In this document: in pieces, positions 1 to 64,000 of the stretch
Layout: each line of letters starts with the position of its first letter
Numbering within the stretch: position 1 is the stretch's first letter
Assembly: GCF_004345365.1 (NCBI RefSeq)
Contig: NZ_SLVF01000002.1
Span: 558,001 to 622,000, forward strand
DNA: 64,000 nucleotides
Direction: 5' to 3'
Source of the DNA: Kribbella sp. VKM Ac-2568
Lineage (GTDB): Bacteria > Actinomycetota > Actinomycetes > Propionibacteriales > Kribbellaceae
Notes under the pieces: generated by a model
Databases searched by the model: none
What the model saw: only the letters and a program-made list of their open reading frames with translations
Told to the model about the DNA's origin: nothing
Made by a program: the position numbers and the translations under genes

Positions 1-48
1 GTCCGTGCTCGTGCCCGTGCTCGTGTCCGTGCTCGTGTCCGTGCTCCT
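1..48. repeat. 12-bp tandem repeat encoding His-Gly-His-Glu
   Basis: About four copies of a 12-base unit (GTGCTCGTGTCC on the plus strand, with single-base variation) run in from the window edge. On the minus strand they encode a repeated Gly-His-Glu-His tract at the C-terminal side of the partial gene at 1-187. The repeat is coding low-complexity sequence, and its true copy number lies outside the window. Confidence 0.85.
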
Positions 49-187
49 GCCGGCCGGTCGGGCGCAGCTCGATCTCCGCCCCGTCCAGTCCGGGCGGCAT
101 CGCGATGACCAGGGCGCCGATGTCGCCGCCGATGTCCAGGAGCACCGATGATCCCTTGCCCGCATGGGGATTCTCCACCGCGTTCAT
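1..187 (-). CDS. Small protein with HGHE-rich tail (partial)
   Basis: The ATG at 187-185 overlaps the TGA of the DUF4331 gene by four bases (ATGA), so translation is probably coupled. The 62 visible residues begin MNAVENPHAGKGSSVLLDIG and form a short beta-rich segment (LDIGGDIGALVIAMPPGLDG, then an AEIELRPTGR stretch). They continue into Gly-His-Glu-His repeats that leave the window. I do not recognise a characterised family. The histidine-rich tail suggests metal binding, which is inference only. As third gene of the run with the Tat protein and DUF4331 protein it probably serves the same function. Confidence 0.7.
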   Translation of the reverse strand, partial: MNAVENPHAGKGSSVLLDIGGDIGALVIAMPPGLDGAEIELRPTGRQEHGHEHGHEHGHEHG

Positions 188-1557
188 GACGCTGCCGGGA
201 TGCCCGGCCTGGACTGGGAGCCACCCGCCGGCGTCCCGAGGTACGGGAACGACGTCAGGTAGTCGGAGTTCGTGTTCGACGTACCGTCCTTGATCGCACC
301 GGCGGCGGCGTCCGGCTTGTAGGCCTTGTCCACCAGCGGGATGGTCAGTCCGGCGATCGCGCGCAGCTCGACGGTCACGACATCGTCGAAAACCCTGCGT
401 CCGTTGGGGAATCCGGCCGCGTCGCCCGCCACCAGACCGAGCGGGTTCGGCGACTTGGCCGGCGGTACGGCGACGTTGAGCCGCAGCATGTCCGCCTGCA
501 CCGGACCGGTGAAGTTCTGGAACCCCGGTACCACGCCCTTCGGGATCCCGGTCAGCAGGATCGCCGCGAGATCGGCGCGGGGCTTCTTGTAGGCGGCGAG
601 GTTCGGGAACACGCCCGGGTACAGCACCGGGAGCAGCCCGCCGAGCTCGGGCTTCGTGACGTACTTGGCGAAACGCTTGTCCTCGGCGGGCGCCAGGCTG
701 TTCCACTTGTCCTTCTCGGCCATCGGCACGATGACCTCGTTGAACAGCGGGTTGCCCAGCCGCGAGACCTGCTTGTACGGACCGTGCCCGGCCGGCACGC
801 CACCGACGAGAATCCTGGACTGCCGGCGACTCGCGGACGCGTAGACCCCGATCACCGACTTCGGGTCGAGCACGTCCTTGGGCCTCTTGCCATCCCTGGT
901 CAGGTCCGTGATCGGGATCTGCAGCGCGATGGTGTGCACGTTCGACCCCTGCAGGCCGTTCACGCCCATCGCCGCGGCCGACGGGATCAGGTGCGCCATC
1001 TGGAACGGGCGCAGCGTGGCGAGGTCGAAGATGCTGCCCAGGTCGGCGAAGAACCCGTCCGCCCGCTGGCCCGCGAACACCTTGCGGTTGGTGCCGAAGG
1101 TGTAGATCGCCTGACGGCCGAGCCTGGCGTAGTTCGGCGTACTGCGCACGCCGACGTTGACCGGGGGCGCCCCCAGGTTGCGGGCGAGCACGCGGGCCCG
1201 GCCGTTCTCCACCCGGGTCACCGAGTAGTACTGCGGCCGGTTCCAGCTCTTGTCCTTGATCGAGGTGATCGGCCCGGTGTTGTACAGGAAGGTCTTCCTG
1301 TTCCGGATCTCGGCGTGGAAGCGGAACTGGTAGCTGATGTCCGCCCGGCCGGTACCCGAGTTGGAGATGTGGATCTGGTAGAGCACGTCGTCGCCGAACT
1401 CGTAGAAGTTCGGCCCGCCGTACGGGTTCTGGAACGGGATGAAGTTGGCGATCAGGGTCACCGTGTCCGGCTTGTCCGGGCTGACGAACGCGTAGACGTC
1501 GGTGTTGTCGGCGACCGGGTCCTTCGAGATCTCCGGTGCTTCGCGGTGCGAAGACAT
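184..1557 (-). CDS. DUF4331 family protein
   Basis: This 457-residue protein starts MSSHREAPEISKDPVADNTD, the signature N-terminus of DUF4331 (SSHREAP, then DP.ADNTDVYAFVSP). No signal peptide or membrane segment is evident at this start, although family members are often predicted extracellular. The biochemical role of the family is unknown. It lies 43 bp downstream of a small Tat-signal protein and overlaps the next gene by ATGA, giving a three-gene operon. A purine-rich ribosome site (GGAGGAATTGTC) precedes the ATG. Confidence 0.88.
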   Translation of the reverse strand: MSSHREAPEISKDPVADNTDVYAFVSPDKPDTVTLIANFIPFQNPYGGPNFYEFGDDVLYQIHISNSGTGRADISYQFRFHAEIRNRKTFLYNTGPITSIKDKSWNRPQYYSVTRVENGRARVLARNLGAPPVNVGVRSTPNYARLGRQAIYTFGTNRKVFAGQRADGFFADLGSIFDLATLRPFQMAHLIPSAAAMGVNGLQGSNVHTIALQIPITDLTRDGKRPKDVLDPKSVIGVYASASRRQSRILVGGVPAGHGPYKQVSRLGNPLFNEVIVPMAEKDKWNSLAPAEDKRFAKYVTKPELGGLLPVLYPGVFPNLAAYKKPRADLAAILLTGIPKGVVPGFQNFTGPVQADMLRLNVAVPPAKSPNPLGLVAGDAAGFPNGRRVFDDVVTVELRAIAGLTIPLVDKAYKPDAAAGAIKDGTSNTNSDYLTSFPYLGTPAGGSQSRPGIPAAS

Positions 1558-1600
1558 GACAATTCCTCCAGTGCGGGATCGAGTACGAAGTGGTTGACGG

Positions 1601-1879
1601 TCAGCCGGTCACGCCGGCGAGGCGGGCGGCGAGCTCGCGATCGGTCACCAGGACCTCGCGCTCGCCGACCATGATCGCCATCCGTCCGGCCTTGACGTCC
1701 TTGACGTGCACGACGAACGACTCCGCGTTCGTCAGGTCCGCCGCCTCCAGCTGGGTCGCCGCGTCGGCGGACCGCTCACCGAACACCTTCGGTACGGCGA
1801 ACGCGCCGGCCGCGCCGACCGCCGCGGCGGTTCCCGCGCCCGCGAACACCAGGAATCCGCGCCGTGTTGCGTCACTCAT
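1601..1879 (-). CDS. Small Tat-exported protein
   Basis: This 92-residue protein carries a clear twin-arginine signal: TRRGFLVFAG at residues 5-14, a hydrophobic Ala/Gly stretch to about residue 30, then a mature part of about 60 residues. The mature part contains ADLTNAESFVVHVKDVKAG and a hydrophobic strand AIMVGEREVLVTDREL. Related small Tat proteins are seen near DUF4331 genes in actinomycetes; the function is unknown. It is the first gene of the DUF4331 operon, with a structured leader upstream (1948-1994). Confidence 0.75.
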   Translation of the reverse strand: MSDATRRGFLVFAGAGTAAAVGAAGAFAVPKVFGERSADAATQLEAADLTNAESFVVHVKDVKAGRMAIMVGEREVLVTDRELAARLAGVTG

Positions 1880-1947
1880 GACTGTTTCCTTCCCCTGTCT
1901 TCCCCGTGGCCCCGACGCCGGCGACTGCCGCCGCGTCCACCCCGCAT

Positions 1948-1994
1948 TCGGCGCCCACCCCTGGAGTGGATGGGTGCGAATTTCTGGGCGCCGA
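1948..1994 (-). terminator. Hairpin between tetR and the Tat/DUF4331 operon
   Basis: TCGGCGCCCA (1948-1957) and TGGGCGCCGA (1985-1994) are perfect 10-base inverted arms around a 27-base loop, starting 15 bases past the TetR stop. There is no clear U tract. A competing fold pairs ATTCG and CACCC (1946-1960) with GGGTG and CGAAT (1972-1981). It could be the tetR terminator, a structured leader of the DUF4331 operon, or both. Confidence 0.5.
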
Positions 1995-2009
1995 CCGGCC
2001 GGGGGTCCG

Positions 2010-2621
2010 TCAGAGGTCGGACAGGGCGGGGATGCGGTGGCCGGGCGGGGTGAAGGCGGCCAGGACCGTGGCGGTGATGCAGTCGGCGGCCTGGTCGGTG
2101 GCCAGGCGGCCGGCGTTGATCTCGTCGGCGGCGTTGTGCATGACGCTGTGCATCGTGCCGACCAGCCAACTGGTGGGCAGATCGCTGCGGAACACGCCTT
2201 CGGCCTGACCTCGCTCGATCAGGTGCTGCACTCGCTGCATCGGCTCTTCGTGCAGCGACCGGATCCGGCCGGGCGGCAGCACGCTCTGAGCAGCCAGCAG
2301 TAGCGACCGGAACCGGTCCACCAACTGCCAGCTGGACTCGACCAGCCGAGCCAGCGCCAGCCGCGGGTCCCCGCTCAGGTCGACCGCCTCGAGAGCGTCA
2401 TGCCCGTCCTCGATCGCGTGGGCGAATGCCGCGTCGACCAGGTCGGCCCGGGACGGGAAATGGCCGTACAGCGTGACCCGTCCGACGCCCGCGGCCTTGG
2501 CGATCTCGCTGACGCTGGCGTCCGGGTTGCGGCTCAGGCTCTCGGTCGCCGCATCCAGGATCGCGGCGATGCTGCGCTGCGCGTCCGCTCGCTTGGCCGG
2601 CGCCTTCGACTGCGTCACCAC
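2010..2621 (-). CDS. TetR family transcriptional regulator
   Basis: 203 residues. The N-terminal HTH lies at roughly residues 17-62 (SIAAILDAATESL, then SVSEIAKAAGVGRVTLYGHF and PSRADLVDAAF), which is typical of TetR repressors. The C-terminal helical ligand domain is of the type found in multidrug repressors. A GAGGAG ribosome site sits 5 bases before the GTG start. It is divergent from the MFS exporter at 2717, with two inverted repeats in the shared promoter region, so it most likely represses that exporter and itself. Confidence 0.9.
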   Translation of the reverse strand: MVTQSKAPAKRADAQRSIAAILDAATESLSRNPDASVSEIAKAAGVGRVTLYGHFPSRADLVDAAFAHAIEDGHDALEAVDLSGDPRLALARLVESSWQLVDRFRSLLLAAQSVLPPGRIRSLHEEPMQRVQHLIERGQAEGVFRSDLPTSWLVGTMHSVMHNAADEINAGRLATDQAADCITATVLAAFTPPGHRIPALSDL

Positions 2622-2645
2622 GAAAACTCCTCTTGTCGAACACCA

Positions 2646-2689
2646 CTGTACGGGTTACGGTACAGGAACTAACTCGAACACTTATGTTC
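2646..2689. promoter_or_regulatory. Candidate TetR operators upstream of the MFS exporter
   Basis: Two inverted repeats lie in the divergent tetR/MFS region. CTGTAC-N8-GTACAG spans 2646-2665, with perfect 6-base arms, and GAACA-N4-TGTTC spans 2676-2689. Their position between divergent start codons and their dyad symmetry fit a TetR-type operator. The first has the usual form for TetR proteins controlling exporters. Binding is inferred. Confidence 0.55.
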
Positions 2690-2716
2690 AACTTAATCGA
2701 TTCGGGAGGGACCGGC

Positions 2717-4129
2717 ATGTCCGGAGAAACCAGCGGCGGTCACCAGACGACCGCCGCGGACCCGCGGCGGTGGCGCCTGCTCACGCTGCTCGGGGTCGCG
2801 CAATTCATGCTCATCCTCGATGTCACCGTGGTGGCCATCGCGCTGCCGCACATCGGTGAGGATCTCGGCCTGGCGCGGGACACGCTGACCTGGGTGGTGA
2901 GCGCCTACACGCTGATGTTCGGCGGCCTGATGCTGCTCGGCGGCCGGGCGGCGGACCTGTTCGGCTCCCGCCGGATCGTGCTGACCGGCCTGGTGGTCTT
3001 CGTCGCTGCCTCGCTGGTCACCGGGCTGGCCAACGGCGCCGAGATGCTGATCGGCGGGCGGATCGCCCAGGGCATCGGCGCCGCGCTCCTGTCCCCCGCC
3101 GCCCTGTCGGTGGTTACCAAGACCTTCCAGGGCGAGGAACGGAACAAGGCGCTCGGCATCTGGTCCGCCCTGGGCGGCGGCGGCGCCGCGATCGGAGTAC
3201 TGCTCGGTGGTGTCCTCACCGCCGGACCGGGCTGGCAGTGGGTCTTCTACATCAACGTGCCGATCGGCGTGGTCGTCCTGATCGCACTGAGCCGGACGCT
3301 GCCCGCCGACCAGCCGGGACCGAGCACCGCCCGCCTCGACTTCCCGGGCGCGCTCCTCGTCACCGCCGGCACCGGCACCGCGATCTACGCGCTGATCAAC
3401 GCCGGCGACCGTGGCTGGCTCAGCGTCGCCACCCTTGGCACGCTGGCCGTGGCCGCCGTTCTGTACGCCGGGTTCGTCGCGCTGCAGCGCGTCGTGGCGT
3501 CACCGCTGATGGATGTCCGGATCCTGACCAGGCGACCCGTCGCCGCGGGCACCTTCCTGATCCTGGTCGCCACCGCGCTGATGATCGCGGTCTTCTTCCT
3601 CGGCTCCTTCTACCTGCAACACCTCAAGGGGTACGGCGCGCTGCGCACCGGGCTGCTCTTCCTGCCGGTGGCGCTTGCCACGATCGTCGGAGCACAGTCG
3701 GCCGCCCAGGTCATCGGCCGCACCGGCCCCCGGCCGGTCGCACTCATCGGACTGGCGATCGCCGCGATCGGCACCGCGCTCCCCGCGTTCTGGGACAGCT
3801 CGGTCACGGTCGTGGTCGGGATCAGCGTCGCCGCCGCGGGGATCGGCGCCTCCTTCGTCGCGGCCTCCACGACCGCGTTGTCGCAGGTCGCTCATCATGA
3901 GGCCGGGCTGGCATCGGGGATCTTGAGCACCTTCCACGAGTTCGGCGCCGCGCTAGGTGTTGCCGCGGTGTCGAGCATCGCGGCCGCGAGTATCGCCGGC
4001 ACCAGCAGCACCGGATTCACCCGCGGCTTCACCTTTGCCGCGATCACCGCCGCCGCGTCCGCAGTACTGGCGCTGTTCGTCGTACCGGCGGCGAAGCCGA
4101 TGGCGAACGCCCTGCGTCACGCGCACTGA
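2717..4129 (+). CDS. MFS drug exporter (DHA2, 14-TM type)
   Basis: The start was chosen at ATG 2717 because GGGAGGG (2704-2710) lies six bases upstream; an open frame back to 2633 would cross the operator region. The product is 470 residues. It contains the DHA2 signatures AQFMLILDVTVVAIALPHIG in TM1, GGLMLLGGRAADLFGSRR between TM2 and TM3, and about 14 hydrophobic segments, as in EmrB/QacA proton-driven multidrug exporters. Divergent tetR and a GNAT gene 23 bp downstream form a typical drug-response unit. The substrate cannot be told from sequence. Confidence 0.9.
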   Translation: MSGETSGGHQTTAADPRRWRLLTLLGVAQFMLILDVTVVAIALPHIGEDLGLARDTLTWVVSAYTLMFGGLMLLGGRAADLFGSRRIVLTGLVVFVAASLVTGLANGAEMLIGGRIAQGIGAALLSPAALSVVTKTFQGEERNKALGIWSALGGGGAAIGVLLGGVLTAGPGWQWVFYINVPIGVVVLIALSRTLPADQPGPSTARLDFPGALLVTAGTGTAIYALINAGDRGWLSVATLGTLAVAAVLYAGFVALQRVVASPLMDVRILTRRPVAAGTFLILVATALMIAVFFLGSFYLQHLKGYGALRTGLLFLPVALATIVGAQSAAQVIGRTGPRPVALIGLAIAAIGTALPAFWDSSVTVVVGISVAAAGIGASFVAASTTALSQVAHHEAGLASGILSTFHEFGAALGVAAVSSIAAASIAGTSSTGFTRGFTFAAITAAASAVLALFVVPAAKPMANALRHAH

Positions 4130-4152
4130 CCCGATCACCAGGAGACGGAGAG

Positions 4153-4632
4153 ATGAACGCTGCAACCAGCCTCAGCGTCCGCCGCGCGAGCCGCCAGGAC
4201 GCGGAACTCGTCAGGACGATGGTCCGTGAACTCGCGGACCACCAGGACCAGGGCGAGCACGTCACGATCACCGTCGAGCGGTGGCGTGAACTGCTCGGCG
4301 ACGACGCCGTGATCGTCCTCGTCGCCGAGCAGAAGGGACAGGCCGTGGGCTACGTGTCCGCGTTCCGCAGGCCGCACCTGTGGAGCGGCGAGGACATCCT
4401 CGCACTCGACGACCTGTACGTCCGGAGCGACTTCCGGGACGCCGGCGTGGGCCGCGAACTGATGCTCGAGCTGGCCCGTCACGCACAGCCCGAGCGACTC
4501 ACCATCAGCTGGGGCATGCAACCCGAGAACGTCCACGGCCAGCGCTTCTACGCCCGCCTGGGCGCCGCCCTCCGCCCGAAGGTCGTCGCCGCCTGGAACG
4601 CCACGGCGTACACGCAGGCTCTGAGGGACTGA
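4153..4632 (+). CDS. GNAT family N-acetyltransferase
   Basis: 159 residues with a GNAT fold: N-terminal SVRRASRQDAELVRTMVREL, a central strand AVGYVSAFRRP, then LDDLYVRSDFRDAGVGRELM, whose R/D-x-x-G-V-G-R stretch is the acetyl-CoA pyrophosphate loop. The C-terminal NVHGQRFYARLGA is the usual ENxxAxxFYxxxGF-like motif. GGAGACGGAG precedes the ATG. It lies 23 bp behind the exporter and so is probably cotranscribed and under TetR control. The acceptor (small molecule or antibiotic amine) is unknown. Confidence 0.85.
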   Translation: MNAATSLSVRRASRQDAELVRTMVRELADHQDQGEHVTITVERWRELLGDDAVIVLVAEQKGQAVGYVSAFRRPHLWSGEDILALDDLYVRSDFRDAGVGRELMLELARHAQPERLTISWGMQPENVHGQRFYARLGAALRPKVVAAWNATAYTQALRD

Positions 4633-4648
4633 AATTCTCCTCCGGGGG

Positions 4649-4677
4649 TGTCGATCTCAGCCGGGTTGGCGCATCGG
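4649..4677 (+). promoter_or_regulatory. Candidate ECF42-type promoter for the DGPF/sigma pair
   Basis: TGTCGA at 4649-4654 is followed, after 17 bases, by CATCGG at 4672-4677, about 57 bases before the DGPF gene start. From memory, ECF42 sigma factors use a TGTCGA -35 element and autoregulate their DGPF-sigma operon. The -35 match is perfect and the -10 match is weak. Confidence 0.35.
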
Positions 4678-4733
4678 TGTAGTAACAGTGGAACCTGACG
4701 AGCGGGTCCACGGCTGATGATCGAGAGGTGGCA

Positions 4734-5078
4734 GTGGTGGGGAAATACCTGGTGATGATCTACGACAACGAGGCGAAGTGGGCCGAGGCCGGCCCTCCGG
4801 CGGAGGAGGCGAACCACCTGCGGCACCAGGAGTTCGCGCAGGCGAACGGGGCGGCTCTACGGGGTGGCGCGCAGCTCGGCGGGAGCGACTCGGCGACCTC
4901 CATCCGGTCCGACGGGAACGGCGGCTTCGTGGTCACCGACGGCACCTTCGTCGAGACCAAGGAGGTGATGGGCGGGTACTACATCATCGAGGCCGCCGAC
5001 ATGGACGAGGCACTGGCGATCGCGAAGCAGGTGCCCTCGCCGATGGGCGGGGTCGAAGTACGCCCGATCATCAACTGA
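4734..5078 (+). CDS. YCII-related DGPF-type protein (copy 1)
   Basis: GAGAGG (4723-4728) favours a GTG start at 4734 or 4737, giving 114 or 113 residues. The chain has the YCII/DGPF layout: KYLVMIYDNEAKWAEAG at the N-terminus, the central SIRSDGNGGFVVTDGTFVETKEVMGGYYIIEA and a C-terminal MGGVEVRPI. The usual DGPF tetrapeptide is replaced by DGTF. It lies one base before the ECF42-like sigma gene, the association described for DGPF proteins. A paralogue of the same length occurs at 55750. The biochemical role of these proteins is unknown. Confidence 0.85.
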   Translation: MVGKYLVMIYDNEAKWAEAGPPAEEANHLRHQEFAQANGAALRGGAQLGGSDSATSIRSDGNGGFVVTDGTFVETKEVMGGYYIIEAADMDEALAIAKQVPSPMGGVEVRPIIN

Positions 5079-5079
5079 G

Positions 5080-6330
5080 ATGACTCTGACACCGGCGGAG
5101 GTCGCCAGCGCGATCGAACAGGCTCACCACCAGGAGTGGGCCTACGTGCTGGCGGCCACCGCACGGGTCGCCGCGGACCTGGATCTCGCAGAGGATTGTG
5201 TCCAGGACGCCTACGCCAAGGCTCTCGTGCACTGGCAGGCTGAGGGCATCCCCCGGCGCCCCGGAGCCTGGCTGACCACCGTCGCCACCCGCCGGGCCCT
5301 CGAGCAGCGGCGGCGATCGGCGGTGCTCGAACGCAAGCTCCCCCTCCTCGTGCCCGACCCGGTCGACAACGATCCGCAGGACGGCGGCACCGGCATGTTC
5401 CCGGACGACCGGTTGCGACTCGTCTTCACCTGCTGCCACCCGGCGCTCTCGCAGGAGAGCCAGGTCGCGCTCACCCTGAAGCTGGTGTGCGGGCTCTCGT
5501 CGGCCGAGATCGCCAAGGCCTTCCTGGTCAAGGAGGCCACTCTGCAGGCGCGGATCACCCGCGCGAAACAGAAGATCGCCAAGACCCGCATCCCGTACCA
5601 CGTACCGCGCGTGGGCGAGCTCCCCGAGCGGATCGACGCCGTCCTCGACGTGGTCCATCTGGTCTACTCCGTGGGCAGCACCGCCAAGTTCGGGGATCAG
5701 CTGAGTCGGCCCGATCTCGCCCGGCGGGGTCTCGACCTGGCGCGGATGGTTCATCTCCTGCTCCCGGACAGCGCCGAGGCCTCGGCATTGCTCGGTCACC
5801 TGCTGCTGACCCAGTCGCGGGAAGCCGCACGGGTGGACGACGCCGGCCGGTTGGTCCTGATGCAGGACCAGGATCGCTCACAGTGGGATGGCGAGTTGAT
5901 TGCCGAGGGCCTCGAATTGGTCGAGGTGGCACTCGGACAGCCACCGGTCGGCCGGTTCGGCCTGCTGGCTGCGATCGGCGCAGTACATGCCGAGGCTCGG
6001 CGGTGGGAGGAGACCGACTGGGACCAGATCCTCGGGCTCTACGACCTCCTGCTTGCGCGCTGGCCATCCCCGGTCGTCGCCCTCAATCGAGCTGTGGCAG
6101 TCAGCTATGCCGATAGTCCCGAGGCTGCCCTCGAGGTGGTGCGAGAGCTGATCGAGGATCCGGCGCTGGCCACGTATCCCTATCTCGCTGCGACTCACGC
6201 GGACCTGCTACGCCGTACGGGTCAGTGGCAGGCGGCGCTCACGGCGTACGAGGAGGCTCTGACCTTCACCGACAACGCGGTGGAGGCCGCCTACCTCAAT
6301 CAACGGCTCGACGAGCTGCGCAGCCGGTGA
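5080..6330 (+). CDS. ECF42-type RNA polymerase sigma factor (copy 1)
   Basis: 416 residues. The first ~180 carry sigma-70 regions 2 and 4: AEDCVQDAYAKALVHW, RPGAWLTTVATRRALEQRRR, then LVCGLSSAEIAKAFLVKEATLQARITRAKQKI. LVFTCCHPALS in the linker is characteristic of this group. The ~200-residue C-terminal extension is helical and TPR-like (LNRAVAVSYADSPEAALEVV), as in ECF42 sigma factors. No anti-sigma gene is adjacent, as expected for this group, where the extension is thought to control activity. It is paired with the DGPF gene one base upstream and followed by a strong hairpin terminator. Confidence 0.9.
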   Translation: MTLTPAEVASAIEQAHHQEWAYVLAATARVAADLDLAEDCVQDAYAKALVHWQAEGIPRRPGAWLTTVATRRALEQRRRSAVLERKLPLLVPDPVDNDPQDGGTGMFPDDRLRLVFTCCHPALSQESQVALTLKLVCGLSSAEIAKAFLVKEATLQARITRAKQKIAKTRIPYHVPRVGELPERIDAVLDVVHLVYSVGSTAKFGDQLSRPDLARRGLDLARMVHLLLPDSAEASALLGHLLLTQSREAARVDDAGRLVLMQDQDRSQWDGELIAEGLELVEVALGQPPVGRFGLLAAIGAVHAEARRWEETDWDQILGLYDLLLARWPSPVVALNRAVAVSYADSPEAALEVVRELIEDPALATYPYLAATHADLLRRTGQWQAALTAYEEALTFTDNAVEAAYLNQRLDELRSR

Positions 6331-6334
6331 CGAA

Positions 6335-6366
6335 CAGGCCCCGACCGCTGGAGCGGTCGGGGCCTG
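6335..6366. terminator. Intrinsic-type hairpin between convergent genes
   Basis: CAGGCCCCGACCGCT (6335-6349) and AGCGGTCGGGGCCTG (6352-6366) are perfect 15-base complements separated by two bases, starting four bases after the sigma-gene stop. No T run follows, which is common in actinomycetes. It probably terminates both the sigma operon and the convergent lipoate ligase gene. Confidence 0.88.
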
Positions 6367-6379
6367 CGAAAGTGAAGAA

Positions 6380-7429
6380 TCAGGGCACCCGGGTGAGCCA
6401 CTCCCGCGTCCCGAACTTGGACGTGACTCGTCGCCGGGCCTCGGTGAGGGTCTCCTCGTCGAGCGTCGACTCGCTCAGCCCGTACCGCCCGGCGAACGAT
6501 CCGACCAGCCGCTCGATCACCGCGGCCCGCTCCAGCCCAGTCTGGCTGCGCAGGGGGTCCACCCGCTTGTTCGCGCTCGTGGTGCCCTTGTCCGACAGCT
6601 TCTCGCGGCCGATCCGCAGTACCTCGAGCATCTTCGCGGCGTCCATGTCGTAGGCCATCGTGACGTGATGCAGGACCGCGCCGCCGGCGAACCGCTTCTG
6701 CGCGGCGCCGGCGATCTTGCCCGCCGGCGAGGTGATGTCGTTGATCGGCTGGTACGTCGCGGCGATGCCGAGGTCGTTCAGCGCGCCGACCACCCAGTCG
6801 TCGAGGAACGCGTAGGACTCGACGAAGGACAGCCCGGACACCAGCGACTCCGGGACGTACAGCGAATAGGTGATGGTGTTGCCCGGCTCGACGAACATCG
6901 CGCCGCCACCGCTGATCCGGCGTACGACCGTGACGTCGTGCTTCGCGGCGCCGTCCAGGTCGACCTCGTTCGCGAGGGACTGGAAGCTGCCGATGATGAC
7001 CGCGTTCGAGGCCCACTCCCAGATCCGCAGCGTCGGCGGCCGCTCCCCCGAACCGACCTGCTCGGCCAGTACTTCGTCGAGCGCCATCTGCAGCGCGGGC
7101 TCCCGCGGTACGTCGTGCACGAACTCCCAGGCGTGGTCCTGCCACCCGGTCGCACCGGTCAGCGCCCGCCGTACCGCGACCGCCACCGCCTCCGGGGAGA
7201 ACCCGATCATCTCGACGCCATCACCCAGCACCGCCCGGACCCGCGCGGCGATCTGCGCCACCGGCAGTTCGATCGGCAACCCGGCCAGGGCGCCGTTGAT
7301 CCGCTCCAGCGCGTCATCCGGCTCGAGGAAGAAGTCCCCACTGAGCTGAGCCCGCCGCACCACCCCGTCCACGACGTCCAGATCCGCTACGACGAGCTTC
7401 CCGCCAGGCACCTTGTATTCACCATGCAC
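6380..7429 (-). CDS. Lipoate-protein ligase A family, accessory domain at N-terminus
   Basis: 349 residues from GTG 7429; GGGAGG lies 12 bases upstream and codons further upstream are out-of-frame shadow. Residues 1-90 (EYKVPGGKLVVADLDVVDG, then LSGDFFLEPDDALERIN) match the LplA accessory domain, normally C-terminal or a separate LplB. Residues 105-349 are the ligase domain, with VRRISGGGAMFVEPGNTITYSL (RRxSGGGAV-like lipoate pocket) and the catalytic-lysine strand ITSPAGKIAGAAQKRF, though the usual DI...KI motif is partly altered. The role is lipoate attachment to E2 or GcvH proteins using ATP. Confidence 0.85.
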   Translation of the reverse strand: MHGEYKVPGGKLVVADLDVVDGVVRRAQLSGDFFLEPDDALERINGALAGLPIELPVAQIAARVRAVLGDGVEMIGFSPEAVAVAVRRALTGATGWQDHAWEFVHDVPREPALQMALDEVLAEQVGSGERPPTLRIWEWASNAVIIGSFQSLANEVDLDGAAKHDVTVVRRISGGGAMFVEPGNTITYSLYVPESLVSGLSFVESYAFLDDWVVGALNDLGIAATYQPINDITSPAGKIAGAAQKRFAGGAVLHHVTMAYDMDAAKMLEVLRIGREKLSDKGTTSANKRVDPLRSQTGLERAAVIERLVGSFAGRYGLSESTLDEETLTEARRRVTSKFGTREWLTRVP

Positions 7430-7514
7430 GACTGTTGACAACCTCCCGGCCGGCGGGGATGTTCCCGGACAGTTCCAGCGACCGCTCCCTCGAACGCCTC
7501 CGGAGACTGGCTCA

Positions 7515-7745
7515 TCACTGTCCCGTCGAGTCCTGCCGGTGGTCGCCCTCGAGGGCCTCCACCGCGCCGAGCAGGCTCCGAAGACTTGCCTCCTCACGGT
7601 CGATGTCGGTCGGATCGAACAACCACTCCGAGGGCGGTACGACGACGTCGTCCGCCGGCGCGCTCGACTCGGCCTGCTCGAGCTCTGTCTCGACCTCCAC
7701 CTCGAGCTCGTGCAGGAACGGGCTCTTGTCGGACTGGGCACTCAT
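7515..7745 (-). CDS. Small acidic hypothetical protein
   Basis: 76 residues, very rich in Glu/Asp (HELEVEVETELEQAESS, DPTDIDREEASLRSLLGAVEAL). GGAG sits six bases before the ATG at 7745, which supports genuine translation. It lies 85 bp upstream of the lipoate ligase on the same strand and may be cotranscribed. I recognise no family; the C-terminal half looks helical. Confidence 0.6.
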   Translation of the reverse strand: MSAQSDKSPFLHELEVEVETELEQAESSAPADDVVVPPSEWLFDPTDIDREEASLRSLLGAVEALEGDHRQDSTGQ

Positions 7746-7957
7746 GTCTTCTCCAAGGGTCGTTGATCGGGCGCTTCCGTCAGCTGGCTACCACCCGATG
7801 CCAGCTAAGACAGGGCACCTGGCCAACTTGTGACAGGTCCCCGAGGACTCACGGCGATCGTTGCCTGAGCGCTCAATCGTCGGATCCTGTCCGGCCGTTC
7901 CGCGTGGTCGTGAAACGTTGACGGCCGTTTCTCCGATACTCACCTTTGAGAGGGGGA

Positions 7958-8173
7958 ATGATGAGACGACGTCACCACCAGCGCAGCCGGCGGCCGAAGC
8001 AACAGCTCGAGTCCGACGTCGTCGCGACACGCCTGCTCTGGCTACTCGCAGTCATCAGACGCGGCCCCACTCCCCACCACGACGCAGAACTCGCCGACGA
8101 TCAACTGCTGGATCAACTCACCACCCCGTCCCCCGGCAAAGACAACCCCACCCGCTGCCGCCTCCCCCGTTAG
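7958..8173 (+). CDS. Small basic hypothetical protein
   Basis: About 71 residues from ATG 7958 or 7961, with GAGAGGGGG immediately upstream. It has an Arg/His-rich N-terminus (MMRRRHHQRSRRPKQQLESD), a short hydrophobic helix (ATRLLWLLAVIRR) and a Pro/Asp-rich tail. The ribosome site and biased third codon positions favour a real gene, but no family is recognised and a spurious frame cannot be excluded. Confidence 0.4.
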   Translation: MMRRRHHQRSRRPKQQLESDVVATRLLWLLAVIRRGPTPHHDAELADDQLLDQLTTPSPGKDNPTRCRLPR

Positions 8174-8253
8174 TTGCCTCCACCAACTGACGCACCTTCA
8201 GCGCCGGGGTCGAGGCCGGGACCGGCCGGCGTCGGGCGTGTACGGTCGCAAGA

Positions 8254-10974
8254 GTGCTGGTCGGACGAGAGCCTGAGAGCGCTCAGCTGGCCGAACTGGT
8301 TGAGCAGGCCCGGCACGGCTCCGCCCGCAGCCTGGTGGTTCACGGCGAGCCAGGCGTCGGTAAGACGGCCTTGCTCGAGGACCTTCTCGGGAACGTCGGC
8401 GACGCGCTGACTCTGCGTACGCAGGGATTGGAAGCCGAAGCGCCGCTGGCGTTCGCGGCGCTGCATCGGCTTCTGCTTCCGGTGATGCGACTGCGCGAGA
8501 TTCTCCCGGGTCCTCAGTCCCGAGCCCTGCGGGTCGCGTTCGGTGAAGAGGAAGGGCCCGCGGTGGAGCCCTTCATGGTTGCGGTGGCGACGCTGTCGAT
8601 GCTGACTGCGGCAGCGGAGGAACGTCTGGTGCTCTGCATGGTCGACGACGCGCACTGGCTCGATTCAGGGACCGCGGACGCGCTGCTCTTCGCCGCGCGG
8701 AGGCTGGGCGCCGACCGTGTACTCATGGTGTTCTCGGCCCGCGAGGGGGTACCGACCCCTTTCAGCCCTGCCGGGATCCAGGACCTGACGCTGGCGGGGC
8801 TGGAGCCATCGGCGGCTCGTGCGTTGCTGGACGAGCGAGGTGACCTCAGCCGCAGCGAAGAGGTCACCCAGCGACTCATCGCCGAGACGGACGGTAACCC
8901 TCTTGCTCTGCTGGAGTTGCCGACGAAGCTCAGCCAGGCCGAGCTCGAGGGGTCCTCGCCGCTGCCTGCTCAGCTCCATCTCACTACTCGTGTCGAGCAG
9001 AGCTTCGTTGATCGCTGCCGGCGACTTCCGCCGGCGGTGCAGTCTGTGATGTTGCTGGTGTCCGCCGACGACAGCGCCGACCTCGCGATGGTCAGACGCG
9101 CGGCGGCATACCTGGGTGCTGGTCACGAGGAGCTGGATGAGGCCAGGACGTCGGGGCTGCTCGTCCTGGACGAGACCACGGTCCGGGTCCGGCATCCGCT
9201 CGTGCGTTCGGCGATCTACCAGGCCGCTGCCACCGCGGAGAGGCGGCGGGTCCACCGTGCCCTCGCCGCTGCGCTTGACGGGGTCGGTGACCAGGACCGA
9301 GCGGCGTGGCATCGGGCCGGCGCGGCTGAGGGTCCTGACGAGGAACTGGCAGCCGCGCTGGAGCTCTCCGGATCACGCGCAGAGCGTCGCGGTGGGTACG
9401 GCGCAGCCCTGGCTGCCTTCCAACGCGCCTCGACCCTGACCGCCCACGAGCCGCGGCGAGCTGAGCTGACCTTCGCAGCCGCACGCAATGCCTGGGCGAG
9501 CGGGCAAACAGGTCTGTCGCGCACCCTGCTGTCAGCAGCTGGAACTGCCGCGACCGACCCCGTCATCCGCAGCGACATCGCCCGGCTGCGAGGCCGGATC
9601 GAGGTCAACATCGGGTCGGCGAAGGATGCGCACCGCATCTTCATCGAAGCCGCCGAGGCAGTCTGCGCGGTCGACCCGCTGCGAGCTCTCGAGCTGAGCG
9701 TGGCGGCCGCCACCCTGCGCGCCTATGGCGCCGACAGCGGCGCCGCCCTGAGCATGAACGACCTGCTGACCGCGCAGGTCGGCGAGGACAGCCCGCGGAC
9801 GCTCTGCCTCAAACAGCTCCTGCCGGCCATGACCCAGGCCGCTGACAAGAACTGGGCTGCGGCGATCGTGTCCCTGCGGGTCGCGCTCGACGCGGGCGCT
9901 CCCGTCGACGACCTCGACCTCCTGGGCAACCTGGGCAACGCGGCGCTTCAACTGGGGCACGACAGCGGGGCCCAGCGGTTCTACGAGCTGATGCTGTCCC
10001 GAGCCCGAGAACGCGGTGCCTTGATGGCAGTGGTCTACGCCCTGCAACGGCTCTGCTTCAGCCACCTCGTCCGAGGCGACCTGGCCGCCGTGCGCGGCGC
10101 GGCTGAAGAAGCTCGCGGGCTCGGCGTCAGCATGAACCAGCCGGCACTGACGGCAGCTCCCCTGGCCTGGCTGACGTTGCTCGCGGCCGTCCAGGTGCGG
10201 GATGACTACGACACTCTGCTCGGCGAACTTGACGACATCGTCGCCACGCAGCCGCTCGGCATCCTGACCGACCCGGTCCACGACCTCACGCGTTGGGCCA
10301 AGGGGACGAGGGCCGCCGCGACCGGGGACACCTTCGGCGCAGCTCATCACCTAGGTCGATTCCGGCTGCCGGTCCTGGCCCGGATGGCCGCGATGGAGCG
10401 CATCGACGCTGCGGTCCGGGCCGGCGAGAACGGCCTTGCCCGCGCGTGGGTGGAGGATCTGGCCGGGTACGCCGAGGCCACCGGTTGGCCGTGGGCGCTC
10501 GCAGCGGTTGCCTACGGCAAAGCGATGACCGCCGAAGCCGGAAGGGAAGAGGAGCAGTTCCAGCTCGCCCTCTCCTGGCACACCCGCTCGGGACGCCCGT
10601 ACGCCGAGGCTCGCACCCACCTGGCCTACGGGGAGTGGCTGCGGCGTTCGCAACGTCGCGTCGAGGCACGGCGACACCTCCGGCAGGCTCTCGAGGTCTT
10701 CCGCGACCTGCGCGCCGAAACCCTCGTCAGCCGTGCGACCCAGGAGCTCCGGGCGTCGGGCGAGACTGCCCGCAAGCGTGACCCGTCCACGCTGGTCAGG
10801 CTCACCCCGATGGAACTCAAGGTCGCCCAGCTCGTCACTTCGGGTCTGTCCAACAAAGACGTCGCCGCCCAGTGCTGGGTCTCTCCCCGGACGGTGGCGT
10901 TCCACCTGCGCAACGTCTTCGCCAAGGCCGGCGTCACCTCACGCGGTGAACTGGCCCGGCTCGACCTCGGCTAG
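8254..10974 (+). CDS. Large ATPase LuxR-family regulator (LAL type)
   Basis: 906 residues from GTG 8254. The N-terminus holds an AAA/NB-ARC-like ATPase: LVVHGEPGVGKTALLEDLL (Walker A, about residues 27-45) and LVLCMVDDAHWLDSG (Walker B). A long TPR-like helical middle follows. The C-terminus is a LuxR/NarL HTH: LTPMELKVAQLVTSGLSNKD, then CWVSPRTVAFHLRNVFAKAG. Such LAL proteins are ATP-dependent activators in actinomycetes. It lies 101 bp ahead of the hydrolase/MFS pair in the same direction and is probably its regulator; the ligand is unknown. Confidence 0.9.
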   Translation: MLVGREPESAQLAELVEQARHGSARSLVVHGEPGVGKTALLEDLLGNVGDALTLRTQGLEAEAPLAFAALHRLLLPVMRLREILPGPQSRALRVAFGEEEGPAVEPFMVAVATLSMLTAAAEERLVLCMVDDAHWLDSGTADALLFAARRLGADRVLMVFSAREGVPTPFSPAGIQDLTLAGLEPSAARALLDERGDLSRSEEVTQRLIAETDGNPLALLELPTKLSQAELEGSSPLPAQLHLTTRVEQSFVDRCRRLPPAVQSVMLLVSADDSADLAMVRRAAAYLGAGHEELDEARTSGLLVLDETTVRVRHPLVRSAIYQAAATAERRRVHRALAAALDGVGDQDRAAWHRAGAAEGPDEELAAALELSGSRAERRGGYGAALAAFQRASTLTAHEPRRAELTFAAARNAWASGQTGLSRTLLSAAGTAATDPVIRSDIARLRGRIEVNIGSAKDAHRIFIEAAEAVCAVDPLRALELSVAAATLRAYGADSGAALSMNDLLTAQVGEDSPRTLCLKQLLPAMTQAADKNWAAAIVSLRVALDAGAPVDDLDLLGNLGNAALQLGHDSGAQRFYELMLSRARERGALMAVVYALQRLCFSHLVRGDLAAVRGAAEEARGLGVSMNQPALTAAPLAWLTLLAAVQVRDDYDTLLGELDDIVATQPLGILTDPVHDLTRWAKGTRAAATGDTFGAAHHLGRFRLPVLARMAAMERIDAAVRAGENGLARAWVEDLAGYAEATGWPWALAAVAYGKAMTAEAGREEEQFQLALSWHTRSGRPYAEARTHLAYGEWLRRSQRRVEARRHLRQALEVFRDLRAETLVSRATQELRASGETARKRDPSTLVRLTPMELKVAQLVTSGLSNKDVAAQCWVSPRTVAFHLRNVFAKAGVTSRGELARLDLG

Positions 10975-10990
10975 CACCTACCCGGCAGAA

Positions 10991-11008
10991 CCCGGTCATT
11001 TGACCGGG
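10991..11008. other. Inverted repeat after the LuxR regulator gene
   Basis: CCCGGTCA and TGACCGGG are perfect 8-base arms separated by TT, 16 bases after the regulator stop and 67 bases before the hydrolase ATG. It may be a short terminator or the operator through which the upstream LAL regulator acts. No T tract is present. Confidence 0.45.
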
Positions 11009-11075
11009 GTGAGCAGCCGCGTTCCGGTCCACGCTCGACAGCAGTGCACCACTCCACTGCGAGAGCGAGACCGTC

Positions 11076-12449
11076 ATGAGCATCCAGATCCAGGCAGCTG
11101 CCCCGACATCCGACACCGAGGTACCGACTACGCCCCGAAGAGGGCGCATCGGCCGCATCATCGCCGGGTCGCTCCTTGCCGGAGCCACCATCGCGCTCGC
11201 CCTCACCCTGGGCGTCTTCGCCGGCGCGACCGAAAGCATCATCACCGGGTCGATCCTCCTCGCCTTCGGGATCGGCTGGGGTCTGCTGGCGACCCTGTCG
11301 GTGCGACTGACAACCCAACCGCAGCGCTGGGCCGGACTGCCCGCAGCAGCGATGACAGCATCCGGTCTATTACTCCTGGCGTTTCAGCCCGGGCACGCTG
11401 TCCTGACCACCGTCGGCTGGGTCTGGCCAGTACTGGTTCTGGTGCTCGCCGTCTGGATGCACAGCCGGATGCGGCGTGCCCTGTCCGGTCGCGGACGCCG
11501 GCTGCTGACGCCGGTGATGGCCGTTCTCGCGCTCGCCTCCATCGGGGCGACCTACGAGAACATCACCGTTCTACAGAACGACACCACCTATCCCGCCACC
11601 GGGCGGACCTTCGAGGTCGCCGGACACCGACTGCACCTGGACTGCCGGGGCAGCGGCGGTCCCACTGTGGTGCTGTTCAACGGTCTCGGCGGCGTCTCAG
11701 CCTCCTGGGCCCGGATCACCGGCGACGTGGCCCGCACCGGTCGTGTATGCGCATATGACCGTGCCGGCCAGGGTTGGAGCGAAGATGCCGAGCATCCCCA
11801 GGACGGCGTGACAGCCGCCACGGATCTCCACACGCTGCTGGCCAAGGCAGGCGAGCACGGACCGTACCTGCTCGTCGGTCACTCGATCGGCGGTACCTAC
11901 TCAATGACCTACGCAGCCCGCTACCCCGACCAGGTCGCCGGTCTCGTGCTCCTGGACAGCTCCAGCCCCGAGCAGTTCACCCGGATGCCCGACTACCCCG
12001 GCCAGTACGCGGTCATGCGGCGCATCACCGCGCTGACGCCGACCCTCGCGCGTCTCGGTCTGAGCCGAGTAGTCGCTGTCGCCAGTCCTTCCCACCTGCC
12101 CGCTGAGGCAGCCGACCGAGTGCGGGCCGTGACCGCGAACGCCCACGCTGCCCGGAACATGCGCGACGAGGTGTCCATGCTTCATCAGGTATTCGCTCAG
12201 GCCGGGGCGCTCACCACCCTTCACGACCTGCCGCTGGCCGTCGTCACCGCGTCGGAGACGCTCAAGGACACCGGCTGGGCCGCGGCCCAGGATCAACTAG
12301 CAACCCTCTCCGGCAACCGCATGCACCAGGTCGTCGAGGCGTCCCACCTCGGACTGCTGGAGGACGAACCCGCAGCGGCGGAGTCGACGCGCGCGATCAC
12401 CGAGGTCATCTCCGCCATCCGCACCGGATCCCACCTGGAGTCGAAATGA
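11076..12449 (+). CDS. Membrane-anchored alpha/beta hydrolase
   Basis: 457 residues. The first ~160 contain four to five hydrophobic segments (IIAGSLLAGATIALALTLGV, IITGSILLAFGIGWGLLATL, VLTTVGWVWPVLVLVLAVWM and others). An alpha/beta hydrolase domain follows: VVLFNGLGGVSASW (oxyanion loop), YLLVGHSIGGTYSMTYA (nucleophile Ser in GHSIGG) and a late His in EASHLGLLEDEP. The catalytic domain should sit outside the membrane. The gene overlaps the MFS gene by ATGA, so hydrolysis and export are probably coupled functions. The substrate is not evident. Confidence 0.82.
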   Translation: MSIQIQAAAPTSDTEVPTTPRRGRIGRIIAGSLLAGATIALALTLGVFAGATESIITGSILLAFGIGWGLLATLSVRLTTQPQRWAGLPAAAMTASGLLLLAFQPGHAVLTTVGWVWPVLVLVLAVWMHSRMRRALSGRGRRLLTPVMAVLALASIGATYENITVLQNDTTYPATGRTFEVAGHRLHLDCRGSGGPTVVLFNGLGGVSASWARITGDVARTGRVCAYDRAGQGWSEDAEHPQDGVTAATDLHTLLAKAGEHGPYLLVGHSIGGTYSMTYAARYPDQVAGLVLLDSSSPEQFTRMPDYPGQYAVMRRITALTPTLARLGLSRVVAVASPSHLPAEAADRVRAVTANAHAARNMRDEVSMLHQVFAQAGALTTLHDLPLAVVTASETLKDTGWAAAQDQLATLSGNRMHQVVEASHLGLLEDEPAAAESTRAITEVISAIRTGSHLESK

Positions 12450-13894
12450 CCACCCATCAGGAAAGTCCTGTCCAGGTCGTCGAGGAGAACAGCACGAAGA
12501 AGTCCTGGGCCGTGCTCGGCGTCGCACTGGTCGCGCAGATCCTGGTCGTCCTGGACATCTCGGTCGTGAACACCGCCCTGCCCTCGATCGGCCGCTCGCT
12601 GCACCTCGGCGGCGGGGACCTCCAGTGGTTGGTCACGGCGTACCTGATGATGTCCGGCGGCGGCCTGCTGCTCGGCGGACGCGTCGCTGACCTACTGTCT
12701 CGTCGTACTGTCTTCCTGACCGGCCTCGGCCTGTTCACCGTCGCTTCCCTGGTCAGTGGGTTCGCGAGCAACGGCGGCGAGCTCATCGCGGCCCGGTCGG
12801 TGCAAGGTCTGAGCGCAGCGCTGCTCACTCCGTCCGCGCTGTCGCTGATCATGACCACGTACGCCGGTGCGCAGCGCAAGGCGGCACTCGCTCTCTGGGG
12901 CGCAGTCGGCAGTCTCGGAGTCGCTGCGGGCGTACTCGTCGGCGGAGCCATCACGACGTGGTCCAGCTGGGAGTTCATCTTCTGGGTCAACGGCCCCATC
13001 GGGCTCGTCGCTCTCCTCGTGGGCCGCCGGATCCTCGCAAAGGACAGGGCCGAGCGCCCCTCGCTGCGTGACTTCGACCTCCCGGGCGCCCTCGCGGTAC
13101 TCGGTGGACTCGCCGCTCTGGTCTACGGCCTTGGTGGCACCGAGAAGCACGGATGGTGGTCCCTGCAGACGACAGCGGCCTTCGGTCTGTCGTTCCTCCT
13201 GCTGGTGACCTTCCTGAAGATCGAGCAGCGTGCCGCCCAGCCCCTGTTCCCGCCGCACGTCAGGAAGCTCAACACCTTGGTGTCCGGAACCGCCGTGATG
13301 CTCGGCGTCACCGGGATCCTGGTCGGCACCGTCTTCCTGACATCGATCTTCCTGCAGACCGTGCTCGGTTACTCCGCCCTGCGGACCGGCATCTCGTTCC
13401 TGCCGTTCGCCCTCTCCATCACGGCGGGCACCGTCGTCGCCAAGCACCTGTTGAACCACGCGTCACCGCGCACAATCTCGACCGCGGGTCTTGTCCTCAC
13501 CATCGGTGCGGCTCTGATGCTGTCAACCGCCACCAGCGACGCGCGGTACGGCGTCGACATCCTCCCAGGACTGGTCATCCTCGGTCTCGGGGTCGGCATG
13601 GTGTTCGTGCCCGTCTCGGTGGTTTCCATGGCAGGCATCCCGGCCTCCCACGCAGGTGTCGCGTCGGGGTTCCTGATGACCGGCCACGAGATCGGTGCCG
13701 CCCTCGGCGTCGCCATCCTCTCCGCGGTCGCCAGCACGGCCGGCACGCTCACGACGGCGGCAGGCGCCGCCGACGCGTTCTCCCGCGGATTCGTCGGTGC
13801 CGCCACGATGGGGACCCTGGTCGCAGTCTTCGCGATGCTCCGGATGCCGAAGACCCGAGGCACGGGCGGTGGCGGTCACCTGCACATGCACTGA
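12446..13894 (+). CDS. MFS drug exporter (DHA2, 14-TM type)
   Basis: 482 residues with AQILVVLDISVVNTALPSIG in TM1, GGLLLGGRVADLLSRRTVF between TM2 and TM3 and about 14 membrane segments, the EmrB/QacA pattern. The C-terminus is His-rich (GGGGHLHMH). The ATG overlaps the TGA of the hydrolase gene. Together with the LAL regulator upstream this forms a likely regulator-enzyme-exporter unit. It is a distant paralogue of the exporter at 2717. Confidence 0.9.
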   Translation: MTTHQESPVQVVEENSTKKSWAVLGVALVAQILVVLDISVVNTALPSIGRSLHLGGGDLQWLVTAYLMMSGGGLLLGGRVADLLSRRTVFLTGLGLFTVASLVSGFASNGGELIAARSVQGLSAALLTPSALSLIMTTYAGAQRKAALALWGAVGSLGVAAGVLVGGAITTWSSWEFIFWVNGPIGLVALLVGRRILAKDRAERPSLRDFDLPGALAVLGGLAALVYGLGGTEKHGWWSLQTTAAFGLSFLLLVTFLKIEQRAAQPLFPPHVRKLNTLVSGTAVMLGVTGILVGTVFLTSIFLQTVLGYSALRTGISFLPFALSITAGTVVAKHLLNHASPRTISTAGLVLTIGAALMLSTATSDARYGVDILPGLVILGLGVGMVFVPVSVVSMAGIPASHAGVASGFLMTGHEIGAALGVAILSAVASTAGTLTTAAGAADAFSRGFVGAATMGTLVAVFAMLRMPKTRGTGGGGHLHMH

Positions 13895-13913
13895 CGTCGC
13901 TGCCCACTGTCCT

Positions 13914-13948
13914 GAAAGAGGTCGCGTCAGCGTCCGGCCGCCTCTTTC
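13914..13948. terminator. Hairpin between convergent MFS and DUF7144 genes
   Basis: GAAAGAGG (13914-13921) pairs with CCTCTTTC (13941-13948) around a 19-base loop. The second arm falls inside the 3' end of the DUF7144 gene. In plus-strand RNA the second arm ends in a CUUUC run. It probably limits read-through between the convergent genes. Confidence 0.5.
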
Positions 13949-14403
13949 ATCGCCTTCATCTCGTGGCCATGGACGGTGAGGGCCCAGATCACCAGGATGT
14001 CGACGGCGATCATGATGGTCGACCAGATCGGGTACGCCGCGAGGAACGCGATGTTGACCACGATGCTGAGGACGGACAGGACTACGCCGACGATCCGGCC
14101 CCACAGCCTGCCGTTGAGGAGCGCGACACCGCCGACCAGGACCACCAGGCTGAGGATCAGGTGCGTCCAGCCCCAGACGGTGTAGTCGAGGTGGATGGTC
14201 AGGCCGCTCTTGCCGACCACGTAGTACTCGTCGTCGAACAGGGCGATGAATCCCTGGAAGGCGTGGAAGAGGCCCAGGACGATCATCATCACGCCGGCGA
14301 ACAGGATCCAGCCGACCCACGGGCTGGTCCAGGGCGTCGGGGTCAGTTCCCCACCCGGCGTGGACGCCTGGTGCCTCGCCGTCGGCGGATGCAGGTCCGA
14401 CAT
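13927..14403 (-). CDS. DUF7144-type four-TM membrane protein
   Basis: 158 residues. After a polar N-terminus come four membrane helices, beginning WVGWILFAGVMMIVLGLFHA and FQGFIALFDDEYYVV, then GWTHLILSLVVLVGGVALL, GRIVGVVLSVLSIVVNIAFL and STIMIAVDILVIWAL. The WVGWxxFAGxMM motif with a tyrosine-containing loop is typical of this actinobacterial family, whose function is unknown. It is convergent with the MFS gene and divergent from the methyltransferase. Confidence 0.8.
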   Translation of the reverse strand: MSDLHPPTARHQASTPGGELTPTPWTSPWVGWILFAGVMMIVLGLFHAFQGFIALFDDEYYVVGKSGLTIHLDYTVWGWTHLILSLVVLVGGVALLNGRLWGRIVGVVLSVLSIVVNIAFLAAYPIWSTIMIAVDILVIWALTVHGHEMKAMKEAAGR

Positions 14404-14568
14404 GGTGGTCTCCTCGTCGAGTCACCGAGGCAGCCGCCGTCCTGGCCCCCTCGTGGCCGTCACGCTCTGTCCGATGATCCGCATCGCCGCCCCACCTGTC
14501 CTCACCCATAGCGGGGGAACCGGTAATTGCGTTGCGTGCGCCGGGCGCGGCTACATAGCGTGCACGGC

Positions 14569-15303
14569 GTGGCCGAGGATCCTTACCGCGACGAGCGGCT
14601 TGTACAGCTGTACGACCTGGACAATGCCGCCGGGGACGATCACGTGTACTACCGCGCCCTCGCCGACGAGATCGAGGCGAAGAAGATCCTCGACTTCGGC
14701 TGCGGTACCGGGCTGCTGACCCGAACCTTCGCACGAACCGGGCGCGTGGTCATCGGAGTCGACCCGAGCCCGACGATGCTGGGTTACGCACGCAAGCAAC
14801 CCGGGGCAGAAGCCGTCACCTGGATCGACGGTGACGCATCCGCCGTCGACGGCACCGGCGACATGGACCTGGTGGTGAGTAGCGGCAACACGATGATGCA
14901 CCTCAGCCCCGAGACCTACCCGTCGGTGCTCGGCTCGCTGTCCGGCGCGCTGCGCCCCGGCGGAGTGATCAGCTTCGAAAGCCGCAACCCGGCAGCCCGC
15001 GCGTGGGAGCAGTGGACCCGCGACGCGACGTACTCCGAACGCGACACCCCGGCCGGTCACCTCCGCGAGTGGATCGACGTCACCGAGTCGGACCACGGCC
15101 GCGTGGTCTTCGACGCGCACAACGTCTTCCCGGACGGGAGCGACGCCGTCTACACCACCACCCTGTACTTCCGGACAGCTTCGGAGATCACCGCCGATCT
15201 CGAGCACGCCGGATTCACCGACATCGCCGTACACGGCGGCTGGCACCACGAGCCGCCGCTCGGCAACTCCCGGCTCCTCGTCGTCCGGGCCACGAAGCGG
15301 TAA
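14569..15303 (+). CDS. Class I SAM-dependent methyltransferase
   Basis: About 244 residues; GTG 14569 and GTG 14560 are both possible starts, without a good ribosome site. The SAM site is KKILDFGCGTGLLTRTFA (motif I, DFGCGTG), followed by VIGVDPSPTMLGYAR (acidic strand-2 loop) and LVVSSGNTMMHLSPE. The rest (LRPGGVISFESRN, then a domain with DHGRVVFDAHNVF) resembles small-molecule methyltransferases of actinomycetes. A TTGCGT / TACATA pair (14527, 14552) could give a very short leader. The substrate is unknown. Confidence 0.8.
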   Translation: MAEDPYRDERLVQLYDLDNAAGDDHVYYRALADEIEAKKILDFGCGTGLLTRTFARTGRVVIGVDPSPTMLGYARKQPGAEAVTWIDGDASAVDGTGDMDLVVSSGNTMMHLSPETYPSVLGSLSGALRPGGVISFESRNPAARAWEQWTRDATYSERDTPAGHLREWIDVTESDHGRVVFDAHNVFPDGSDAVYTTTLYFRTASEITADLEHAGFTDIAVHGGWHHEPPLGNSRLLVVRATKR

Positions 15304-15374
15304 GGCTTGATGTTCTGGTTGATCCGGAAGGGGTTGTTCGGGTCGTCGCGGCGCTTGAGCTGCACCAGGCGGGC
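15303..15374 (-). pseudogene. C-terminal remnant of a berberine-bridge-type FAD oxidase
   Basis: The minus strand here reads ARLVQLKRRDDPNNPFRINQ followed by NIKP. That is the conserved C-terminus of BBE/FAD-linked oxidases (LV.LK..YDP.N.FR.NQNI.P). No upstream part of the oxidase is recognisable between 15375 and 15470. The fragment runs into the methyltransferase stop codon without its own stop. It is a relic left by deletion or rearrangement. Confidence 0.7.
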
Positions 15375-15469
15375 GGGCGGCCGACCGCCGGGCACCTGGC
15401 GTCGAAGGGATCCCGCCCTGCCCTGACCACCAACCGTCTGTTGATGGTGAAGGTCAGCTGCCACTCCTC

Positions 15470-16222
15470 TCAATGACCTCGGTACTGCACAGGTGGCGGA
15501 GGCAGTTCCCGGTCGACCAACCTGCGACGCGAGGTCGCGACGACGTGCAGCACTGTTCCGATGATCATCAGCAGAAGGCCGACAGCGTTAGTCACACCAC
15601 CGACCGCCGCCGTCAGGGAGCCGATGAAATCCGTTGATGGAGCGGACGGATCCAACGGCGCGTCGACGATCAGCTCGAAGAAGCTGTAGCCACCGGCATA
15701 AGCGATTCCCAGCCCGATCGCGAAAAGGGCGAGCCCCGTCCAGACCAGCCGGCGTGCCTTCGTCCGCGCTGCCGCGATCTCGCGGAAGAAGCTCTCCCGT
15801 ACCTCGATGACGTACTGCGAAAGGTCGTACTGATCCCGCCCGGCATTGTCGAGCTCGTCCGCCCACTGGTCCCTGATGTCGTAGCGGACCGCCTGAGGCG
15901 TCGGCACCTCGCCTTGATACCGGAGCCGAAGACCGGCGAAGGCGACCGTGTCACCATGATGGAGCTCGCGAGGGCCGGTGATGGCGATATTGTTGACGAA
16001 CGTGCCACCGCTCGAACCGAGGTCCTCGACGTAGTCCAGGCCACCTCGCCGCCAGAGCACCGCGTGCGTGCGACTCACGTGGACGTCGGAGAACCGCACG
16101 TCACAGGTCGGCAGCCGGCCCACCGTGAGGCTGTTCCCGATCAGGCTGATCCGCCGCCCTTGATCCGCCCCGGCGCTCTCCACGACGAGGTACGTCGGTC
16201 TCGTTGTCGACGGCTGCGTCAT
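15470..16222 (-). CDS. FHA-domain membrane protein
   Basis: 250 residues from ATG 16222, with GGAG five bases upstream. Residues ~10-100 are an FHA domain: SLTVGRLPTCDVRFSDVHVS (GR...S..H core) and SRTHAVLWRRGGLDYVEDLG, then SSGGTFVNN. This module binds phosphothreonine peptides. A helical linker is followed by two membrane helices (LVWTGLALFAIGLGIAYAGG and AVGLLLMIIGTVLHVVA) and a short basic tail. It is divergent from the LodA-vWA gene with 162 bp between them. A signalling partner kinase is not visible nearby. Confidence 0.85.
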   Translation of the reverse strand: MTQPSTTRPTYLVVESAGADQGRRISLIGNSLTVGRLPTCDVRFSDVHVSRTHAVLWRRGGLDYVEDLGSSGGTFVNNIAITGPRELHHGDTVAFAGLRLRYQGEVPTPQAVRYDIRDQWADELDNAGRDQYDLSQYVIEVRESFFREIAAARTKARRLVWTGLALFAIGLGIAYAGGYSFFELIVDAPLDPSAPSTDFIGSLTAAVGGVTNAVGLLLMIIGTVLHVVATSRRRLVDRELPPPPVQYRGH

Positions 16223-16384
16223 CACGGCTCCACGGGGCAGTACGAAGGCCCTCGCCGCGGCACTCCCCCAAAGTCAGGAAACCACCAGCAATTCACCCCG
16301 GCAAGGGGCGTCAAGGGGGGTCGCTGTATTTCCTGTCCGGGTCGGGGCTCCTCAGGTTAGGGCCCGAAGCCGAGGGAGACGACG

Positions 16385-19300
16385 ATGGCGACGACGTACA
16401 AGATCCATCCGGCGATCGGAATCGCGCGGGTCGGCAACAGCCCGGACGAGTTCTTCGTCGGACCGGAGCGCGTCGGGGAGATACCGGACCCTCCGGGCGG
16501 CTTCAAGGACAACCAGTGCCGGGTCAAGCGGCAGGCCGCTCGCTTCCGGATCTTCGCCCACCACGATGACGGCAGCGTCGAGGAGATCGACGACGACAGC
16601 GCCGACATCTCGTGGACGGTTCACCTGGTCAACGCGAAGGCAGCCCACCCGGATCGCGGCAACAGCGAACCGGCCGGCGACCTCACCATCGACCCCGGCC
16701 AACGCACCCTGACCGGACCCGACCAGCGCCTGCTCTTCGACAACGGATCCATCCACTTCTCCGGCGAAGCGGTCGTCACGGTGCCACTCGGTGAGATCCG
16801 CAGCGATGACGCGAACCACCTGCTGGTGCTGGGTGGGCACGGGACCGCCGCATCACCCGCGGGGAACGTGATCGGTAGCTTCTGGGGGAACGAAGGCTGG
16901 TACGACGACGTGTCCGATGGCCCGGTGACCGCCTCGATCACCCTCCGGGCGGACAACTCGTCGCCGGTGGTCGAGGGCGCCCGGGTCATCGTCGCGCCGC
17001 CGAAGTTCGCGCCGCACCAGGACAGCCCGACGACCCTGTACGACCGCGTCCTGCAGAGGATGGTCGACCTGGGCCTGCTTGCCGCGCCGACCACGACGTC
17101 GTACACGCGCGACGTCTATCCGATCCTGCAACGAGCCCGGGACATGCGTTGGGTCGAGGGGATCTTCGGGGCCCACTCGTGGCCCGATCCCGTCACCGCC
17201 CAGCCTCTCGTCGACGCGATCTTCTCGCGGCTCCGGCCGTCCGGGGACATGCCCGCGCTGAACGGGGGCGACTCGGTGCTCACGCCGACCCAGCTGGCGC
17301 ACCTGCAACGCTGGCAGGCGGGCATCTACGCGGCGGACTGGGTCGGCGTACCGGAGCCGGAGAGCGACCTGACTCCCGACGGCCTGGACCGAGCGGCCCT
17401 CGAAGCGTGCGTGGGCGGAGCCTTCTTCCCGGGGATCGAAGCCGGCGGGCTCTCCGCGGGTGATCGTCCGATCATCGAACTCCCGTATGCCGAGGCGTTC
17501 CGGCTGGCGTCGGGGATCGCCGCCGGCACTGTCAGTCAGGCCATGGCGCTGCCCTGGCAGGCCGACTTCAGGGCGTGCGGCGACAACTGGTGGCCGGTGC
17601 CTCGCCCGAACGACGTCATCGCTCAGGACTCCGGCAGCCCGGCCCGCTGGGATCGCGACGTCGCCAGCATGGACGACATGGTCGCCTTGTGGCACACCCT
17701 CGGCTTCGTCGTACAGCAGGGAGCTGAGCACGTCGAGGTCGAGCATTGCGACGAGGCGTCGATCACCCTGCTCACGCCGAGCCTGCGGTTCATCGACGTG
17801 CCACAGGGGCCGATGGGCATGGTGCGCGAGGCGGCCCTCGCCATTTCGTTCGAGGTGGTCTCCCCCGGCTCCGCGGTCACCCTCGACTACGCACCCGGCG
17901 GAGCACCGGCCCATCCGCAACTCATCGCTGCCACGACCTCGGTGACCGTCGGCCCCACCGCGCCCAACGCCGTGGCAACCGCGCGGCTGTGGATCATCTA
18001 CCGGACCGGGGTCGCGCCGTCCGCCATCCCGCCTCAGACGTTGACCGTGCGCGAGGCGGCGTCCGGGCAGACGTGGCAGGTGACGGTCGACGGCAACACC
18101 GTCGCACGGAAGACGGCGGCGACCGCACTGGTACTGGATCGCTCCGGCAGCATGAGCGAGGACCGCGGCGACGGGCAGAGCAAGCACGCGTCGCTCCAGC
18201 AGGCGGCGAACATCTTCGTCGACCTCATGCTGGAAGGCGACGGCGTCGGCATCGTCCGCTACAACCAGGACGCCCAGCCGCTGCAGTCCGTGCTCCCGCT
18301 CGGGCCGGGAGGGCTGGGAGACCTCAACCGGGGCGCCACCCACGACGTGATCAACAGCAATGCCCTGGACCCACAGGGCGCGACCTCCATCGGCGACGGC
18401 ATCTTCGAAGGAAGGGCGCTACTCACCGCGGCTCCGCCGTTCGACGTCAAGTCGCTGGTCGTGCTCACCGACGGGATCGAGAACAGCCCACGCGCCATCT
18501 CCGACGTTGCCGGCCAGATCAACGAGCAGACGTACGCCGTCGGTCTCGGCCAGCCGCAGAACATCAGCGTGCCCGCCCTGCAGACGGTGTCCGGCAACAA
18601 CGGCGGCTTCCTGCTCGTGACCGGCGCGATCACGGGTGACAACCGGTTCCTGCTGCAGAAGTACTTCCTGCAGGTGCTTGCCGGGATCAGCAATGCCGAG
18701 GTGGTCCTCGACCCTGACGGCGAGCTCACCCGGGGCGCGGTACACCGCATCCCGTTCCAGCTCTGCGATGCCGACTCCGGCGTCGAGGTCGTGTTGCTCA
18801 CGTCCCGGCCCGATGCCGTCGACTTCCGCCTGCAGACGCCCAACGGGTTGCTCATCGAGCCGTGGCGGGCACAGCTCGAGCCTGCGATGCGGTACGAGAC
18901 CGGCGCGGGGGTGGCCTACTACCGGATCGCGCTTCCGATCCAGTTGCGGCCCAACCGCTTCGACCAGGCCGGCACCTGGCACGCGCTGCTGACCATCGGC
19001 CGACCGCACACCGAACCGACTCCGGACGACTCGGACGGGGCCGACCTCTCGATTCTGAGGGGACGCGCCAGCGGCAGGGAACGGCCGGCCCGGCCGCAGC
19101 GGCGACCGTTCGAGTTCGAGCGGGCGTTCGCGGTCGCGCAGGAGACGAACCAGCCGACCTCCGTGCCGGAGCTCGCCGCCGACGAGGGCGCAACCGGACG
19201 GCGTGGCTTGCCGTACAGCCTGGTGGTGCACTCGTACTCGAACGTTTCTCTCCGGGCCACCGCAAACCAACGGTCGTACGAGCCAGGCGCCCACGTGGCT

Positions 19301-19738
19301 GTCAGCGCCACGCTGACCCAGTCGGGCGTGCCAGTAGACGGAGACCCGTACGTCTGGGCGGAGGTCACCCGCCCGGACCGGTCTGTCGCCACGCTGACAC
19401 TCAATCCGACCGGACCCGGGGAGTTCGCGGGGAGCTTCGGCACCACCGCGCCCGGCGTCTACCGGGTGCGGGTCCGCGCCCGCGGACGCACCCGTCTGGG
19501 GCGACCGTTCACTCGGGAACGCACCGTCACCGCGGCGGTCTGGCGTGGCGGCGACGACAGCGGCTCCACCGGTGGTCAGGGCGGCGGCCAGCTCGACGAT
19601 GCGCTCTGCAAGCTGCTGTCCTGCTTGCTGAAGGACGGGGTCTTCGACGAGAAGCTGTTGCGCAAGCTCGGCATCGACCTGGACAAGGCCCGCGAGTGCC
19701 TTCAGGACTGCGGCTGCGGCCATCACGAGAAAGGCTGA
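16385..19738 (+). CDS. LodA-like CTQ oxidase fused to a von Willebrand A domain
   Basis: 1117 residues; GAGGGAG lies six bases before the ATG. Residues 1-~460 match LodA/GoxA amino-acid oxidases: HPAIGIARVGNSPDEFFVGP, DISWTVHLVNAKA, WYDDVSDGPV, VIVAPPKFAPHQ. The cofactor residues are recognisable: Cys342 in CVGGAFFPGIE and Trp391 in PWQADFRACGDNWWPVPRP, the pair that forms cysteine tryptophylquinone in LodA. Residues ~578-770 are a vWA domain with a complete MIDAS: D585-R-S-G-S, T667, D696. Then come beta-sandwich regions (~770-1070) and a Cys-rich tail. No signal peptide is seen. Known LodA oxidises lysine at the epsilon amine; the substrate here is unknown. The flavoprotein gene two bases downstream supports quinone maturation. 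Confidence 0.85.
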   Translation: MATTYKIHPAIGIARVGNSPDEFFVGPERVGEIPDPPGGFKDNQCRVKRQAARFRIFAHHDDGSVEEIDDDSADISWTVHLVNAKAAHPDRGNSEPAGDLTIDPGQRTLTGPDQRLLFDNGSIHFSGEAVVTVPLGEIRSDDANHLLVLGGHGTAASPAGNVIGSFWGNEGWYDDVSDGPVTASITLRADNSSPVVEGARVIVAPPKFAPHQDSPTTLYDRVLQRMVDLGLLAAPTTTSYTRDVYPILQRARDMRWVEGIFGAHSWPDPVTAQPLVDAIFSRLRPSGDMPALNGGDSVLTPTQLAHLQRWQAGIYAADWVGVPEPESDLTPDGLDRAALEACVGGAFFPGIEAGGLSAGDRPIIELPYAEAFRLASGIAAGTVSQAMALPWQADFRACGDNWWPVPRPNDVIAQDSGSPARWDRDVASMDDMVALWHTLGFVVQQGAEHVEVEHCDEASITLLTPSLRFIDVPQGPMGMVREAALAISFEVVSPGSAVTLDYAPGGAPAHPQLIAATTSVTVGPTAPNAVATARLWIIYRTGVAPSAIPPQTLTVREAASGQTWQVTVDGNTVARKTAATALVLDRSGSMSEDRGDGQSKHASLQQAANIFVDLMLEGDGVGIVRYNQDAQPLQSVLPLGPGGLGDLNRGATHDVINSNALDPQGATSIGDGIFEGRALLTAAPPFDVKSLVVLTDGIENSPRAISDVAGQINEQTYAVGLGQPQNISVPALQTVSGNNGGFLLVTGAITGDNRFLLQKYFLQVLAGISNAEVVLDPDGELTRGAVHRIPFQLCDADSGVEVVLLTSRPDAVDFRLQTPNGLLIEPWRAQLEPAMRYETGAGVAYYRIALPIQLRPNRFDQAGTWHALLTIGRPHTEPTPDDSDGADLSILRGRASGRERPARPQRRPFEFERAFAVAQETNQPTSVPELAADEGATGRRGLPYSLVVHSYSNVSLRATANQRSYEPGAHVAVSATLTQSGVPVDGDPYVWAEVTRPDRSVATLTLNPTGPGEFAGSFGTTAPGVYRVRVRARGRTRLGRPFTRERTVTAAVWRGGDDSGSTGGQGGGQLDDALCKLLSCLLKDGVFDEKLLRKLGIDLDKARECLQDCGCGHHEKG

Positions 19739-19740
19739 CC

Positions 19741-20838
19741 GTGCCCGCGATGTACGACGTGGTCGTCGTCGGCGGTGGTCCGGCCGGTACTGCGACCGCT
19801 CTGCGGCTGGCATCGACGGGCAGGTCGGTGGCACTGCTGGAACGCAGCCGCTTCGACCGCCCCAGGGTCGGCGAGACGCTTGCCCCGGCCGTCCAACCCC
19901 TGCTGCGTGAGCTGGGCGTCTGGGATCGGTACTGCGCGCTGCGGCCGCTGCCCTCCTGGGGCACGCGGAGCATCTGGGACGACCCGGAACCGGCCGCGCA
20001 GTCGCACCTGGCCAGCGGTTACTCCAGCGGCTGGCACGTCGACCGCCGCGCCTTCGACCGGATGCTCGCGGACGCAGCCGCCGACGCCGGCACCGACGTA
20101 CTGATGGGCACGTCACTCGTGGACTGCCGGTACGACGGCGCTGCCTGGGACGTGGCCTGCTCCGGCGAGCGCCGACTGGTCGCGCGGCTGGTGGTCGATG
20201 CCACCGGCCGATCGGCTGTCCTGGGCCGCTCGCTGGGCGCGCGACGCCTCGCCTTCGACCGGCTCGTCGGGATCACCGCGCAGTGGCATGGAGTCAAGGT
20301 GACCGACGAGCAGTACCTGCTGGTCGAAGCGGCTGCGGACGGCTGGTGGTACACAGCGCCGCTGCCCGGGGACGCAATGGTCGGGATGCTCATGACCGAC
20401 GCCGACCTGTGCCGCCGCGACCGTCTGGCCTCCGCCGGACCGTGGCACGACCGCCTCTGGGCAACGACCGCCACGGCAGAACGCGTCGGTCCCCGGTCGG
20501 CATCATCGGCACTGCTGGTCTACCCGGCCGCGAGCCGGCGCACGACCCGCCTGCACGACGTCCGACCATGGCTCGCGGTCGGCGACGCGGCCCTGTCCGT
20601 CGACCCGATCTCCGGCAGCGGAGTACTAAGAGCGCTACGAACTGCCGCTGGTGCAGCAGACACGCTGATTGGCGTACTCGACAGGCCTGGCGACGTCGCG
20701 ACATTGATCACGCAGTACGAATCGGCGCGCGACACCGAATGCACCACCTATCTCATCGACCGCGCCCATTACTACAACGCCGTACGCCGCTATCCCACCC
20801 CGTTCTGGAACCGGCGCAAGCTCCACGCTGCAGCCTGA
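19741..20838 (+). CDS. LodB-like FAD-dependent oxidoreductase
   Basis: 365 residues from GTG 19741 (AAAGG upstream). It has a Rossmann FAD motif MYDVVVVGGGPAGTATALRL, the halogenase/monooxygenase-like FDRPRVGETLAPAVQPLL and the second FAD motif WLAVGDAALSVDPISGSGVL. LodB-type flavoproteins are required to form the CTQ cofactor in LodA partners. The two-base gap to the LodA-like gene makes this assignment strong. An independent monooxygenase is the alternative. Confidence 0.85.
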   Translation: MPAMYDVVVVGGGPAGTATALRLASTGRSVALLERSRFDRPRVGETLAPAVQPLLRELGVWDRYCALRPLPSWGTRSIWDDPEPAAQSHLASGYSSGWHVDRRAFDRMLADAAADAGTDVLMGTSLVDCRYDGAAWDVACSGERRLVARLVVDATGRSAVLGRSLGARRLAFDRLVGITAQWHGVKVTDEQYLLVEAAADGWWYTAPLPGDAMVGMLMTDADLCRRDRLASAGPWHDRLWATTATAERVGPRSASSALLVYPAASRRTTRLHDVRPWLAVGDAALSVDPISGSGVLRALRTAAGAADTLIGVLDRPGDVATLITQYESARDTECTTYLIDRAHYYNAVRRYPTPFWNRRKLHAAA

Positions 20839-20853
20839 TCTGGCGCGAAGGTG

Positions 20854-23224
20854 TCAGTCGACGGGTCCGACCGCGCGACTAGGTGTCACCTCGACGACGA
20901 GGTGTTTGGTGACGGGCTGGTCGCTTTGGGTGCTGTAGTCGGCGATGCCGCAGAGGGCGTTCAGTTCTGGCATGTAGCCGGCTGCGCAGCCGGGTGGGAC
21001 CTCGTAGCGGACGGCTCGGTAGCCGTGCACCGTGCGCTTCGTGCCGTCCTTCAAGAAGCTTGTGATGTCGACCAGGTCGAACTCCTCGAGGCCGCGGTCA
21101 CGCAGGTCGTTCTCGTTCATGAAGACGACGGTGCGCAGGCCCTTTAGCCCGCGGTACCGGTCGTCGTTGGAGTAGATCGTGGTGTTGAACTGGTCGTGCG
21201 AACGGACCGTCGCAAGCGTCAGGCGGCCCTCACCCGGATCGACGTCGTCCGGCAGCGCCGCCAGGGAGAACTCGACGCGGCCAGAGGGAGTCCGGAAGTC
21301 ACGCTCGCGGGCCGGCTGGTGGATACGGAAGCCGTGCGGGCCGCGGGCACGCGTGTTGAAGTCCTCGAACCCGGGCAGCACCTGCGCCATCGTGTCGCGG
21401 ATGCGGTCGTAGTCGTCGGCGTAGCTCTGCCACGGCGTCCCGCTCTCCGGCAGCGTGGCCTGGGCCAGGCCGGCCAGGATCGCGCACTCGGAGCGGAGCT
21501 GCGGCGAGCCGGGTTCCTTCATCCCGTACGAGATGTGCACCATCGACATCGAGTCCTCGACGGTGATCCCCTGGACGCCGCCCGCCTGCACGTCCCTGTC
21601 GGTGCGGCCGAGGCAGGGAAGAATCAGCGCCCTCCCGCCGTGCACGATGTGGCTGCGGTTTGAGCTTCGTGCTCACCTGCACGGTGAGCTCGCACTTCCG
21701 GAGCGCCTCGAAGGTGTACGGGAGATCAGGGCTGGCGAGGGCGAAGTTGCCGCCGAGGGCGACGAACACCTTCACGTCGCCGCTCTGCATCGCCTCGATC
21801 GTCCCCACCGTGCCCAGTCCTGCTTCGCGCGGCGGGTCGATCCCGCAGACCTCGGCCAGCCGATCGAGGAACGCCTGGTCCGGGCGGTTGTTGATCCCGC
21901 AGGTGCGGTTGCCCTGCACGTTGCTGTGCCCGCGGACCGGACAAGGTCCCGCACCCGGCCGGCCGAGGTTGCCGCGCAGGAGCAGCAGGTTGACGACCTC
22001 GCGCACCGTGTCGACGCCGTGCTCGTGCTGCGTGAGGCCGAGGCACCACGCGATGATGACGCGCTTCGTCGCCAGGTACGAGTCGGCGAGCGTGCGGATG
22101 CCGGCCTCGTCCACGCCGGCATCGCGGACCAGGTCCGCCCAGGCGGTGGCCTCGACCTGCGCGCGGTACTCGTCGATGCCGTGGGTGTACTGCTCGATGA
22201 ACTCGTGGTCGAGAACGTCTGGATCCTGCTCGGCCGCCTCGAAGACGGCCTTGGCGACGCCGCGCAGCAGGGCGAGGTCTCCGCCGATCCGCACCTGCAC
22301 GTTCATCGTTCCGGTCGAGGTCGCGTGGAACGTCGCCAGGTGGGCGAACTCGTGCGGGATGATCGTCCGCCGCGAGCCCGCTTCGATCAGCGGATTGATG
22401 TGGACGAGCTGGGCGCCGCGCCGGTCGGCCTCGGCCAGCCAGGTCAGCATCCGCGGCGCGTTCGTCGCGGCGTTGTCGGCCATCAGCCAGATCGCGTCCG
22501 CGATCTCCCAGTCGTGCAGATCGACGGTGCCCTTGCCGCTCCCGATCGCCGCGGTCAGCGCCCGGCCGCTCGCCTCGTGGCACATGTTCGAGCAGTCCGG
22601 AAGGTTGTTCGTGCCGAACTCGCGCACCCACAGCTGGTACAGGAAGGTCGCCTCATTGCTGAGCCGCCCGGAGGTGTAGAACGCGGCCTGATCCGGAGTC
22701 TCCAACTGCCGCAGGGTTCCGCCGACCAGCGCGAATGCCTCATCCCAGGAGATCGGTTCGTACTTGTCGGTCGCCGGGTTGTAGCTCATCGGTTCCGCGA
22801 GCCGTCCGACCGCTTCCAGGTCGTAGTCGCTCCACTCGGCCAGCTCGGCGACGGTGTGACCGGCGAAGAACTCGCGGTCGGCCTTCGCGGGAGCGAGTTC
22901 CCAGGTGGCGTGCTTGACCCCGTTCTCACAGATGTCGAGGTGGAGCCCGTGCGGATCGTCCGGCCACGCGCAGCCCGGGCAGTCGAAGCCACCGTCCTCC
23001 TGGTTCATCACGAAGAGCGCCCGGAAGCCCTCCATCGGCTCCCCCGCCCGCTCGAGCACCTTCCCGACACTGCGTGCCGCACCCCACCCCGCAGCGGGGT
23101 GGTGGTAGTCGTGGCATGAATAGTCACCGCCAGGCGCGGGCCCCCGCCCGAGCGCAGGCTCCCCCGGTACTGCGCCAAGCATCCGCTGTTGCGCGTCATG
23201 CCTCTCGTGAGGTGGCGATGCCAT
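20854..23224 (-). pseudogene. FdhF/YdeP-family molybdopterin oxidoreductase with one-base frameshift
   Basis: ATG 23224 has GGAGGAG upstream. The first ~521 residues read in one frame (CPGCAWPDDPHGLHLDICEN, PDCSNMCHEASGRAL, VRGHSNVQGNRTCGINNRPD), up to LTVQVSTKL. The frame then shifts at TTT 21659-21661. Removing one base restores STKLNRSHIVHGGRALILPC and continues to the stop at 20854, giving 789 residues, the usual length. The C-terminal part holds the molybdopterin-dinucleotide domain (RSHDQFNTTIYSNDDRY). It is a bis-MGD oxidoreductase of the YdeP group, substrate unknown. It may be a sequencing error or a true mutation. It lies 60 bp after ackA. Confidence 0.85.
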
Positions 23225-23284
23225 TGCTCCTCCGTCCGCCCGGCCCAGGTACTACTACTAGCAAGGCTTTCCGAGACCAAGTCG

Positions 23285-24478
23285 TCAAGGGCGGATGACG
23301 CTGAGTGCCTCGCGGGCGATCTGCCATTCCTCGTTGGTAGGGACGACCAGGACGGTCACGGCGCTGTCGTCAGTGGAGACGACGCGAGCCTTGTCTGACG
23401 AGGCGGTGTTGCGTTCGTCGTCGATCTGGATGCCGAGGCGTTCGAGGCCCTCGAGTGAGGCGGCACGTGCCTCTGCGGCGTTCTGGCCTACTCCCGCAGT
23501 GAAGACGATCGCATCGACGGTCCCCAGTACGGCGTAGTACGCCCCGACGTACTTCTTGATCCGGTGGCAATAGACGTCGAAGGCCAACTGTGCTCGGCCG
23601 TCGCCGGCCGCCCGCCGCTTCGACAGCTCGCGGAAGTCGTTCTCGCCGCTCATGCCTTTCAACCCGGATTCGTAGTTGAGCAGACGGTCGATCTTGTCCA
23701 GGGGCAGGCCGAGCTCGCGGGACAGGTGCCCGTGAATCGCCGGGTCCAGGTCGCCGGACCGCGTTCCCATCACCAGGCCTTCGAGCGGGGTCATCCCCAT
23801 CGAGGTGTCGACCGACTTGCCACCACGCACCGCCGTGGCGGAACAACCGTTGCCCAGGTGGAGCACGATGAGGTTCACGTCCGCCGGATCACGCCCGAGC
23901 AAGCGTGCGGCCTCCCCGGAGACGAACGCGTGCGAGGTGCCGTGAAAGCCGTACCGCCTGATCCCGTGCTCCTTCAGCCACTCGTGGGGAACCGCATACG
24001 TGTAAGCCTCCGGTTCGAGGGTCTGGTGGAAGGCCGTGTCGAACACCGCCACCTGCGGCAGGTCGGGGAAGAGCCGGCGAGCCACTCGCATGCCCTCGAG
24101 GTTGGCCGGGTTGTGGAGCGGGGCCAGCGGCACGAGTTCGGTGACCTTCGTGATCAGCTCGTCGTCGACGAGGACCGGGTCGGCGAACCACGATCCGCCG
24201 TGCACGACTCGGTGGCCCACGGCAACGATGTCGAGATCGTCGAGGGAAGGGCCCTGCGTCTCGAAGGCGTTGATCGCCGCCTTCAGCGCGTCCTCGTGGG
24301 ACGAGATCGACAGCGCAGTACTGGTCTCGCCGCTCGGGCCGCGGTGCATCTGGTGGCCCTCCGACTCACCGATGCGCTCGATGAGACCGACCGCGGCAGC
24401 CTCCCCGGACGCGGCGTCGACCAGGCTGTACTTCAGGGAAGAGGATCCCGCGTTGATCACCAGCACGTGATCGCTCAT
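23285..24478 (-). CDS. ackA: Acetate kinase
   Basis: 397 residues; MSDHVLVINAGSSSLKYSLV is the first ASKHA phosphate-binding motif. HRVVHGGSWF, VFDTAFHQT, RRYGFHGTSHAFV, LHLGNGCSATAVRGGKSVDT and MGMTPLEGLVMGTRSGDLDP are the family signatures with the catalytic Arg and His. It interconverts acetyl phosphate plus ADP with acetate plus ATP. Its ATG overlaps the pta stop by four bases, giving the classic pta-ackA pair, here in a run with a KdpD-like kinase and a YdeP-like enzyme. Confidence 0.97.
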   Translation of the reverse strand: MSDHVLVINAGSSSLKYSLVDAASGEAAAVGLIERIGESEGHQMHRGPSGETSTALSISSHEDALKAAINAFETQGPSLDDLDIVAVGHRVVHGGSWFADPVLVDDELITKVTELVPLAPLHNPANLEGMRVARRLFPDLPQVAVFDTAFHQTLEPEAYTYAVPHEWLKEHGIRRYGFHGTSHAFVSGEAARLLGRDPADVNLIVLHLGNGCSATAVRGGKSVDTSMGMTPLEGLVMGTRSGDLDPAIHGHLSRELGLPLDKIDRLLNYESGLKGMSGENDFRELSKRRAAGDGRAQLAFDVYCHRIKKYVGAYYAVLGTVDAIVFTAGVGQNAAEARAASLEGLERLGIQIDDERNTASSDKARVVSTDDSAVTVLVVPTNEEWQIAREALSVIRP

Positions 24479-26589
24479 CGGTGGGTCCTCCCCGCGCTCA
24501 TTGCCGCCGTCGCCGATTCCTGCTGCGCCTGGATGGCGGTGATCGCGACCGTGTTGATGATGTCTCGCACCGTTGCCCCTCGGGAGAGGTCGTTCACCGG
24601 TTTCTGCAGGCCTTGCAGTACCGGCCCGACAGCGACCGCGTTGGCAGATCGCTGCACCGCCTTGTAGGTGTTGTTGCCGGTATTGAGGTCGGGGAAGATG
24701 AACACCGTCGCCCGGCCTGCCACCGGCGAACCAGGCAGCTTGGTCTTCGCCACGGCGGCGTCGATCGCGGCGTCGTACTGGATCGGCCCCTCCACCAGCA
24801 ATTCGGGCGCGCGCTCTCTGATGATCCCGGTTGCCTTGGACACCTTCTCCACGTCCGTGCCCGTGCCGGAGGCGCCGGTGGAGTACGACAGCATCGCGAC
24901 CCGCGGCTCGATGCCGAAAGCCGCCGCGGTCGCCGCGGAGGAGATCGCGATGTCGGCTAGCTGCTCGGCGGTCGGGTCGGGGTTCACCGCGCAGTCGCCG
25001 TACACGAGGACCTGGTTCTCCAGACACATGAAGAACACCGACGACACCACGGACACCCCGGGCAGCGTTTTCACCACCTCGAGAGCCGGCCGGATCGTGT
25101 GCGCGGTGGTGTGGACGGCACCCGACACCATGCCGTCGGCCAGCCCGAGCTTCACCATCATCGTGCCGAAGTAGGACACGTCCCTGACCACGTCGCGAGC
25201 CCGGTCGAGGTCGACGCCACGGTGCTGACGGAGCCGGTGGTACTCCTGGGCGAACCGCTCCCGCAGTACCTCGTCGCCGTCCGGGCTGACGATCTGCGCC
25301 GCCGAGATTTCCACACCGAGGGCTGCCGCCTTCGCGCTGATCGCGATCGGATCCCCGAGGAGGGTCAGCCGCGCCACGCCGCGGCGCAGGAGCGCGTCCG
25401 CCGCCCGCAGGATCCGCTCCTCCTCACCCTCCGGCAGGACGATGTGCTTCAGGTCGGCCAGCGCCTCGTCGATCACCTGGTGCTCGAACATCAGCGGGGT
25501 CACCGCGCTACTCCGCGCCACCGCGAGTCGATCCAGCAGCGCGGCGCCGTCGACGTACCGATCGAACAGCGCGAGCGCCATGTCCACCTTGCGCGGAGAG
25601 TCCTTGGTGACTCGGCCTCGTACTGCGGTCAGCGCGGTGGAGGCCGCATGCGTGCCCAGGTCGGTCTCGATGATGGGCAGGGTGACCCCGACGCCCTCGA
25701 TCAGCCGCCGAACCTGGTCCGGCAGTGCGAACCCGCCGTTGAGGAAGATCGCCGACACCTGCGGGAAGTTCTGCGAGGCATGCGCCATCAGTACGCCGAC
25801 GACCACCTCCGGGCGGTCCGCCGCGGTGACCACGGCCGCCCCTTCGAACAGCCGATCGAGCACGTTGGGCATGGTCATGGCGGCTATCACCAGCCCACTG
25901 ACTTCACGGGACAGCAACTGCGGGTCACCGCTCAGCAACTGCCCGGCAACCGCTGGCATCAGGTCCGCGACCGAGGGTGCGCTGAGCAGCGGCTCCTCAG
26001 GGATGGCGTACGCCGGGACGCCCGCGCCCGCCAGTACGGCGGTGGTCGGCGCGAGCTGATCCTCGTCGACGCGGTTGGCGATCACCGCGAACAACGAGCC
26101 GTGGTTGGCCGCCAGCTCGGCAGAGGCCAGCTCGGTCAACGTGTGCAGCTCCTCCGGAGTACGGCCGGAACCGTTCAGCACGAGCAGCACGGGCGCACCC
26201 AGATTGGCGGCGATCCTTGCGTTGTAGGCGAACTCCGTCGGCGTGCCCACGTCGGTGTAGTCGCTGCCCAGGATGAGCACCGGGTCACCCCGGTCGGCCA
26301 CATCACGGTAGCGCTGCACGATGCGGTCCAGCGCGGCATCGGGATCCCGGTGCACCTCGTCGTAGGTGACTCCGACACTTTCGTCGTACGACAGCGGGAC
26401 GGCGTCGTGGGAGGTGAGGAGATCCAGCACGTAGTCGCGCCCCCCGTACTGCGCCGTGTCCGGCCGCACGATGGGCCGAAACACAGCCACCCGCTCGACC
26501 CGCCGCGACAACTGCTCCAGCACCCCCAGAGCCACAGTGGACTTCCCGGTGTAACCCTCCACCGACGCGATGTACACGCTGCTACCCAT
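24475..26589 (-). CDS. pta: Phosphate acetyltransferase
   Basis: 704 residues, the long bacterial Pta. It has an N-terminal P-loop/BioD-like domain (SSVYIASVEGYTGKSTVALG), a DRTGG-type middle domain and a C-terminal PTA_PTB catalytic domain with HIVLPEGEEERILRAADALL, DGMVSGAVHTTAHTIRPAL, SYSTGASGTGTDVEKV and FPDLNTGNNTYKAVQR. It converts acetyl-CoA plus phosphate to acetyl phosphate plus CoA. It overlaps ackA (ATGA) and follows the KdpD-like kinase by 36 bp on the same strand. Confidence 0.96.
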   Translation of the reverse strand: MGSSVYIASVEGYTGKSTVALGVLEQLSRRVERVAVFRPIVRPDTAQYGGRDYVLDLLTSHDAVPLSYDESVGVTYDEVHRDPDAALDRIVQRYRDVADRGDPVLILGSDYTDVGTPTEFAYNARIAANLGAPVLLVLNGSGRTPEELHTLTELASAELAANHGSLFAVIANRVDEDQLAPTTAVLAGAGVPAYAIPEEPLLSAPSVADLMPAVAGQLLSGDPQLLSREVSGLVIAAMTMPNVLDRLFEGAAVVTAADRPEVVVGVLMAHASQNFPQVSAIFLNGGFALPDQVRRLIEGVGVTLPIIETDLGTHAASTALTAVRGRVTKDSPRKVDMALALFDRYVDGAALLDRLAVARSSAVTPLMFEHQVIDEALADLKHIVLPEGEEERILRAADALLRRGVARLTLLGDPIAISAKAAALGVEISAAQIVSPDGDEVLRERFAQEYHRLRQHRGVDLDRARDVVRDVSYFGTMMVKLGLADGMVSGAVHTTAHTIRPALEVVKTLPGVSVVSSVFFMCLENQVLVYGDCAVNPDPTAEQLADIAISSAATAAAFGIEPRVAMLSYSTGASGTGTDVEKVSKATGIIRERAPELLVEGPIQYDAAIDAAVAKTKLPGSPVAGRATVFIFPDLNTGNNTYKAVQRSANAVAVGPVLQGLQKPVNDLSRGATVRDIINTVAITAIQAQQESATAAMSAGRTHR

Positions 26590-26625
26590 GGACGAACCCT
26601 AACCAGTCGCACACTCGCATCGGTG

Positions 26626-29205
26626 TCAGTCGCGCTCCCCCGGTTCTGGCACGGCGCGCTCACGGCTGCCCGGTACCGGCGTGTCATCCGCGCTGCTCGG
26701 CGCCACCGGCATCGAGATGACCATGGTGAGACCTCCGCCAGGCGTTTCCTCCGGTTCCACGCTGCCGTGCATCGCCTCGGCGAGCCCGCGGGCGAGTGCC
26801 AGCCCGAGTCCGGCGCCGACGGTGTTGTCGGTGTCGCCGAGCCGCTGGAACGGCGCGAAGACCCGGTCCCGTTCAGCGGCCGGGATCCCCGGACCGCGAT
26901 CGATGACCCGGATCTCGACGACCTCCCCGAGCGCGCTGCCGGTCACCAGCGGCGGCCCGCCGGGAGGCGAGTAGCGCACGGCATTGGCCAGCAGATTCGC
27001 GAGCACCCGCTCCAGCAGGACCGGATCCGCCGCCACCAGCGGAAGCGTGGGCGGAATGTCCACCGTCACCTTGACGGCATCGTCACCGAGTCCGGCCATC
27101 ACCACCGGCACGATCTCGTCGATCGCCACCGACCGCGTGAAGACCGGGAGCACGCCGGCTTGCAGGCGGCTCAGGTCGAGCAGGTCATCGACCAGTCGGC
27201 TCAGGCGGTCAAGTGACTCGTCGGCCGTCACGAGCAACTCGTCCTGCTCGTCATCGGTCCAGTCGACGTCGGAACTCCGGAGGCTGGTGACAGCTGCCTT
27301 GGCCGACGCGAGCGGTGACCGCAGGTCGTGGCTGACAGCGCGCAGCAACGCCGTACGCAGTTTGTCCGCCGCTGCGAGCGGCTTGGCTTCCGCGGCCTCT
27401 TCGGTCAGCCGACCACGATCGACGAGTGCGGCAGCGTGCGCCGCGAAGGCACCGACCAGTCGGCGCTCGTCAGCAGCCAGCGACCGACCTCGCAGGACCA
27501 GCACCAGGTCGTCTCGAGCGGGAACCACGACGTCACCGTCCTCGGGCCGCACGCTGGTCGTGGTGCCGGCGGAAGCGATCGGTCGCCAACTCTCGGTGAG
27601 CTCGTCGGTCTCGAGCCGTTCCAGCAGGACCGCACTCTCCACTCCGAAGGCCTCCCGGACTCGCTCCAGCAACGCAGGCAGGGCCGTCTGTCCACGCAGC
27701 ACCGTGCCCGCCAACGTGGCCAGGGTCTGCGACTCGGCCGCCGACCTCGCTGCCTGCCGGGTCCTACGCGCGGCCCGGTCGACCACCGAGCTGACCAAGG
27801 CGGCCACCAGCACGAAGATCGCCAGTGCCAGTACGTCGTTGGCGTCGGCGATAGTGAAGGTGCCGGTCGGCGGGGTGAAGAAGTAGTTCAGCACCAGCGA
27901 GCCTGCTACTGCCGTGAGCAAGGCGGGCCAGAGCCCTCCGACGAGCGCCACGACAACCACGCCGAGCAGGAAGGCCAATACGTTGCTGGTCAGGTTCAGC
28001 GTGTCGCCGCCGAGTCCGAGCACCAGCGCCAGCAGCGGCGGCAGCCCGACCGCAAGCACGAACCCGTAAGCCTGCCTCCGGCGCGAGAGGCTTCCGCGCA
28101 GTCGCGGCAACCGGCCCCGGCCCATCTCCGAATGCCGGACGATGTGGACGTCGATGTCGCCGGACTCGCGGATCGCGCTTGCCCCGATGCCCGGCCCGAA
28201 CAGCGCGGAGAACCAGGACCGGCGGCTGCCGCCCAGCACCAACTGCGTCGCGTTCTCCGCCCGGGCGAACGACAACAGCGCGACCGGGACGTCCTCGCCC
28301 ACCACCTGGTGGTAGGTACCGCCCAGGCTCTCCACCAACTGCCGTTGCTGGGCGAGCCGGCCCGGATCCGCCCCGGTCAGTCCGTCCGAGCGGGTGACGT
28401 GAACGGCGAGCAGATCGCCGCCGGAGGAACGGGCGGCGATCCGGGCGGCACGCCGGATCAGGGTCTCGCCTTCGGGTCCGCCGGTGAGCGCGACGACGAC
28501 CCGCTCGCGCGCCTCCCAGGTGGAGTCGATCTCGTGCTGTGAACGGTACTGCTGCAACCCCACGTCGACGCGGTCCGCCAGCCACAACAGCGCGAGTTCC
28601 CGCAGAGCGGAAAGGTTGCCGACCCGGAAGTAGTTGCCCAGGGCAGCATCGACCTTGTCGGCGCCATAGATGTTGCCGTGCGCCATTCGGCGGCGTAGCG
28701 CCTCCGGGGTCATGTCGACCAGCTCGATCTGGTCGGCCGCACGGACCACCCGGTCCGGCACGGTCTCGCGCTGTGGCACGCCGGTGATCTTCTCGACCAC
28801 GTCGTTGATCGACTCGAGGTGCTGGATGTTCACCGTGGAGATCACGTTGATGCCCGCGCCGAGCAGTTCGTCGATGTCCTCCCAGCGCTTCGCGTGCCGG
28901 CTGCCGGGCACGTTGCTGTGGGCGAGCTCGTCGATCAGCGCGACCTCGGGCCGCCGGGCGAGCAGCGCATCCAGGTCCAGCTCGGTGAAGCTCGCGCCGC
29001 GGTGGTCCAGGATGCGCCGCGGCACGACTTCCAATCCGGCCAGCAGCGCGGCCGTGTGTGACCGGCCGTGGGTTTCCACGAAACCGACCACCACGTCCGT
29101 ACCGCGCTCCTCCCGCCGCATTCCTTCCTCGAGCATCTTGTAGGTCTTGCCCACGCCAGGTGCGGCGCCAAGGTAGATCCTCAGATGCCCGCGACCGCTG
29201 CTCAT
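26626..29205 (-). CDS. KdpD-like sensor histidine kinase
   Basis: 859 residues from ATG 29205; an upstream in-frame TTG at 29223 is less likely. Domains: KdpD N-terminal (residues ~5-215) with P-loop GAAPGVGKTYKMLEEGM and the FVETHGR / DELAHSNVPGSRHAKRWED motifs; universal-stress-like domain (~240-360); four DUF4118 membrane helices (~380-490); a GAF-like region; HisKA with H626 in VSHDLRSPLASAK; HATPase with NLLANAVRYSPPGG and GAGLGLALARG. KdpD normally senses K+ or turgor with KdpE. No kdpE or kdpFABC is present here. It heads the pta-ackA-ydeP run instead. Confidence 0.92.
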   Translation of the reverse strand: MSSGRGHLRIYLGAAPGVGKTYKMLEEGMRREERGTDVVVGFVETHGRSHTAALLAGLEVVPRRILDHRGASFTELDLDALLARRPEVALIDELAHSNVPGSRHAKRWEDIDELLGAGINVISTVNIQHLESINDVVEKITGVPQRETVPDRVVRAADQIELVDMTPEALRRRMAHGNIYGADKVDAALGNYFRVGNLSALRELALLWLADRVDVGLQQYRSQHEIDSTWEARERVVVALTGGPEGETLIRRAARIAARSSGGDLLAVHVTRSDGLTGADPGRLAQQRQLVESLGGTYHQVVGEDVPVALLSFARAENATQLVLGGSRRSWFSALFGPGIGASAIRESGDIDVHIVRHSEMGRGRLPRLRGSLSRRRQAYGFVLAVGLPPLLALVLGLGGDTLNLTSNVLAFLLGVVVVALVGGLWPALLTAVAGSLVLNYFFTPPTGTFTIADANDVLALAIFVLVAALVSSVVDRAARRTRQAARSAAESQTLATLAGTVLRGQTALPALLERVREAFGVESAVLLERLETDELTESWRPIASAGTTTSVRPEDGDVVVPARDDLVLVLRGRSLAADERRLVGAFAAHAAALVDRGRLTEEAAEAKPLAAADKLRTALLRAVSHDLRSPLASAKAAVTSLRSSDVDWTDDEQDELLVTADESLDRLSRLVDDLLDLSRLQAGVLPVFTRSVAIDEIVPVVMAGLGDDAVKVTVDIPPTLPLVAADPVLLERVLANLLANAVRYSPPGGPPLVTGSALGEVVEIRVIDRGPGIPAAERDRVFAPFQRLGDTDNTVGAGLGLALARGLAEAMHGSVEPEETPGGGLTMVISMPVAPSSADDTPVPGSRERAVPEPGERD

Positions 29206-29542
29206 GTACCCATCGTGGCTCAATTCAGGCAGGCGAGATCACGATTGAGCGTGACCACATTGACGGTCGGCTTCCCGAGGAACCCGAGCGTGCGCCCGCT
29301 GGAAATCACCGACGCCCGCGGCTTATTCCAAACCGCACCTCGTGAGCGCTTGCTACGCCTGCACCGTTGCTCAGCCGATCCCCGGGCTCGGGCGGTCACG
29401 ATGTGTGCACACCTGCCGCGGCGGCCTACACGGGCACACGGGATCGACCAGGGAGTTTCCCTGGTTCGACGCATGGTCAAGCCGACGAGGCTGGATGTGA
29501 CCCAAGCTGAACGCGAACCAACACGAGGAGAAGCCGAATGCC
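29206..29542. other. Intergenic region between kdpD-like and BI-1 genes
   Basis: About 340 bp hold the divergent promoters of the KdpD-like kinase and the BI-1/FtsH genes. No supported coding frame or clear hairpin was seen. GAGGAGAAG just before 29543 is the BI-1 ribosome site. TTGAGC and TTGACG near 29245 and 29269 could be -35 elements, but no convincing -10 partner stands out. Confidence 0.6.
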
Positions 29543-30202
29543 ATGAGCGAGTCAATCGCCTACCCGCCGGCCGGGGCGACAGCCCGAGACCGGACCCACA
29601 CCCTGTTCGCGCAGACGATGTGGTACGTCGCGCTCACCGCCGGCCTGTTCGCGCTCGGCGCCTACCTGGGCCGCGACCTCGTCGGCGGAGTCGGCATCGT
29701 CGCGTTCATCGCCGCCTTCGCCAGCCTGATCGGCATGCAGTTCGCGGTCCGCAAGTCGCTCAACCTGACCGTCGGACTCCTCGCCGCCTTCGGCCTGCTG
29801 ATGGGTCTGGCCACCGCACCGACACTCGCGTACTACGCCAGCGCGGATCCGCAGGCCCTCTGGCAGGCAGGTGGCGCGACCGCATTGTTCATCGGAGGCT
29901 TCGGAGCAGCCGGCTACGCCACCCGGCGCGACCTGACCGCGATCGCACGAATCGGGTCCTGGGCTCTGGTGGCCCTGGTCGTCTTCGGCATCGTGCTGAT
30001 CTTCGTGCAGATTCCCGGCGGCGCTCTGATCTACTCGATTCTCGGACTGGTGATCTTCGCCGGCCTGACGATGGTCGATTTCCAGCGGCTGCGGCAGTCG
30101 ACGGACATCAACTCCGCGCCGCTGATGGCCGCGTCGATCTTTCTCGACATCCTGAACGTATTCCTCTTCTTCCTGCAGCTCTTCTCCCGCCGGGAGGCCT
30201 GA
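29543..30202 (+). CDS. Bax inhibitor-1/YccA family membrane protein
   Basis: 219 residues with seven membrane segments. It carries the family's TLFAQTMWYVALTAGLFALG start and the C-terminal YSILGLVIFAGLTMVDFQRL, followed by the last helix LDILNVFLFFLQLFSRREA. The YDT-type motif usual in TM6 is present as VDF. BI-1-like proteins are Ca2+/H+-leak channels in some bacteria; E. coli YccA binds and slows FtsH. An FtsH-type gene follows 102 bp downstream on the same strand. Confidence 0.9.
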   Translation: MSESIAYPPAGATARDRTHTLFAQTMWYVALTAGLFALGAYLGRDLVGGVGIVAFIAAFASLIGMQFAVRKSLNLTVGLLAAFGLLMGLATAPTLAYYASADPQALWQAGGATALFIGGFGAAGYATRRDLTAIARIGSWALVALVVFGIVLIFVQIPGGALIYSILGLVIFAGLTMVDFQRLRQSTDINSAPLMAASIFLDILNVFLFFLQLFSRREA

Positions 30203-30304
30203 GCGGTGGCCTTGGGTGAGGGCAAAGACAGGTTGCCCCTGAAGTCCTATGTTGGGCGGAGGGCGCGAACTCGGACGCGCGTGCACTGATCAGCGGAGCC
30301 GACC

Positions 30305-32266
30305 ATGAGTGAGCAGGACCAGACCCCGCCCCAGCAGAACTCGCCCGGCCGCGACGGTCGCACCGACGGCCGGCGGCCGGGCAATCAGCCGTGGCGCGCG
30401 GAAGGCCTGCCGCCGAGCGCCGGGAAACCACCTCGCCGGCCGCGGTGGCTTCGGTTCGCGGCGTTCATCGCCGGCGGCTACCTGCTGCTGTTCCTGCTGA
30501 CCACGATGCAGGACCAGATGTCGGGCGGAACGGAGACCGTCGCCTACACAGAGTTCACGATCCAGGTCGAGAAGGGCAACGTCGCCGAGGTGTTCTCCCG
30601 CGGCGACACCATCCAGGGCACGCTCAAGAACGCGGCAACCGTCCCGGGCAAGAGCGACGCGACGTACACGAAATTCACCACTGAACGACCGACGTTCGCC
30701 ACGGACGATCTGTTCGGCGCGTTGGAGAAGAGCGGAGCCACCGTGCGGGCCACTCCGGTCACCCAGCAGCGAGGGGTGCTCTGGAACCTGCTGATCTCCT
30801 TCGCGCCGATCCTGTTGCTGGTCGGCTTCTACCTCTGGCTGTTCAGGCGGCAACAACGTGCGGCCGCGGGCGGGCTGAGCGGCCTTCTCGGTGGAGGTCA
30901 GAAGAAGCCGATAGATCCCGAGAGCGTCCGAACCACCTTCGACGACGTCGCCGGCATCGATGAGGTCAAGACAGAGATCGCGGAGATCGTCGATTATCTG
31001 AAGGACCCCGACAAGTATCGGCGGCTCGGCGCCCGCGCTCCGAAGGGTGTCCTGCTCGCCGGCGCACCCGGTACGGGCAAGACCCTGCTCGCCAGGGCCA
31101 CCGCCGGCGAGGCGCGAGTGCCCTTCTTCTCGGCCAGCGCCTCGGAGTTCATCGAAGCGATCGTCGGCGTGGGCGCGAGCCGGGTCCGCGACCTGTTCGG
31201 CGAGGCACGAAAGGTCGCGCCGGCGATCATCTTCATCGATGAGATCGACACCATCGGCCGCGCTCGGGGCGGTGCGCGCTCGTTCGGTGGTCACGATGAG
31301 GGAGAGCAGACGCTCAACCAGATCCTCACCGAGATGGACGGCTTCTCCGGCACCGAGGGCGTCATCGTCCTGGCCGCCACCAACCGCGCGGACGTGCTCG
31401 ACCCGGCCCTGCTGCGGGCCGGCCGGTTCGACCGCACCATCACGGTCCACGCCCCCGATCAGAAGGGCCGGGAAGAGATCCTCCGGGTCCACGCGCGGGG
31501 CAAACCGCTCGGGCCGGACGTCGACCTGGCCGCGCTCTCGCGATCCACCCCCGGCATGACCGGCGCAGACCTCGCCAATCTGATGAACGAGGCAGCCCTG
31601 GCGGCCGCGCGCCAGAACCGGTCGCAGATCGGGCAGCATGACCTCACTGACTCGCTGGAGAAGATCCAGCTCGGTACTGCGCGCAACGTGGTGATGGGAG
31701 AGGAAGAGCGTCGCCGTACGGCCTACCACGAAGGCGGGCACGCTCTCCTCGGCATCATCCAGGTCGGCGCCGACCCGGTCCGCAAGGTCTCGATCATCCC
31801 CCGCGGTCGCGCGCTCGGTGTCACGCTCTCCACGCCGGAGATGGATCGGTACGGCTACGACGCCGATTACCTGCGCGGGCGCATCATCGGCGCCCTCGGT
31901 GGGATGGCGGCCGAGCAGGAAGTTCTCGGCGTAGTGACCACTGGCGCCGAGAGCGACCTGGAGAGCGCGACGAGGATCGCTCGCTCGATGGTCGGCCGCT
32001 GGGGCATGTCCAAGGCTGTCGGCCCGGTCTCCGTCCTGCCTGCCGACGGCGACCCACGGCTGGGCGGCGCCTCCGAGGAACTCCTCAACACCGTCGATGA
32101 AGAAGTCCGGCGACTGATCGACGAGTGCTACCAGGAGGCCAGGCGACTGCTGCGCGAGAACCGCGATCGCCTGGACGCCATCGCCGAACAACTCCTCGAG
32201 CACGAATCACTCGACGAGACAGACGTGTACGCCGCGGCCGGCGTCCCCCACAACGCCAAGACCTGA
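30305..32266 (+). CDS. FtsH-type ATP-dependent zinc metalloprotease
   Basis: 653 residues; GGAG lies six bases before the ATG. Two N-terminal membrane helices ([18 protein letters not shown] and [19 protein letters not shown]) flank an external domain. The AAA module has Walker A GAPGTGKT at 253-260, Walker [17 protein letters not shown] and the second region of homology [18 protein letters not shown]. The M41 protease site is H475-EGGH (usually HEAGH), with a distal [11 protein letters not shown] acidic ligand. It degrades membrane and short-lived proteins as a hexamer. It is shorter than the housekeeping actinobacterial FtsH and so is probably an accessory copy. Confidence 0.93.
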
Positions 32267-32333
32267 CCACGTGCGGGCCGCGAGTAGGCTCGGAAAACAC
32301 ACCACCAGCGACGTCGGATCAATGGAGGTAACG

Positions 32334-32645
32334 ATGACTGAAGAACCCTTCGAAACGTCGGAGGAAGTTCACCGCGACCGGCGCGAGCACGGCGGCATGC
32401 CGCTGCACCCGGACGAAGACGATCTCGCCCGCCGCACCGAGCAGGAGCGGGTTGAGGCTGGTGTTGACGACTACGACCCCGATGACGTCCCACCGGCCAC
32501 CGATGAACCCGCGCCGGACGATCTGACCGACACAGAGGAGTACCGAGAAGAACAGGCGGAGATCAAACGCGAGACGGAGGAGAGCGAGCTCTACCCGTTG
32601 ACCGAACGACACCCGTTCCCACCCAGCCACTACGACAAGTCCTGA
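32334..32645 (+). CDS. Small acidic hypothetical protein
   Basis: 103 residues; GGAGGT at 32324-32329 fixes the ATG at 32334. The composition is extremely acidic and charged (DDYDPDDVPPATDEPAPDDL, EEYREEQAEIKRETEESELY) with no hydrophobic core, so it is probably disordered. It begins 67 bp after the FtsH-type gene and ends before a strong hairpin, so the three genes 29543-32645 probably form one transcript. The function is unknown; an adaptor or substrate of the protease is only a guess. Confidence 0.7.
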   Translation: MTEEPFETSEEVHRDRREHGGMPLHPDEDDLARRTEQERVEAGVDDYDPDDVPPATDEPAPDDLTDTEEYREEQAEIKRETEESELYPLTERHPFPPSHYDKS

Positions 32646-32664
32646 TCGGCCGGAGAGACAGAAG

Positions 32665-32694
32665 CCCCTGGCCGGCGGTGGAGCCGGCCAGGGG
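32665..32694. terminator. Hairpin after the FtsH operon
   Basis: CCCCTGGCCGGC (32665-32676) pairs perfectly with GCCGGCCAGGGG (32683-32694) around a six-base loop, followed by TCTCCTCTGT. It lies between convergent genes and can serve both. Confidence 0.88.
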
Positions 32695-32716
32695 TCTCCT
32701 CTGTGATCCAGCTAGG

Positions 32717-35479
32717 TCAGCCGTCGTTCTCCGCTGACGGGATGAGGGCGCCCGGCACATTCTCCGGTGCGACGATCTTGTCCTCGCCGGGGTACGGCTT
32801 GGTCCAGTCGTGCGCCTCGTACCAGCTGAGGTGGTTCATCTGGGCGGGGTTGGCGAAGTCGGCCCTGGCGTCGGGGCCGGTGAGCCGCTGCTGCGACTTC
32901 CAGCTGTCCCACTTCGCCGCGACATCCTGCTGGTCCGCAGGCACGGTCGCCTTCGGAGCAGCCGCCGCCAGCGGGTTCTGGGCCGCCGGAACGTCAGCGC
33001 CGCAGGAAGGCAGTGCCGTCAGACCCGCGGTCAGCGAGGTTCGGTTGGGCAGTGCGGTGAACGGCCGGTAGTCGGGCGTCTTGGTGAACGCCCCGGCCAT
33101 CGGGGTGGCCGCGCTGTCCTTCTGGTTCATCGGCTTGATCCCGAGCATCTGCTCGATGGTCCGGATCATCGTGATCTGCGAGTAGTAGTGGCTGTCGACC
33201 GCGCCGCGCTGGGCCCAGGGGCTGATGATCTGGATCGGGGCCCGGTGGCCGTCGATGTGGTCCAGACCAGCCTGGGAGTCGTCCTCGACGACGAAGATCG
33301 CCGAGTCCTTCCAGTACTTGCTGTGCGAGATCGTGTCGACCATCTTGCCGACCGCGAGGTCGTTGTCGGCGACCTGGGCGGCTCCGTTCGGCGGACCACC
33401 GGTGTGGTCGCTGGAGAGCCAGAACATGTTCAGGTTCGCCGGACCGTTCTTCTGGAAGTCCTGCTTCCAGATCTCGTACCGGTAGATGTCCGGTACCGCG
33501 GTGTCGAACTTCGGGAAGCCGTGCACCGACACGTCGTTGAGCGACGGGATCGGCGATGACGAGATCAGCGGGTAGGCGGTGTTCGCGCCGGTCGCCGCCA
33601 TGTTCTTGGTGTCGCAGTACAGGTTCTGCCAGCTCGCGCCGGCCGGCTTGGTCAGGAACTGCTGGAACTCACCGAAGTCGCGCACGGTCTTCCCGGCGTC
33701 CTGCGCACCGCTCCAGATGGTGCCGGTCCGCTGGTGGCCGAGAGCGTCGTCCTCGGTGTCGTAGCTGCGCAGGTACTCACCGGCCGAGGATTCGGTGTAC
33801 TCCGGGTTGTCGGCCTGCATCAGCCAGTTGTGCCCCTCGGCCGAGTTCGTTCCGATGTCGTAGGTGTTGTCGTACAGCCCGAACTGCTTGGTCAGCGCGT
33901 GCTGGTTCGGCGTCACGTTCTCTCCGTACTGCGCCAGCGCCGGGTCGCCGTTGCCCTCGGAGATGTCGCCGAAGAGCTGGTCGTAGGTCCGGTTCTCCTT
34001 GACGATCAGGAACACGTGCTTGATCGTCGACGGGTCGCCGAGCCGCTGCGGGACCGGTACCGGCTTCTTGTTGCCCTTGTCCTTGGCAACCTCGACCGAG
34101 TTCTTGGTCCAGCCGTTCTGCTGGAAGACCTTGGCCGTGCCGGCACGGATGGCGTGGTCGTCCGGCAGCTTGAACCGCTGCAGGCTCGACGTCGTGTCGT
34201 GGGTGCCGTGCCCGGCGGCCGTCGTCGGGCGGCGGGCATCGATTCCACGAGTGTTCGACACCAGTACGTCGTCGCCGACGGTGGTGATCTCCGCGGGGAA
34301 GTAGTCCGTCGGCAGCAGGCCGACATAGCTGACCGGCTCCAGCGGGTTCTGGTAGCGGTAGACGGCGACCGCGTTCGCGCGGCCGAGCGTCACCAGCAGG
34401 TGACCGTCATCCGTCAGCGTCACCCCGTCGGGCTCGTAGCCCACCGACGCCTCCGGCCACGGGCGGGTGGCGATGGTCTGGACGACCTTGTTCTTGGCGG
34501 TGTCGATGACGGAGACGTCGTTGGTCGCCGTGTTCGTGACGAACAGCGCGCCGTTCTTCGCGTACAGAGCGGTCGGGTGCAGCCCGACGTCGATGCTCGT
34601 GACGGCGGCGGCGGAGTTCGCCAGGTCGATGACGCTGACCGTGCCGGTGGTGGTGGCACCGGTCGACGGGTTGGCCGGGACCTGGGTGTTGTACGAGTTC
34701 ATCGTGGTGTCGCCCGGCTTCGCCGGACGCCCGCCCTCGTTGCTGACATAGAGCTTGTCGCCGACCTTGATCAGGTCGCGCGGGGCGTTGCCCACGGTCC
34801 AGCTCTGCTGGATGGCGCCGGTCGCCGCGTTGATGGCGACGACGCGGTTCTGGCCGTTGACCGCGGAGTACACGGTGGAGCCGTCGGGCGAGAACACCGC
34901 CTCACCCACCAGCGCGTGCTTGGGCCCGTCCGCCGCGATCGAGACGAAGGTCGGGTTGGCGACGGTGCCGTCCGGGTTCACGGTGAACCTGCGGTAACCG
35001 TCGGTCTGGCCCAGCCACAGCTGCGAACCGTCGGGTGAGTACGTCGGGCCTTCCTGGCCGATGTCGTTGCCAGGGATGCGCAGATTCGCGGCGGCGTTGT
35101 TGCCGACCAGCTGCTGCACCTTCCAGGTCTTCAGGTCGACGATGCCCAGTGCCATCCCACCGTCGGTGACCGAGGCCGCTACGTGGGTGCCGTCCGGGCT
35201 GAGCGAGGACGACATGATCTTGCCGTTGTTGATGACGAGGCGCTGACCGATCGGGTTGACGTACTGGTCGCCGGAGACGACCAGACCCTTGTCAGTGGTC
35301 TGTCCGACCTGGTCGGTCCCGAACATGCGCGTCGAGGCGAATGCGATTCCGGAGCCGGTGGCTACCACGGCGACAGCGGTGGTACCTGCTGTGATCCGTG
35401 ATACGCGGCGTCCGATGCGTCGGCCGAGCAGGCCTGATTGGCCCTCCTCGTCACGCCGGCGGCGGCGTGTTACCTGCAT
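32717..35479 (-). CDS. Secreted bifunctional YncE beta-propeller / phosphoesterase
   Basis: 920 residues. Arginine-rich N-terminus, then a signal segment (ITAGTTAVAVVATGSGIAFA). Residues ~60-430 are a YncE-like beta-propeller (SSSLSPDGTHVAASVTDGGM, VISVNAATGA-like repeats). Residues ~470-900 are a phosphoesterase/alkaline-phosphatase-fold domain starting IKHVFLIVKENRTYDQLFGD, with FVVEDDSQAGLDHIDGHRAP holding metal ligands, as in phospholipase-C-type esterases. AAGGAG inside the last codons of the upstream permease gene is its ribosome site, with a three-base gap, so it is tied to the ABC exporter. The substrate is unknown. Confidence 0.9.
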   Translation of the reverse strand: MQVTRRRRRDEEGQSGLLGRRIGRRVSRITAGTTAVAVVATGSGIAFASTRMFGTDQVGQTTDKGLVVSGDQYVNPIGQRLVINNGKIMSSSLSPDGTHVAASVTDGGMALGIVDLKTWKVQQLVGNNAAANLRIPGNDIGQEGPTYSPDGSQLWLGQTDGYRRFTVNPDGTVANPTFVSIAADGPKHALVGEAVFSPDGSTVYSAVNGQNRVVAINAATGAIQQSWTVGNAPRDLIKVGDKLYVSNEGGRPAKPGDTTMNSYNTQVPANPSTGATTTGTVSVIDLANSAAAVTSIDVGLHPTALYAKNGALFVTNTATNDVSVIDTAKNKVVQTIATRPWPEASVGYEPDGVTLTDDGHLLVTLGRANAVAVYRYQNPLEPVSYVGLLPTDYFPAEITTVGDDVLVSNTRGIDARRPTTAAGHGTHDTTSSLQRFKLPDDHAIRAGTAKVFQQNGWTKNSVEVAKDKGNKKPVPVPQRLGDPSTIKHVFLIVKENRTYDQLFGDISEGNGDPALAQYGENVTPNQHALTKQFGLYDNTYDIGTNSAEGHNWLMQADNPEYTESSAGEYLRSYDTEDDALGHQRTGTIWSGAQDAGKTVRDFGEFQQFLTKPAGASWQNLYCDTKNMAATGANTAYPLISSSPIPSLNDVSVHGFPKFDTAVPDIYRYEIWKQDFQKNGPANLNMFWLSSDHTGGPPNGAAQVADNDLAVGKMVDTISHSKYWKDSAIFVVEDDSQAGLDHIDGHRAPIQIISPWAQRGAVDSHYYSQITMIRTIEQMLGIKPMNQKDSAATPMAGAFTKTPDYRPFTALPNRTSLTAGLTALPSCGADVPAAQNPLAAAAPKATVPADQQDVAAKWDSWKSQQRLTGPDARADFANPAQMNHLSWYEAHDWTKPYPGEDKIVAPENVPGALIPSAENDG

Positions 35480-35482
35480 GGA

Positions 35483-36841
35483 TTACTCCTTCGGAGTGGC
35501 GGAGAGCAGTTCGAGCTTGGCGTCGAACTGCCAAAGCGGGTTCGGTGCGTCGCCTTGCGGCGTGCGCACCAGGAAGAAGCCGTTCACTTCCTTCGGTCCG
35601 TCGCCGTCGGCGACGTACCGCCCGTCAGGGGTGACGTCGAGCTGGTAGACGGCCGTCCCCGCGGCCTCGACGTCAGGGAGATGCCAGGTCACGACGCAGC
35701 GCCAGTCGTTACCTGCGCCCTGGGCGGCGACCTGGTCGCCGCCCTTCGTGCACGCCGCCGTGGCCTTCAACTGCGCCTCGGTGACGTCGGGCCGGTTGAG
35801 CTGCTTGGTCTGCAGGCGGTAGAGGTGGGCGAAGGCCGTGGCGACCGACTGCTGCACCTTCTCCTGCTCGATCCCGGAGCCGGTGGCCCCGGTCGCCGGG
35901 GTGACGACACCGATGGAGACGCCGAGCAGTACGACCAGCGGCAGGAGACCGCCAGTGAGCGCACGCCGGCCCGCGCCGTCATCAGTCAGGTTGGTGAAGT
36001 CGCGCCGCACGAACAACCGGTAGGCCAAGGCTGTCGCGGCCACGGCCCAGACCAGGCTCACCCCGATACCGATCAGGAGCGGGCCGAGCTGCGCCGGGCT
36101 GGTGAACAAACCGCTCCACGCGGTGAAGGCGTAGCCGGGCAGAGCGAGGCGTACGGCGACCGGTATCGGCAGCATCTGGGCGAGCTGCATCGTGAGCGCG
36201 ACGATCGCGGGCAGCAGGAGTCCCATCGGTGACCGCCCCAGCGCGACGGACCCGAGCAGTCCGATGGCGGCGAGGGCCAGAGTCGGGGCGAGGACGCAGA
36301 CCCAGGCGAGCAGGACCTTGCCCGCGGCGTCCGCCGGTGTCAGCAGGTGGCCGTCGAGGCCGATCAGCGGATGGTTGCCGATCGCAATGAGCCCACCGAC
36401 CGTGCTGGAGATCGCCAGTCCGGCCACGAGCAGCACGATGACGGTGAGGCTGGCCAGTGCCTTCGCCGCGAAGATCCGGCGGGGCGACCGGACCGCCACC
36501 AGCAGGTGGCGCCAGGTGCCGAGCCGATCCTCGGAGGCGAACGCGTCACCGGCGACCAACGAGGTCAGCAGTGGAAGCGCCCAGGTGCCCGAGAACCCGA
36601 GCACCACCACCGGTCCGGCCCAGGCCGTGGCGTGCATCCAGCGACCGAAGAGGGTGTCGACGGGGAGCGAGCCCTGTTGACTCACCGCGGCGACGAACAG
36701 CGCCGGCGCGATCCAGCAGACGAGAACCAGCAAGCGGACCCGCCACTGCGAGATCATCTTGACCAGCTCGAAGCGGTACCCGCGCGCGACCGACACCCGG
36801 CCGGCAGTGGGAACGTCAGTAACGGCGACGGTCGCGGTCAT
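35483..36841 (-). CDS. ABC-2-type transporter permease with extracytoplasmic domain
   Basis: 452 residues. About six membrane helices (RLLVLVCWIAPALFVAAVSQ, WAGPVVVLGFSGTWALPLLT, ALASLTVIVLLVAGLAISS and others) are followed by a final helix LLPLVVLLGVSIGVVTPATG. A ~150-residue soluble C-terminal domain (VATAFAHLYRLQTKQLNRPD, DVEAAGTAVYQLDVTPDGRY) should lie outside the cell. The ATG overlaps the ATPase stop (ATGA), and the secreted phosphoesterase follows three bases later. The extra domain with two Cys (AACTKGGDQ, WRCVVTW) may form a disulphide. Confidence 0.82.
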   Translation of the reverse strand: MTATVAVTDVPTAGRVSVARGYRFELVKMISQWRVRLLVLVCWIAPALFVAAVSQQGSLPVDTLFGRWMHATAWAGPVVVLGFSGTWALPLLTSLVAGDAFASEDRLGTWRHLLVAVRSPRRIFAAKALASLTVIVLLVAGLAISSTVGGLIAIGNHPLIGLDGHLLTPADAAGKVLLAWVCVLAPTLALAAIGLLGSVALGRSPMGLLLPAIVALTMQLAQMLPIPVAVRLALPGYAFTAWSGLFTSPAQLGPLLIGIGVSLVWAVAATALAYRLFVRRDFTNLTDDGAGRRALTGGLLPLVVLLGVSIGVVTPATGATGSGIEQEKVQQSVATAFAHLYRLQTKQLNRPDVTEAQLKATAACTKGGDQVAAQGAGNDWRCVVTWHLPDVEAAGTAVYQLDVTPDGRYVADGDGPKEVNGFFLVRTPQGDAPNPLWQFDAKLELLSATPKE

Positions 36842-37818
36842 CGGTTCGACTCCTGCTGCTCGGTGAGGGCGAGGAACGCGGCTTCGAGCGGCGACACCAC
36901 GGGTGCGAGCTCGCGCACCGCGATGCCCGCCTGCACCAGCCGCACCACCAATTCGTCGAGGGCCGGCACCATCGCGTGCACCACGAACACCGCGGCGTTC
37001 TGACCGATGTCGTCGGCGACGCGTACTCCGGCCGTTTCGCCCGCCACCCGGCGGGCGGCCTCTGGGTCGGAGGTGAGGAGCCGGTAGCCGAGCTCATCGG
37101 TCTCGGCGGCCAACTTGCTCAGCGGGCCGGAGAAGACGACCCGCCCGGTGGCGAGGATGGTGACCTCGGAGCACAGCGCCTCGAGGTCGTCCATCCGGTG
37201 GCTGGAGAGCACCACGGAGGTTCCGTCGGCCGCGAGCCGGGTGAGGACGCCGTGGACGTGCTTCTTGCCGGCCGGATCGAGCCCGTTGGACGGTTCGTCG
37301 AGCACCAGCAACCGGGGCTTGGTGAGTAGGGCCGCGGCGAGCCCGAGGCGTTGGCGCATGCCGAGGGAGAAGCCGCGGACCCGATCGTCGGCGACATCGG
37401 TGAGCCCGACCTCACCGAGCACATCGTCGATCCCCGCCGTCCGCGCTTCGCGACCACGCAACGCCGCCAGCGCGGCGAGGTTCTGCCTGGCCGTGAGCGA
37501 GGGGTACAGGCCGGGACCGTCGACGAAACCCGTCACACCGTCGGGAGCGGCGAGCGCGCGCCCGACCGGCGTACCCAGGATCTCGAGGGTGCCACTGTCG
37601 GCGACAGCCAGACCCAGCAGCAGCCCGAGCAGGGTCGTCTTTCCTGCGCCGTTCGGTCCGACCAACCCGTGGATCTGCCCTTGCGGCACGTCCAGTTCGA
37701 TGCCGTCGAGCGCGATCACCTCGCCGAAGGACTTGACGACTCCACGAGCCCTGACGGCGACGGATTCGTCCATCCGACCGAGGCCTGCGACCGAGGTCGC
37801 GGGCAGACTTTTCTTCAT
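36838..37818 (-). CDS. ABC transporter ATP-binding protein
   Basis: 326 residues from ATG 37818 (GGAG eight bases upstream). It has Walker A GLVGPNGAGKTTLLGLLLGL, signature VRGFSLGMRQRLGLAAALL, Walker B LLVLDEPSNGLDPAGK and the switch His in VLSSHRMDDLEALC, plus a ~90-residue C-terminal domain typical of ABC-2 exporters. It pairs with the overlapping permease gene. It could export a lipid, peptide or drug, or help the membrane handling of the adjacent phosphoesterase; sequence alone does not decide. Confidence 0.92.
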   Translation of the reverse strand: MKKSLPATSVAGLGRMDESVAVRARGVVKSFGEVIALDGIELDVPQGQIHGLVGPNGAGKTTLLGLLLGLAVADSGTLEILGTPVGRALAAPDGVTGFVDGPGLYPSLTARQNLAALAALRGREARTAGIDDVLGEVGLTDVADDRVRGFSLGMRQRLGLAAALLTKPRLLVLDEPSNGLDPAGKKHVHGVLTRLAADGTSVVLSSHRMDDLEALCSEVTILATGRVVFSGPLSKLAAETDELGYRLLTSDPEAARRVAGETAGVRVADDIGQNAAVFVVHAMVPALDELVVRLVQAGIAVRELAPVVSPLEAAFLALTEQQESNR

Positions 37819-37966
37819 CAAGCGCACTCCGAAGGGGCGGAACAATGTGGCGGGCTGCCTGGCAACGTTGTCACCAACTTCCCGCCGGGTCAGTACCCAG
37901 CGGGTGACCCGAAGGTGAACACTTGTTAACCCCGCTGGCGCACAGCGAGGTCACCCACCCAGGACG

Positions 37967-38527
37967 TCAGGCAGTGAGTTCGGAGAGGTCTGCGAGGGTG
38001 CCTCGCATGACGTCGGCCAGGTCCGCGTCTTCCGGTCCGGTGACCCAGCGCTCGAATGCCACTCGGAAGACCGCGATGCCGGTCTCTGCCGCGAGCGACG
38101 CGGTGTCCGGCTCGACACCTCGCTGCCGCAAAGCCTCGGTGAACGCCGTGACGAGCGATGCCATCTTGATGAACTCGCGCTCGCGGAGTTCGGGCGTCGC
38201 CGCGATGACGGCCTGCCGACGCCGGGAGTGGTCCCGGCGGTCGGCGAACAACTCGGCCGCCGCGAGCAGCGCGATCGTGATGGCATCCATCGGTTCCGCG
38301 TCCCGAGGCGCGCCGGTCAGGGCGTCGACCATGCGCCGCTGGAGTTCCTCGGAGCCGGCGAAGAGCACCTCGCGCTTGTCCACGAAGTGGCGGAAGAACG
38401 TCCGCGCGGTCACGCCGGCCCGGTCCGCGATGTCGGCGACGGTCGTGCCGTCGAAGCCCTGCTCGGCGTACAGCGCCATCGCCGCTTCACGCAGCCGGCC
38501 GGCCGCATCCGGTTCCCAACGCCCCAT
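37967..38527 (-). CDS. TetR family transcriptional regulator
   Basis: 186 residues. HTH at about residues 10-60 (LREAAMALYAEQGFDGTTVA, DIADRAGVTARTFFRHFVDK). The FFRHF variant is typical of actinobacterial TetR proteins. It is divergent from the SDR gene at 38618. Two nearly identical perfect palindromes (GATGTCA-N5-TGACATC) lie between them, giving a strong case for autoregulation and control of the SDR gene. Confidence 0.92.
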   Translation of the reverse strand: MGRWEPDAAGRLREAAMALYAEQGFDGTTVADIADRAGVTARTFFRHFVDKREVLFAGSEELQRRMVDALTGAPRDAEPMDAITIALLAAAELFADRRDHSRRRQAVIAATPELREREFIKMASLVTAFTEALRQRGVEPDTASLAAETGIAVFRVAFERWVTGPEDADLADVMRGTLADLSELTA

Positions 38528-38544
38528 GCCGCCTGATCCTACTT

Positions 38545-38563
38545 GATGTCATCGAGTGACATC
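38545..38563. promoter_or_regulatory. TetR operator, copy 1
   Basis: GATGTCA-TCGAG-TGACATC is a perfect 7-base palindrome with a 5-base spacer, 18 bases upstream of the tetR start codon. It shares its half-sites exactly with copy 2, centre to centre 36 bases. Confidence 0.8.
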
Positions 38564-38579
38564 GGAGGTGTAGCATCGG

Positions 38580-38600
38580 TGATGTCACTCAATGACATCA
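38580..38600. promoter_or_regulatory. TetR operator, copy 2
   Basis: TGATGTCA-CTCAA-TGACATCA is a perfect 8-base palindrome, ending 17 bases before the SDR start codon. Binding here would block the SDR gene's ribosome-site region or promoter. Confidence 0.82.
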
Positions 38601-38617
38601 CTGAAGGGAACAGCTTC

Positions 38618-39529
38618 ATGCGCGTTTTCATCACCGGGGCCTCCGGCCACGTCGGCTCCGCCCTCGTCCCGGAACTCCTCCACCACGGGCACTCGGTCGT
38701 CGGCCTGGCCCGCTCCGACGCGGCCGCCGAACGCATCACCGGCTGGGGCGGCGAGGTTGTCCGCGGCGACCTCGATGACCTCGACGGCCTGTATGCCGCG
38801 GCTCGTGCGGCCGACGGCGTCGTCCACCTCGCGTTCCGGCACGACGCCATGCAGGCCGGCGACAGGTCCGGCGCGGCCGAAACCGATCTGGCCGCACTGC
38901 GGGCGATCGCCGACGCCCTCGCCGGCTCGGACAAGCCACTCGTCGGTACGTCGGGAACGGGGTTGCTCGCCCACACCTCGCTGGACCGGACCGGGACGGA
39001 GGAGGACTTCCTGCCCAGCGGCTACCGCATCGACGCGGAGAACTTCGTCATCGGCCTGGCGGACAAGGGCATTCGATCCTCGGTCGTGCGACTGCCGCCG
39101 ATCACCCACAGCACGCTCGACCACCAGGGCTTCGCGCCGTCGCTCATCACCTTCGCCCGGCAGCACGGCGTGTCGACGTACGTCGGCGACGGCTCCAACC
39201 GCTGGCCGTCCGTCCACACCCTCGACGCCGCGCGGCTGTACCGGCTCGCGCTCGAGTCCGCCCCGGCCGGCACGCGCCTGCACGCCGTCGGCGACGAGGG
39301 GATCGAGTTCCGCCGCATCGCCGAGGCCATCGGAGCGGGTCTCGAGCTGCCTGTTCGCTCGGTCGACGCGGAACAGGCGGCCGAGTACGTCGGCTTCCTG
39401 GCTTCGTTCGTTGCCCTGGACAACCCGACGTCAGCGACCAGGACTCGCGAGCTGCTCGACTGGCAGCCGACGCACCTGGGACTGCTCGCCGACCTGGCCG
39501 ACGGGCACTACTTCCGCACGGCGAACTGA
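38618..39529 (+). CDS. NAD(P)-dependent extended SDR / epimerase family protein
   Basis: 303 residues. The start at ATG 38618 is chosen because the frame upstream crosses both operators and AAGGGAA lies close. The nucleotide site is MRVFITGASGHVGSALVPEL (GxxGxxG). D-rich GDLDDLDGLYAAARAADGVV and the later SVHTLDAARLYRLALE are usual in extended/atypical SDRs. The classic YxxxK is not obvious: the region around SGTGLLAHTSLDRT lacks it, so the activity may be reductase-like or purely binding. It is probably induced when the divergent TetR releases the twin operators. Confidence 0.85.
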   Translation: MRVFITGASGHVGSALVPELLHHGHSVVGLARSDAAAERITGWGGEVVRGDLDDLDGLYAAARAADGVVHLAFRHDAMQAGDRSGAAETDLAALRAIADALAGSDKPLVGTSGTGLLAHTSLDRTGTEEDFLPSGYRIDAENFVIGLADKGIRSSVVRLPPITHSTLDHQGFAPSLITFARQHGVSTYVGDGSNRWPSVHTLDAARLYRLALESAPAGTRLHAVGDEGIEFRRIAEAIGAGLELPVRSVDAEQAAEYVGFLASFVALDNPTSATRTRELLDWQPTHLGLLADLADGHYFRTAN

Positions 39530-39545
39530 CGAGTGAAGCAGCCGG

Positions 39546-41177
39546 TCAGGTTTCGGGTTCGAGGAGATGGCGGTAGGTCATGAAGGCGGTTCGGAGTTCC
39601 TTGTAGCCGACGCGGTCGAACAGCACGGTCATGGTGGTGCCGTCGTAACGCTCGACCAGGCCGGACCCGAAGGTGGGGTGCTTGACTCGGCTGCCGACCG
39701 GGAACGGCTGATCGGGAGCCGGTGCGGCCGTGTGGCCGTTCAAGTCGTTGTCGCAGTTGCCGCAGGGACCTTCGTACTGCTCTCCGAAGTAGTTGAGCAG
39801 CCATTCGCGCCGACAGCCACCGTGCTCGGCGTAGGCAGCCATCATCTCGACCCTGGAGCGGGCGACCTCGCGACGGTCGTGCTCGACCGCCGATGCGGCT
39901 GCGACGGCCTTCTCGACATCAGTTCGCGCTTTCAGACGGAAGCGGTGCCCGACGATGACCACCCTGGCATCCGTCAACCGGCCGAGTGCGCGTTCGACCC
40001 TGGCCGGGCTGAGCCCGCTGGTGGCGGCCAGCTCGGCGATGTCCGCGGGGTGGTGCTCGTCGATCGCGGTGGCGACGGCGAGAAGGTCCTCGTCACTGAC
40101 GCCACCTGAGGCGAAGAACCGGTTGAGTCCCAGGTTCGCGTGGCGGTAGAACAGTTCGATGTCGGCCGGCTCGCCGTCGCGGCCCGCACGTCCGATCTCC
40201 TGGTAGTACGCATCGATCGAGCCAGGAGCTTCGGCGTGGCTGACCCAACGGATGCCCGGCTTGTCGATCCCCATCCCGAACGCGATGGTGGCGACGACGA
40301 CCCGGTACCGATCGGCGAGGAAACCGTCCTGTACTTCGCGGCGTTGCCGGGCGGACAGGCCCGCGTGATACGCCTGTGCGGAGACGCCTGCAGTTTCGAG
40401 CTCAGCGGCCAGATCCTCGGCATGGCGATGCGTCGCGACGTAGACGACACCCGGTCCGCGCGAGGACCGGACATGACTCAGCAGGCGGCGGCCCTTGGTC
40501 TCCTCGTCGGCGAACGTGAACACCGAGAGGTTGAGATTAGGCCGATCGAACCCGCCGACCACCACGGACGGGGCGCGCATCTCGAGCCGGTGGATGATCT
40601 CCTTCCGGACCGGTGGGGCCGCGGTGGCAGTCAGCGCGAGGATCGGCGGGCGGCCCATAGCGCGGATGGCCGCGGCCAGTCGCAGATAGTCAGGCCGGAA
40701 GTCCTGTCCCCACTCGCTGACCAGGTGGGCCTCGTCCACGGCCACCAGATGCGGCCGGGACGACGCCAGCAGTTCGAGTACAGCCGCGTGGGTGAGCTGC
40801 TCCGGCGACATGAGCACGAATCCCGGACGCCGCTGCGTCAGCATCTCGTGGGCCACGCGTTGCCCAGCGTGGTCGCTGGCGTTCAACTCGGCAACTTCAA
40901 CACCTGCTGGATGCTCGGACAGCGCCCGCAACTGATCGCGTTGCAGAGCCACCAGCGGGCTGACCACAACCGTCAATCCACCCAACGCCAACCCGGCGAG
41001 TTGATAGATCGCAGTCTTGCCAGTTCCGGTCGCAAGGACGGCAAGCGTGTCCTGACCCTCGAGCACCGCCCGTACCGACTCGCCCTGGCCTGGGCGCAAC
41101 GCGTCGAAACCGAGCCGATCGCGAGCAAGCGCGGCGATCTCCGAGAACCCCAGCATCCGTTCATCATCCTTCGCCAT
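39546..41177 (-). CDS. RecQ-family ATP-dependent DNA helicase
   Basis: 543 residues. Motif I LAVLATGTGKTAIYQLAGLA, motif II LVAVDEAHLVSEWGQDFRPD, motif V/VI VATIAFGMGIDKPGIRWVSH and YYQEIGRAGRDGEPA. The Zn-binding knuckle is CRREWLLNYFGEQYEGPCGN (then CD). The HRDC domain is absent. The C-terminus FPVGSRVKHPTFGSGLVERY plus FDRVGYKELRTAFM resembles the Tudor-like C-terminal domain of PcrA/UvrD helicases. It unwinds DNA 3'-5' in recombination and repair. The downstream neighbour on the strand is a phosphodiesterase gene 11 bp upstream, probably cotranscribed. Confidence 0.92.
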   Translation of the reverse strand: MAKDDERMLGFSEIAALARDRLGFDALRPGQGESVRAVLEGQDTLAVLATGTGKTAIYQLAGLALGGLTVVVSPLVALQRDQLRALSEHPAGVEVAELNASDHAGQRVAHEMLTQRRPGFVLMSPEQLTHAAVLELLASSRPHLVAVDEAHLVSEWGQDFRPDYLRLAAAIRAMGRPPILALTATAAPPVRKEIIHRLEMRAPSVVVGGFDRPNLNLSVFTFADEETKGRRLLSHVRSSRGPGVVYVATHRHAEDLAAELETAGVSAQAYHAGLSARQRREVQDGFLADRYRVVVATIAFGMGIDKPGIRWVSHAEAPGSIDAYYQEIGRAGRDGEPADIELFYRHANLGLNRFFASGGVSDEDLLAVATAIDEHHPADIAELAATSGLSPARVERALGRLTDARVVIVGHRFRLKARTDVEKAVAAASAVEHDRREVARSRVEMMAAYAEHGGCRREWLLNYFGEQYEGPCGNCDNDLNGHTAAPAPDQPFPVGSRVKHPTFGSGLVERYDGTTMTVLFDRVGYKELRTAFMTYRHLLEPET

Positions 41178-41187
41178 CGCCCGACCC

Positions 41188-42315
41188 TCACTCGTTCGTG
41201 TTCGAGGCTACGAGGAGTGGGACGAGCTGTTCCTCGGGGGTCAGCGAGCCGTGGTGACCGACGAAGCGGCTCAGGCGGGCTTCGAGCTTCGATCGGACCA
41301 CCACCGTCGATCCCTGCGCAGCGACCACGACGTCGCCGATGCGTGGGCGCACGGTGTCGGCGACGCGCGGCCCGAACCAGCCCTGGCCGATCGCCTCGTC
41401 GCGACGCAGCACCACGGCTCTGGTGCCGAGGTGCTCGCGCCACCTTTCGACCACGTCGTCCAGCGCACCGGCTTCGGTGTAGAGGTGGCGGACCCGGGCC
41501 TCACCGCCCAGCATCCGTACGCCGTAGCGCAGCTCCGGCTCCGCGTCGAAGTCGACCCGGTCGTGGTCCGCCGCGGCGACCATTCCGTGGTCGGCGGTGA
41601 CCAGCAGCACGCCGTCCTTCGGAAGCCCGGCCGCGATCGTTGCCGCGACCTGGTCGACGACGCTCAACTGGTGGCACCACGCGTCGCTCCCCGGTCCGTA
41701 ACCGTGGCCGAGCCCGTCGAGATCCGCGTGGTAGGCGTAGCAGAGGATCCGCTCGTGCTCGCGCAGAGCTCGCAGTACCTGGCTGATCAGGTCGCCGAGT
41801 GCGTAGGCACTCCGGAACTGTCCGCCACGCAGTACGGCGCGGGTGAGTCCGCTGCCTTCGAGGTCACGCGGGACGACCAGCTGAACCGGCACCCCCGCAT
41901 CACCAGCCCGCTCGAAAATGGTCCGGTGTGGCTGGATCTGCTCGGGTACGAGCCGATCGCGGAGGTCGATCGGACGTCCTTCAGCCTGCCGGTGCCAGCC
42001 CAGCGCGTTGAGGAGTTCACCGTCGACGGCGAACGAGTAACCCACCACCCCGTGCTCGCCGGCCAGCCGTCCGGTACCGAGCGTCGCGAGGCTCGTCGCT
42101 GTCGTCGCAGGGAACCCCGCCACGATCGGCTCGCAATCCTTTGCCAGCGAGGAGAGGAACGGCGCGTCGGCGGCATGCGCTCTGAGGAGCTGCCAGCCCA
42201 GTCCGTCGACCAGCAGCAGGCACACCCTGGGCGCGGCAGGCAGACCGAGTACATCGGTCATGCCGGGTACACCCAGCGCGGCCAGCACGGACGGCCCGAC
42301 GTCAGCCAGTGTCAT
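41188..42315 (-). CDS. Alkaline-phosphatase-superfamily phosphodiesterase/nucleotide pyrophosphatase
   Basis: 375 residues from ATG 42315; an in-frame ATG at 42357 is possible. Metal site residues of the family are visible: CLLLVDGLGWQLLR (Asp), FPATTATSLATLGTG (nucleophile Thr), YHADLDGLGHGYGPGSD (Asp/His) and LLVTADHGMVAAADHD (Asp-His). The protein lacks a signal peptide and so is probably cytoplasmic. It hydrolyses phosphodiester or pyrophosphate bonds; the substrate is unknown. It lies 10 bp upstream of recQ on the same strand. Confidence 0.85.
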   Translation of the reverse strand: MTLADVGPSVLAALGVPGMTDVLGLPAAPRVCLLLVDGLGWQLLRAHAADAPFLSSLAKDCEPIVAGFPATTATSLATLGTGRLAGEHGVVGYSFAVDGELLNALGWHRQAEGRPIDLRDRLVPEQIQPHRTIFERAGDAGVPVQLVVPRDLEGSGLTRAVLRGGQFRSAYALGDLISQVLRALREHERILCYAYHADLDGLGHGYGPGSDAWCHQLSVVDQVAATIAAGLPKDGVLLVTADHGMVAAADHDRVDFDAEPELRYGVRMLGGEARVRHLYTEAGALDDVVERWREHLGTRAVVLRRDEAIGQGWFGPRVADTVRPRIGDVVVAAQGSTVVVRSKLEARLSRFVGHHGSLTPEEQLVPLLVASNTNE

Positions 42316-42436
42316 CGGTCGTTCTTCGGAGATCTTGATAGGCCACCGCCATCCCATTGCTCGCTCAGCTCGCTTTGCCGGCGAGACCAGCCGTACCTGC
42401 GAGAGTAACTTTGGCTACCCGGCCTAGGAGGCTTCC

Positions 42437-43120
42437 ATGACCAGTGGAATGACATCAGCGGGTGAGCGGGTCGCCCCGGAGGAGCACCTGCGCCAGGCCG
42501 ACGCCGTGCTGGGCGCGATCATCGACCAGGTCATCGAAGACAACGGCGGCCCGGTGACGACGGCCCCCGACCCGGCGCTCCCGGCCGATCCGAACATGCC
42601 GACCGACCACTACGGCGTCCTCTTGCGCGCCATCGTCAGCCAGAACATCTCGAACCTCGCCTCGCGCGCGATCTACCAGCGACTGCGGGAGCGCTTCGGC
42701 GGCAATCCCCCGACGCCGGAGGAGATCCTTGCGGCGGATCCCGACGAGCTGCGGCTGGCCGCCGGGCTCTCGAAAGCCAAGACGGCCTCCCTCCGCTCGC
42801 TGGCCGAACACATCGTCAGCGGTGAACTCGACCTCGAACGCGTGCACTTGCTACCAGACGAGGAAGTGGTCGCACAGCTCGTCGCGGTGAAGGGCATCGG
42901 CACCTGGACCGCCGACATCTTCCTGATCTTCCACCTGAACCGCCCCGACGTCCTGGCCTCCGGCGACCTCGAGATCCGCCGTGCAGTCGAGCGACAGTAC
43001 GGCCTCCCCGGCCTGCCACGCCCCACCGAGGTAGAACGGATCGCAGAACCCTGGCGCCCCCACCGCACACTCGCCTGCCTCTACCTCTGGCAATGGAAGG
43101 AAACCTCCAGACCGGCCTAG
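42437..43120 (+). CDS. DNA-3-methyladenine glycosylase II (HhH type)
   Basis: 227 residues; AGGAGG lies five bases before ATG 42437. It has the HhH-GPD fold: YGVLLRAIVSQNISNLASRA, AGLSKAKTASLRSLAEHIV, the HhH hairpin AVKGIGTWTADIFLIFHLNR and the catalytic Asp region VLASGDLEIRRAVERQYGL. It excises alkylated purines from DNA in base excision repair. It is divergent from the recQ/phosphodiesterase pair, consistent with a small DNA-maintenance cluster. Confidence 0.93.
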   Translation: MTSGMTSAGERVAPEEHLRQADAVLGAIIDQVIEDNGGPVTTAPDPALPADPNMPTDHYGVLLRAIVSQNISNLASRAIYQRLRERFGGNPPTPEEILAADPDELRLAAGLSKAKTASLRSLAEHIVSGELDLERVHLLPDEEVVAQLVAVKGIGTWTADIFLIFHLNRPDVLASGDLEIRRAVERQYGLPGLPRPTEVERIAEPWRPHRTLACLYLWQWKETSRPA

Positions 43121-43355
43121 CGGCGTGCTGCTTCGGAACCGGGTCTTGCCGCCGGAGTCAGGAGAGGCGATCGGTGCCCGTCCTCGACCATCAGCGACGT
43201 GCACTTCGACCTCCTGATGATGCCGGCGCCACCGCTGCGGCGCCCACGCCGGCGGCGATGAACATCCTTGACCGAGGCAACTACAGCGACATCGGCGCTG
43301 GGAGCAGATCGGCCGGGCATTGCGTGCTTGCCCAGATGGCGGCAGTCTGCTGCGG
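43121..43355. other. Intergenic region before the GAF kinase
   Basis: 235 bp with no supported gene. The kinase reading frame is open back to a TTG at 43320, but conserved sequence begins after GTG 43356. No hairpin or operator was recognised. Confidence 0.5.
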
Positions 43356-45884
43356 GTGGAGCCTCAATTGGCGGCCGGATGGGAGCGGGCCCGCCGTCTC
43401 CCGCTCGCGGCGGAGATCGCGCTGTCGTTCGCAGCGGGCGCCGGGACCTTCACCCTGTCGGCGTTGGTTCTCGCGGGTGTCGACGCTCCCGTCGTCGCCG
43501 GCCTCCTGGGCATTGTCTACCTGCTCGTCGTGATCGCGATCGCCCGGTTCGCGAGTATCGCCTACGCGGTCCCGGTGGGGATGGCGGGCATGCTCGCCTT
43601 CGACTGGTTCTACCTGCCCCCGACGCACCCGCTCGAGTTCCCGGATTCCGTCAACTTGCTGGATCTGGTCGTCTACCTGGCGGTATCAGTCCTGTTGGGC
43701 GGCCTGGCGGCACATGCGGCTCGCCGCGCGGCCGCTGCGGAGCGTGCCCGAGGTGAGATCGCTGACGAGCAGGCCGGCCTTCGGCGCGTTGCGACGCTGG
43801 TCGCCCGCGGAGCGGCACCGGCCGAGACATTCGGCTTCGTGGCCGCGGAGATCGGCCACTTGTACGACGCGGAGGTCACGGTCGTGCTCCGGTACGAGTC
43901 GGATCGCACCGGCACCGTCGTCGGACTGTGGAGCGTGCCGGGCGCGGAGTTTCCCCATGCTGCACGGTTGCGATTGGAGGGTGCCGGCGCGGCGGCGATG
44001 GTGGTGGAGACCGGCCGGCCGGTGCGCACGGAGCGGTTCGAGGGCACGGAGGGTTCGATCGCACACTGCTTTGCGCAGCTCGGTGCCCGGTCGGGGGTAG
44101 GCGCGCCGATCACCGTCGACGGTCGGCTGTGGGGCGCCGTGGTGGCCGCTACGACCCGGCCGGATGGGTTGCCGGTCGGCAGCGAGGAGCACATCGCTGC
44201 CTTCACGGAACTGGTGGCGACCGCGATCTCCAACGCCCAGGCGCACCAGGATCTCCGTCTGCTGGCCGACGAACAGGCCGCGCTGCGGCGGGTGGCGACG
44301 CTCGTTGCCAAGGAGTCGTCGCCGACGGAGGTGTTCGCCAAGGTCGCCGAAGAAGCGGCGGGGGTGTTCGGCGAGGTCGACTGCGCGCTGCTCCATGACG
44401 AAGGCGACGGGACCGCGAACGTGGTCGCTGTCGGTGGCGTCGGCATGGCCGCCCGCTACCGGGTCGGCACCCGGCTACCGGTCGACGGCGACGGCGTCGC
44501 GGCGCTGGTGCTCCGGGAGGGACGGGCACGCCGGATCGACGACTACTCCTCAGCCCCCGGTGCTGTCGCTGCCGGCGCGCGTGAGCGGGGAATCGGCTCG
44601 GCGGTCGGCTGTCCGGTCGTGGTCGGTGAGCGTCGATGGGGCGCGATCGTCGTGGCGAGGCCCGAACCCGAGCCGCTCCCGCCGGAGACCGAGGCGCGGA
44701 TCGCGCAGTTCGCGGACCTGGTGGCCACGGCCATCGCCAACACCGAGGCACGCGCGGAGGTAGCGCGGCTGGCCGAGGAGCAGGCAGCGCTGCGAAGGGT
44801 GGCGACGCTCGTCGCCGAAGGCGCGGCGCCCCCCGTGGTCTTCGACGCCGTGGCCGGGGAGATGGGGAGCCTGCTGGACGCCGATCACCTCCTGGTGTGT
44901 CGCTACGAGCCCGGCATCGAACTCACCGTCCTTGCGCATCGCGGCTCGAGCGCTGAGGAGGTGCCGCCAGGTGTGCGGATCAGCCACGAGGGTGACAGCG
45001 TGGAGGCGGTGGTGCGGCGGTCCGGGCGTTCCGCCCGGATGGAGAACTACGAGGGAGCGCGCGGAATGATCGCCGAACTGGCCCGCGCCGCAGGCCTGCG
45101 GGTGGCCGTCGGAGCGCCGATCGTCGTGGACGGCCGGCTCTGGGGAGTCGTCTCGGCGGGCTGGAACTGGGAGCACTCGCCGCCGGCCGACACCGAGCAA
45201 CGGATGGCTCTCTTCGCCCAGTTGGTCGACACCGCCATCGCGAACGCCGACAGCCGCGCTGAGCTGATCGCCTCCCGCGCGCGCCTGGTCGCGGCAGCGG
45301 ACGACGCCCGCAGGCGCTTCGAGCGCGACCTCCACGACGGCGTGCAGCAACGCCTGGTCTCGCTTGCACTGGACCTGCAGGGCGCGGAGGCGATCACACC
45401 CTCCGACAACGACCTGCTCGCCGCACAGCTGGCGCGGATCAACCAGGGGCTTGTGGGCGCCCTCGACGAACTGCGGGATCTGTCGCGCGGCATTCACCCG
45501 GCGATCCTGTCCGAGGGTGGTCTGACGCCGGCTCTGAAGGCGCTTGCCCGGCGGTCGGCGGTGCCGGTGCAGCTCGACCTGGCGATTGACGAGCGGCTCG
45601 GAGACCACGTCGAGGTCGCGGCGTTCTACGTCGTCTCCGAAGCGCTCACCAATGCCGCGAAGCACGCGCGGGCCTCGGCAGTCGAGGTCAGTGCCCAGGT
45701 GGACGACGGCATCCTGCGGCTGACGATCGGTGACGATGGCGTGGGTGGAGCGGATCCAGCGCGGGGATCGGGGCTGACCGGGCTGACAGACCGTGTCACG
45801 GCGCTCGGCGGCACGATCGGCATCGCGAGCCCACCCACCAGGGGCACGTCGCTGCGCGTAGAACTCCCGATCGTGAGCCGATAG
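43356..45884 (+). CDS. Sensor histidine kinase with DUF4118 and three GAF domains
   Basis: About 842 residues from GTG 43356; TTG 43320 is the alternative. A KdpD-type four-helix membrane part (IALSFAAGAGTFTLSALVLA to LVVYLAVSVLLGGLAAHAA) is followed by three GAF domains. Each GAF is introduced by a near-identical helix: DEQAGLRRVATLVARG, DEQAALRRVATLVAKE, EEQAALRRVATLVAEG. The kinase core is NarL/DesK type: H660 in RDLHDGVQQRLVSLALDLQ, then EALTNAAKHARAS and GLTGLTDRVTALGGTI. GAF triplets sense redox, gas or small ligands, as in DevS-like kinases, but no haem His can be assigned. No response regulator is adjacent. Confidence 0.92.
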   Translation: MEPQLAAGWERARRLPLAAEIALSFAAGAGTFTLSALVLAGVDAPVVAGLLGIVYLLVVIAIARFASIAYAVPVGMAGMLAFDWFYLPPTHPLEFPDSVNLLDLVVYLAVSVLLGGLAAHAARRAAAAERARGEIADEQAGLRRVATLVARGAAPAETFGFVAAEIGHLYDAEVTVVLRYESDRTGTVVGLWSVPGAEFPHAARLRLEGAGAAAMVVETGRPVRTERFEGTEGSIAHCFAQLGARSGVGAPITVDGRLWGAVVAATTRPDGLPVGSEEHIAAFTELVATAISNAQAHQDLRLLADEQAALRRVATLVAKESSPTEVFAKVAEEAAGVFGEVDCALLHDEGDGTANVVAVGGVGMAARYRVGTRLPVDGDGVAALVLREGRARRIDDYSSAPGAVAAGARERGIGSAVGCPVVVGERRWGAIVVARPEPEPLPPETEARIAQFADLVATAIANTEARAEVARLAEEQAALRRVATLVAEGAAPPVVFDAVAGEMGSLLDADHLLVCRYEPGIELTVLAHRGSSAEEVPPGVRISHEGDSVEAVVRRSGRSARMENYEGARGMIAELARAAGLRVAVGAPIVVDGRLWGVVSAGWNWEHSPPADTEQRMALFAQLVDTAIANADSRAELIASRARLVAAADDARRRFERDLHDGVQQRLVSLALDLQGAEAITPSDNDLLAAQLARINQGLVGALDELRDLSRGIHPAILSEGGLTPALKALARRSAVPVQLDLAIDERLGDHVEVAAFYVVSEALTNAAKHARASAVEVSAQVDDGILRLTIGDDGVGGADPARGSGLTGLTDRVTALGGTIGIASPPTRGTSLRVELPIVSR

Positions 45885-46149
45885 CCCTCGATGTCATGCC
45901 GCCGGTGGCCGGCCGCGCTGACAGGACTGCAGAAGGCGGAATGAGGTCGGTCAGATCGCTCATTGTGCACCAGCTAGCAGGGGTGCGGACCCCCCTCCTG
46001 GCCAGCACTGCGAATGGCGGCTGGTGGTAATGCCGACCGGACACCGGACCGCCGATGCTGGTCAGTGTGGACAACGGACTGCAACCTTGGTCAACGGGAT
46101 CAGCTTCGCCCTCGCCCAGTTATCCGGACATCGCCGACGGTGGCCTTCG
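45885..46149. other. Intergenic region after the GAF kinase
   Basis: 265 bp without a supported gene. GGGGT-GCGG-ACCCC near 45980 is a small hairpin that may end the kinase transcript. A reading frame from 46024 into the next small gene has no ribosome site. Confidence 0.5.
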
Positions 46150-46407
46150 ATGATGCCTGAGGCAACGACCAGGCCCGTCTGGCTGAGGATCTGGCAGTCC
46201 GCTCGACAGGCGTCGGAGCTGCCGTCCGTCGTGGCGATGCACACGGCCGTGGAGATGCACATCGCCCGCAAGGCAGGCGTCGCGTTGACCATCGGGCAAC
46301 TCCGCCGGGCCGGCGTCTACACGGTGAGGTACGACGAGGAGAGCGACCGCCAGCTGTACGAGGTGTTCGCACCGTTCGGCATCCCCTATCAGGAGGCGAC
46401 CCGATGA
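46150..46407 (+). CDS. Small hypothetical protein
   Basis: 85 residues from ATG 46150 (a second ATG follows directly). MHTAVEMHIARKAGVALTIG, QLRRAGVYTVRYDEESDRQL and YEVFAPFGIPYQEATR look like a compact alpha/beta protein. No family is recognised. It lies 51 bp before the aldo-keto reductase and is probably cotranscribed. The start is uncertain and the ribosome site is weak. Confidence 0.5.
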   Translation: MMPEATTRPVWLRIWQSARQASELPSVVAMHTAVEMHIARKAGVALTIGQLRRAGVYTVRYDEESDRQLYEVFAPFGIPYQEATR

Positions 46408-46458
46408 TCTGGACGAGCACGGAAACGGACAGCGCCGTAATCAAAGGAGTGATGATCC

Positions 46459-47322
46459 ATGTCTGAGTCAGAATCCGTGGACGCCGGAATGGCCGGCACG
46501 ATCGATCTGGGCGGAGACCTGACGGTCAACCGGCTCGGCTTCGGTGCCATGCGGATCACCGGTGCCGGGATCTGGGGTCCGCCCAGCGACCGCGACGAGG
46601 CGAAGGCGGTACTGCGCCGAGCGGTCGAGCGCGGCGTCAACTTCATCGACACCGCCGACTCCTACGGGCCTCACGTCAGCGAGGAGCTCATCGGCGAGAC
46701 CCTCTACCCGTACCCGGACGACCTGGTGATCGCGACCAAGGGCGGCCTCGAGCGCACCGGGCCGGGACAATGGCCCACCAACGGCCGGCCGGAGCACCTG
46801 ATCGAGGCCTGCGAGGGAAGTCTGCGCCGACTCAAGCTCGAACAGATTCCGCTCTACCAGTTCCACCGGCCCGACCCGGACGTGCCACTGGAGGACTCGA
46901 TCGGTGCTCTCGTGACCCTCAAGGAACAGGGCAAGATCCGGCACATCGGGCTGTCCAACGTCACCGAGGACCAGCTGCGGCGCGCACAGCGACTGACCCC
47001 GATCGCATCGATCCAGAACCGCTACAACGTCGACGACCGCCAGTCGGAGTCGCTGGCCGACCTCTGCGAGCAGGAGCAGCTCGTGTTCCTGCCCTGGGCG
47101 CCGATCCAGGATCTCGACAACAACCAGCCCGTGCAGGCGCTGGCCCAGCGTTACAGCGCTCAGCCCCGCCAGATCGTGCTCGCGTGGCTGCTGGCGCGGT
47201 CGCCGTCCATCCTGCCGATCCCGGGCACCGGATCGGTGTCACACCTGGAGGACAACCTCGCCGCCGTGTCGATCAAGCTGACCCCGGCCGAGGTCGCCTC
47301 CGTGACCGGCGACGCCGCCTGA
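46459..47322 (+). CDS. Aldo/keto reductase
   Basis: 287 residues; AAAGGAG before the ATG. It has a TIM-barrel AKR: RLGFGAMRITGAGIWGPPSD, NFIDTADSYGPHVSEELIGE (catalytic Asp and Tyr), VIATKGGLERTGPG (Lys), YQFHRPDPDVPLEDSIGAL (His), then LAWLLARSPSILPIPGTGSV and HLEDNLAA (NADPH site). It reduces aldehydes or ketones with NADPH. It is close to family members annotated as general stress or oxidoreductase proteins; the substrate is unknown. Confidence 0.93.
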   Translation: MSESESVDAGMAGTIDLGGDLTVNRLGFGAMRITGAGIWGPPSDRDEAKAVLRRAVERGVNFIDTADSYGPHVSEELIGETLYPYPDDLVIATKGGLERTGPGQWPTNGRPEHLIEACEGSLRRLKLEQIPLYQFHRPDPDVPLEDSIGALVTLKEQGKIRHIGLSNVTEDQLRRAQRLTPIASIQNRYNVDDRQSESLADLCEQEQLVFLPWAPIQDLDNNQPVQALAQRYSAQPRQIVLAWLLARSPSILPIPGTGSVSHLEDNLAAVSIKLTPAEVASVTGDAA

Positions 47323-47407
47323 GTCACAGCGAACCGAGGGTTGGATCGGTGTGCGGTGTCACGGCGAGCGGCCATTCGCCGTACCGGCTGGCGGTAAATC
47401 GCGGTCG

Positions 47408-48019
47408 TCAGCGGACCTGGCGGCGCTTCTTCCGGATGCGGAGAAGGACGAGGACGGCCGCAGCCAAGGCGATCAGGACCAGCGGCGCATAGGTGAGAGC
47501 GCGAGCCAACGCTGCCAGGGAGGCAGAGAAGGCGTAGCCGAGCAGTACGCAGCCCGCACCCCAGGCCACGGCGCCGGCAACATTCCACGGCAGGAACTTG
47601 CGCAGGTACGGCATCCGGGCCATGCCTGCCATGCCCGGCATCAGTGCTCGCAGGCCCGCGGTGAATCGGCCGAGCAGTACCGCCCGTCCGCCGTACCGGC
47701 GAAGGAAGTCATCGGCTCGCCGCCACCGATCGTCGCCGACCCGGCCACCCAGCCGGGACGCGCGCAACCTCGGGCCAAGTCGGCGACCGACCTCGTAGCC
47801 CAGGCTGTCGCCGAGAGCAGCCGAGCCGACCGCGACCGCCACCATCGGCCACAGGGCGATCCAGCCCTGGTGGGCAGCGAATCCGGCCACCACCAGCGCC
47901 GTCTCGCCGGGGAGCACCAGCCCGACCATCACCGCGGCCTCGGCAAAGGCGAGACCGCCGGCGATGACGTAGAACCACGCCCCGAGCTGTCCGCCGAGTT
48001 GCTGCAGGAATCCGAGCAT
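47408..48019 (-). CDS. DedA-family membrane protein
   Basis: 203 residues from ATG 48019 (GGAG nine bases upstream); the longer open frame upstream is a shadow. DedA/SNARE-associated features: FAEAAVMVGLVLPGETALVV, GSAALGDSLGYEVGRRLGP, then RYGGRAVLLGRFTAGLRALM and PGMAGMARMPYLRKFLPWN (the F/Y-x-R-x-x-P-x-x-R-x-x-xG-type amphipathic motif). DedA proteins are undecaprenyl-phosphate or phospholipid translocation factors. The end of the protein is basic (RIRKKRRQVR). Confidence 0.9.
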   Translation of the reverse strand: MLGFLQQLGGQLGAWFYVIAGGLAFAEAAVMVGLVLPGETALVVAGFAAHQGWIALWPMVAVAVGSAALGDSLGYEVGRRLGPRLRASRLGGRVGDDRWRRADDFLRRYGGRAVLLGRFTAGLRALMPGMAGMARMPYLRKFLPWNVAGAVAWGAGCVLLGYAFSASLAALARALTYAPLVLIALAAAVLVLLRIRKKRRQVR

Positions 48020-48095
48020 CGTCAGGTGCTCCGCAGCCGACACCGGCTGCGCGAGGGCATGGTGGTCGTGGCCGAGGCCACCAACGGCGACGACG

Positions 48096-48725
48096 TCATC
48101 CGTCGACCGGAGGGGCATCCTCGCCATCCCTGGCCAGGAATCGGCTGGGATCGCCTGCGGCGCTGGCGCTCTCTCCCAGCCAGGTTTTGAGCCCGACGGG
48201 GTCGCGTCGTTCGAGCTCGTCCAGATAGAGCTGCCGGGCTTCGACGATGCGCAGTCGAGCGGCCGCCGTGGTCGCGTCCCGGAGGGTCTTGTAGCTGTCC
48301 TGCCACTGCCGGCACAACTCCGCCGTAGTGAGGCTGCCGTGGTGCCTGCCTGGAATGTGCCCCAGCCGGCGACCACACCAGCGCATCGCGGCTGGTGACG
48401 TGACACCGAGGACCACCACCAAACCTGGAGCAGCGGCGCCCAGGAGGACGACATCGCCTGCGAACGCGACGATCGCTGAGATCACCGCGACGGCGATGAC
48501 AGCAGATCTCCCCGATCTGGCCGAGATCGCGGACGCGGCCGTGTGCGACCAAGCAGTGCCGGCCACGGACACTCCGATGAGGGTGGCGACGAAGAGTAGG
48601 GGAAGCATCCCGCCGGCCGGCACGAGGAACACTCCCGCCACGAAGCCCAGTACACCGACCAAGCCGGACAACGCGCCCCACAAGAGCCTGTACGCCGCAA
48701 CGAGGCGGTAGACGCCCAAGCTCAT
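48096..48725 (-). CDS. Hypothetical membrane protein
   Basis: 209 residues from ATG 48725 (GGAG six bases upstream). Four membrane helices span ~8-125 (LLWGALSGLVGVLGFVAGVF, MLPLLFVATLIGVSVAGTAW, AVIAVAVISAIVAFAGDVVL, APGLVVVLGVTSPAAM). A cytosolic helical tail (LTTAELCRQWQDSYKTLRDA, EARQLYLDELERRDPVGLKT) ends in Asp/Pro-rich sequence. The tail pattern (LC..W..SY..L....) is common in actinobacterial uncharacterised membrane proteins. It is 76 bp upstream of the DedA gene on the same strand. Confidence 0.7.
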   Translation of the reverse strand: MSLGVYRLVAAYRLLWGALSGLVGVLGFVAGVFLVPAGGMLPLLFVATLIGVSVAGTAWSHTAASAISARSGRSAVIAVAVISAIVAFAGDVVLLGAAAPGLVVVLGVTSPAAMRWCGRRLGHIPGRHHGSLTTAELCRQWQDSYKTLRDATTAAARLRIVEARQLYLDELERRDPVGLKTWLGESASAAGDPSRFLARDGEDAPPVDG

Positions 48726-48878
48726 CTCAATCTCCGCGGGGGGAGCCAACTGCCCCGCGATCGAGGGCCGGCGCCGCGGCCGTTGCCTCCAGCATCATCT
48801 TCACCATGCAGCTCGCACCTCTCGAAGTCTCATCGTCCCGACCGTGCCGTCCCAGGCTCGGGGAAGCAGGTGGTGGAG

Positions 48879-48927
48879 CGGCGGACCCGGCGCCGAGGGG
48901 TGAGTACTCAAGACACCGGGTCCGCCG
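48879..48927. terminator. Hairpin after the GH13 gene
   Basis: CGGCGGACCCGG (48879-48890) and CCGGGTCCGCCG (48916-48927) are perfect 12-base arms around a 25-base loop, three bases beyond the glucosidase stop codon. The loop is long, but arm length and position favour a terminator for the minus-strand gene. Confidence 0.65.
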
Positions 48928-48929
48928 GT

Positions 48930-50663
48930 CTATGCCGCCTCAGCCACTGATGCGACCGCCGGCGCCAGCTGGTACCACGCGGCACTGTTCGGCGGGAGCT
49001 TGTCCTCGGCCTCGTGGTGGCTCGCCAGCAGCAGCTCACCGTCCACCGGCGCGGAGACAACCCGCGACGAGCAGTTGACGACGCAGCCGAAGCCGTCGCC
49101 GCGGGTGAAGGCCAGCACGCCCGGTTCCGTCCGCAACCACCGGAACTCGCTCGAGGCAAGGGCAGGAAGTCGCCGCCGCAACGCGAGTGCTTCGCGGTAG
49201 AGGTGCAGCATCGACTCGCCCGAGCACAGCTGCCGGTCCACGGCGTGGTCAGCGAACCAGTCGGGCTGCGGCAGCCACGCGTCGGCGGGTGAGAATCCGA
49301 AGCTGTGCTGGGACGTGGCCCACGGCAACGGGACCCGGCAGCCGTCTCGGCCGCGTCGAGCGCCCTGGGTGCGGTGGAACATCGGGTCGGCCAGTAGCTC
49401 GACCGGGAGATCCGTGACCTCTGGCAGGCCGAGTTCCTCGCCTTGGTAGACGTACGCCGCGCCCGGCAGTGCGAGCATCAGCAAGGCGGCCGCCCGGGCC
49501 CGGACGGTACCGAGATCGACATCGCCGGCGTCGAGGCCAGGAGCGCCGCCGCCGTACCGGGTCACCGACCGGGGCATGTCGTGGTTGTTCAGCACCCAGG
49601 CGACCGACGAGTCCGAGCCGGCGATCGTGCCCAGGCCGCGATCCACCACGTCGTACAGGATCTGGTCGTCCCAAGTAGCGCGCAGGAACTCGAAGTAGAA
49701 GCTCTGGTGCAGTTCGCCCGGGCGTTGGTACAGCGCGAGCTGTTCGGCGTCCAGTACGCCGACTTCGCCGATCAGCACCCGTTCGCGGCCGGTCAGTACG
49801 GAGTATCCCTCGGCGATGGCCCGCCACCGGCGCCACACCTGGTGCACCTCGGGCTGGTTCCACGCGTAAGGATTGAGCGGGTCGCCGGTGAGCTCGTCGT
49901 CCATGGCGTTCTCGTGGTCGGGCAGCCCGTCGGCCTTGTGGAGCCCGTGGGCCACGTCGATCCGGATCCCGTCCACGCCGCGCTCGAACCAGAACCGCAG
50001 TACCTGGTCGAAGTACGCCGCGACGTCCGGGTGCCGCCAGTTGAAGTCGGCCTGCTCGGGCGCGAAGCTGTGCAGGTACCACTGGCCCGGTGTCCCGTCC
50101 GGTTCGGTGACGCGCTGCCAGGCTGATCCGCCGAAGATGGAGCGCCAGTTGTTCGGCGGCAGGTCGCCGTACTCCCCCTTACCGTCGGCGAAGTGGAACC
50201 GCTCGCGTTCCGGGCTGCCCGGACCGGCGGCCAGCGCCGCGGCGAACCAGGGATGCTCGATCGAGCAGTGGTTCGGGACGATGTCGATGACCACCCTGAG
50301 GTCGAGCCGGTGCGCGTCGACGACCAGTTGGTCGAAGGACTCGAGCGTGCCGTACTCGGGCTGCACCCCGAAGTAGTCGGACACGTCGTACCCATGGTCG
50401 TACTGCGGTGACGGGTAGAACGGGTTGAGCCAGATGCCGTCGACGCCGAGGCTCCGCAGATACGGCAGCCTGGCGCGGACACCGGCCAGGTCACCGATGC
50501 CGTCGCCATCGGAGTCCTGGAAGCTTCGCAGGTAGATCTGGTACACCACCGCACTCCCCCACCAGCCAGGTCGGAGCCAGGTGCTTGCCGTGGTGGGCAA
50601 CGCGACGCTGTCGACGCCGAGTCCGGCCGCGTCTCGCAAGACTGCCGTCGCCTTGTATGCCAT
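48930..50663 (-). CDS. GH13 alpha-glucosidase / oligo-glucosidase
   Basis: 577 residues. Opening WWGSAVVYQIYLRSFQDSDG, region I DLRVVIDIVPNHCSIEHPWF, region II GVDGIRIDVAHGL (nucleophile Asp), region III VLIGEVGVLDAEQL (acid/base Glu) and region IV WVLNNHDMPRSVTRYG. These are the complete GH13 signatures of the alpha-glucosidase/oligo-1,6-glucosidase subfamily. It lacks a signal peptide and so hydrolyses alpha-glucosides in the cytoplasm; a trehalose-type specificity cannot be excluded. No transporter or LacI gene is adjacent. Confidence 0.92.
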   Translation of the reverse strand: MAYKATAVLRDAAGLGVDSVALPTTASTWLRPGWWGSAVVYQIYLRSFQDSDGDGIGDLAGVRARLPYLRSLGVDGIWLNPFYPSPQYDHGYDVSDYFGVQPEYGTLESFDQLVVDAHRLDLRVVIDIVPNHCSIEHPWFAAALAAGPGSPERERFHFADGKGEYGDLPPNNWRSIFGGSAWQRVTEPDGTPGQWYLHSFAPEQADFNWRHPDVAAYFDQVLRFWFERGVDGIRIDVAHGLHKADGLPDHENAMDDELTGDPLNPYAWNQPEVHQVWRRWRAIAEGYSVLTGRERVLIGEVGVLDAEQLALYQRPGELHQSFYFEFLRATWDDQILYDVVDRGLGTIAGSDSSVAWVLNNHDMPRSVTRYGGGAPGLDAGDVDLGTVRARAAALLMLALPGAAYVYQGEELGLPEVTDLPVELLADPMFHRTQGARRGRDGCRVPLPWATSQHSFGFSPADAWLPQPDWFADHAVDRQLCSGESMLHLYREALALRRRLPALASSEFRWLRTEPGVLAFTRGDGFGCVVNCSSRVVSAPVDGELLLASHHEAEDKLPPNSAAWYQLAPAVASVAEAA

Positions 50664-50789
50664 GGACCATCACTCCCTCGGCCGCCAGCTGCGCGGCCAT
50701 CCTGAAGCAACCATCGCCTGGCAGATCGCTCAGGTCTTCACCACCAGCGCCCAACCCCGCTTCCTGCTAGCCGGAATCCCGGGGCCCCG

Positions 50790-51545
50790 TCAGCCGGGCT
50801 TCGCCGGGAGTTCGAGGACGAAGCGGGCGCCGCCTCCGGGGCGGTCCTCGACCCGGATCGTCCCGTTGTGCCACGCCACATGCCTGGCCACGATCGAGAG
50901 ACCAAGACCGATCCCGCCGGCCCCGGCGTCCTGAGCCGGTCGCCCACCGGAACCACCACGGCAGAACCGCTCGAAGATCCGGTCCCGGTCGGCGACCGGT
51001 ACGCCGGGCCCCGCGTCGTCGAACTGGACGATGACACCAAGGCCGCCCGCCTCGACGGACACGCGTACGCAACCACCACCGTGGCCTTCGGCGTTCTCGA
51101 CGAGGTTCGCGACCACTCGCTCGAGCCTGCGTTTGTCGGCCCTCAGGGTGAGGGCTGCCGCATCGGCGGAAACCTCCGTGACCGGGCGACCAGCGGCGGT
51201 GTCGGCCGCGACCCTGATCAGGTCGGCGATGCGTACGGTATCCCGGCTGCCCTCGTCTTCCCCGTCATCGCGGGAGATCTCCAGCAGGTCGACCACCAGC
51301 CGCCGGAACCGCTCGAGGTCCTCGCCGAGCAACTCGACCGGTTCGCGCACGGCAGCGGGCAGCTCGTCTCGATGGTTGTGGATCAGTTCCATCGAGTTCA
51401 GCATGGTCGTCAGCGGGGTCCGCAGCTCGTGGCTGATGTCCGCGGCGAACCGAGCGTCAGCAGTCACCACGTGCTCGAGGCTGCAGACCGATCGCATCAT
51501 CGGAGCATCGCGCGGCAGGCGTGGTGCTGTCGTCGACGTGAGCAC
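50790..51545 (-). pseudogene. Truncated HisKA/HATPase sensor kinase
   Basis: About 220 residues of a classical kinase core remain: ADARFAADISHELRTPLTTM (phospho-His), RFRRLVVDLLEISRDDGEDE, VVANLVENAEGHGGG (N box), FDDAGPGVPVADRDRIFERF (G1/F) and GIGLGLSIVARHVAWHNG. The transmembrane sensor and HAMP parts are missing. The ~30 residues before the core show no similarity to a kinase, and no response regulator is near. It is likely a decayed fragment, though a soluble kinase core is conceivable. Confidence 0.7.
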
Positions 51546-51639
51546 CCAGCCGATGACCTGCTGGCCGGTATCCCGACCCGCCCACTAGCTGGAATCGCCG
51601 CGCTCACACCGGATGGCGCCGAGCCGGAGGCCGGTCAGC

Positions 51640-51777
51640 GCTGACCCGCTGCGGGTCTCATGGCTCCTCGGGCTGAAAGACCGCATCGAGACGCTGGGCG
51701 GCACCTTCTCCCTGGACAGCCCGCCGGGCGGCGGCACGTCGATGTGCTGCGAGCTTCCGGCCTCGGCTTCCGGCTAG
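51640..51777 (+). pseudogene. C-terminal fragment of a NarL-type histidine kinase
   Basis: The last ~36 codons before TAG 51775 read GLKDRIETLGGTFSLDSPPG then GGTSMCCELP. This is the end of a DesK/NarL-type HATPase domain (GL.DR.EALGG...V.SPPGGGT.....LP). Nothing upstream in frame resembles the rest. It stands back to back with the other kinase fragment at 50790-51545. Confidence 0.72.
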
Positions 51778-51869
51778 CCGGGGGTGGGAACGACCGCTGG
51801 CAGTGACGACGGGAACCAGTCGCTTCGCGAAGCTGGAAGCACTTTCCGGATTTCCTCGCGGAGGCGAAG

Positions 51870-52382
51870 ATGGCGACAACAACCACTGGAACCACCCGGC
51901 GGCTTCCAGGCCGGCGCGTGCTTCGCTGGCTGCCGGCTGCCCTGCTGGGCGTCGGAATGCTGACCGCGTGCTCGTCGCCCGACCCGTACCAAAGCCTTCC
52001 GCAGGGCGGCGTCGACGCCACCAGCGGCGCGATCGTCGTGACGGACCTCTGGGTGCAGGGCCCGCAGGGCCTTACCGAGGGCACCGACGCGCCGTTGCGG
52101 CTCACCTTGACCAACGAGTCTCCGACCGTGGCCGACACCCTCGTCGGGGTCTCCACCCCGATCGCCGAGCACACCGCGCTGGTCAGCTCCGGGCAGGCCG
52201 TCAAGACCATCGCGATCCCGGCCGGGGCCCAGGTCGATCTCGAACGGCAGAACGGCGTCGTACTCGAACACGTACGGCGTAACCTGCGCGCCGGCGAGTG
52301 GTTCCCGATCACGCTCACGTTCGCCAACGCCGGCCCGGTGACCACCCAGGCCTGCGCCGGCCCCCTCGCGGCAACCTCGTAG
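51870..52382 (+). CDS. Lipoprotein, copper-chaperone (PCuAC)-like
   Basis: 170 residues with GGAGG five bases before the ATG. The N-terminus has a basic/hydrophobic signal and lipobox LGVGMLTAC (Cys at about residue 34). The mature part (IVVTDLWVQGPQGLTEGTDA, LRLTLTNESPTVADTLVGVS, NGVVLEHVRRNLRAGEWFPI) has the beta layout of periplasmic PCuAC-like proteins. The usual Met/His copper ligands are mostly lacking (H in IAEHTAL and LEHVRR). It is a cell-surface lipoprotein; copper binding is doubtful. Confidence 0.8.
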   Translation: MATTTTGTTRRLPGRRVLRWLPAALLGVGMLTACSSPDPYQSLPQGGVDATSGAIVVTDLWVQGPQGLTEGTDAPLRLTLTNESPTVADTLVGVSTPIAEHTALVSSGQAVKTIAIPAGAQVDLERQNGVVLEHVRRNLRAGEWFPITLTFANAGPVTTQACAGPLAATS

Positions 52383-52467
52383 CTTCAGCTCCCCAGGGGC
52401 CAGCGACGTCGGCACCCAGCTCCTCGCCTACCGCAAGTACAACTCCAGCCTCACAGGCACCATCGAA

Positions 52468-53355
52468 TCACGACATCTCCCTGGCAGACTCCTCCACGAA
52501 CTCGGCGAGCTCGCGGTCGAAGCGGGGCTGGTCCTCGCTGAACGGCATGTGACCCACACCGTCGTACCAGGACGGTCTGGCGGTCTTGCAGACGTCGAGG
52601 ACGTGCTCGGCCATCGAGGGCAGCACGATCGTGTCGGAGCGTCCGTGTGTCACCAGCACGGGCACGGAAAGCCTGGACAGTACGTCGTCGCCGTCGATCT
52701 CGCGCGAGATCAACGCCCCCCTGACCTCGGGGGGAACGACCATGTTCCAACCCAGGGCAGCGCTCCAGTCGTCCGGCGCGAGCGGCTCGACGGTGCAGAC
52801 CCCGAGAAAGCGTCTGATGGCGGCGATGTTCGTGGCCAGGTCGGGCAGGCTCGCGTCCGGTGCGTTCTCGAGGAAACCGGGGCCGATGTGGTCGAAGGTG
52901 GGGGGCGTCAGCATGACGGCGCCCCCGACCAGGTTGACGCCACCGATCCGGTCCTCGCCGTACGCCCGGACGTAGTCGGTGACGATGAACCCGCCGTAGG
53001 ACCAGGCGACCAGTACCGGTCGGTCCAGGCCCAACTGATCGATGACCGCGGCGAGGTCGTCCGCCCACAACTGCGGGTCGCGATAGCTTTCAGGGTCCAT
53101 CGGCTTCTCAGACATGCCGTGACCCCGGTTGTCGAACGCGACGAGGCGAAACTCCTGCGCGAGCCGGCCCTCCATCTGCCGCGCCCAGCACACGTGACTG
53201 GCCGACCATCCGTGAATGAAGAGGACCGGACGCCCTTGCCGGTTCCCCCACTCCCGGGCGTGCAGCCTGACACCTCCCCCGCCCCGGACGTCGTACGTCG
53301 CTGACGGCTCGGCGAGAACCGCCGATGCCCTGTCAGGCATGACCATGTGCTCCAT
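52468..53355 (-). CDS. Alpha/beta hydrolase
   Basis: 295 residues from ATG 53355 (GGGAGG seven bases upstream). Alpha/beta fold with PVLFIHGWSASHVCWARQME, VAFDNRGHGMSEKPMDPESY, the nucleophile elbow LVAWSYGGFIVTDYV (Ser in WSYGG), the acid in VPVLVTHGRSDTIVLP and the catalytic His in DGVGHMPFSEDQPRF. It is most like haloperoxidase/lactonase-type hydrolases; the substrate is unknown. It lies 149 bp downstream of the LuxR-hydrolase gene on the same strand. Confidence 0.9.
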   Translation of the reverse strand: MEHMVMPDRASAVLAEPSATYDVRGGGGVRLHAREWGNRQGRPVLFIHGWSASHVCWARQMEGRLAQEFRLVAFDNRGHGMSEKPMDPESYRDPQLWADDLAAVIDQLGLDRPVLVAWSYGGFIVTDYVRAYGEDRIGGVNLVGGAVMLTPPTFDHIGPGFLENAPDASLPDLATNIAAIRRFLGVCTVEPLAPDDWSAALGWNMVVPPEVRGALISREIDGDDVLSRLSVPVLVTHGRSDTIVLPSMAEHVLDVCKTARPSWYDGVGHMPFSEDQPRFDRELAEFVEESAREMS

Positions 53356-53503
53356 CGAATGCCTCCCTGGAACTGCCCGGGACCCCGGGCGCTTGTCCTG
53401 ATAGCTGTGAAGGTAGGCAGCGGCAGGAGTCGCCGGCATCGGAGCCAGCACGCAAACCCGTTGAGGCGGGCTGGCGGTCTACACGCAGCGGCGACCGGCC
53501 GGA

Positions 53504-54577
53504 TCAGGGACGCCGCAACGTCTCGGAGAACCTGGCCGCCGCGGCCGCGCGTCCCGCTTTGCCGGAGACATGCAATTTGACGTAGGTGTTCGTCAGATGA
53601 CGCTCTACAGTGCGGACGCTGAGACTCAGACTCTCCGCAATCGCCTCGTTGGTCAGTCCTGCCGCGACGAGTGCGAGGACCTCCAGCTCCCGCGGGCTGA
53701 GCTCCTCGACTCCGACTCCGACTCCGGGCCGAGTGGTTGCCCGTTCGGTCCCCAGGAAGGCGCGAAGCTCCGAGACGAAGCTCGCCCACGCGGGTTCATC
53801 CGACAGCAGGATGTGGTTCGCCGACTCCAGGACGACCAGCCGCGCTCCGGGTACCAGGGTGGCGAGCAGCCGACCCTCGTCGACCGGAACTACCCGGTCC
53901 CCCAGTGCGTGCACGACCAGCGTCTTTGTCTTCACCTGCGCCGCGAGCTCGACCACGTTGAGGGGGCCGCGCGCGTGGTACAGACGGACCGCGGTCGCCG
54001 CCGATGTGGACTGTCGCTGCAGGTCGTCGTACCACCCCATCTGCTCCGCCGTGGCGGCCGGGAGGAACAGCATGCTGAACAGGTGGCGGAAGGTGGGATC
54101 GGGATTGGTCCAGCCGGCGGAGATCGCCGCGACCAGCGCGTCCTGCAGCCTTCGCTCGCTTGCACCTCGGAGTGTCCGGCCGCGCGCGTAGCCCCCGTAG
54201 AGGACGAGGTGCGTGAGCCGCTCGGGATGACGGGCAGCGTATGCGACCGCGACAGCCGCACCGGTCGAGACGCCGAGCAGCGCGAACCGGTCGACACCCG
54301 CAGCGTCGACCACGCTCTCGAGGTCGGCCACCCAGGCATCGAGCGAAATGTCGTCGACATCGCGATCCGAGAGCCCGCATCCACGCTCGTCGTAGCGGAC
54401 CAGCGTGTGACCGTCCCCGAGCGCTTCGAGCCAGTGGCGCCACACCGGGCTCTCCCAGTCGAACTCCAGGTGGGTCATCCAGGTCGCCACCCTCACGATC
54501 GGCGGACCGTCACCGTGAACCGCATACGCCAGCTTCACCGCATCCGGCGCCGCACAGTAGCCGACCTTCTGGCTCAC
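53504..54577 (-). CDS. Alpha/beta hydrolase with C-terminal LuxR HTH
   Basis: 357 residues from GTG 54577. Residues ~20-270 form an alpha/beta hydrolase: VKLAYAVHGDGPPIVRVATW, LVRYDERGCGLSDRD, nucleophile FALLGVSTGAAVAVAYAARH and late acid/His VVHALGDRVVPVDEG and LESANHILLSDEPAW. Residues ~290-357 are a LuxR/NarL HTH: LSPRELEVLALVAAGLTNEA, IAESLSLSVRTVERHLTNTY. The catalytic triad looks intact, so the hydrolase may sense or degrade a ligand (an ester or lactone) that controls DNA binding. This is inference; the architecture occurs in actinomycetes. Confidence 0.88.
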   Translation of the reverse strand: MSQKVGYCAAPDAVKLAYAVHGDGPPIVRVATWMTHLEFDWESPVWRHWLEALGDGHTLVRYDERGCGLSDRDVDDISLDAWVADLESVVDAAGVDRFALLGVSTGAAVAVAYAARHPERLTHLVLYGGYARGRTLRGASERRLQDALVAAISAGWTNPDPTFRHLFSMLFLPAATAEQMGWYDDLQRQSTSAATAVRLYHARGPLNVVELAAQVKTKTLVVHALGDRVVPVDEGRLLATLVPGARLVVLESANHILLSDEPAWASFVSELRAFLGTERATTRPGVGVGVEELSPRELEVLALVAAGLTNEAIAESLSLSVRTVERHLTNTYVKLHVSGKAGRAAAAARFSETLRRP

Positions 54578-54641
54578 CTGCTGATCGTACCGACCTTGCG
54601 CCCTCCGCGCGCCGAGCCGAACCAGCCGGTCCAAGCACGCA

Positions 54642-55223
54642 CTATCGGTAGCCGCGCTTGAGTAGGTACTTGGCTCCTGCGTCGAAGCCCTCGGGGGTGA
54701 GCACCTCGAAGCCGAAGGCGTCGGCTAGCCGGTCGGTCGTGTTGAACGCGGCGCAGACCGCCAGCGAGTCCTTGACCTGCTGGGGTGAAACGCCGGCGGC
54801 CAGCACTTCCCGCATGTCCTCGGCGCCTAGTTTTCCTTCGGCGGTCAGCTTGCCGAGCATCCGCAGCGTTGCCCGGAGCGGCTCCTCGACGGGGGCCGAT
54901 TCCAGGTCGGCCAGTACCGCCGCGACCCGTGGCCCGTCCTGGTACGCCTGCGTTGCGGTCGCGGTGTGCGCGCCGATGCAGAACGCGCTCTCGTTCAGCT
55001 TGGACACGTACGCCGCCATCAGCTCCCGGTCGCCTACCGACCAGGCGGATGGCCCGCGCATCGCCTCGTGGGTGAACGCCTTGGCCTGGGCGCCGTAGAA
55101 ATCGGGCCGGTAGAAGACCAGCTTGGCGGCGTCTGGCACCGGGTGCCCGGAGAACAGCCGGATGAGCGCGAAGAGCAGCTTGGTCGAGGGACGGTAGCCG
55201 CGGTCGAGGATGTCAAGTCGCAT
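54642..55223 (-). CDS. AhpD-like carboxymuconolactone-decarboxylase family protein
   Basis: 193 residues from ATG 55223, with GAGAGG seven bases upstream. The active-site helix is YVSKLNESAFCIGAHTATAT, the E..FC..AH form of the AhpD/CMD motif with one Cys plus His. It has an all-alpha fold (DRELMAAYVS, PVEEPLRATLRMLGKLTAEG, VKDSLAVCAAFNTTDRLADA). Such proteins act in peroxide reduction or as decarboxylases; with a single Cys the peroxidase chemistry is uncertain. The start overlaps the end of the upstream gene by 11 bases. Confidence 0.85.
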   Translation of the reverse strand: MRLDILDRGYRPSTKLLFALIRLFSGHPVPDAAKLVFYRPDFYGAQAKAFTHEAMRGPSAWSVGDRELMAAYVSKLNESAFCIGAHTATATQAYQDGPRVAAVLADLESAPVEEPLRATLRMLGKLTAEGKLGAEDMREVLAAGVSPQQVKDSLAVCAAFNTTDRLADAFGFEVLTPEGFDAGAKYLLKRGYR

Positions 55224-55590
55224 TGTCCGGCCTCTCGTCGACGGTTGCTTCGGCCAGGGCCGCCAGTCCAGCTTCATACATCCGGGTGGACTGACCGACC
55301 GCAGCGCAGATCACCAGCTCGAAAAGCTGGTCCTCGCTGAAGCCCGACGCCTTTGCCGCAGCGAAGTCCGCCTCGGTGACCTGCGTCGGCCTCGTGGCGA
55401 CCTTGCCGATCAGCGCGTCCACCGGCGGGGAAAGGCCCTCGTTGCTGAAGGCACGGGCTCGCTGCTGCGCCGATGCCCTGCCCTCTCCGTTCAAGACGCG
55501 ATCCACCAGGGCTCGGTGCGCTGCCCGCAACTTGTCGTTATCCGGCACGGCGTCCTCCGCCTCCTCTGCAGCTCGGCTATCTGCCGTCAT
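55213..55590 (-). CDS. CMD-like protein lacking the active-site cysteine motif
   Basis: 125 residues from ATG 55590. The C-terminal half (VTEADFAAAKASGFSEDQLF, ELVICAAVGQSTRMYEAGLA) matches the helical pattern of carboxymuconolactone decarboxylases, but the CxxxH active site is absent. It overlaps the Cys-containing CMD gene by 11 bases, so the two may form a heteromer. It is divergent from the second DGPF/ECF42 unit. Confidence 0.7.
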   Translation of the reverse strand: MTADSRAAEEAEDAVPDNDKLRAAHRALVDRVLNGEGRASAQQRARAFSNEGLSPPVDALIGKVATRPTQVTEADFAAAKASGFSEDQLFELVICAAVGQSTRMYEAGLAALAEATVDERPDNAT

Positions 55591-55749
55591 CTGTACGACG
55601 ATCGGCGCGCCGCCGAATACGACACGCGGCCGAAGAAAAGAACTGACTCCGCATTCTCCCGGAAACTCGGCGGGCGGGCTGTCGCATCCGGTCGCGCACC
55701 GATCGTCTCCCCAATGAACCAGCCACAATGACACCAGGAGGTGACGCGC

Positions 55750-56094
55750 GTGAAGTACGTGCTGATGTTTGTCGACACCGAGGAATACGCCAAGGAGCTC
55801 GAGGCGCTGAGCCCCGCCGAGCTGGAAGACGTCTATCAACGGGTCAACCAGTGGTTCATCGACCACGCGGCCAAGATCCGCAACAGCGGCAGCAAGCTCC
55901 AGGGCGCTTCGTCGGCGACCACCGTACGGCTTGACGGGCCCGAACCGGTCACCACCGACGGCCCGTTCATGGAGGGCAAGGAGGTCATCTCCGGTTTCAC
56001 CGAGATCGAGGTCGAGAATCTCGACGAGGCACTGCGGATGGTGAAGACCTGGCCCGCGTGCCCTGTGGTCGAGATCCGCCCCGTGGAGTCATGA
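55750..56094 (+). CDS. YCII-related DGPF-type protein (copy 2)
   Basis: 114 residues from GTG 55750, fixed by a perfect AGGAGG at 55736-55741. It has KYVLMFVDTEEYAKELEALS, then VRLDGPEPVTTDGPFMEGKE with the canonical DGPF tetrapeptide, and a C-terminal PVVEIRPVES. It has the same length and layout as the gene at 4734. It overlaps the sigma gene by ATGA. Function of the family is unknown. Confidence 0.9.
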   Translation: MKYVLMFVDTEEYAKELEALSPAELEDVYQRVNQWFIDHAAKIRNSGSKLQGASSATTVRLDGPEPVTTDGPFMEGKEVISGFTEIEVENLDEALRMVKTWPACPVVEIRPVES

Positions 56095-57293
56095 ACGCAG
56101 ATCCCGCTGCCGACGAGCTGGCCCGCGTGGTCCGCGAACATGCGGGCCAGCTCGCCGCCTCCCTGGTATCGCTGCTGGGCGACTTCTCCGCCGCCGAGGA
56201 TCTCGTCCAGGACGCCATCGAGATCGCGCTGAAGCGCTGGCCCGAAGAGGGGATCCCCGACCGGCCCGACGGCTGGCTGTTCACCGTGGCTCGCCGCCGC
56301 GGCCTCGACGTACTCCGCCGGCAGCAGAACTACCGCTCCAAACTCGCCCAGCTGCAATGGCCGATCCACCGCGCCCCGGACGACCGGCTCCGGCTCATCT
56401 TCACCTGCTGCCACCCCGCACTCGCTCGCGAGGCCCAGATCGCGCTCACTCTCCGAGTGGTCTGCGGCCTCACCACCGCACAGGTCGCCGCAGCGTTCCT
56501 CGTCCCGGAATCAACCGTGGCGCAACGCATCACCAGAGCCAAACGCAAGATCGCCGACGCCGGAATCCCCTACCGCATCCCTCGCGACGACGAGTTGGCC
56601 GAGCGACTCGGCGAAGTACTGACTGTCATCTACCTGCTCTTCAACGAGGGCTACCTGTCCAGCACCAGCGACCGAGCACATTCCCGGGACCTGGTCGACG
56701 ACGCCGAGTGGCTCACCGCGCTCCTCGTCGGCCTGCTCCCCAACGAGCCCGAGGCTTCCGGACTCCTGTCTCTGATCCGCCTGCACCGAGCTCGCGTTGC
56801 CGGGCGATTCACTTCGGACGGACAACTCGTCCTTCTGCAGGACCAGGACCGAAGCAAGTGGGACCACCGCGCCATCGCCGACGCCACAGCTCTACTAACC
56901 CGTACGGCGCGCCGCCACCGCTCGCCCGGGCCCTACCAACTCCAGGCCGCGATCGCCGCCTGCCACTGTGAAGCCGTCACCTGGGCCGACACCGACTGGC
57001 GGCAAATCCTCGTCCTGTACGACATGTTGCTCCACCTTCAGCCGACCCCGGTCACCAAGCTGCAGCGTGCCGTTGCCGCCCGCTACGTGTACGGCGCACA
57101 AGCTGCCCTGGCAGAACTCGACGACCTCCAGGCCGCTCTGAAGAACTATCCACTCTTCCACGCGACTCGAGCTGAATTCCTCCGCGCCGACGGCAGGACC
57201 GCGGCAGCCCACGAAGCCGACAAAGAGGCCATCAAGCTGACCAGCAACCCAGCTCAGCTCGACATCCTCCACGATCGCCTAGCGGCCTACTGA
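56091..57293 (+). CDS. ECF42-type RNA polymerase sigma factor (copy 2)
   Basis: 400 residues from ATG 56091, overlapping the DGPF stop. Region 2: AAEDLVQDAIEIALKRWPEE, RPDGWLFTVARRRGLDVLRR. Linker: LIFTCCHPALAREAQIALTL. Region 4: VVCGLTTAQVAAAFLVPEST, VAQRITRAKRKIADAG. The C-terminal TPR-like extension contains LQRAVAARYVYGAQAALAEL. It is the paralogue of the sigma gene at 5080, conserved over the whole length but clearly diverged, so probably not a recent duplication. Confidence 0.92.
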   Translation: MNADPAADELARVVREHAGQLAASLVSLLGDFSAAEDLVQDAIEIALKRWPEEGIPDRPDGWLFTVARRRGLDVLRRQQNYRSKLAQLQWPIHRAPDDRLRLIFTCCHPALAREAQIALTLRVVCGLTTAQVAAAFLVPESTVAQRITRAKRKIADAGIPYRIPRDDELAERLGEVLTVIYLLFNEGYLSSTSDRAHSRDLVDDAEWLTALLVGLLPNEPEASGLLSLIRLHRARVAGRFTSDGQLVLLQDQDRSKWDHRAIADATALLTRTARRHRSPGPYQLQAAIAACHCEAVTWADTDWRQILVLYDMLLHLQPTPVTKLQRAVAARYVYGAQAALAELDDLQAALKNYPLFHATRAEFLRADGRTAAAHEADKEAIKLTSNPAQLDILHDRLAAY

Positions 57294-57355
57294 GCCCGGC
57301 TGCACCCGCTCGCGGCCGGCCATCGCCGCGCCCGATGGTCCCGCGCTACCCGCGA

Positions 57356-58390
57356 TCAGCTCTCTTGTACCGGGTGATCGTGGGTTGCCGGATAGGCGTG
57401 CACCACAGCCGTACGGAGGCGCGGCACCGCATGGGTCAGCTCGTGTTCGGCGTCGTGGGCCAGGCGGTGAGCCTCGGTGCTGTCGCGAGCGTCGACGACC
57501 AGGTCGACATCGGCGTGGAGTTCGTGGCCGATCCAGCGCATCCGGACCCGCCGTACCGAGCGGACTCCGGGCAGGGCGGCGAGGGCACTTTCGGCGGTGT
57601 CCACGGTGGCCGGGTCGACGGCGTCCATCAGCCTGCGGAACACGTCGCGGCCTGCCGTGCGCAACACGGCGAGGATGGCGATGGTGATGACGAGGCCGAT
57701 CAGTGGGTCCGCGAGCGGGAAGCCTGCGGCGACTCCTGCCGCGCCGAGCACGACGGCGAGCGATGTCATGCCGTCGGTGCGAGCGTGGAGCCCGTCGGCG
57801 ACGAGTGCCGCCGAGCCGATCTTGCGGCCGATCCGGATCCGGTAGACCGCAACCGCTTCGTTGCCGGCGAAACCGATCACGCCGGCGGCGGCAACCCAGC
57901 CGAGGTTGTGGACCGGAACCGGGTCGATGAGCCGGCGGATCGATTCCCACCCGGCGAGCAGGGCGGACAGCCCGATCATCGCGACCACGAACAGGCCGGC
58001 CAGGTCCTCGGCCCGGCCGTAGCCGTAGGTGTAGCGGCGGGTCGCGGCACGCCGGCCGAGGACGAACGCGATCCACAACGGCAGCGCCGTGAACGCGTCG
58101 GACAGGTTGTGCACCGTGTCGGCCAGGAGAGCGACCGATCCTGACACCGCGACGACCATCAACTGCAGGCCGGCGGTGAGCGCGAGCGCCAGCAAGCTGA
58201 CCTTCACGGCCCGGATCCCGGCCGCGCTGGACTCGATCGCGCTGTCGATCGAGTCCGCGGCGTCATGAGAGTGCGGCCGCACCGTGTCGCGGATCAGCTG
58301 CCACCAGCCGCCGGTGGCTTCATGCTCATGACCATGGCCATGGCCATGGCCGGCATCGTGGCGGTGCTCTTGAGCTCTCTGATGGGTCAT
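57356..58390 (-). CDS. Cation diffusion facilitator (zinc-type) transporter
   Basis: 344 residues from ATG 58390. A His-rich N-terminus (EHRHDAGHGHGHGHEHEATG) precedes six membrane helices. The transport site residues are ADTVHNLSDAF in TM2 and LVADGLHARTDGMTSLAVVL in TM5, an HD-HD arrangement typical of Zn2+/Co2+/Cd2+ CDFs. The C-terminal cytosolic metal-binding domain (ESALAALPGVRSVRRVRMRW, DLVVDARDSTEAHRLAHDAE) is complete. It exports metal in exchange for protons. It overlaps the ArsR gene (ATGA), so the repressor and transporter are cotranscribed. Confidence 0.95.
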   Translation of the reverse strand: MTHQRAQEHRHDAGHGHGHGHEHEATGGWWQLIRDTVRPHSHDAADSIDSAIESSAAGIRAVKVSLLALALTAGLQLMVVAVSGSVALLADTVHNLSDAFTALPLWIAFVLGRRAATRRYTYGYGRAEDLAGLFVVAMIGLSALLAGWESIRRLIDPVPVHNLGWVAAAGVIGFAGNEAVAVYRIRIGRKIGSAALVADGLHARTDGMTSLAVVLGAAGVAAGFPLADPLIGLVITIAILAVLRTAGRDVFRRLMDAVDPATVDTAESALAALPGVRSVRRVRMRWIGHELHADVDLVVDARDSTEAHRLAHDAEHELTHAVPRLRTAVVHAYPATHDHPVQES

Positions 58391-58800
58391 TGCGCAGTCT
58401 GCCCACTGGCGTTGGTGATGTCGCGGCCCGGGTGGAGCTGGGCCAGTTCCTCGTCGCCGAGGTGGTGAGCGGGGACTCCGGGTCCTGCGTGTTCGGCGTT
58501 GTAGACAGCGTCCGCGACCAGCCGGCCGACGTGATCGTTCTCCAGCCGGTAGAAGACCTGAGTTCCTTCGCGCCGGGTCCGTACCAGTCGGGCCATCCGT
58601 AGCTTGGCCAGGTGCTGCGACACCGACGGCGCCGGTTTCCCCACCCGGGTCGCCAACTCGTTGACCGGCAACTCCTCGCCCGTCAACGCCCACAACACCT
58701 GGATCCGCGTCGCATCGGCCAGCATTCGGAACACCTCGACCGCCAGGTCCACCTGATCGTCGGGGAGCCGCCGCTGACAACCTCCACTATCTGCACGCAT
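58387..58800 (-). CDS. ArsR/SmtB-family metal-responsive repressor
   Basis: 137 residues. Winged helix: EVFRMLADATRIQVLWALTG, EELPVNELATRVGKPAPSVS, QHLAKLRMARLVRTRREGTQ, VFYRLENDHVGRLVADAVYN. The alpha-5 and tail hold likely metal ligands (DAVYNAEHAGPGVPAHH, LGDEELAQLH), suggesting a Zn/Ni/Co sensor like NmtR/KmtR. It is cotranscribed with the CDF gene. The ATG lies inside its own palindrome (58788-58809). Confidence 0.93.
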   Translation of the reverse strand: MRADSGGCQRRLPDDQVDLAVEVFRMLADATRIQVLWALTGEELPVNELATRVGKPAPSVSQHLAKLRMARLVRTRREGTQVFYRLENDHVGRLVADAVYNAEHAGPGVPAHHLGDEELAQLHPGRDITNASGQTAQ

Positions 58801-58812
58801 ACGCAGATAATA
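58788..58812 (-). promoter_or_regulatory. Leaderless promoter and ArsR operator overlapping the start codon
   Basis: TATCTGC-N8-GCAGATA (58788-58809) is a perfect 7-base dyad covering the ArsR ATG (58800-58798). On the minus strand a -10 TATTAT (58812-58807) lies six bases before the ATG, the spacing of leaderless actinobacterial transcripts. No Shine-Dalgarno is present. The dyad resembles SmtB/ArsR operators, so repressor binding would cover the -10 and the start site. Confidence 0.65.
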
Positions 58813-58953
58813 GACCTTTAGCCGGCCTTCGGCGCTGGAGAGGCCGGCTCAGCGCCGTCGTCCCGCGGTGGAGATCGGCAACGTAACGCGTGATACATAT
58901 CGTCATGTGACGGCCGAGGGGCGGGTCCTGCACGACAGTCCGAGCGGCGAGCG

Positions 58954-60135
58954 ATGACCAATCCCGCTGCACCGAGCACGGCCGCACGCGAGATGTGGCC
59001 GCTGTATGCGGCCGGGTTCACGACAGCGTTCGGCGCGCACGCGGTGGCAGCCAACCTGGGCGCCTTCTCCGACGACGCGGTGAAGTCGCTGCTGACGCTC
59101 GGGTTCCTACTCGCGTTGTACGACGGCGCCGAGGTACTGCTGAAACCGGTCTTCGGCACCATCGCCGACCGGATCGGTGCCCGGCCGGTACTGCTGGCCG
59201 GCCTGGTCGGATTCGCAGTCGCCTCCGGGCTGTATGTGGTGGCCGACAGCCCTGGGTGGCTGTGGGTCGCGCGGCTCGGGCAAGGGGCGGCGGCGTCGGC
59301 GTTCTCGCCGTCAGCCTCCGCCTTGGTGGCGCGGCTGAATCCGGCGGCCAAGCACGGCCGCGCGTTCGGCAGTTACGGGTTCTACAAGAGCATCGGCTAC
59401 ACCCTCGGGCCGCTGCTCGGCGGTGGGCTGGTGTGGCTGGGTGGATTCCGGTTGCTGTTCGCGGTGATGACCGTCCTCGCGTTGGCGGTGGCCGGCTGGG
59501 CACTGCTCGCAGTACCGGCGGTGCCGCCGCTGCCCCGGACCCGGCAGACTGTGATCGATTTGGCCCGCCGGGTCACCGATCCGCTGTTTCTGCGGCCGAC
59601 CGCTGCGCTGGCCGGGGCCACCGCGGCACTATCGGTCGGTGTTGGGTTCCTGCCGGTGACCGGCGCGGCAGCAGGGCTGGGCACTGTCGCCACCGGCGCA
59701 GCCGTGTCCGTGCTAGCCGCTACCGCCGCGCTGGTCCAGCCCCGCGCCGGTCGCGCCCTGGACGCCGGGCGGATCACCGCGCGCGGCGGCCTGACAGTAG
59801 GCCTGCTCATAGCCGCGACCGGTCTGGGCTGTGCCACCCTGCCGGGGATCGTCGGCGTCCTGCTTGCTGCAGTGTTGATCGGGATCGGAACAGGGCTGAT
59901 CACGCCGCTGGGCTTCGCGGCCCTGGCCGCCTCCACGCCGCCGGCGCGTCTCGGTCAGACGATGGGGACCGCCGAGCTCGGGCGGGAACTCGGCGACGCG
60001 GGCGGGCCGCTCCTGGTCGCGGGCGTCGCCACCGCGGCGACTCTCACCTACGGCTACGCCGCACTCGCGATCGTGCTCGCCGCCGGACCGGTTCTCAGCC
60101 TGGTTCTGGCGTTCGCGAGGCGCCCCCGCGTCTAA
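58954..60135 (+). CDS. MFS transporter (12 TM)
   Basis: 393 residues with about 12 membrane helices. It carries the MFS loop motif GTIADRIGARPVLLAGLVGF between TM2 and TM3 and GRAFGSYGFYKSIGYTLGPL in TM5. It is divergent from the ArsR-CDF operon, 153 bp apart, and could be co-regulated, although no second perfect dyad was seen. TGATACATATCGTCATGTGA near 58890 is partly symmetric. Its stop TAA overlaps the TAG of the convergent SigJ gene. The substrate is unknown. Confidence 0.88.
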   Translation: MTNPAAPSTAAREMWPLYAAGFTTAFGAHAVAANLGAFSDDAVKSLLTLGFLLALYDGAEVLLKPVFGTIADRIGARPVLLAGLVGFAVASGLYVVADSPGWLWVARLGQGAAASAFSPSASALVARLNPAAKHGRAFGSYGFYKSIGYTLGPLLGGGLVWLGGFRLLFAVMTVLALAVAGWALLAVPAVPPLPRTRQTVIDLARRVTDPLFLRPTAALAGATAALSVGVGFLPVTGAAAGLGTVATGAAVSVLAATAALVQPRAGRALDAGRITARGGLTVGLLIAATGLGCATLPGIVGVLLAAVLIGIGTGLITPLGFAALAASTPPARLGQTMGTAELGRELGDAGGPLLVAGVATAATLTYGYAALAIVLAAGPVLSLVLAFARRPRV

Positions 60136-61022
60136 GGATGCATCCGGCGGACGACCTCAGCCGCGAGCCGCCGTACACGGTGGGGGTCGCGGATGCCGTC
60201 GATCTCCAGGATCAAGCCGTCGGCGATGGTGAACGCCATGATCGACACCGGACGGTCGTTCCTGACTGTGACCACTCCCGGGAGACCGTTGACCAGGACC
60301 GGGTGGAGGTCGGCGCCGCGAGCGCGTCGTGCTTGCTTCGCGACTGTCGCCGCGCCCCGGTACTGCGCAGGTGGCCGGTTGGGGCCGTAGTCGGCTCGGA
60401 ACACCACCTCGGGGTGGAGGAGCTCGACGAGTGCATCGAAGTCTCCGGCGTTCGCGGCCGCGTAGAACGCGTCGACGACCTGGCGCTGCCGGACGGGATC
60501 CTGGTCCGGGGCGGGAAGGTCGACGCCGCGGACTCGTCGGCGGGCGCGGCTGGCCAACTGTCGCGCAGCCACTGAGCTGCGGCCGACGAGTGGGGCGATC
60601 TCGTCGAAGGGCAGGTCGAACATGTCGTGCAGCACGAACGCCAGCCGCTCGGCCGGGGTGAGCGAGTCAAGGACCACGAGCAGCGCGAGACCCACCGACT
60701 CGGCGAGCACGACCTCCTCCTCGGGGTCGACGCCGGCCGCTGAGATGACCGGGTCCGGCAGCGGCCTGGCGAGGGTGTCAACGAGATCCTCGCGCCGGCG
60801 TGCACGCGACCGCAGCCTGTGGAGCGACTCCCGGGCGACAACCGTGGTCAGCCAGCCGCCGAGGTTGTCGATCTGTCCGGCGTCGGCCCGGCTGAGGCGC
60901 AGCCAGGCGTCCTGGACGGCGTCCTCGGCCTCGGCGACCGAGCCCAGCATGCGGTACGCCACCGCCCGCAGCCGCGGGCGCTGCTCCTCGAACCGGTCGG
61001 CGAGCCACTCGCTTTCGTCCAC
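60132..61022 (-). CDS. ECF41/SigJ-type sigma factor with SnoaL-like C-terminus
   Basis: 296 residues from GTG 61022 (GGGGGAAGG seven bases upstream). Region 2: AEDAVQDAWLRLSRADAGQI, NLGGWLTTVVARESLHRLRS. Region 4: LTPAERLAFVLHDMFDLPFD, EIAPLVGRSSVAARQLASRA. The C-terminal ~110 residues are a SnoaL/NTF2-like domain (VVDAFYAAANAGDFDALVEL, LHPEVVFRADYGPN), the hallmark of ECF41, which replaces an anti-sigma factor. It is divergent from the VOC gene. ECF41 genes are usually next to CMD or oxidoreductase genes; here the partner may be the VOC protein. Confidence 0.92.
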   Translation of the reverse strand: MDESEWLADRFEEQRPRLRAVAYRMLGSVAEAEDAVQDAWLRLSRADAGQIDNLGGWLTTVVARESLHRLRSRARRREDLVDTLARPLPDPVISAAGVDPEEEVVLAESVGLALLVVLDSLTPAERLAFVLHDMFDLPFDEIAPLVGRSSVAARQLASRARRRVRGVDLPAPDQDPVRQRQVVDAFYAAANAGDFDALVELLHPEVVFRADYGPNRPPAQYRGAATVAKQARRARGADLHPVLVNGLPGVVTVRNDRPVSIMAFTIADGLILEIDGIRDPHRVRRLAAEVVRRMHP

Positions 61023-61145
61023 AGTCACACCTTCCCCCTGATCGGGCTCATCCAGGGTGAGCCCGCCGAGAGGCGGTTTGTGACCACATACTCGGGGCAA
61101 GGCCTGCCCCCGTGGACGAGCCGAGCAAAGCGGAAGGAGATAGCG

Positions 61146-61538
61146 ATGTCCGACAACCAACAGAACCTGGTTGGAGTGCGCTACATGGTCAACGACGTCG
61201 AGTCCTCGCTCGATTTCTACACGCGCCACCTCGGGTTCACGCTCAGAATGAATGCCGCGCCGGCCTTCGCCGACGTAGTCAGGGGCAATCTGCGGCTGCT
61301 TCTGAGCGGGCCAACGAGCTCAGCCGGCCGAGCGATGCCGGACGGCACCGTCCCCGGCCCAGGCGGGTGGAACCGTATCCACCTCACTGTGAGCGACCTC
61401 GCGGCCGAAGTAGATCGTCTCCGTACCGCGGGCGTCGACTTCCGCAACGACATCGTCACCGGCCCGGGCGGACAGCAGATCCTGCTGGAAGATCCATCCG
61501 GCAACGTCGTGGAGCTGTTCCAACAGGCCCGCGACTGA
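61146..61538 (+). CDS. VOC (glyoxalase/dioxygenase) family protein
   Basis: 130 residues; AAGGAG lies before ATG 61146. Two beta-alpha-beta-beta-beta modules: GVRYMVNDVESSLDFYTRHL and NRIHLTVSDLAAEVDRLRTA, ending QILLEDPSGNVVELFQQARD. His in the second module and the final Glu match metal-site positions, while the first-module ligand is unclear. The function could be glyoxalase-like, extradiol-type or resistance. It is divergent from the sigma gene and a candidate target. Confidence 0.9.
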   Translation: MSDNQQNLVGVRYMVNDVESSLDFYTRHLGFTLRMNAAPAFADVVRGNLRLLLSGPTSSAGRAMPDGTVPGPGGWNRIHLTVSDLAAEVDRLRTAGVDFRNDIVTGPGGQQILLEDPSGNVVELFQQARD

Positions 61539-61590
61539 TCGCCGATCGGCCACTTCCTCCCAGCCCACACCCGTACTCGCGCTCACAGGC

Positions 61591-61619
61591 TGACTCCGTA
61601 GCTGGGTCCAGGGTTGACG
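61591..61619 (+). promoter_or_regulatory. Degenerate MerR-type operator/promoter
   Basis: TGACTCCGTAGCTGGGTCCA followed by GGGTTGACG resembles MerR-family operators (TTGACTCCGTAC...GTACGG.GT). The second half-site is degraded (TCCAGGGT instead of GTACGGGGT). It directly precedes the decayed MerR-like frame at 61628. Confidence 0.45.
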
Positions 61620-61627
61620 ATGGGATC

Positions 61628-61849
61628 ATGCGAACCACCGAGCCGGCCGACCAGGCCGGAGTGAACCCCGAGACGCTGAGCTACGACGATCGCCGCGGCC
61701 GGCCAACCAGCCGGCGGCACCCCGTGAAGACTGAGCGCCTGACGGACCCGTGCTCTGCCGCTGAATCCACCGCAGCACCAACACACCGGCGCTGCCGGCT
61801 GATGGCCGGCGTGCTCCCACGGGCCCGTAGCGTCCATGAATCCCCTTGA
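61628..61849 (+). pseudogene. Decayed MerR-family regulator
   Basis: The first 30 codons read MRTTEPADQAGVNPETLSYD then DRRGR, clearly derived from the MerR HTH start (MRT.ELA..AGVN.ETLRYYERRGL). Key residues are replaced (Arg-Tyr-Tyr-Glu by Ser-Tyr-Asp-Asp). After that the 73-codon frame loses similarity and ends. No mer or efflux genes follow. It is probably a relic together with its operator. Confidence 0.65.
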
Positions 61850-61955
61850 TCGTTCGCCGCCGGGTCGCGATCCCTTCACCGCCGGCGGGTGCGGGCATAT
61901 GGTCCGGCCGAGGGGTCTTTGTGCCCGCCCGCAACAATCTCTACGGAGCGTTGCC

Positions 61956-64000
61956 ATGAGAACTGCACGCACAGGGAGGGGGCTCCTGGCCATCGGTGTG
62001 GTGACGACCACCGTTCTCGCCATGACCATGGGCTCAGGCGCCAATGCCGCCGGCTCGCTGCCGAAGGCCGACCCGGACGCGCCCGCGGTCCAGGCCGAAC
62101 CGAGCCAGCGAGAGACGAAGGGCTTCTACGACGCGCGCACGCCGAGCGCGCGTGCGACGTACGCACAAGCCGCCAAGACGATGGCCAAGGAGGGCGCTGC
62201 CGCGGAGAAGTTCCGCGACTCGCTGGGCCCGCAGGGCATCGTCTCGGTGGACCCGGCGACCGGTACTCCGAAGCAGGTCGCCAAGCTCAACGGGTTCCTC
62301 ACCGGACCGAGCAGCAAGCCGCCGGCGCGGATCGTCTTCGACTACATCCGGGCGCATCCCGAGATCTTCCGGCTGACCGAGAACGACCTGCGGACGCTGC
62401 GGCTGCGCAAGGACTACCGCGACGTGGCCGGGTCCCACCACCTCTCCTGGGAGCAGTGGGTGAACGGCACCCCGCTCTTCGGCAACGGCATCATCGGGCA
62501 CGTCACCAAGCGCGGTGAGCTGATCGCCATCATGGGCTCGCCGGTGCCGGGTCTGGCCGGGCTCGCCGCCCGGGCAGGTGCCGCTTCGGTGACCGCGGAC
62601 AGCGCCCGCGCGGCTGCTGCCAAGGACGTCGGCGGCAAGGCGGCCGCGACCAGCGCGAAGACCGTCGCCGACGGTAAGAAGTGGGGCAACGGCGATTACG
62701 CCAAGCGGGTCTGGTTCTACACACAGGCCGGGCTGCGCATGGGCTGGGCGACCTACACCCAGGCCGGCGGCACGTTGATCTACAGCCATGTGATCGACGC
62801 GTCGACCGGCAGTGTCCTGTACCGCCGGCCGCTGGTCGACCACGCCAACGGCGATGGCCTGGTGACGGACTACTACCCAGGCGCGGCCAAGGGCGGCACC
62901 CAGCGGAAGGTCAACTTCTTCAAGGCCGGTTACCTGCAGAAGGGCGCCCAGACGCTCCAGGACGGTACATCGGTCAACGCGTTCGCCGACATCAACGACG
63001 ACGACCTGGCCAACACCGGTGAGACCGTCAAGGTGCCCGGCACGAGGACCACCGCGGAGTACCGGCTGGTGCCGTTCGCGAGCAACCCACAGTGCTCGCC
63101 CGCCTTCGTCTGCACCTGGGACCCGGCGACCGCGAACTCCTGGCGGACGAACCTGAACCAGGACGTGACCCAGGCGTTCTACCTTGCCAGCAACTTCCAC
63201 GACTACCTGCGGCGGTCGCCGATCGGGTTCACCGCCGCGGCGGGAAACTTCGAGACCACGGGCAGCGACCCGGTGCTGCTGAACGCGATCGACGGCGCGA
63301 ACACCCTCAACGGCCTGCCCGACGGCGGCCACGTCGACAACGCGAACATGAACACTCCGCCGGACGGCACCTCGCCGACCATGCAGATGTACCTGTTCCA
63401 CAACCCGGCCAACCCGGACGACCGGTTCGTGCCGACCAGTTCGGCGAACGACGCGAGCATCCTGTACCACGAGTACACCCACGGTCTGTCCAACCGGCTC
63501 GTGGTCGATGCCTCCGGCAACTCCACGCTGAACAGCGTGCAGGCCGGCGGCATGGGCGAGGGCTGGAGCGACTTCTACGCGATGGACAACCTGGTCGCCA
63601 AGGGCTTCCAGCCGAACAGCGGCCGGCGCGACGGCGAGGTCCGGGAAGGCACGTACACCGTGGCCGGCGGGCTGTTCCGCAAGGAGGCGATGGACTGCCG
63701 GGTCGGTTCGACCGCCTCGACCTGTGTCGCGCTCGACGGTACCCAGGGCGGTTACACCTTCGCCGACTTCCCGAACCTGGGCCTGCGTGGGCCTGAGGTG
63801 CACGACATCGGCGAGTTCTGGGCACAGGTGCTCTGGGACGTCCGGGAACGCTTCGGTCACACCAGGACGATCTCGCTGGTGACCCGGGCGATGGAGCTGT
63901 CCCCGCCCGACCCGTCGCTGCTGGACATGCGCAACGCGATCCTGCAGGCCGACCAGGTCGTCAACCGTGGCAAGGATGTCGCCACTCTCTGGCGGATCTT
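61956..64000 (+). CDS. M36 (fungalysin) metallopeptidase, 3' end outside window
   Basis: 681 codons are open to the window edge. The N-terminal signal peptide is RTARTGRGLLAIGVVTTTVL...ANA. An FTP-type propeptide follows (KLNGFLTGPSSKPPARIVFD, YIRAHPEIFRLTENDLRTLR). The catalytic domain has H505-EYTH in ILYHEYTHGLSNRLV and the third zinc ligand Glu535 in GGMGEGWSDFYAMDN, 30 residues on as in fungalysins. It is secreted, zinc-dependent and self-activated by propeptide removal. A C-terminal region may continue beyond 64000. A long antisense frame (62034-63860) is a shadow. Confidence 0.93.
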   Translation, partial: MRTARTGRGLLAIGVVTTTVLAMTMGSGANAAGSLPKADPDAPAVQAEPSQRETKGFYDARTPSARATYAQAAKTMAKEGAAAEKFRDSLGPQGIVSVDPATGTPKQVAKLNGFLTGPSSKPPARIVFDYIRAHPEIFRLTENDLRTLRLRKDYRDVAGSHHLSWEQWVNGTPLFGNGIIGHVTKRGELIAIMGSPVPGLAGLAARAGAASVTADSARAAAAKDVGGKAAATSAKTVADGKKWGNGDYAKRVWFYTQAGLRMGWATYTQAGGTLIYSHVIDASTGSVLYRRPLVDHANGDGLVTDYYPGAAKGGTQRKVNFFKAGYLQKGAQTLQDGTSVNAFADINDDDLANTGETVKVPGTRTTAEYRLVPFASNPQCSPAFVCTWDPATANSWRTNLNQDVTQAFYLASNFHDYLRRSPIGFTAAAGNFETTGSDPVLLNAIDGANTLNGLPDGGHVDNANMNTPPDGTSPTMQMYLFHNPANPDDRFVPTSSANDASILYHEYTHGLSNRLVVDASGNSTLNSVQAGGMGEGWSDFYAMDNLVAKGFQPNSGRRDGEVREGTYTVAGGLFRKEAMDCRVGSTASTCVALDGTQGGYTFADFPNLGLRGPEVHDIGEFWAQVLWDVRERFGHTRTISLVTRAMELSPPDPSLLDMRNAILQADQVVNRGKDVATLWRI

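Follow-up and report, generated by a model that had tools for sequence, protein, structure and literature searches.

The known hydrolases of the Pho regulon are secreted enzymes that stand alone. BacA is an undecaprenyl-pyrophosphate phosphatase. Among ABC systems, NosDFY is an assembly machine and not a plain exporter. The PHO box is described in one report as two 11-nt repeats, with the core GTTCACC in Streptomyces coelicolor (PMC4415409).

The locus examined here lies in a stretch of 64,000 nucleotides (the window) from Kribbella sp. VKM Ac-2568 and encodes an ABC ATPase, an ABC-2-type permease and a phosphoesterase (Table 1). Like the secreted phosphatases and phospholipases of the Streptomyces Pho regulon (PhoA, PhoC, PhoD and PhoX), the cassette places an apparently extracellular hydrolase of phosphoesters under a PHO-box-like operator, but it adds a dedicated ABC transporter in the operon, and its enzyme differs from PhoX and PhoD in catalytic family and in having a propeller. 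A family match and conserved metal-site residues are common to the enzyme and other PF04185 proteins (AcpA-type acid phosphatase, non-specific phospholipase C); the cassette enzyme, however, is fused to a YncE-like propeller, and its scores stay far under the TIGR03396 and TIGR03397 cut-offs. The bacitracin-resistance operons bcrABC and bcrABD likewise join an ABC-2 transporter to a phosphatase-type partner, and relatives of the cassette ABC genes neighbour BacA, but the cassette phosphoesterase is neither BacA nor PAP2, and the cassette has an outer lipoprotein domain and a PHO box. NosDFY(L) is similar in permease fold and in the logic of an ABC complex with an outer partner and a lipoprotein, whereas the cassette is without NosD and without a copper enzyme, and its lipoprotein domain is fused to the permease. 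LanFEG/LanI lantibiotic immunity also combines an ABC-2 transporter with a lipoprotein; in contrast, the cassette has a single permease and a phosphoesterase, and scores under the family cut-offs.

Table 1. Features of the cassette, in window coordinates.
Feature	Position	Strand	Remarks
ABC ATPase, 326 aa	36838..37818	-	PF00005, 8e-29; drug/lantibiotic/NodI-type (DrrA-like), partner of ABC-2 permease
ABC-2-type permease, 452 aa	35483..36841	-	six-helix core, extra helix and extracellular domain
Phosphoesterase, 920 aa	32717..35479	-	translated ORF; Pfam and NCBIfam matches
ATGA overlap, ATPase stop and permease start	36838..36841	-	
Phosphoesterase ribosome binding site, AAGGAG	35486..35491	-	last two permease codons
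Additional (seventh) permease membrane helix, residues 291-317	35891..35971	-	predicted model
Extracellular C-terminal domain, permease residues 318-452	35486..35890	-	homologous to stand-alone lipoproteins
PHO-box-like 11-nt direct repeats GTTCACCTTCG GGTCACCCGCT, weaker third unit GGGTACTGACC	37888..37920	-	upstream of ATPase

The first-pass annotation of this DNA had reported an ATGA overlap between ATPase and permease, a phosphoesterase start three bases past the permease stop, and a ribosome site for it within the permease gene. All three are confirmed; the permease stop TAA (35483-35485) is followed, after three bases, by the phosphoesterase ATG (35479-35477). Relatives were counted over 80 named loci, the top 80 among 379 relatives, a choice that favours close ones. 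Among these, 74 of 80 have a spacing of 2-7 nt between permease stop and phosphoesterase start. The overlap of ATPase stop and permease start is 4 nt long at 63 of 78 loci and 1 nt long at 5 of 78. In the 76 loci whose gap is at most 13 nt, the ribosome site falls inside permease codons in 74. The layout is thus not the product of chance.

The permease adjoins the phosphoesterase in 80 of the 80 named loci, and full-length phosphoesterase orthologues, at 49% identity or more, are linked to it in 14 of the 14 sampled class genomes that contain one, a sample that may overlap the genomes of the named relatives. The proposed neighbourhood survey, by which the association would fall if orthologues were never linked to ABC genes, thus leaves it standing. 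Permease and phosphoesterase are both present in 24 of 38 congeners and both absent from the same other 14, and the cassette is kept as one block across at least 16 genera. Each neighbour family other than the cassette itself occurs in at most 15 of 79 named loci, so the cassette genes stay together in changing surroundings. Recurring neighbours are general transporters, a reductase and two-component genes. Conserved neighbours were rejected as a clue to the substrate, as no family occurs in more than 15 of the 79 loci, and the TetR gene upstream in the window is not conserved, with matches in only two other loci (L050 and L068). All 18 genomes with only distant or half-length phosphoesterase homologues are without the permease in the flanks retrieved, which restricts the linkage claim to this clade. 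Within it, the three genes almost certainly form an obligate unit, conserved and co-inherited.

Of 77 named loci, 48 have the pattern GTTC-N7-GTT[AC] in the 250 nt upstream, whereas 250-mers taken elsewhere in these loci lead one to expect about 0.2; gaps of 2-6 or 8-15 in the same core gave 0-5. The pattern was found in 9 of 16 genera. This core was chosen after the upstream regions had been inspected, and it alone separated the spacing; a full 11-nt PhoP consensus, scored over whole upstream regions, did not separate a spacing of 11 from 9-13 and was set aside. A scan of the cassette's own genome with the published core gives cleaner support. GTTCACCN4GTTCACC, with at most one mismatch, has 13 sites in the 8.9-Mb genome, one of them upstream of the cassette and others preceding phoX, phoU and pstS. 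The cassette has 11-nt direct repeats like those of these Pho genes, and from the shared pattern we predict that it very probably belongs to the PhoP regulon; the operator lends independent support to a link with phosphate. PhoP control is not universal, since none of 10 loci from the Microbispora/Microtetraspora/Nonomuraea/Planotetraspora group showed the pattern, although the cassette is kept there. A SigE-type promoter pattern was found upstream of the cassette in 0 of 77 named loci. Linkage and regulation are both well supported.

The phosphoesterase comprises a basic and hydrophobic N-terminal segment, a YncE/YVTN beta-propeller (residues about 75-440), a PF04185 catalytic domain (about 480-800; 41.6 bits, cut-off 23) and a C-terminal region. 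Residues E495, N496, H550, D733, D734, H741 and H745, which we take to be metal ligands of the active site, are invariant in 32 of 32 phosphoesterases, and five of them (E495, N496, D733, D734 and H741) have aligned counterparts in acid phosphatase 2d1g. The protein reaches 34.2 bits of the 580 demanded by the phosphocholine-specific phospholipase C model TIGR03396, 36.2 of 363 for the acid phosphatase model TIGR03397, and 21.4 of 400 for the YncE equivalog NF052280; the YVTN repeat model TIGR02276 is passed at 41.9 bits (cut-off 27.85). The modelled propeller matches YncE 3vgz (Z 29.8, rmsd 2.9, 295 residues), at a level near 29 that many propellers reach. The PF04185 fold is not among the structure matches listed for the model, because the propeller fills the lists, and the active-site region of the model has low confidence. 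The enzyme had been called secreted; its basic N-terminus and single hydrophobic segment (residues 29-47) agree, but the segment is only weakly hydrophobic and may be cleaved or serve as an anchor, so that secretion is the less certain part of the description.

Walker A, signature and Walker B motifs of the ATPase are conserved in the alignment, which left out 2 of 78 ATPases (L047, L080) and, from a wider set of 94 loci that includes the window's own, 4 of 94 permeases (L015, L032, L047, L110). In L047 and L080 the permease or ATPase looks interrupted by an early stop. The permease scores 23.7 bits against PF12730 (ABC2_membrane; gathering cut-off 27), and a profile search of solved structures with it gave nothing useful. 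Its predicted model has an ABC-2 fold, with NosY the closest solved structure (Z 20.1, rmsd 2.9, 233-235 residues) and ABCG2 at Z 18.5; matches of the whole model cover residues 11-284 only. Of the initial description as an exporter, the ABC transporter holds, but the direction of transport is unproven because that closest fold is NosY of NosDFY. One alternative takes the ABC complex as a NosDFY-like maturation or anchoring machine, which would use ATP for metal loading or assembly of the propeller enzyme via the outer domain and export no metabolite. In its favour, NosY is the closest fold, NosF ranks with the best matches of the ATPase outside ABCA, the enzyme served would be a propeller-bearing surface metalloenzyme, and dosage coupling of transporter and enzyme fits an assembly partner. 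We nevertheless consider this unlikely: sharing an ABC-2 fold says nothing about function, ABCG structures score within about 2 Z units of NosY, distant homologues of the enzyme occur without such an ABC, and the ABC-plus-lipoprotein core also occurs without the phosphoesterase. A Pfam scan of the three cassette proteins gave no NosD-type match.

The permease had also been credited with an extracellular C-terminal domain containing two Cys. An outside location is well supported by the model, where the predicted helix 291-317 follows the six-helix ABC-2 core, and by the domain's homology to stand-alone lipoproteins; Cys364 and Cys382 are both present in 90 of 90 aligned permeases. In related operons the homologue is a separate lipoprotein gene with a lipobox-like motif. 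These operons carry BlaI/M56-type regulators, M56/M48 peptidase genes and sometimes BacA: in one such family of 13 loci, 12 have a BlaI-like gene and six have BacA, which looks intact in only two of the six (L166, L171). BacA also lies just upstream of the cassette in L048. Such company would suit an envelope-stress or antibiotic-protection exporter (as BcrAB, LanFEGI) that removes a wall-active compound, with the phosphoesterase serving as undecaprenyl-pyrophosphate phosphatase or inactivating the compound, and in bcrABD operons an ABC transporter is reported to be combined with an enzyme acting on the lipid carrier (PMC3435297). Among NCBIfam models the ATPase best matches the lantibiotic-protection subunit TIGR03740, at 169.6 bits and so below the cut-off of 309.75, and the permease falls outside LanFEG/LanI (TIGR03733, 16.2 bits, cut-off 117.2). 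Membership with BcrA by similarity was rejected as not specific, the annotated BcrA matching at about 31%, no better than other ABC-2 ATPases. Neither BacA nor PAP2 was found by Pfam scan in the three cassette proteins, and the only BacA of this genome is on another contig. A protective role is made quite unlikely by these results and by the PHO-box-like operator of the cassette, the strict pattern being found in 0 of 16 lipoprotein-type operons. A PHROGs search for the cassette gave no match.

Very unlikely is the earlier idea that an exporter secretes a phosphorylated product (an inactive metabolite or wall precursor, for example) for the phosphoesterase to dephosphorylate outside, which accords with the tight gene coupling and conserved active site but not with neighbourhoods in which no biosynthetic genes travel along. 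The overlap cited for a shared phosphorylated substrate does not support one, as overlapping genes imply coupled expression only; action of transporter and phosphoesterase on the same substrate is possible.

Our preferred reading, held tentatively, is a self-contained, PhoP-controlled phosphate-starvation cassette, a Pho-regulated envelope machine whose ABC transporter would present the surface phosphoesterase with a phosphoester, either lipid-linked or exported. With pump and surface enzyme locked together and joined to a phosphate-starvation switch, it is probably an undescribed phosphate-scavenging machine; titles and abstract openings in the literature searched held no description of this ABC/phosphoesterase gene pair. 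Low phosphate would yield one mRNA, and from it a membrane ABC complex and a translationally coupled surface enzyme that joins a YncE-type propeller to a metal-dependent PF04185 phosphoesterase domain. The complex would bring a lipid that bears phosphate, or a lipid-linked product, to the outer face, where the lipoprotein-like permease domain may receive it and the phosphoesterase cleave it, with recovery of the phosphate (or recycling of the carrier). Lipid phosphate, a possible but somewhat doubtful substrate, is preferred because in some relatives this ABC-plus-lipoprotein core is paired with BacA, a lipid pyrophosphate phosphatase. Phospholipid content of S. lividans is reported as much lower under phosphate limitation (PMC7937720). 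A bolder version, rather unlikely as it stands, is an ATP-driven "export-to-scavenge" branch of the Pho regulon, in which, during phosphate starvation, phospholipid or undecaprenyl-linked phosphate is pulled from the membrane by the transporter and passed through the lipoprotein-like domain to the surface propeller-phosphoesterase.

The PHO-box-like operator makes the phosphate-starvation idea directly testable, and a search for the substrate could start from the unnamed extracellular domain, be it a lipoprotein or fused to the permease. Export-to-scavenge, if true, would turn membrane phosphate into a nutrient. A PF04185 hydrolase tied to its own ABC transporter in this clade points to an unstudied step in phosphate recovery or lipid-carrier recycling by soil actinobacteria.

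The three genes form a translationally coupled operon. In the window, the ATPase stop and the permease start have ATGA in common, the permease ends in AAG GAG TAA, whose AAGGAG doubles as the phosphoesterase ribosome site, and the phosphoesterase ATG lies three bases past the permease stop. This overlap and internal ribosome site, reported by the first-pass annotation, are correct and stronger than claimed, the layout being kept across 80 named relatives (the best 80 of 379). The permease adjoins the phosphoesterase in all 80 of these, with a gap of 2-7 nt in 74; the 4-nt ATPase-permease overlap recurs in 63 of 78 (the ATPase is lost to a contig end in loci L032 and L110), and the ribosome site falls inside permease codons in 74 of the 76 named loci with gaps of at most 13 nt.

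Features of the cassette and its upstream region (window positions)
Feature	Position	Strand or placement
ABC ATPase	36838-37818	minus
ABC-2-type permease	35483-36841	minus
Phosphoesterase, 920 aa	32717-35479	minus
PHO-box-like repeat, GTTCACCTTCG GGTCACCCGCT	37899-37920	5' of ATPase
TetR/MftR-like gene	37967-38527	upstream of cassette, same direction

The phosphoesterase is matched at E <=1e-30 in 32 of 394 genomes of the class. The neighborhood survey proposed with the initial claim bears out the ABC linkage: the permease adjoins the phosphoesterase in 14 of 14 genomes with full-length matches of at least 49%, and is found in the fetched flanks of none of the remaining 18, among them G363, where a 50% match is confined to the catalytic half. 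In Kribbella, phosphoesterase and permease occur together in an identical 24 of 38 genomes and are both missing from the same 14. Other neighbor families each reach at most 15 of 79 loci. The three proteins have correlated pairwise distances (r 0.65-0.84 over 76 loci), as shared ancestry alone could produce. Divergent second phosphoesterase copies adjoin an ABC pair, in convergent orientation, in genomes G046 and G093; that of G299 has no adjoining pair. Another second copy (G395:C1:2729488-2732661) looks broken, in two pieces (64% and 75%), without an adjoining permease, and locus L112, from a distant relative lacking the ABC permease, holds two tandem phosphoesterase stretches (3-206 and 1294-4035). 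Large Streptomyces plasmids also carry copies: 6 of 18 matched plasmid records have full-length phosphoesterase matches of 74-75%. Loci L180 and L181 are Streptomyces giant linear plasmids, and the phosphoesterase was found on plasmids of 1.0-2.4 Mb with nearly empty gene tables.

A PHO-box-like operator precedes the ATPase. PMC4415409 describes 11-nt repeats, with GTTCACC as the S. coelicolor core. Of 77 loci, 48 carry the pattern GTTC-N7-GTT[AC] in the 250 nt upstream, where sampling 250-base pieces elsewhere in these loci predicts about 0.2; spacings from 2 to 15 were tried, and all but 7 gave 0-5 loci. The window site is missing from this strict count, its second unit reading GGTC; a relaxed pattern that includes it finds 52 of 77 loci against 1.6 expected, and the strict core in a slightly longer upstream stretch marks 49 of 76 loci in 9 of 16 genera. 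As an independent check, a whole-genome scan for the PhoP core gave 121 sites at up to two mismatches, versus 29 for the reversed pattern, and 13 at up to one. Genes just 3' of these 13 include PhoX, PhoU and PstS along with the cassette operon; most of the others lie within open frames or 5' of unrelated genes. These sites support the phosphate link in the earlier proposal that exporter and enzyme act on the same phosphorylated substrate, the common substrate itself being unproven. AfsR and GlnR are other regulators that read similar repeats, and either may read those upstream of the ATPase.

The strict core is absent from all 10 loci in Microbispora, Microtetraspora, Nonomuraea and Planotetraspora (L049, L058, L063, L066, L082, L099, L101, L102, L106, L109), which keep the cassette and, because the 11-nt repeat pattern is missing there, may regulate it otherwise. 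It likewise precedes none of 16 operons of the related ABC type (loci lacking the window-type operon) and none of 17 distant phosphoesterases, for which the gene starts are uncertain. In the window, a near-palindrome, AACA-AG-TGTT, shares bases with the start of the repeat; conservation of the TetR/MftR-like gene does not extend to other copies of the cassette.

The phosphoesterase joins a YncE-type propeller to a PF04185 domain, the active site of which is conserved, with predicted metal-site residues invariant in 32 of 32; structure prediction modelled the active-site loops poorly. The permease model (mean pLDDT 81) has an ABC-2 core whose nearest solved fold is NosY (Z 20.1, rmsd 2.9, 233-235 residues), with ABCG2 close behind (Z 18.5); a NosDFY-like maturation machine is an unlikely reading. 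Slightly less likely still is a BcrAB- or LanFEG-like protection exporter. The ATPase resembles DrrA, NodI and lantibiotic-protection subunits and scores under every curated NCBIfam cut-off shown. Past the core, the permease has an extra helix (291-317) and an outer helix-plus-sheet domain with no Pfam match. All 90 aligned permeases keep Cys364 and Cys382, which sit on consecutive modelled strands, making a disulfide between them plausible. In other operons the permease stops at about residue 284 and this domain is a separate gene, mostly with a lipobox-like LAGC, LVGC, LGGC or VAGC (17 loci examined; frame tracing at L165 gave the permease frame rather than the lipoprotein frame, and no clear lipobox was found in the L173 and L175 genes). 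Genome G022 has the lipoprotein gene between short permease and phosphoesterase. These gene arrangements make a fusion of permease and surface lipoprotein the best reading of the window permease.

Under phosphate regulation, starvation would induce the cassette, the transporter would deliver to the surface a phosphoester, either lipid-linked or exported, and the outer domain would hand it to the phosphoesterase. Phosphate-limited S. lividans is reported to have lower phospholipid (PMC7937720), and a putative phospholipase C is discussed for it (PMC7244524); the portions seen of both articles make no mention of the cassette, and no description of it was found among the papers that the literature searches listed.

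Short permeases occur in 13 of 35 genomes of one family of the class, with the lipoprotein domain beside them and no adjoining phosphoesterase. Twelve of the 13 loci have a BlaI-like gene upstream, and in most of them an M56/M48-like gene lies further out. BacA, an undecaprenyl-pyrophosphate phosphatase, adjoins six of the 13, directly 3' of the lipoprotein gene (L163, L166, L170, L171, L172) or between BlaI and the ABC genes (L169); it looks intact in two (L166 and L171) and is fragmentary in L163, L169, L170 and L172. At L048 (Amycolatopsis acididurans), BacA (4574-5572) immediately precedes the cassette and shares its direction, the sole case among 79 loci. Although weakened by the degraded BacA copies, the adjoining BlaI-like, M56/M48-like and BacA genes suggest that the ABC-lipoprotein core is part of envelope-phosphate biology, joined to different phosphatases.
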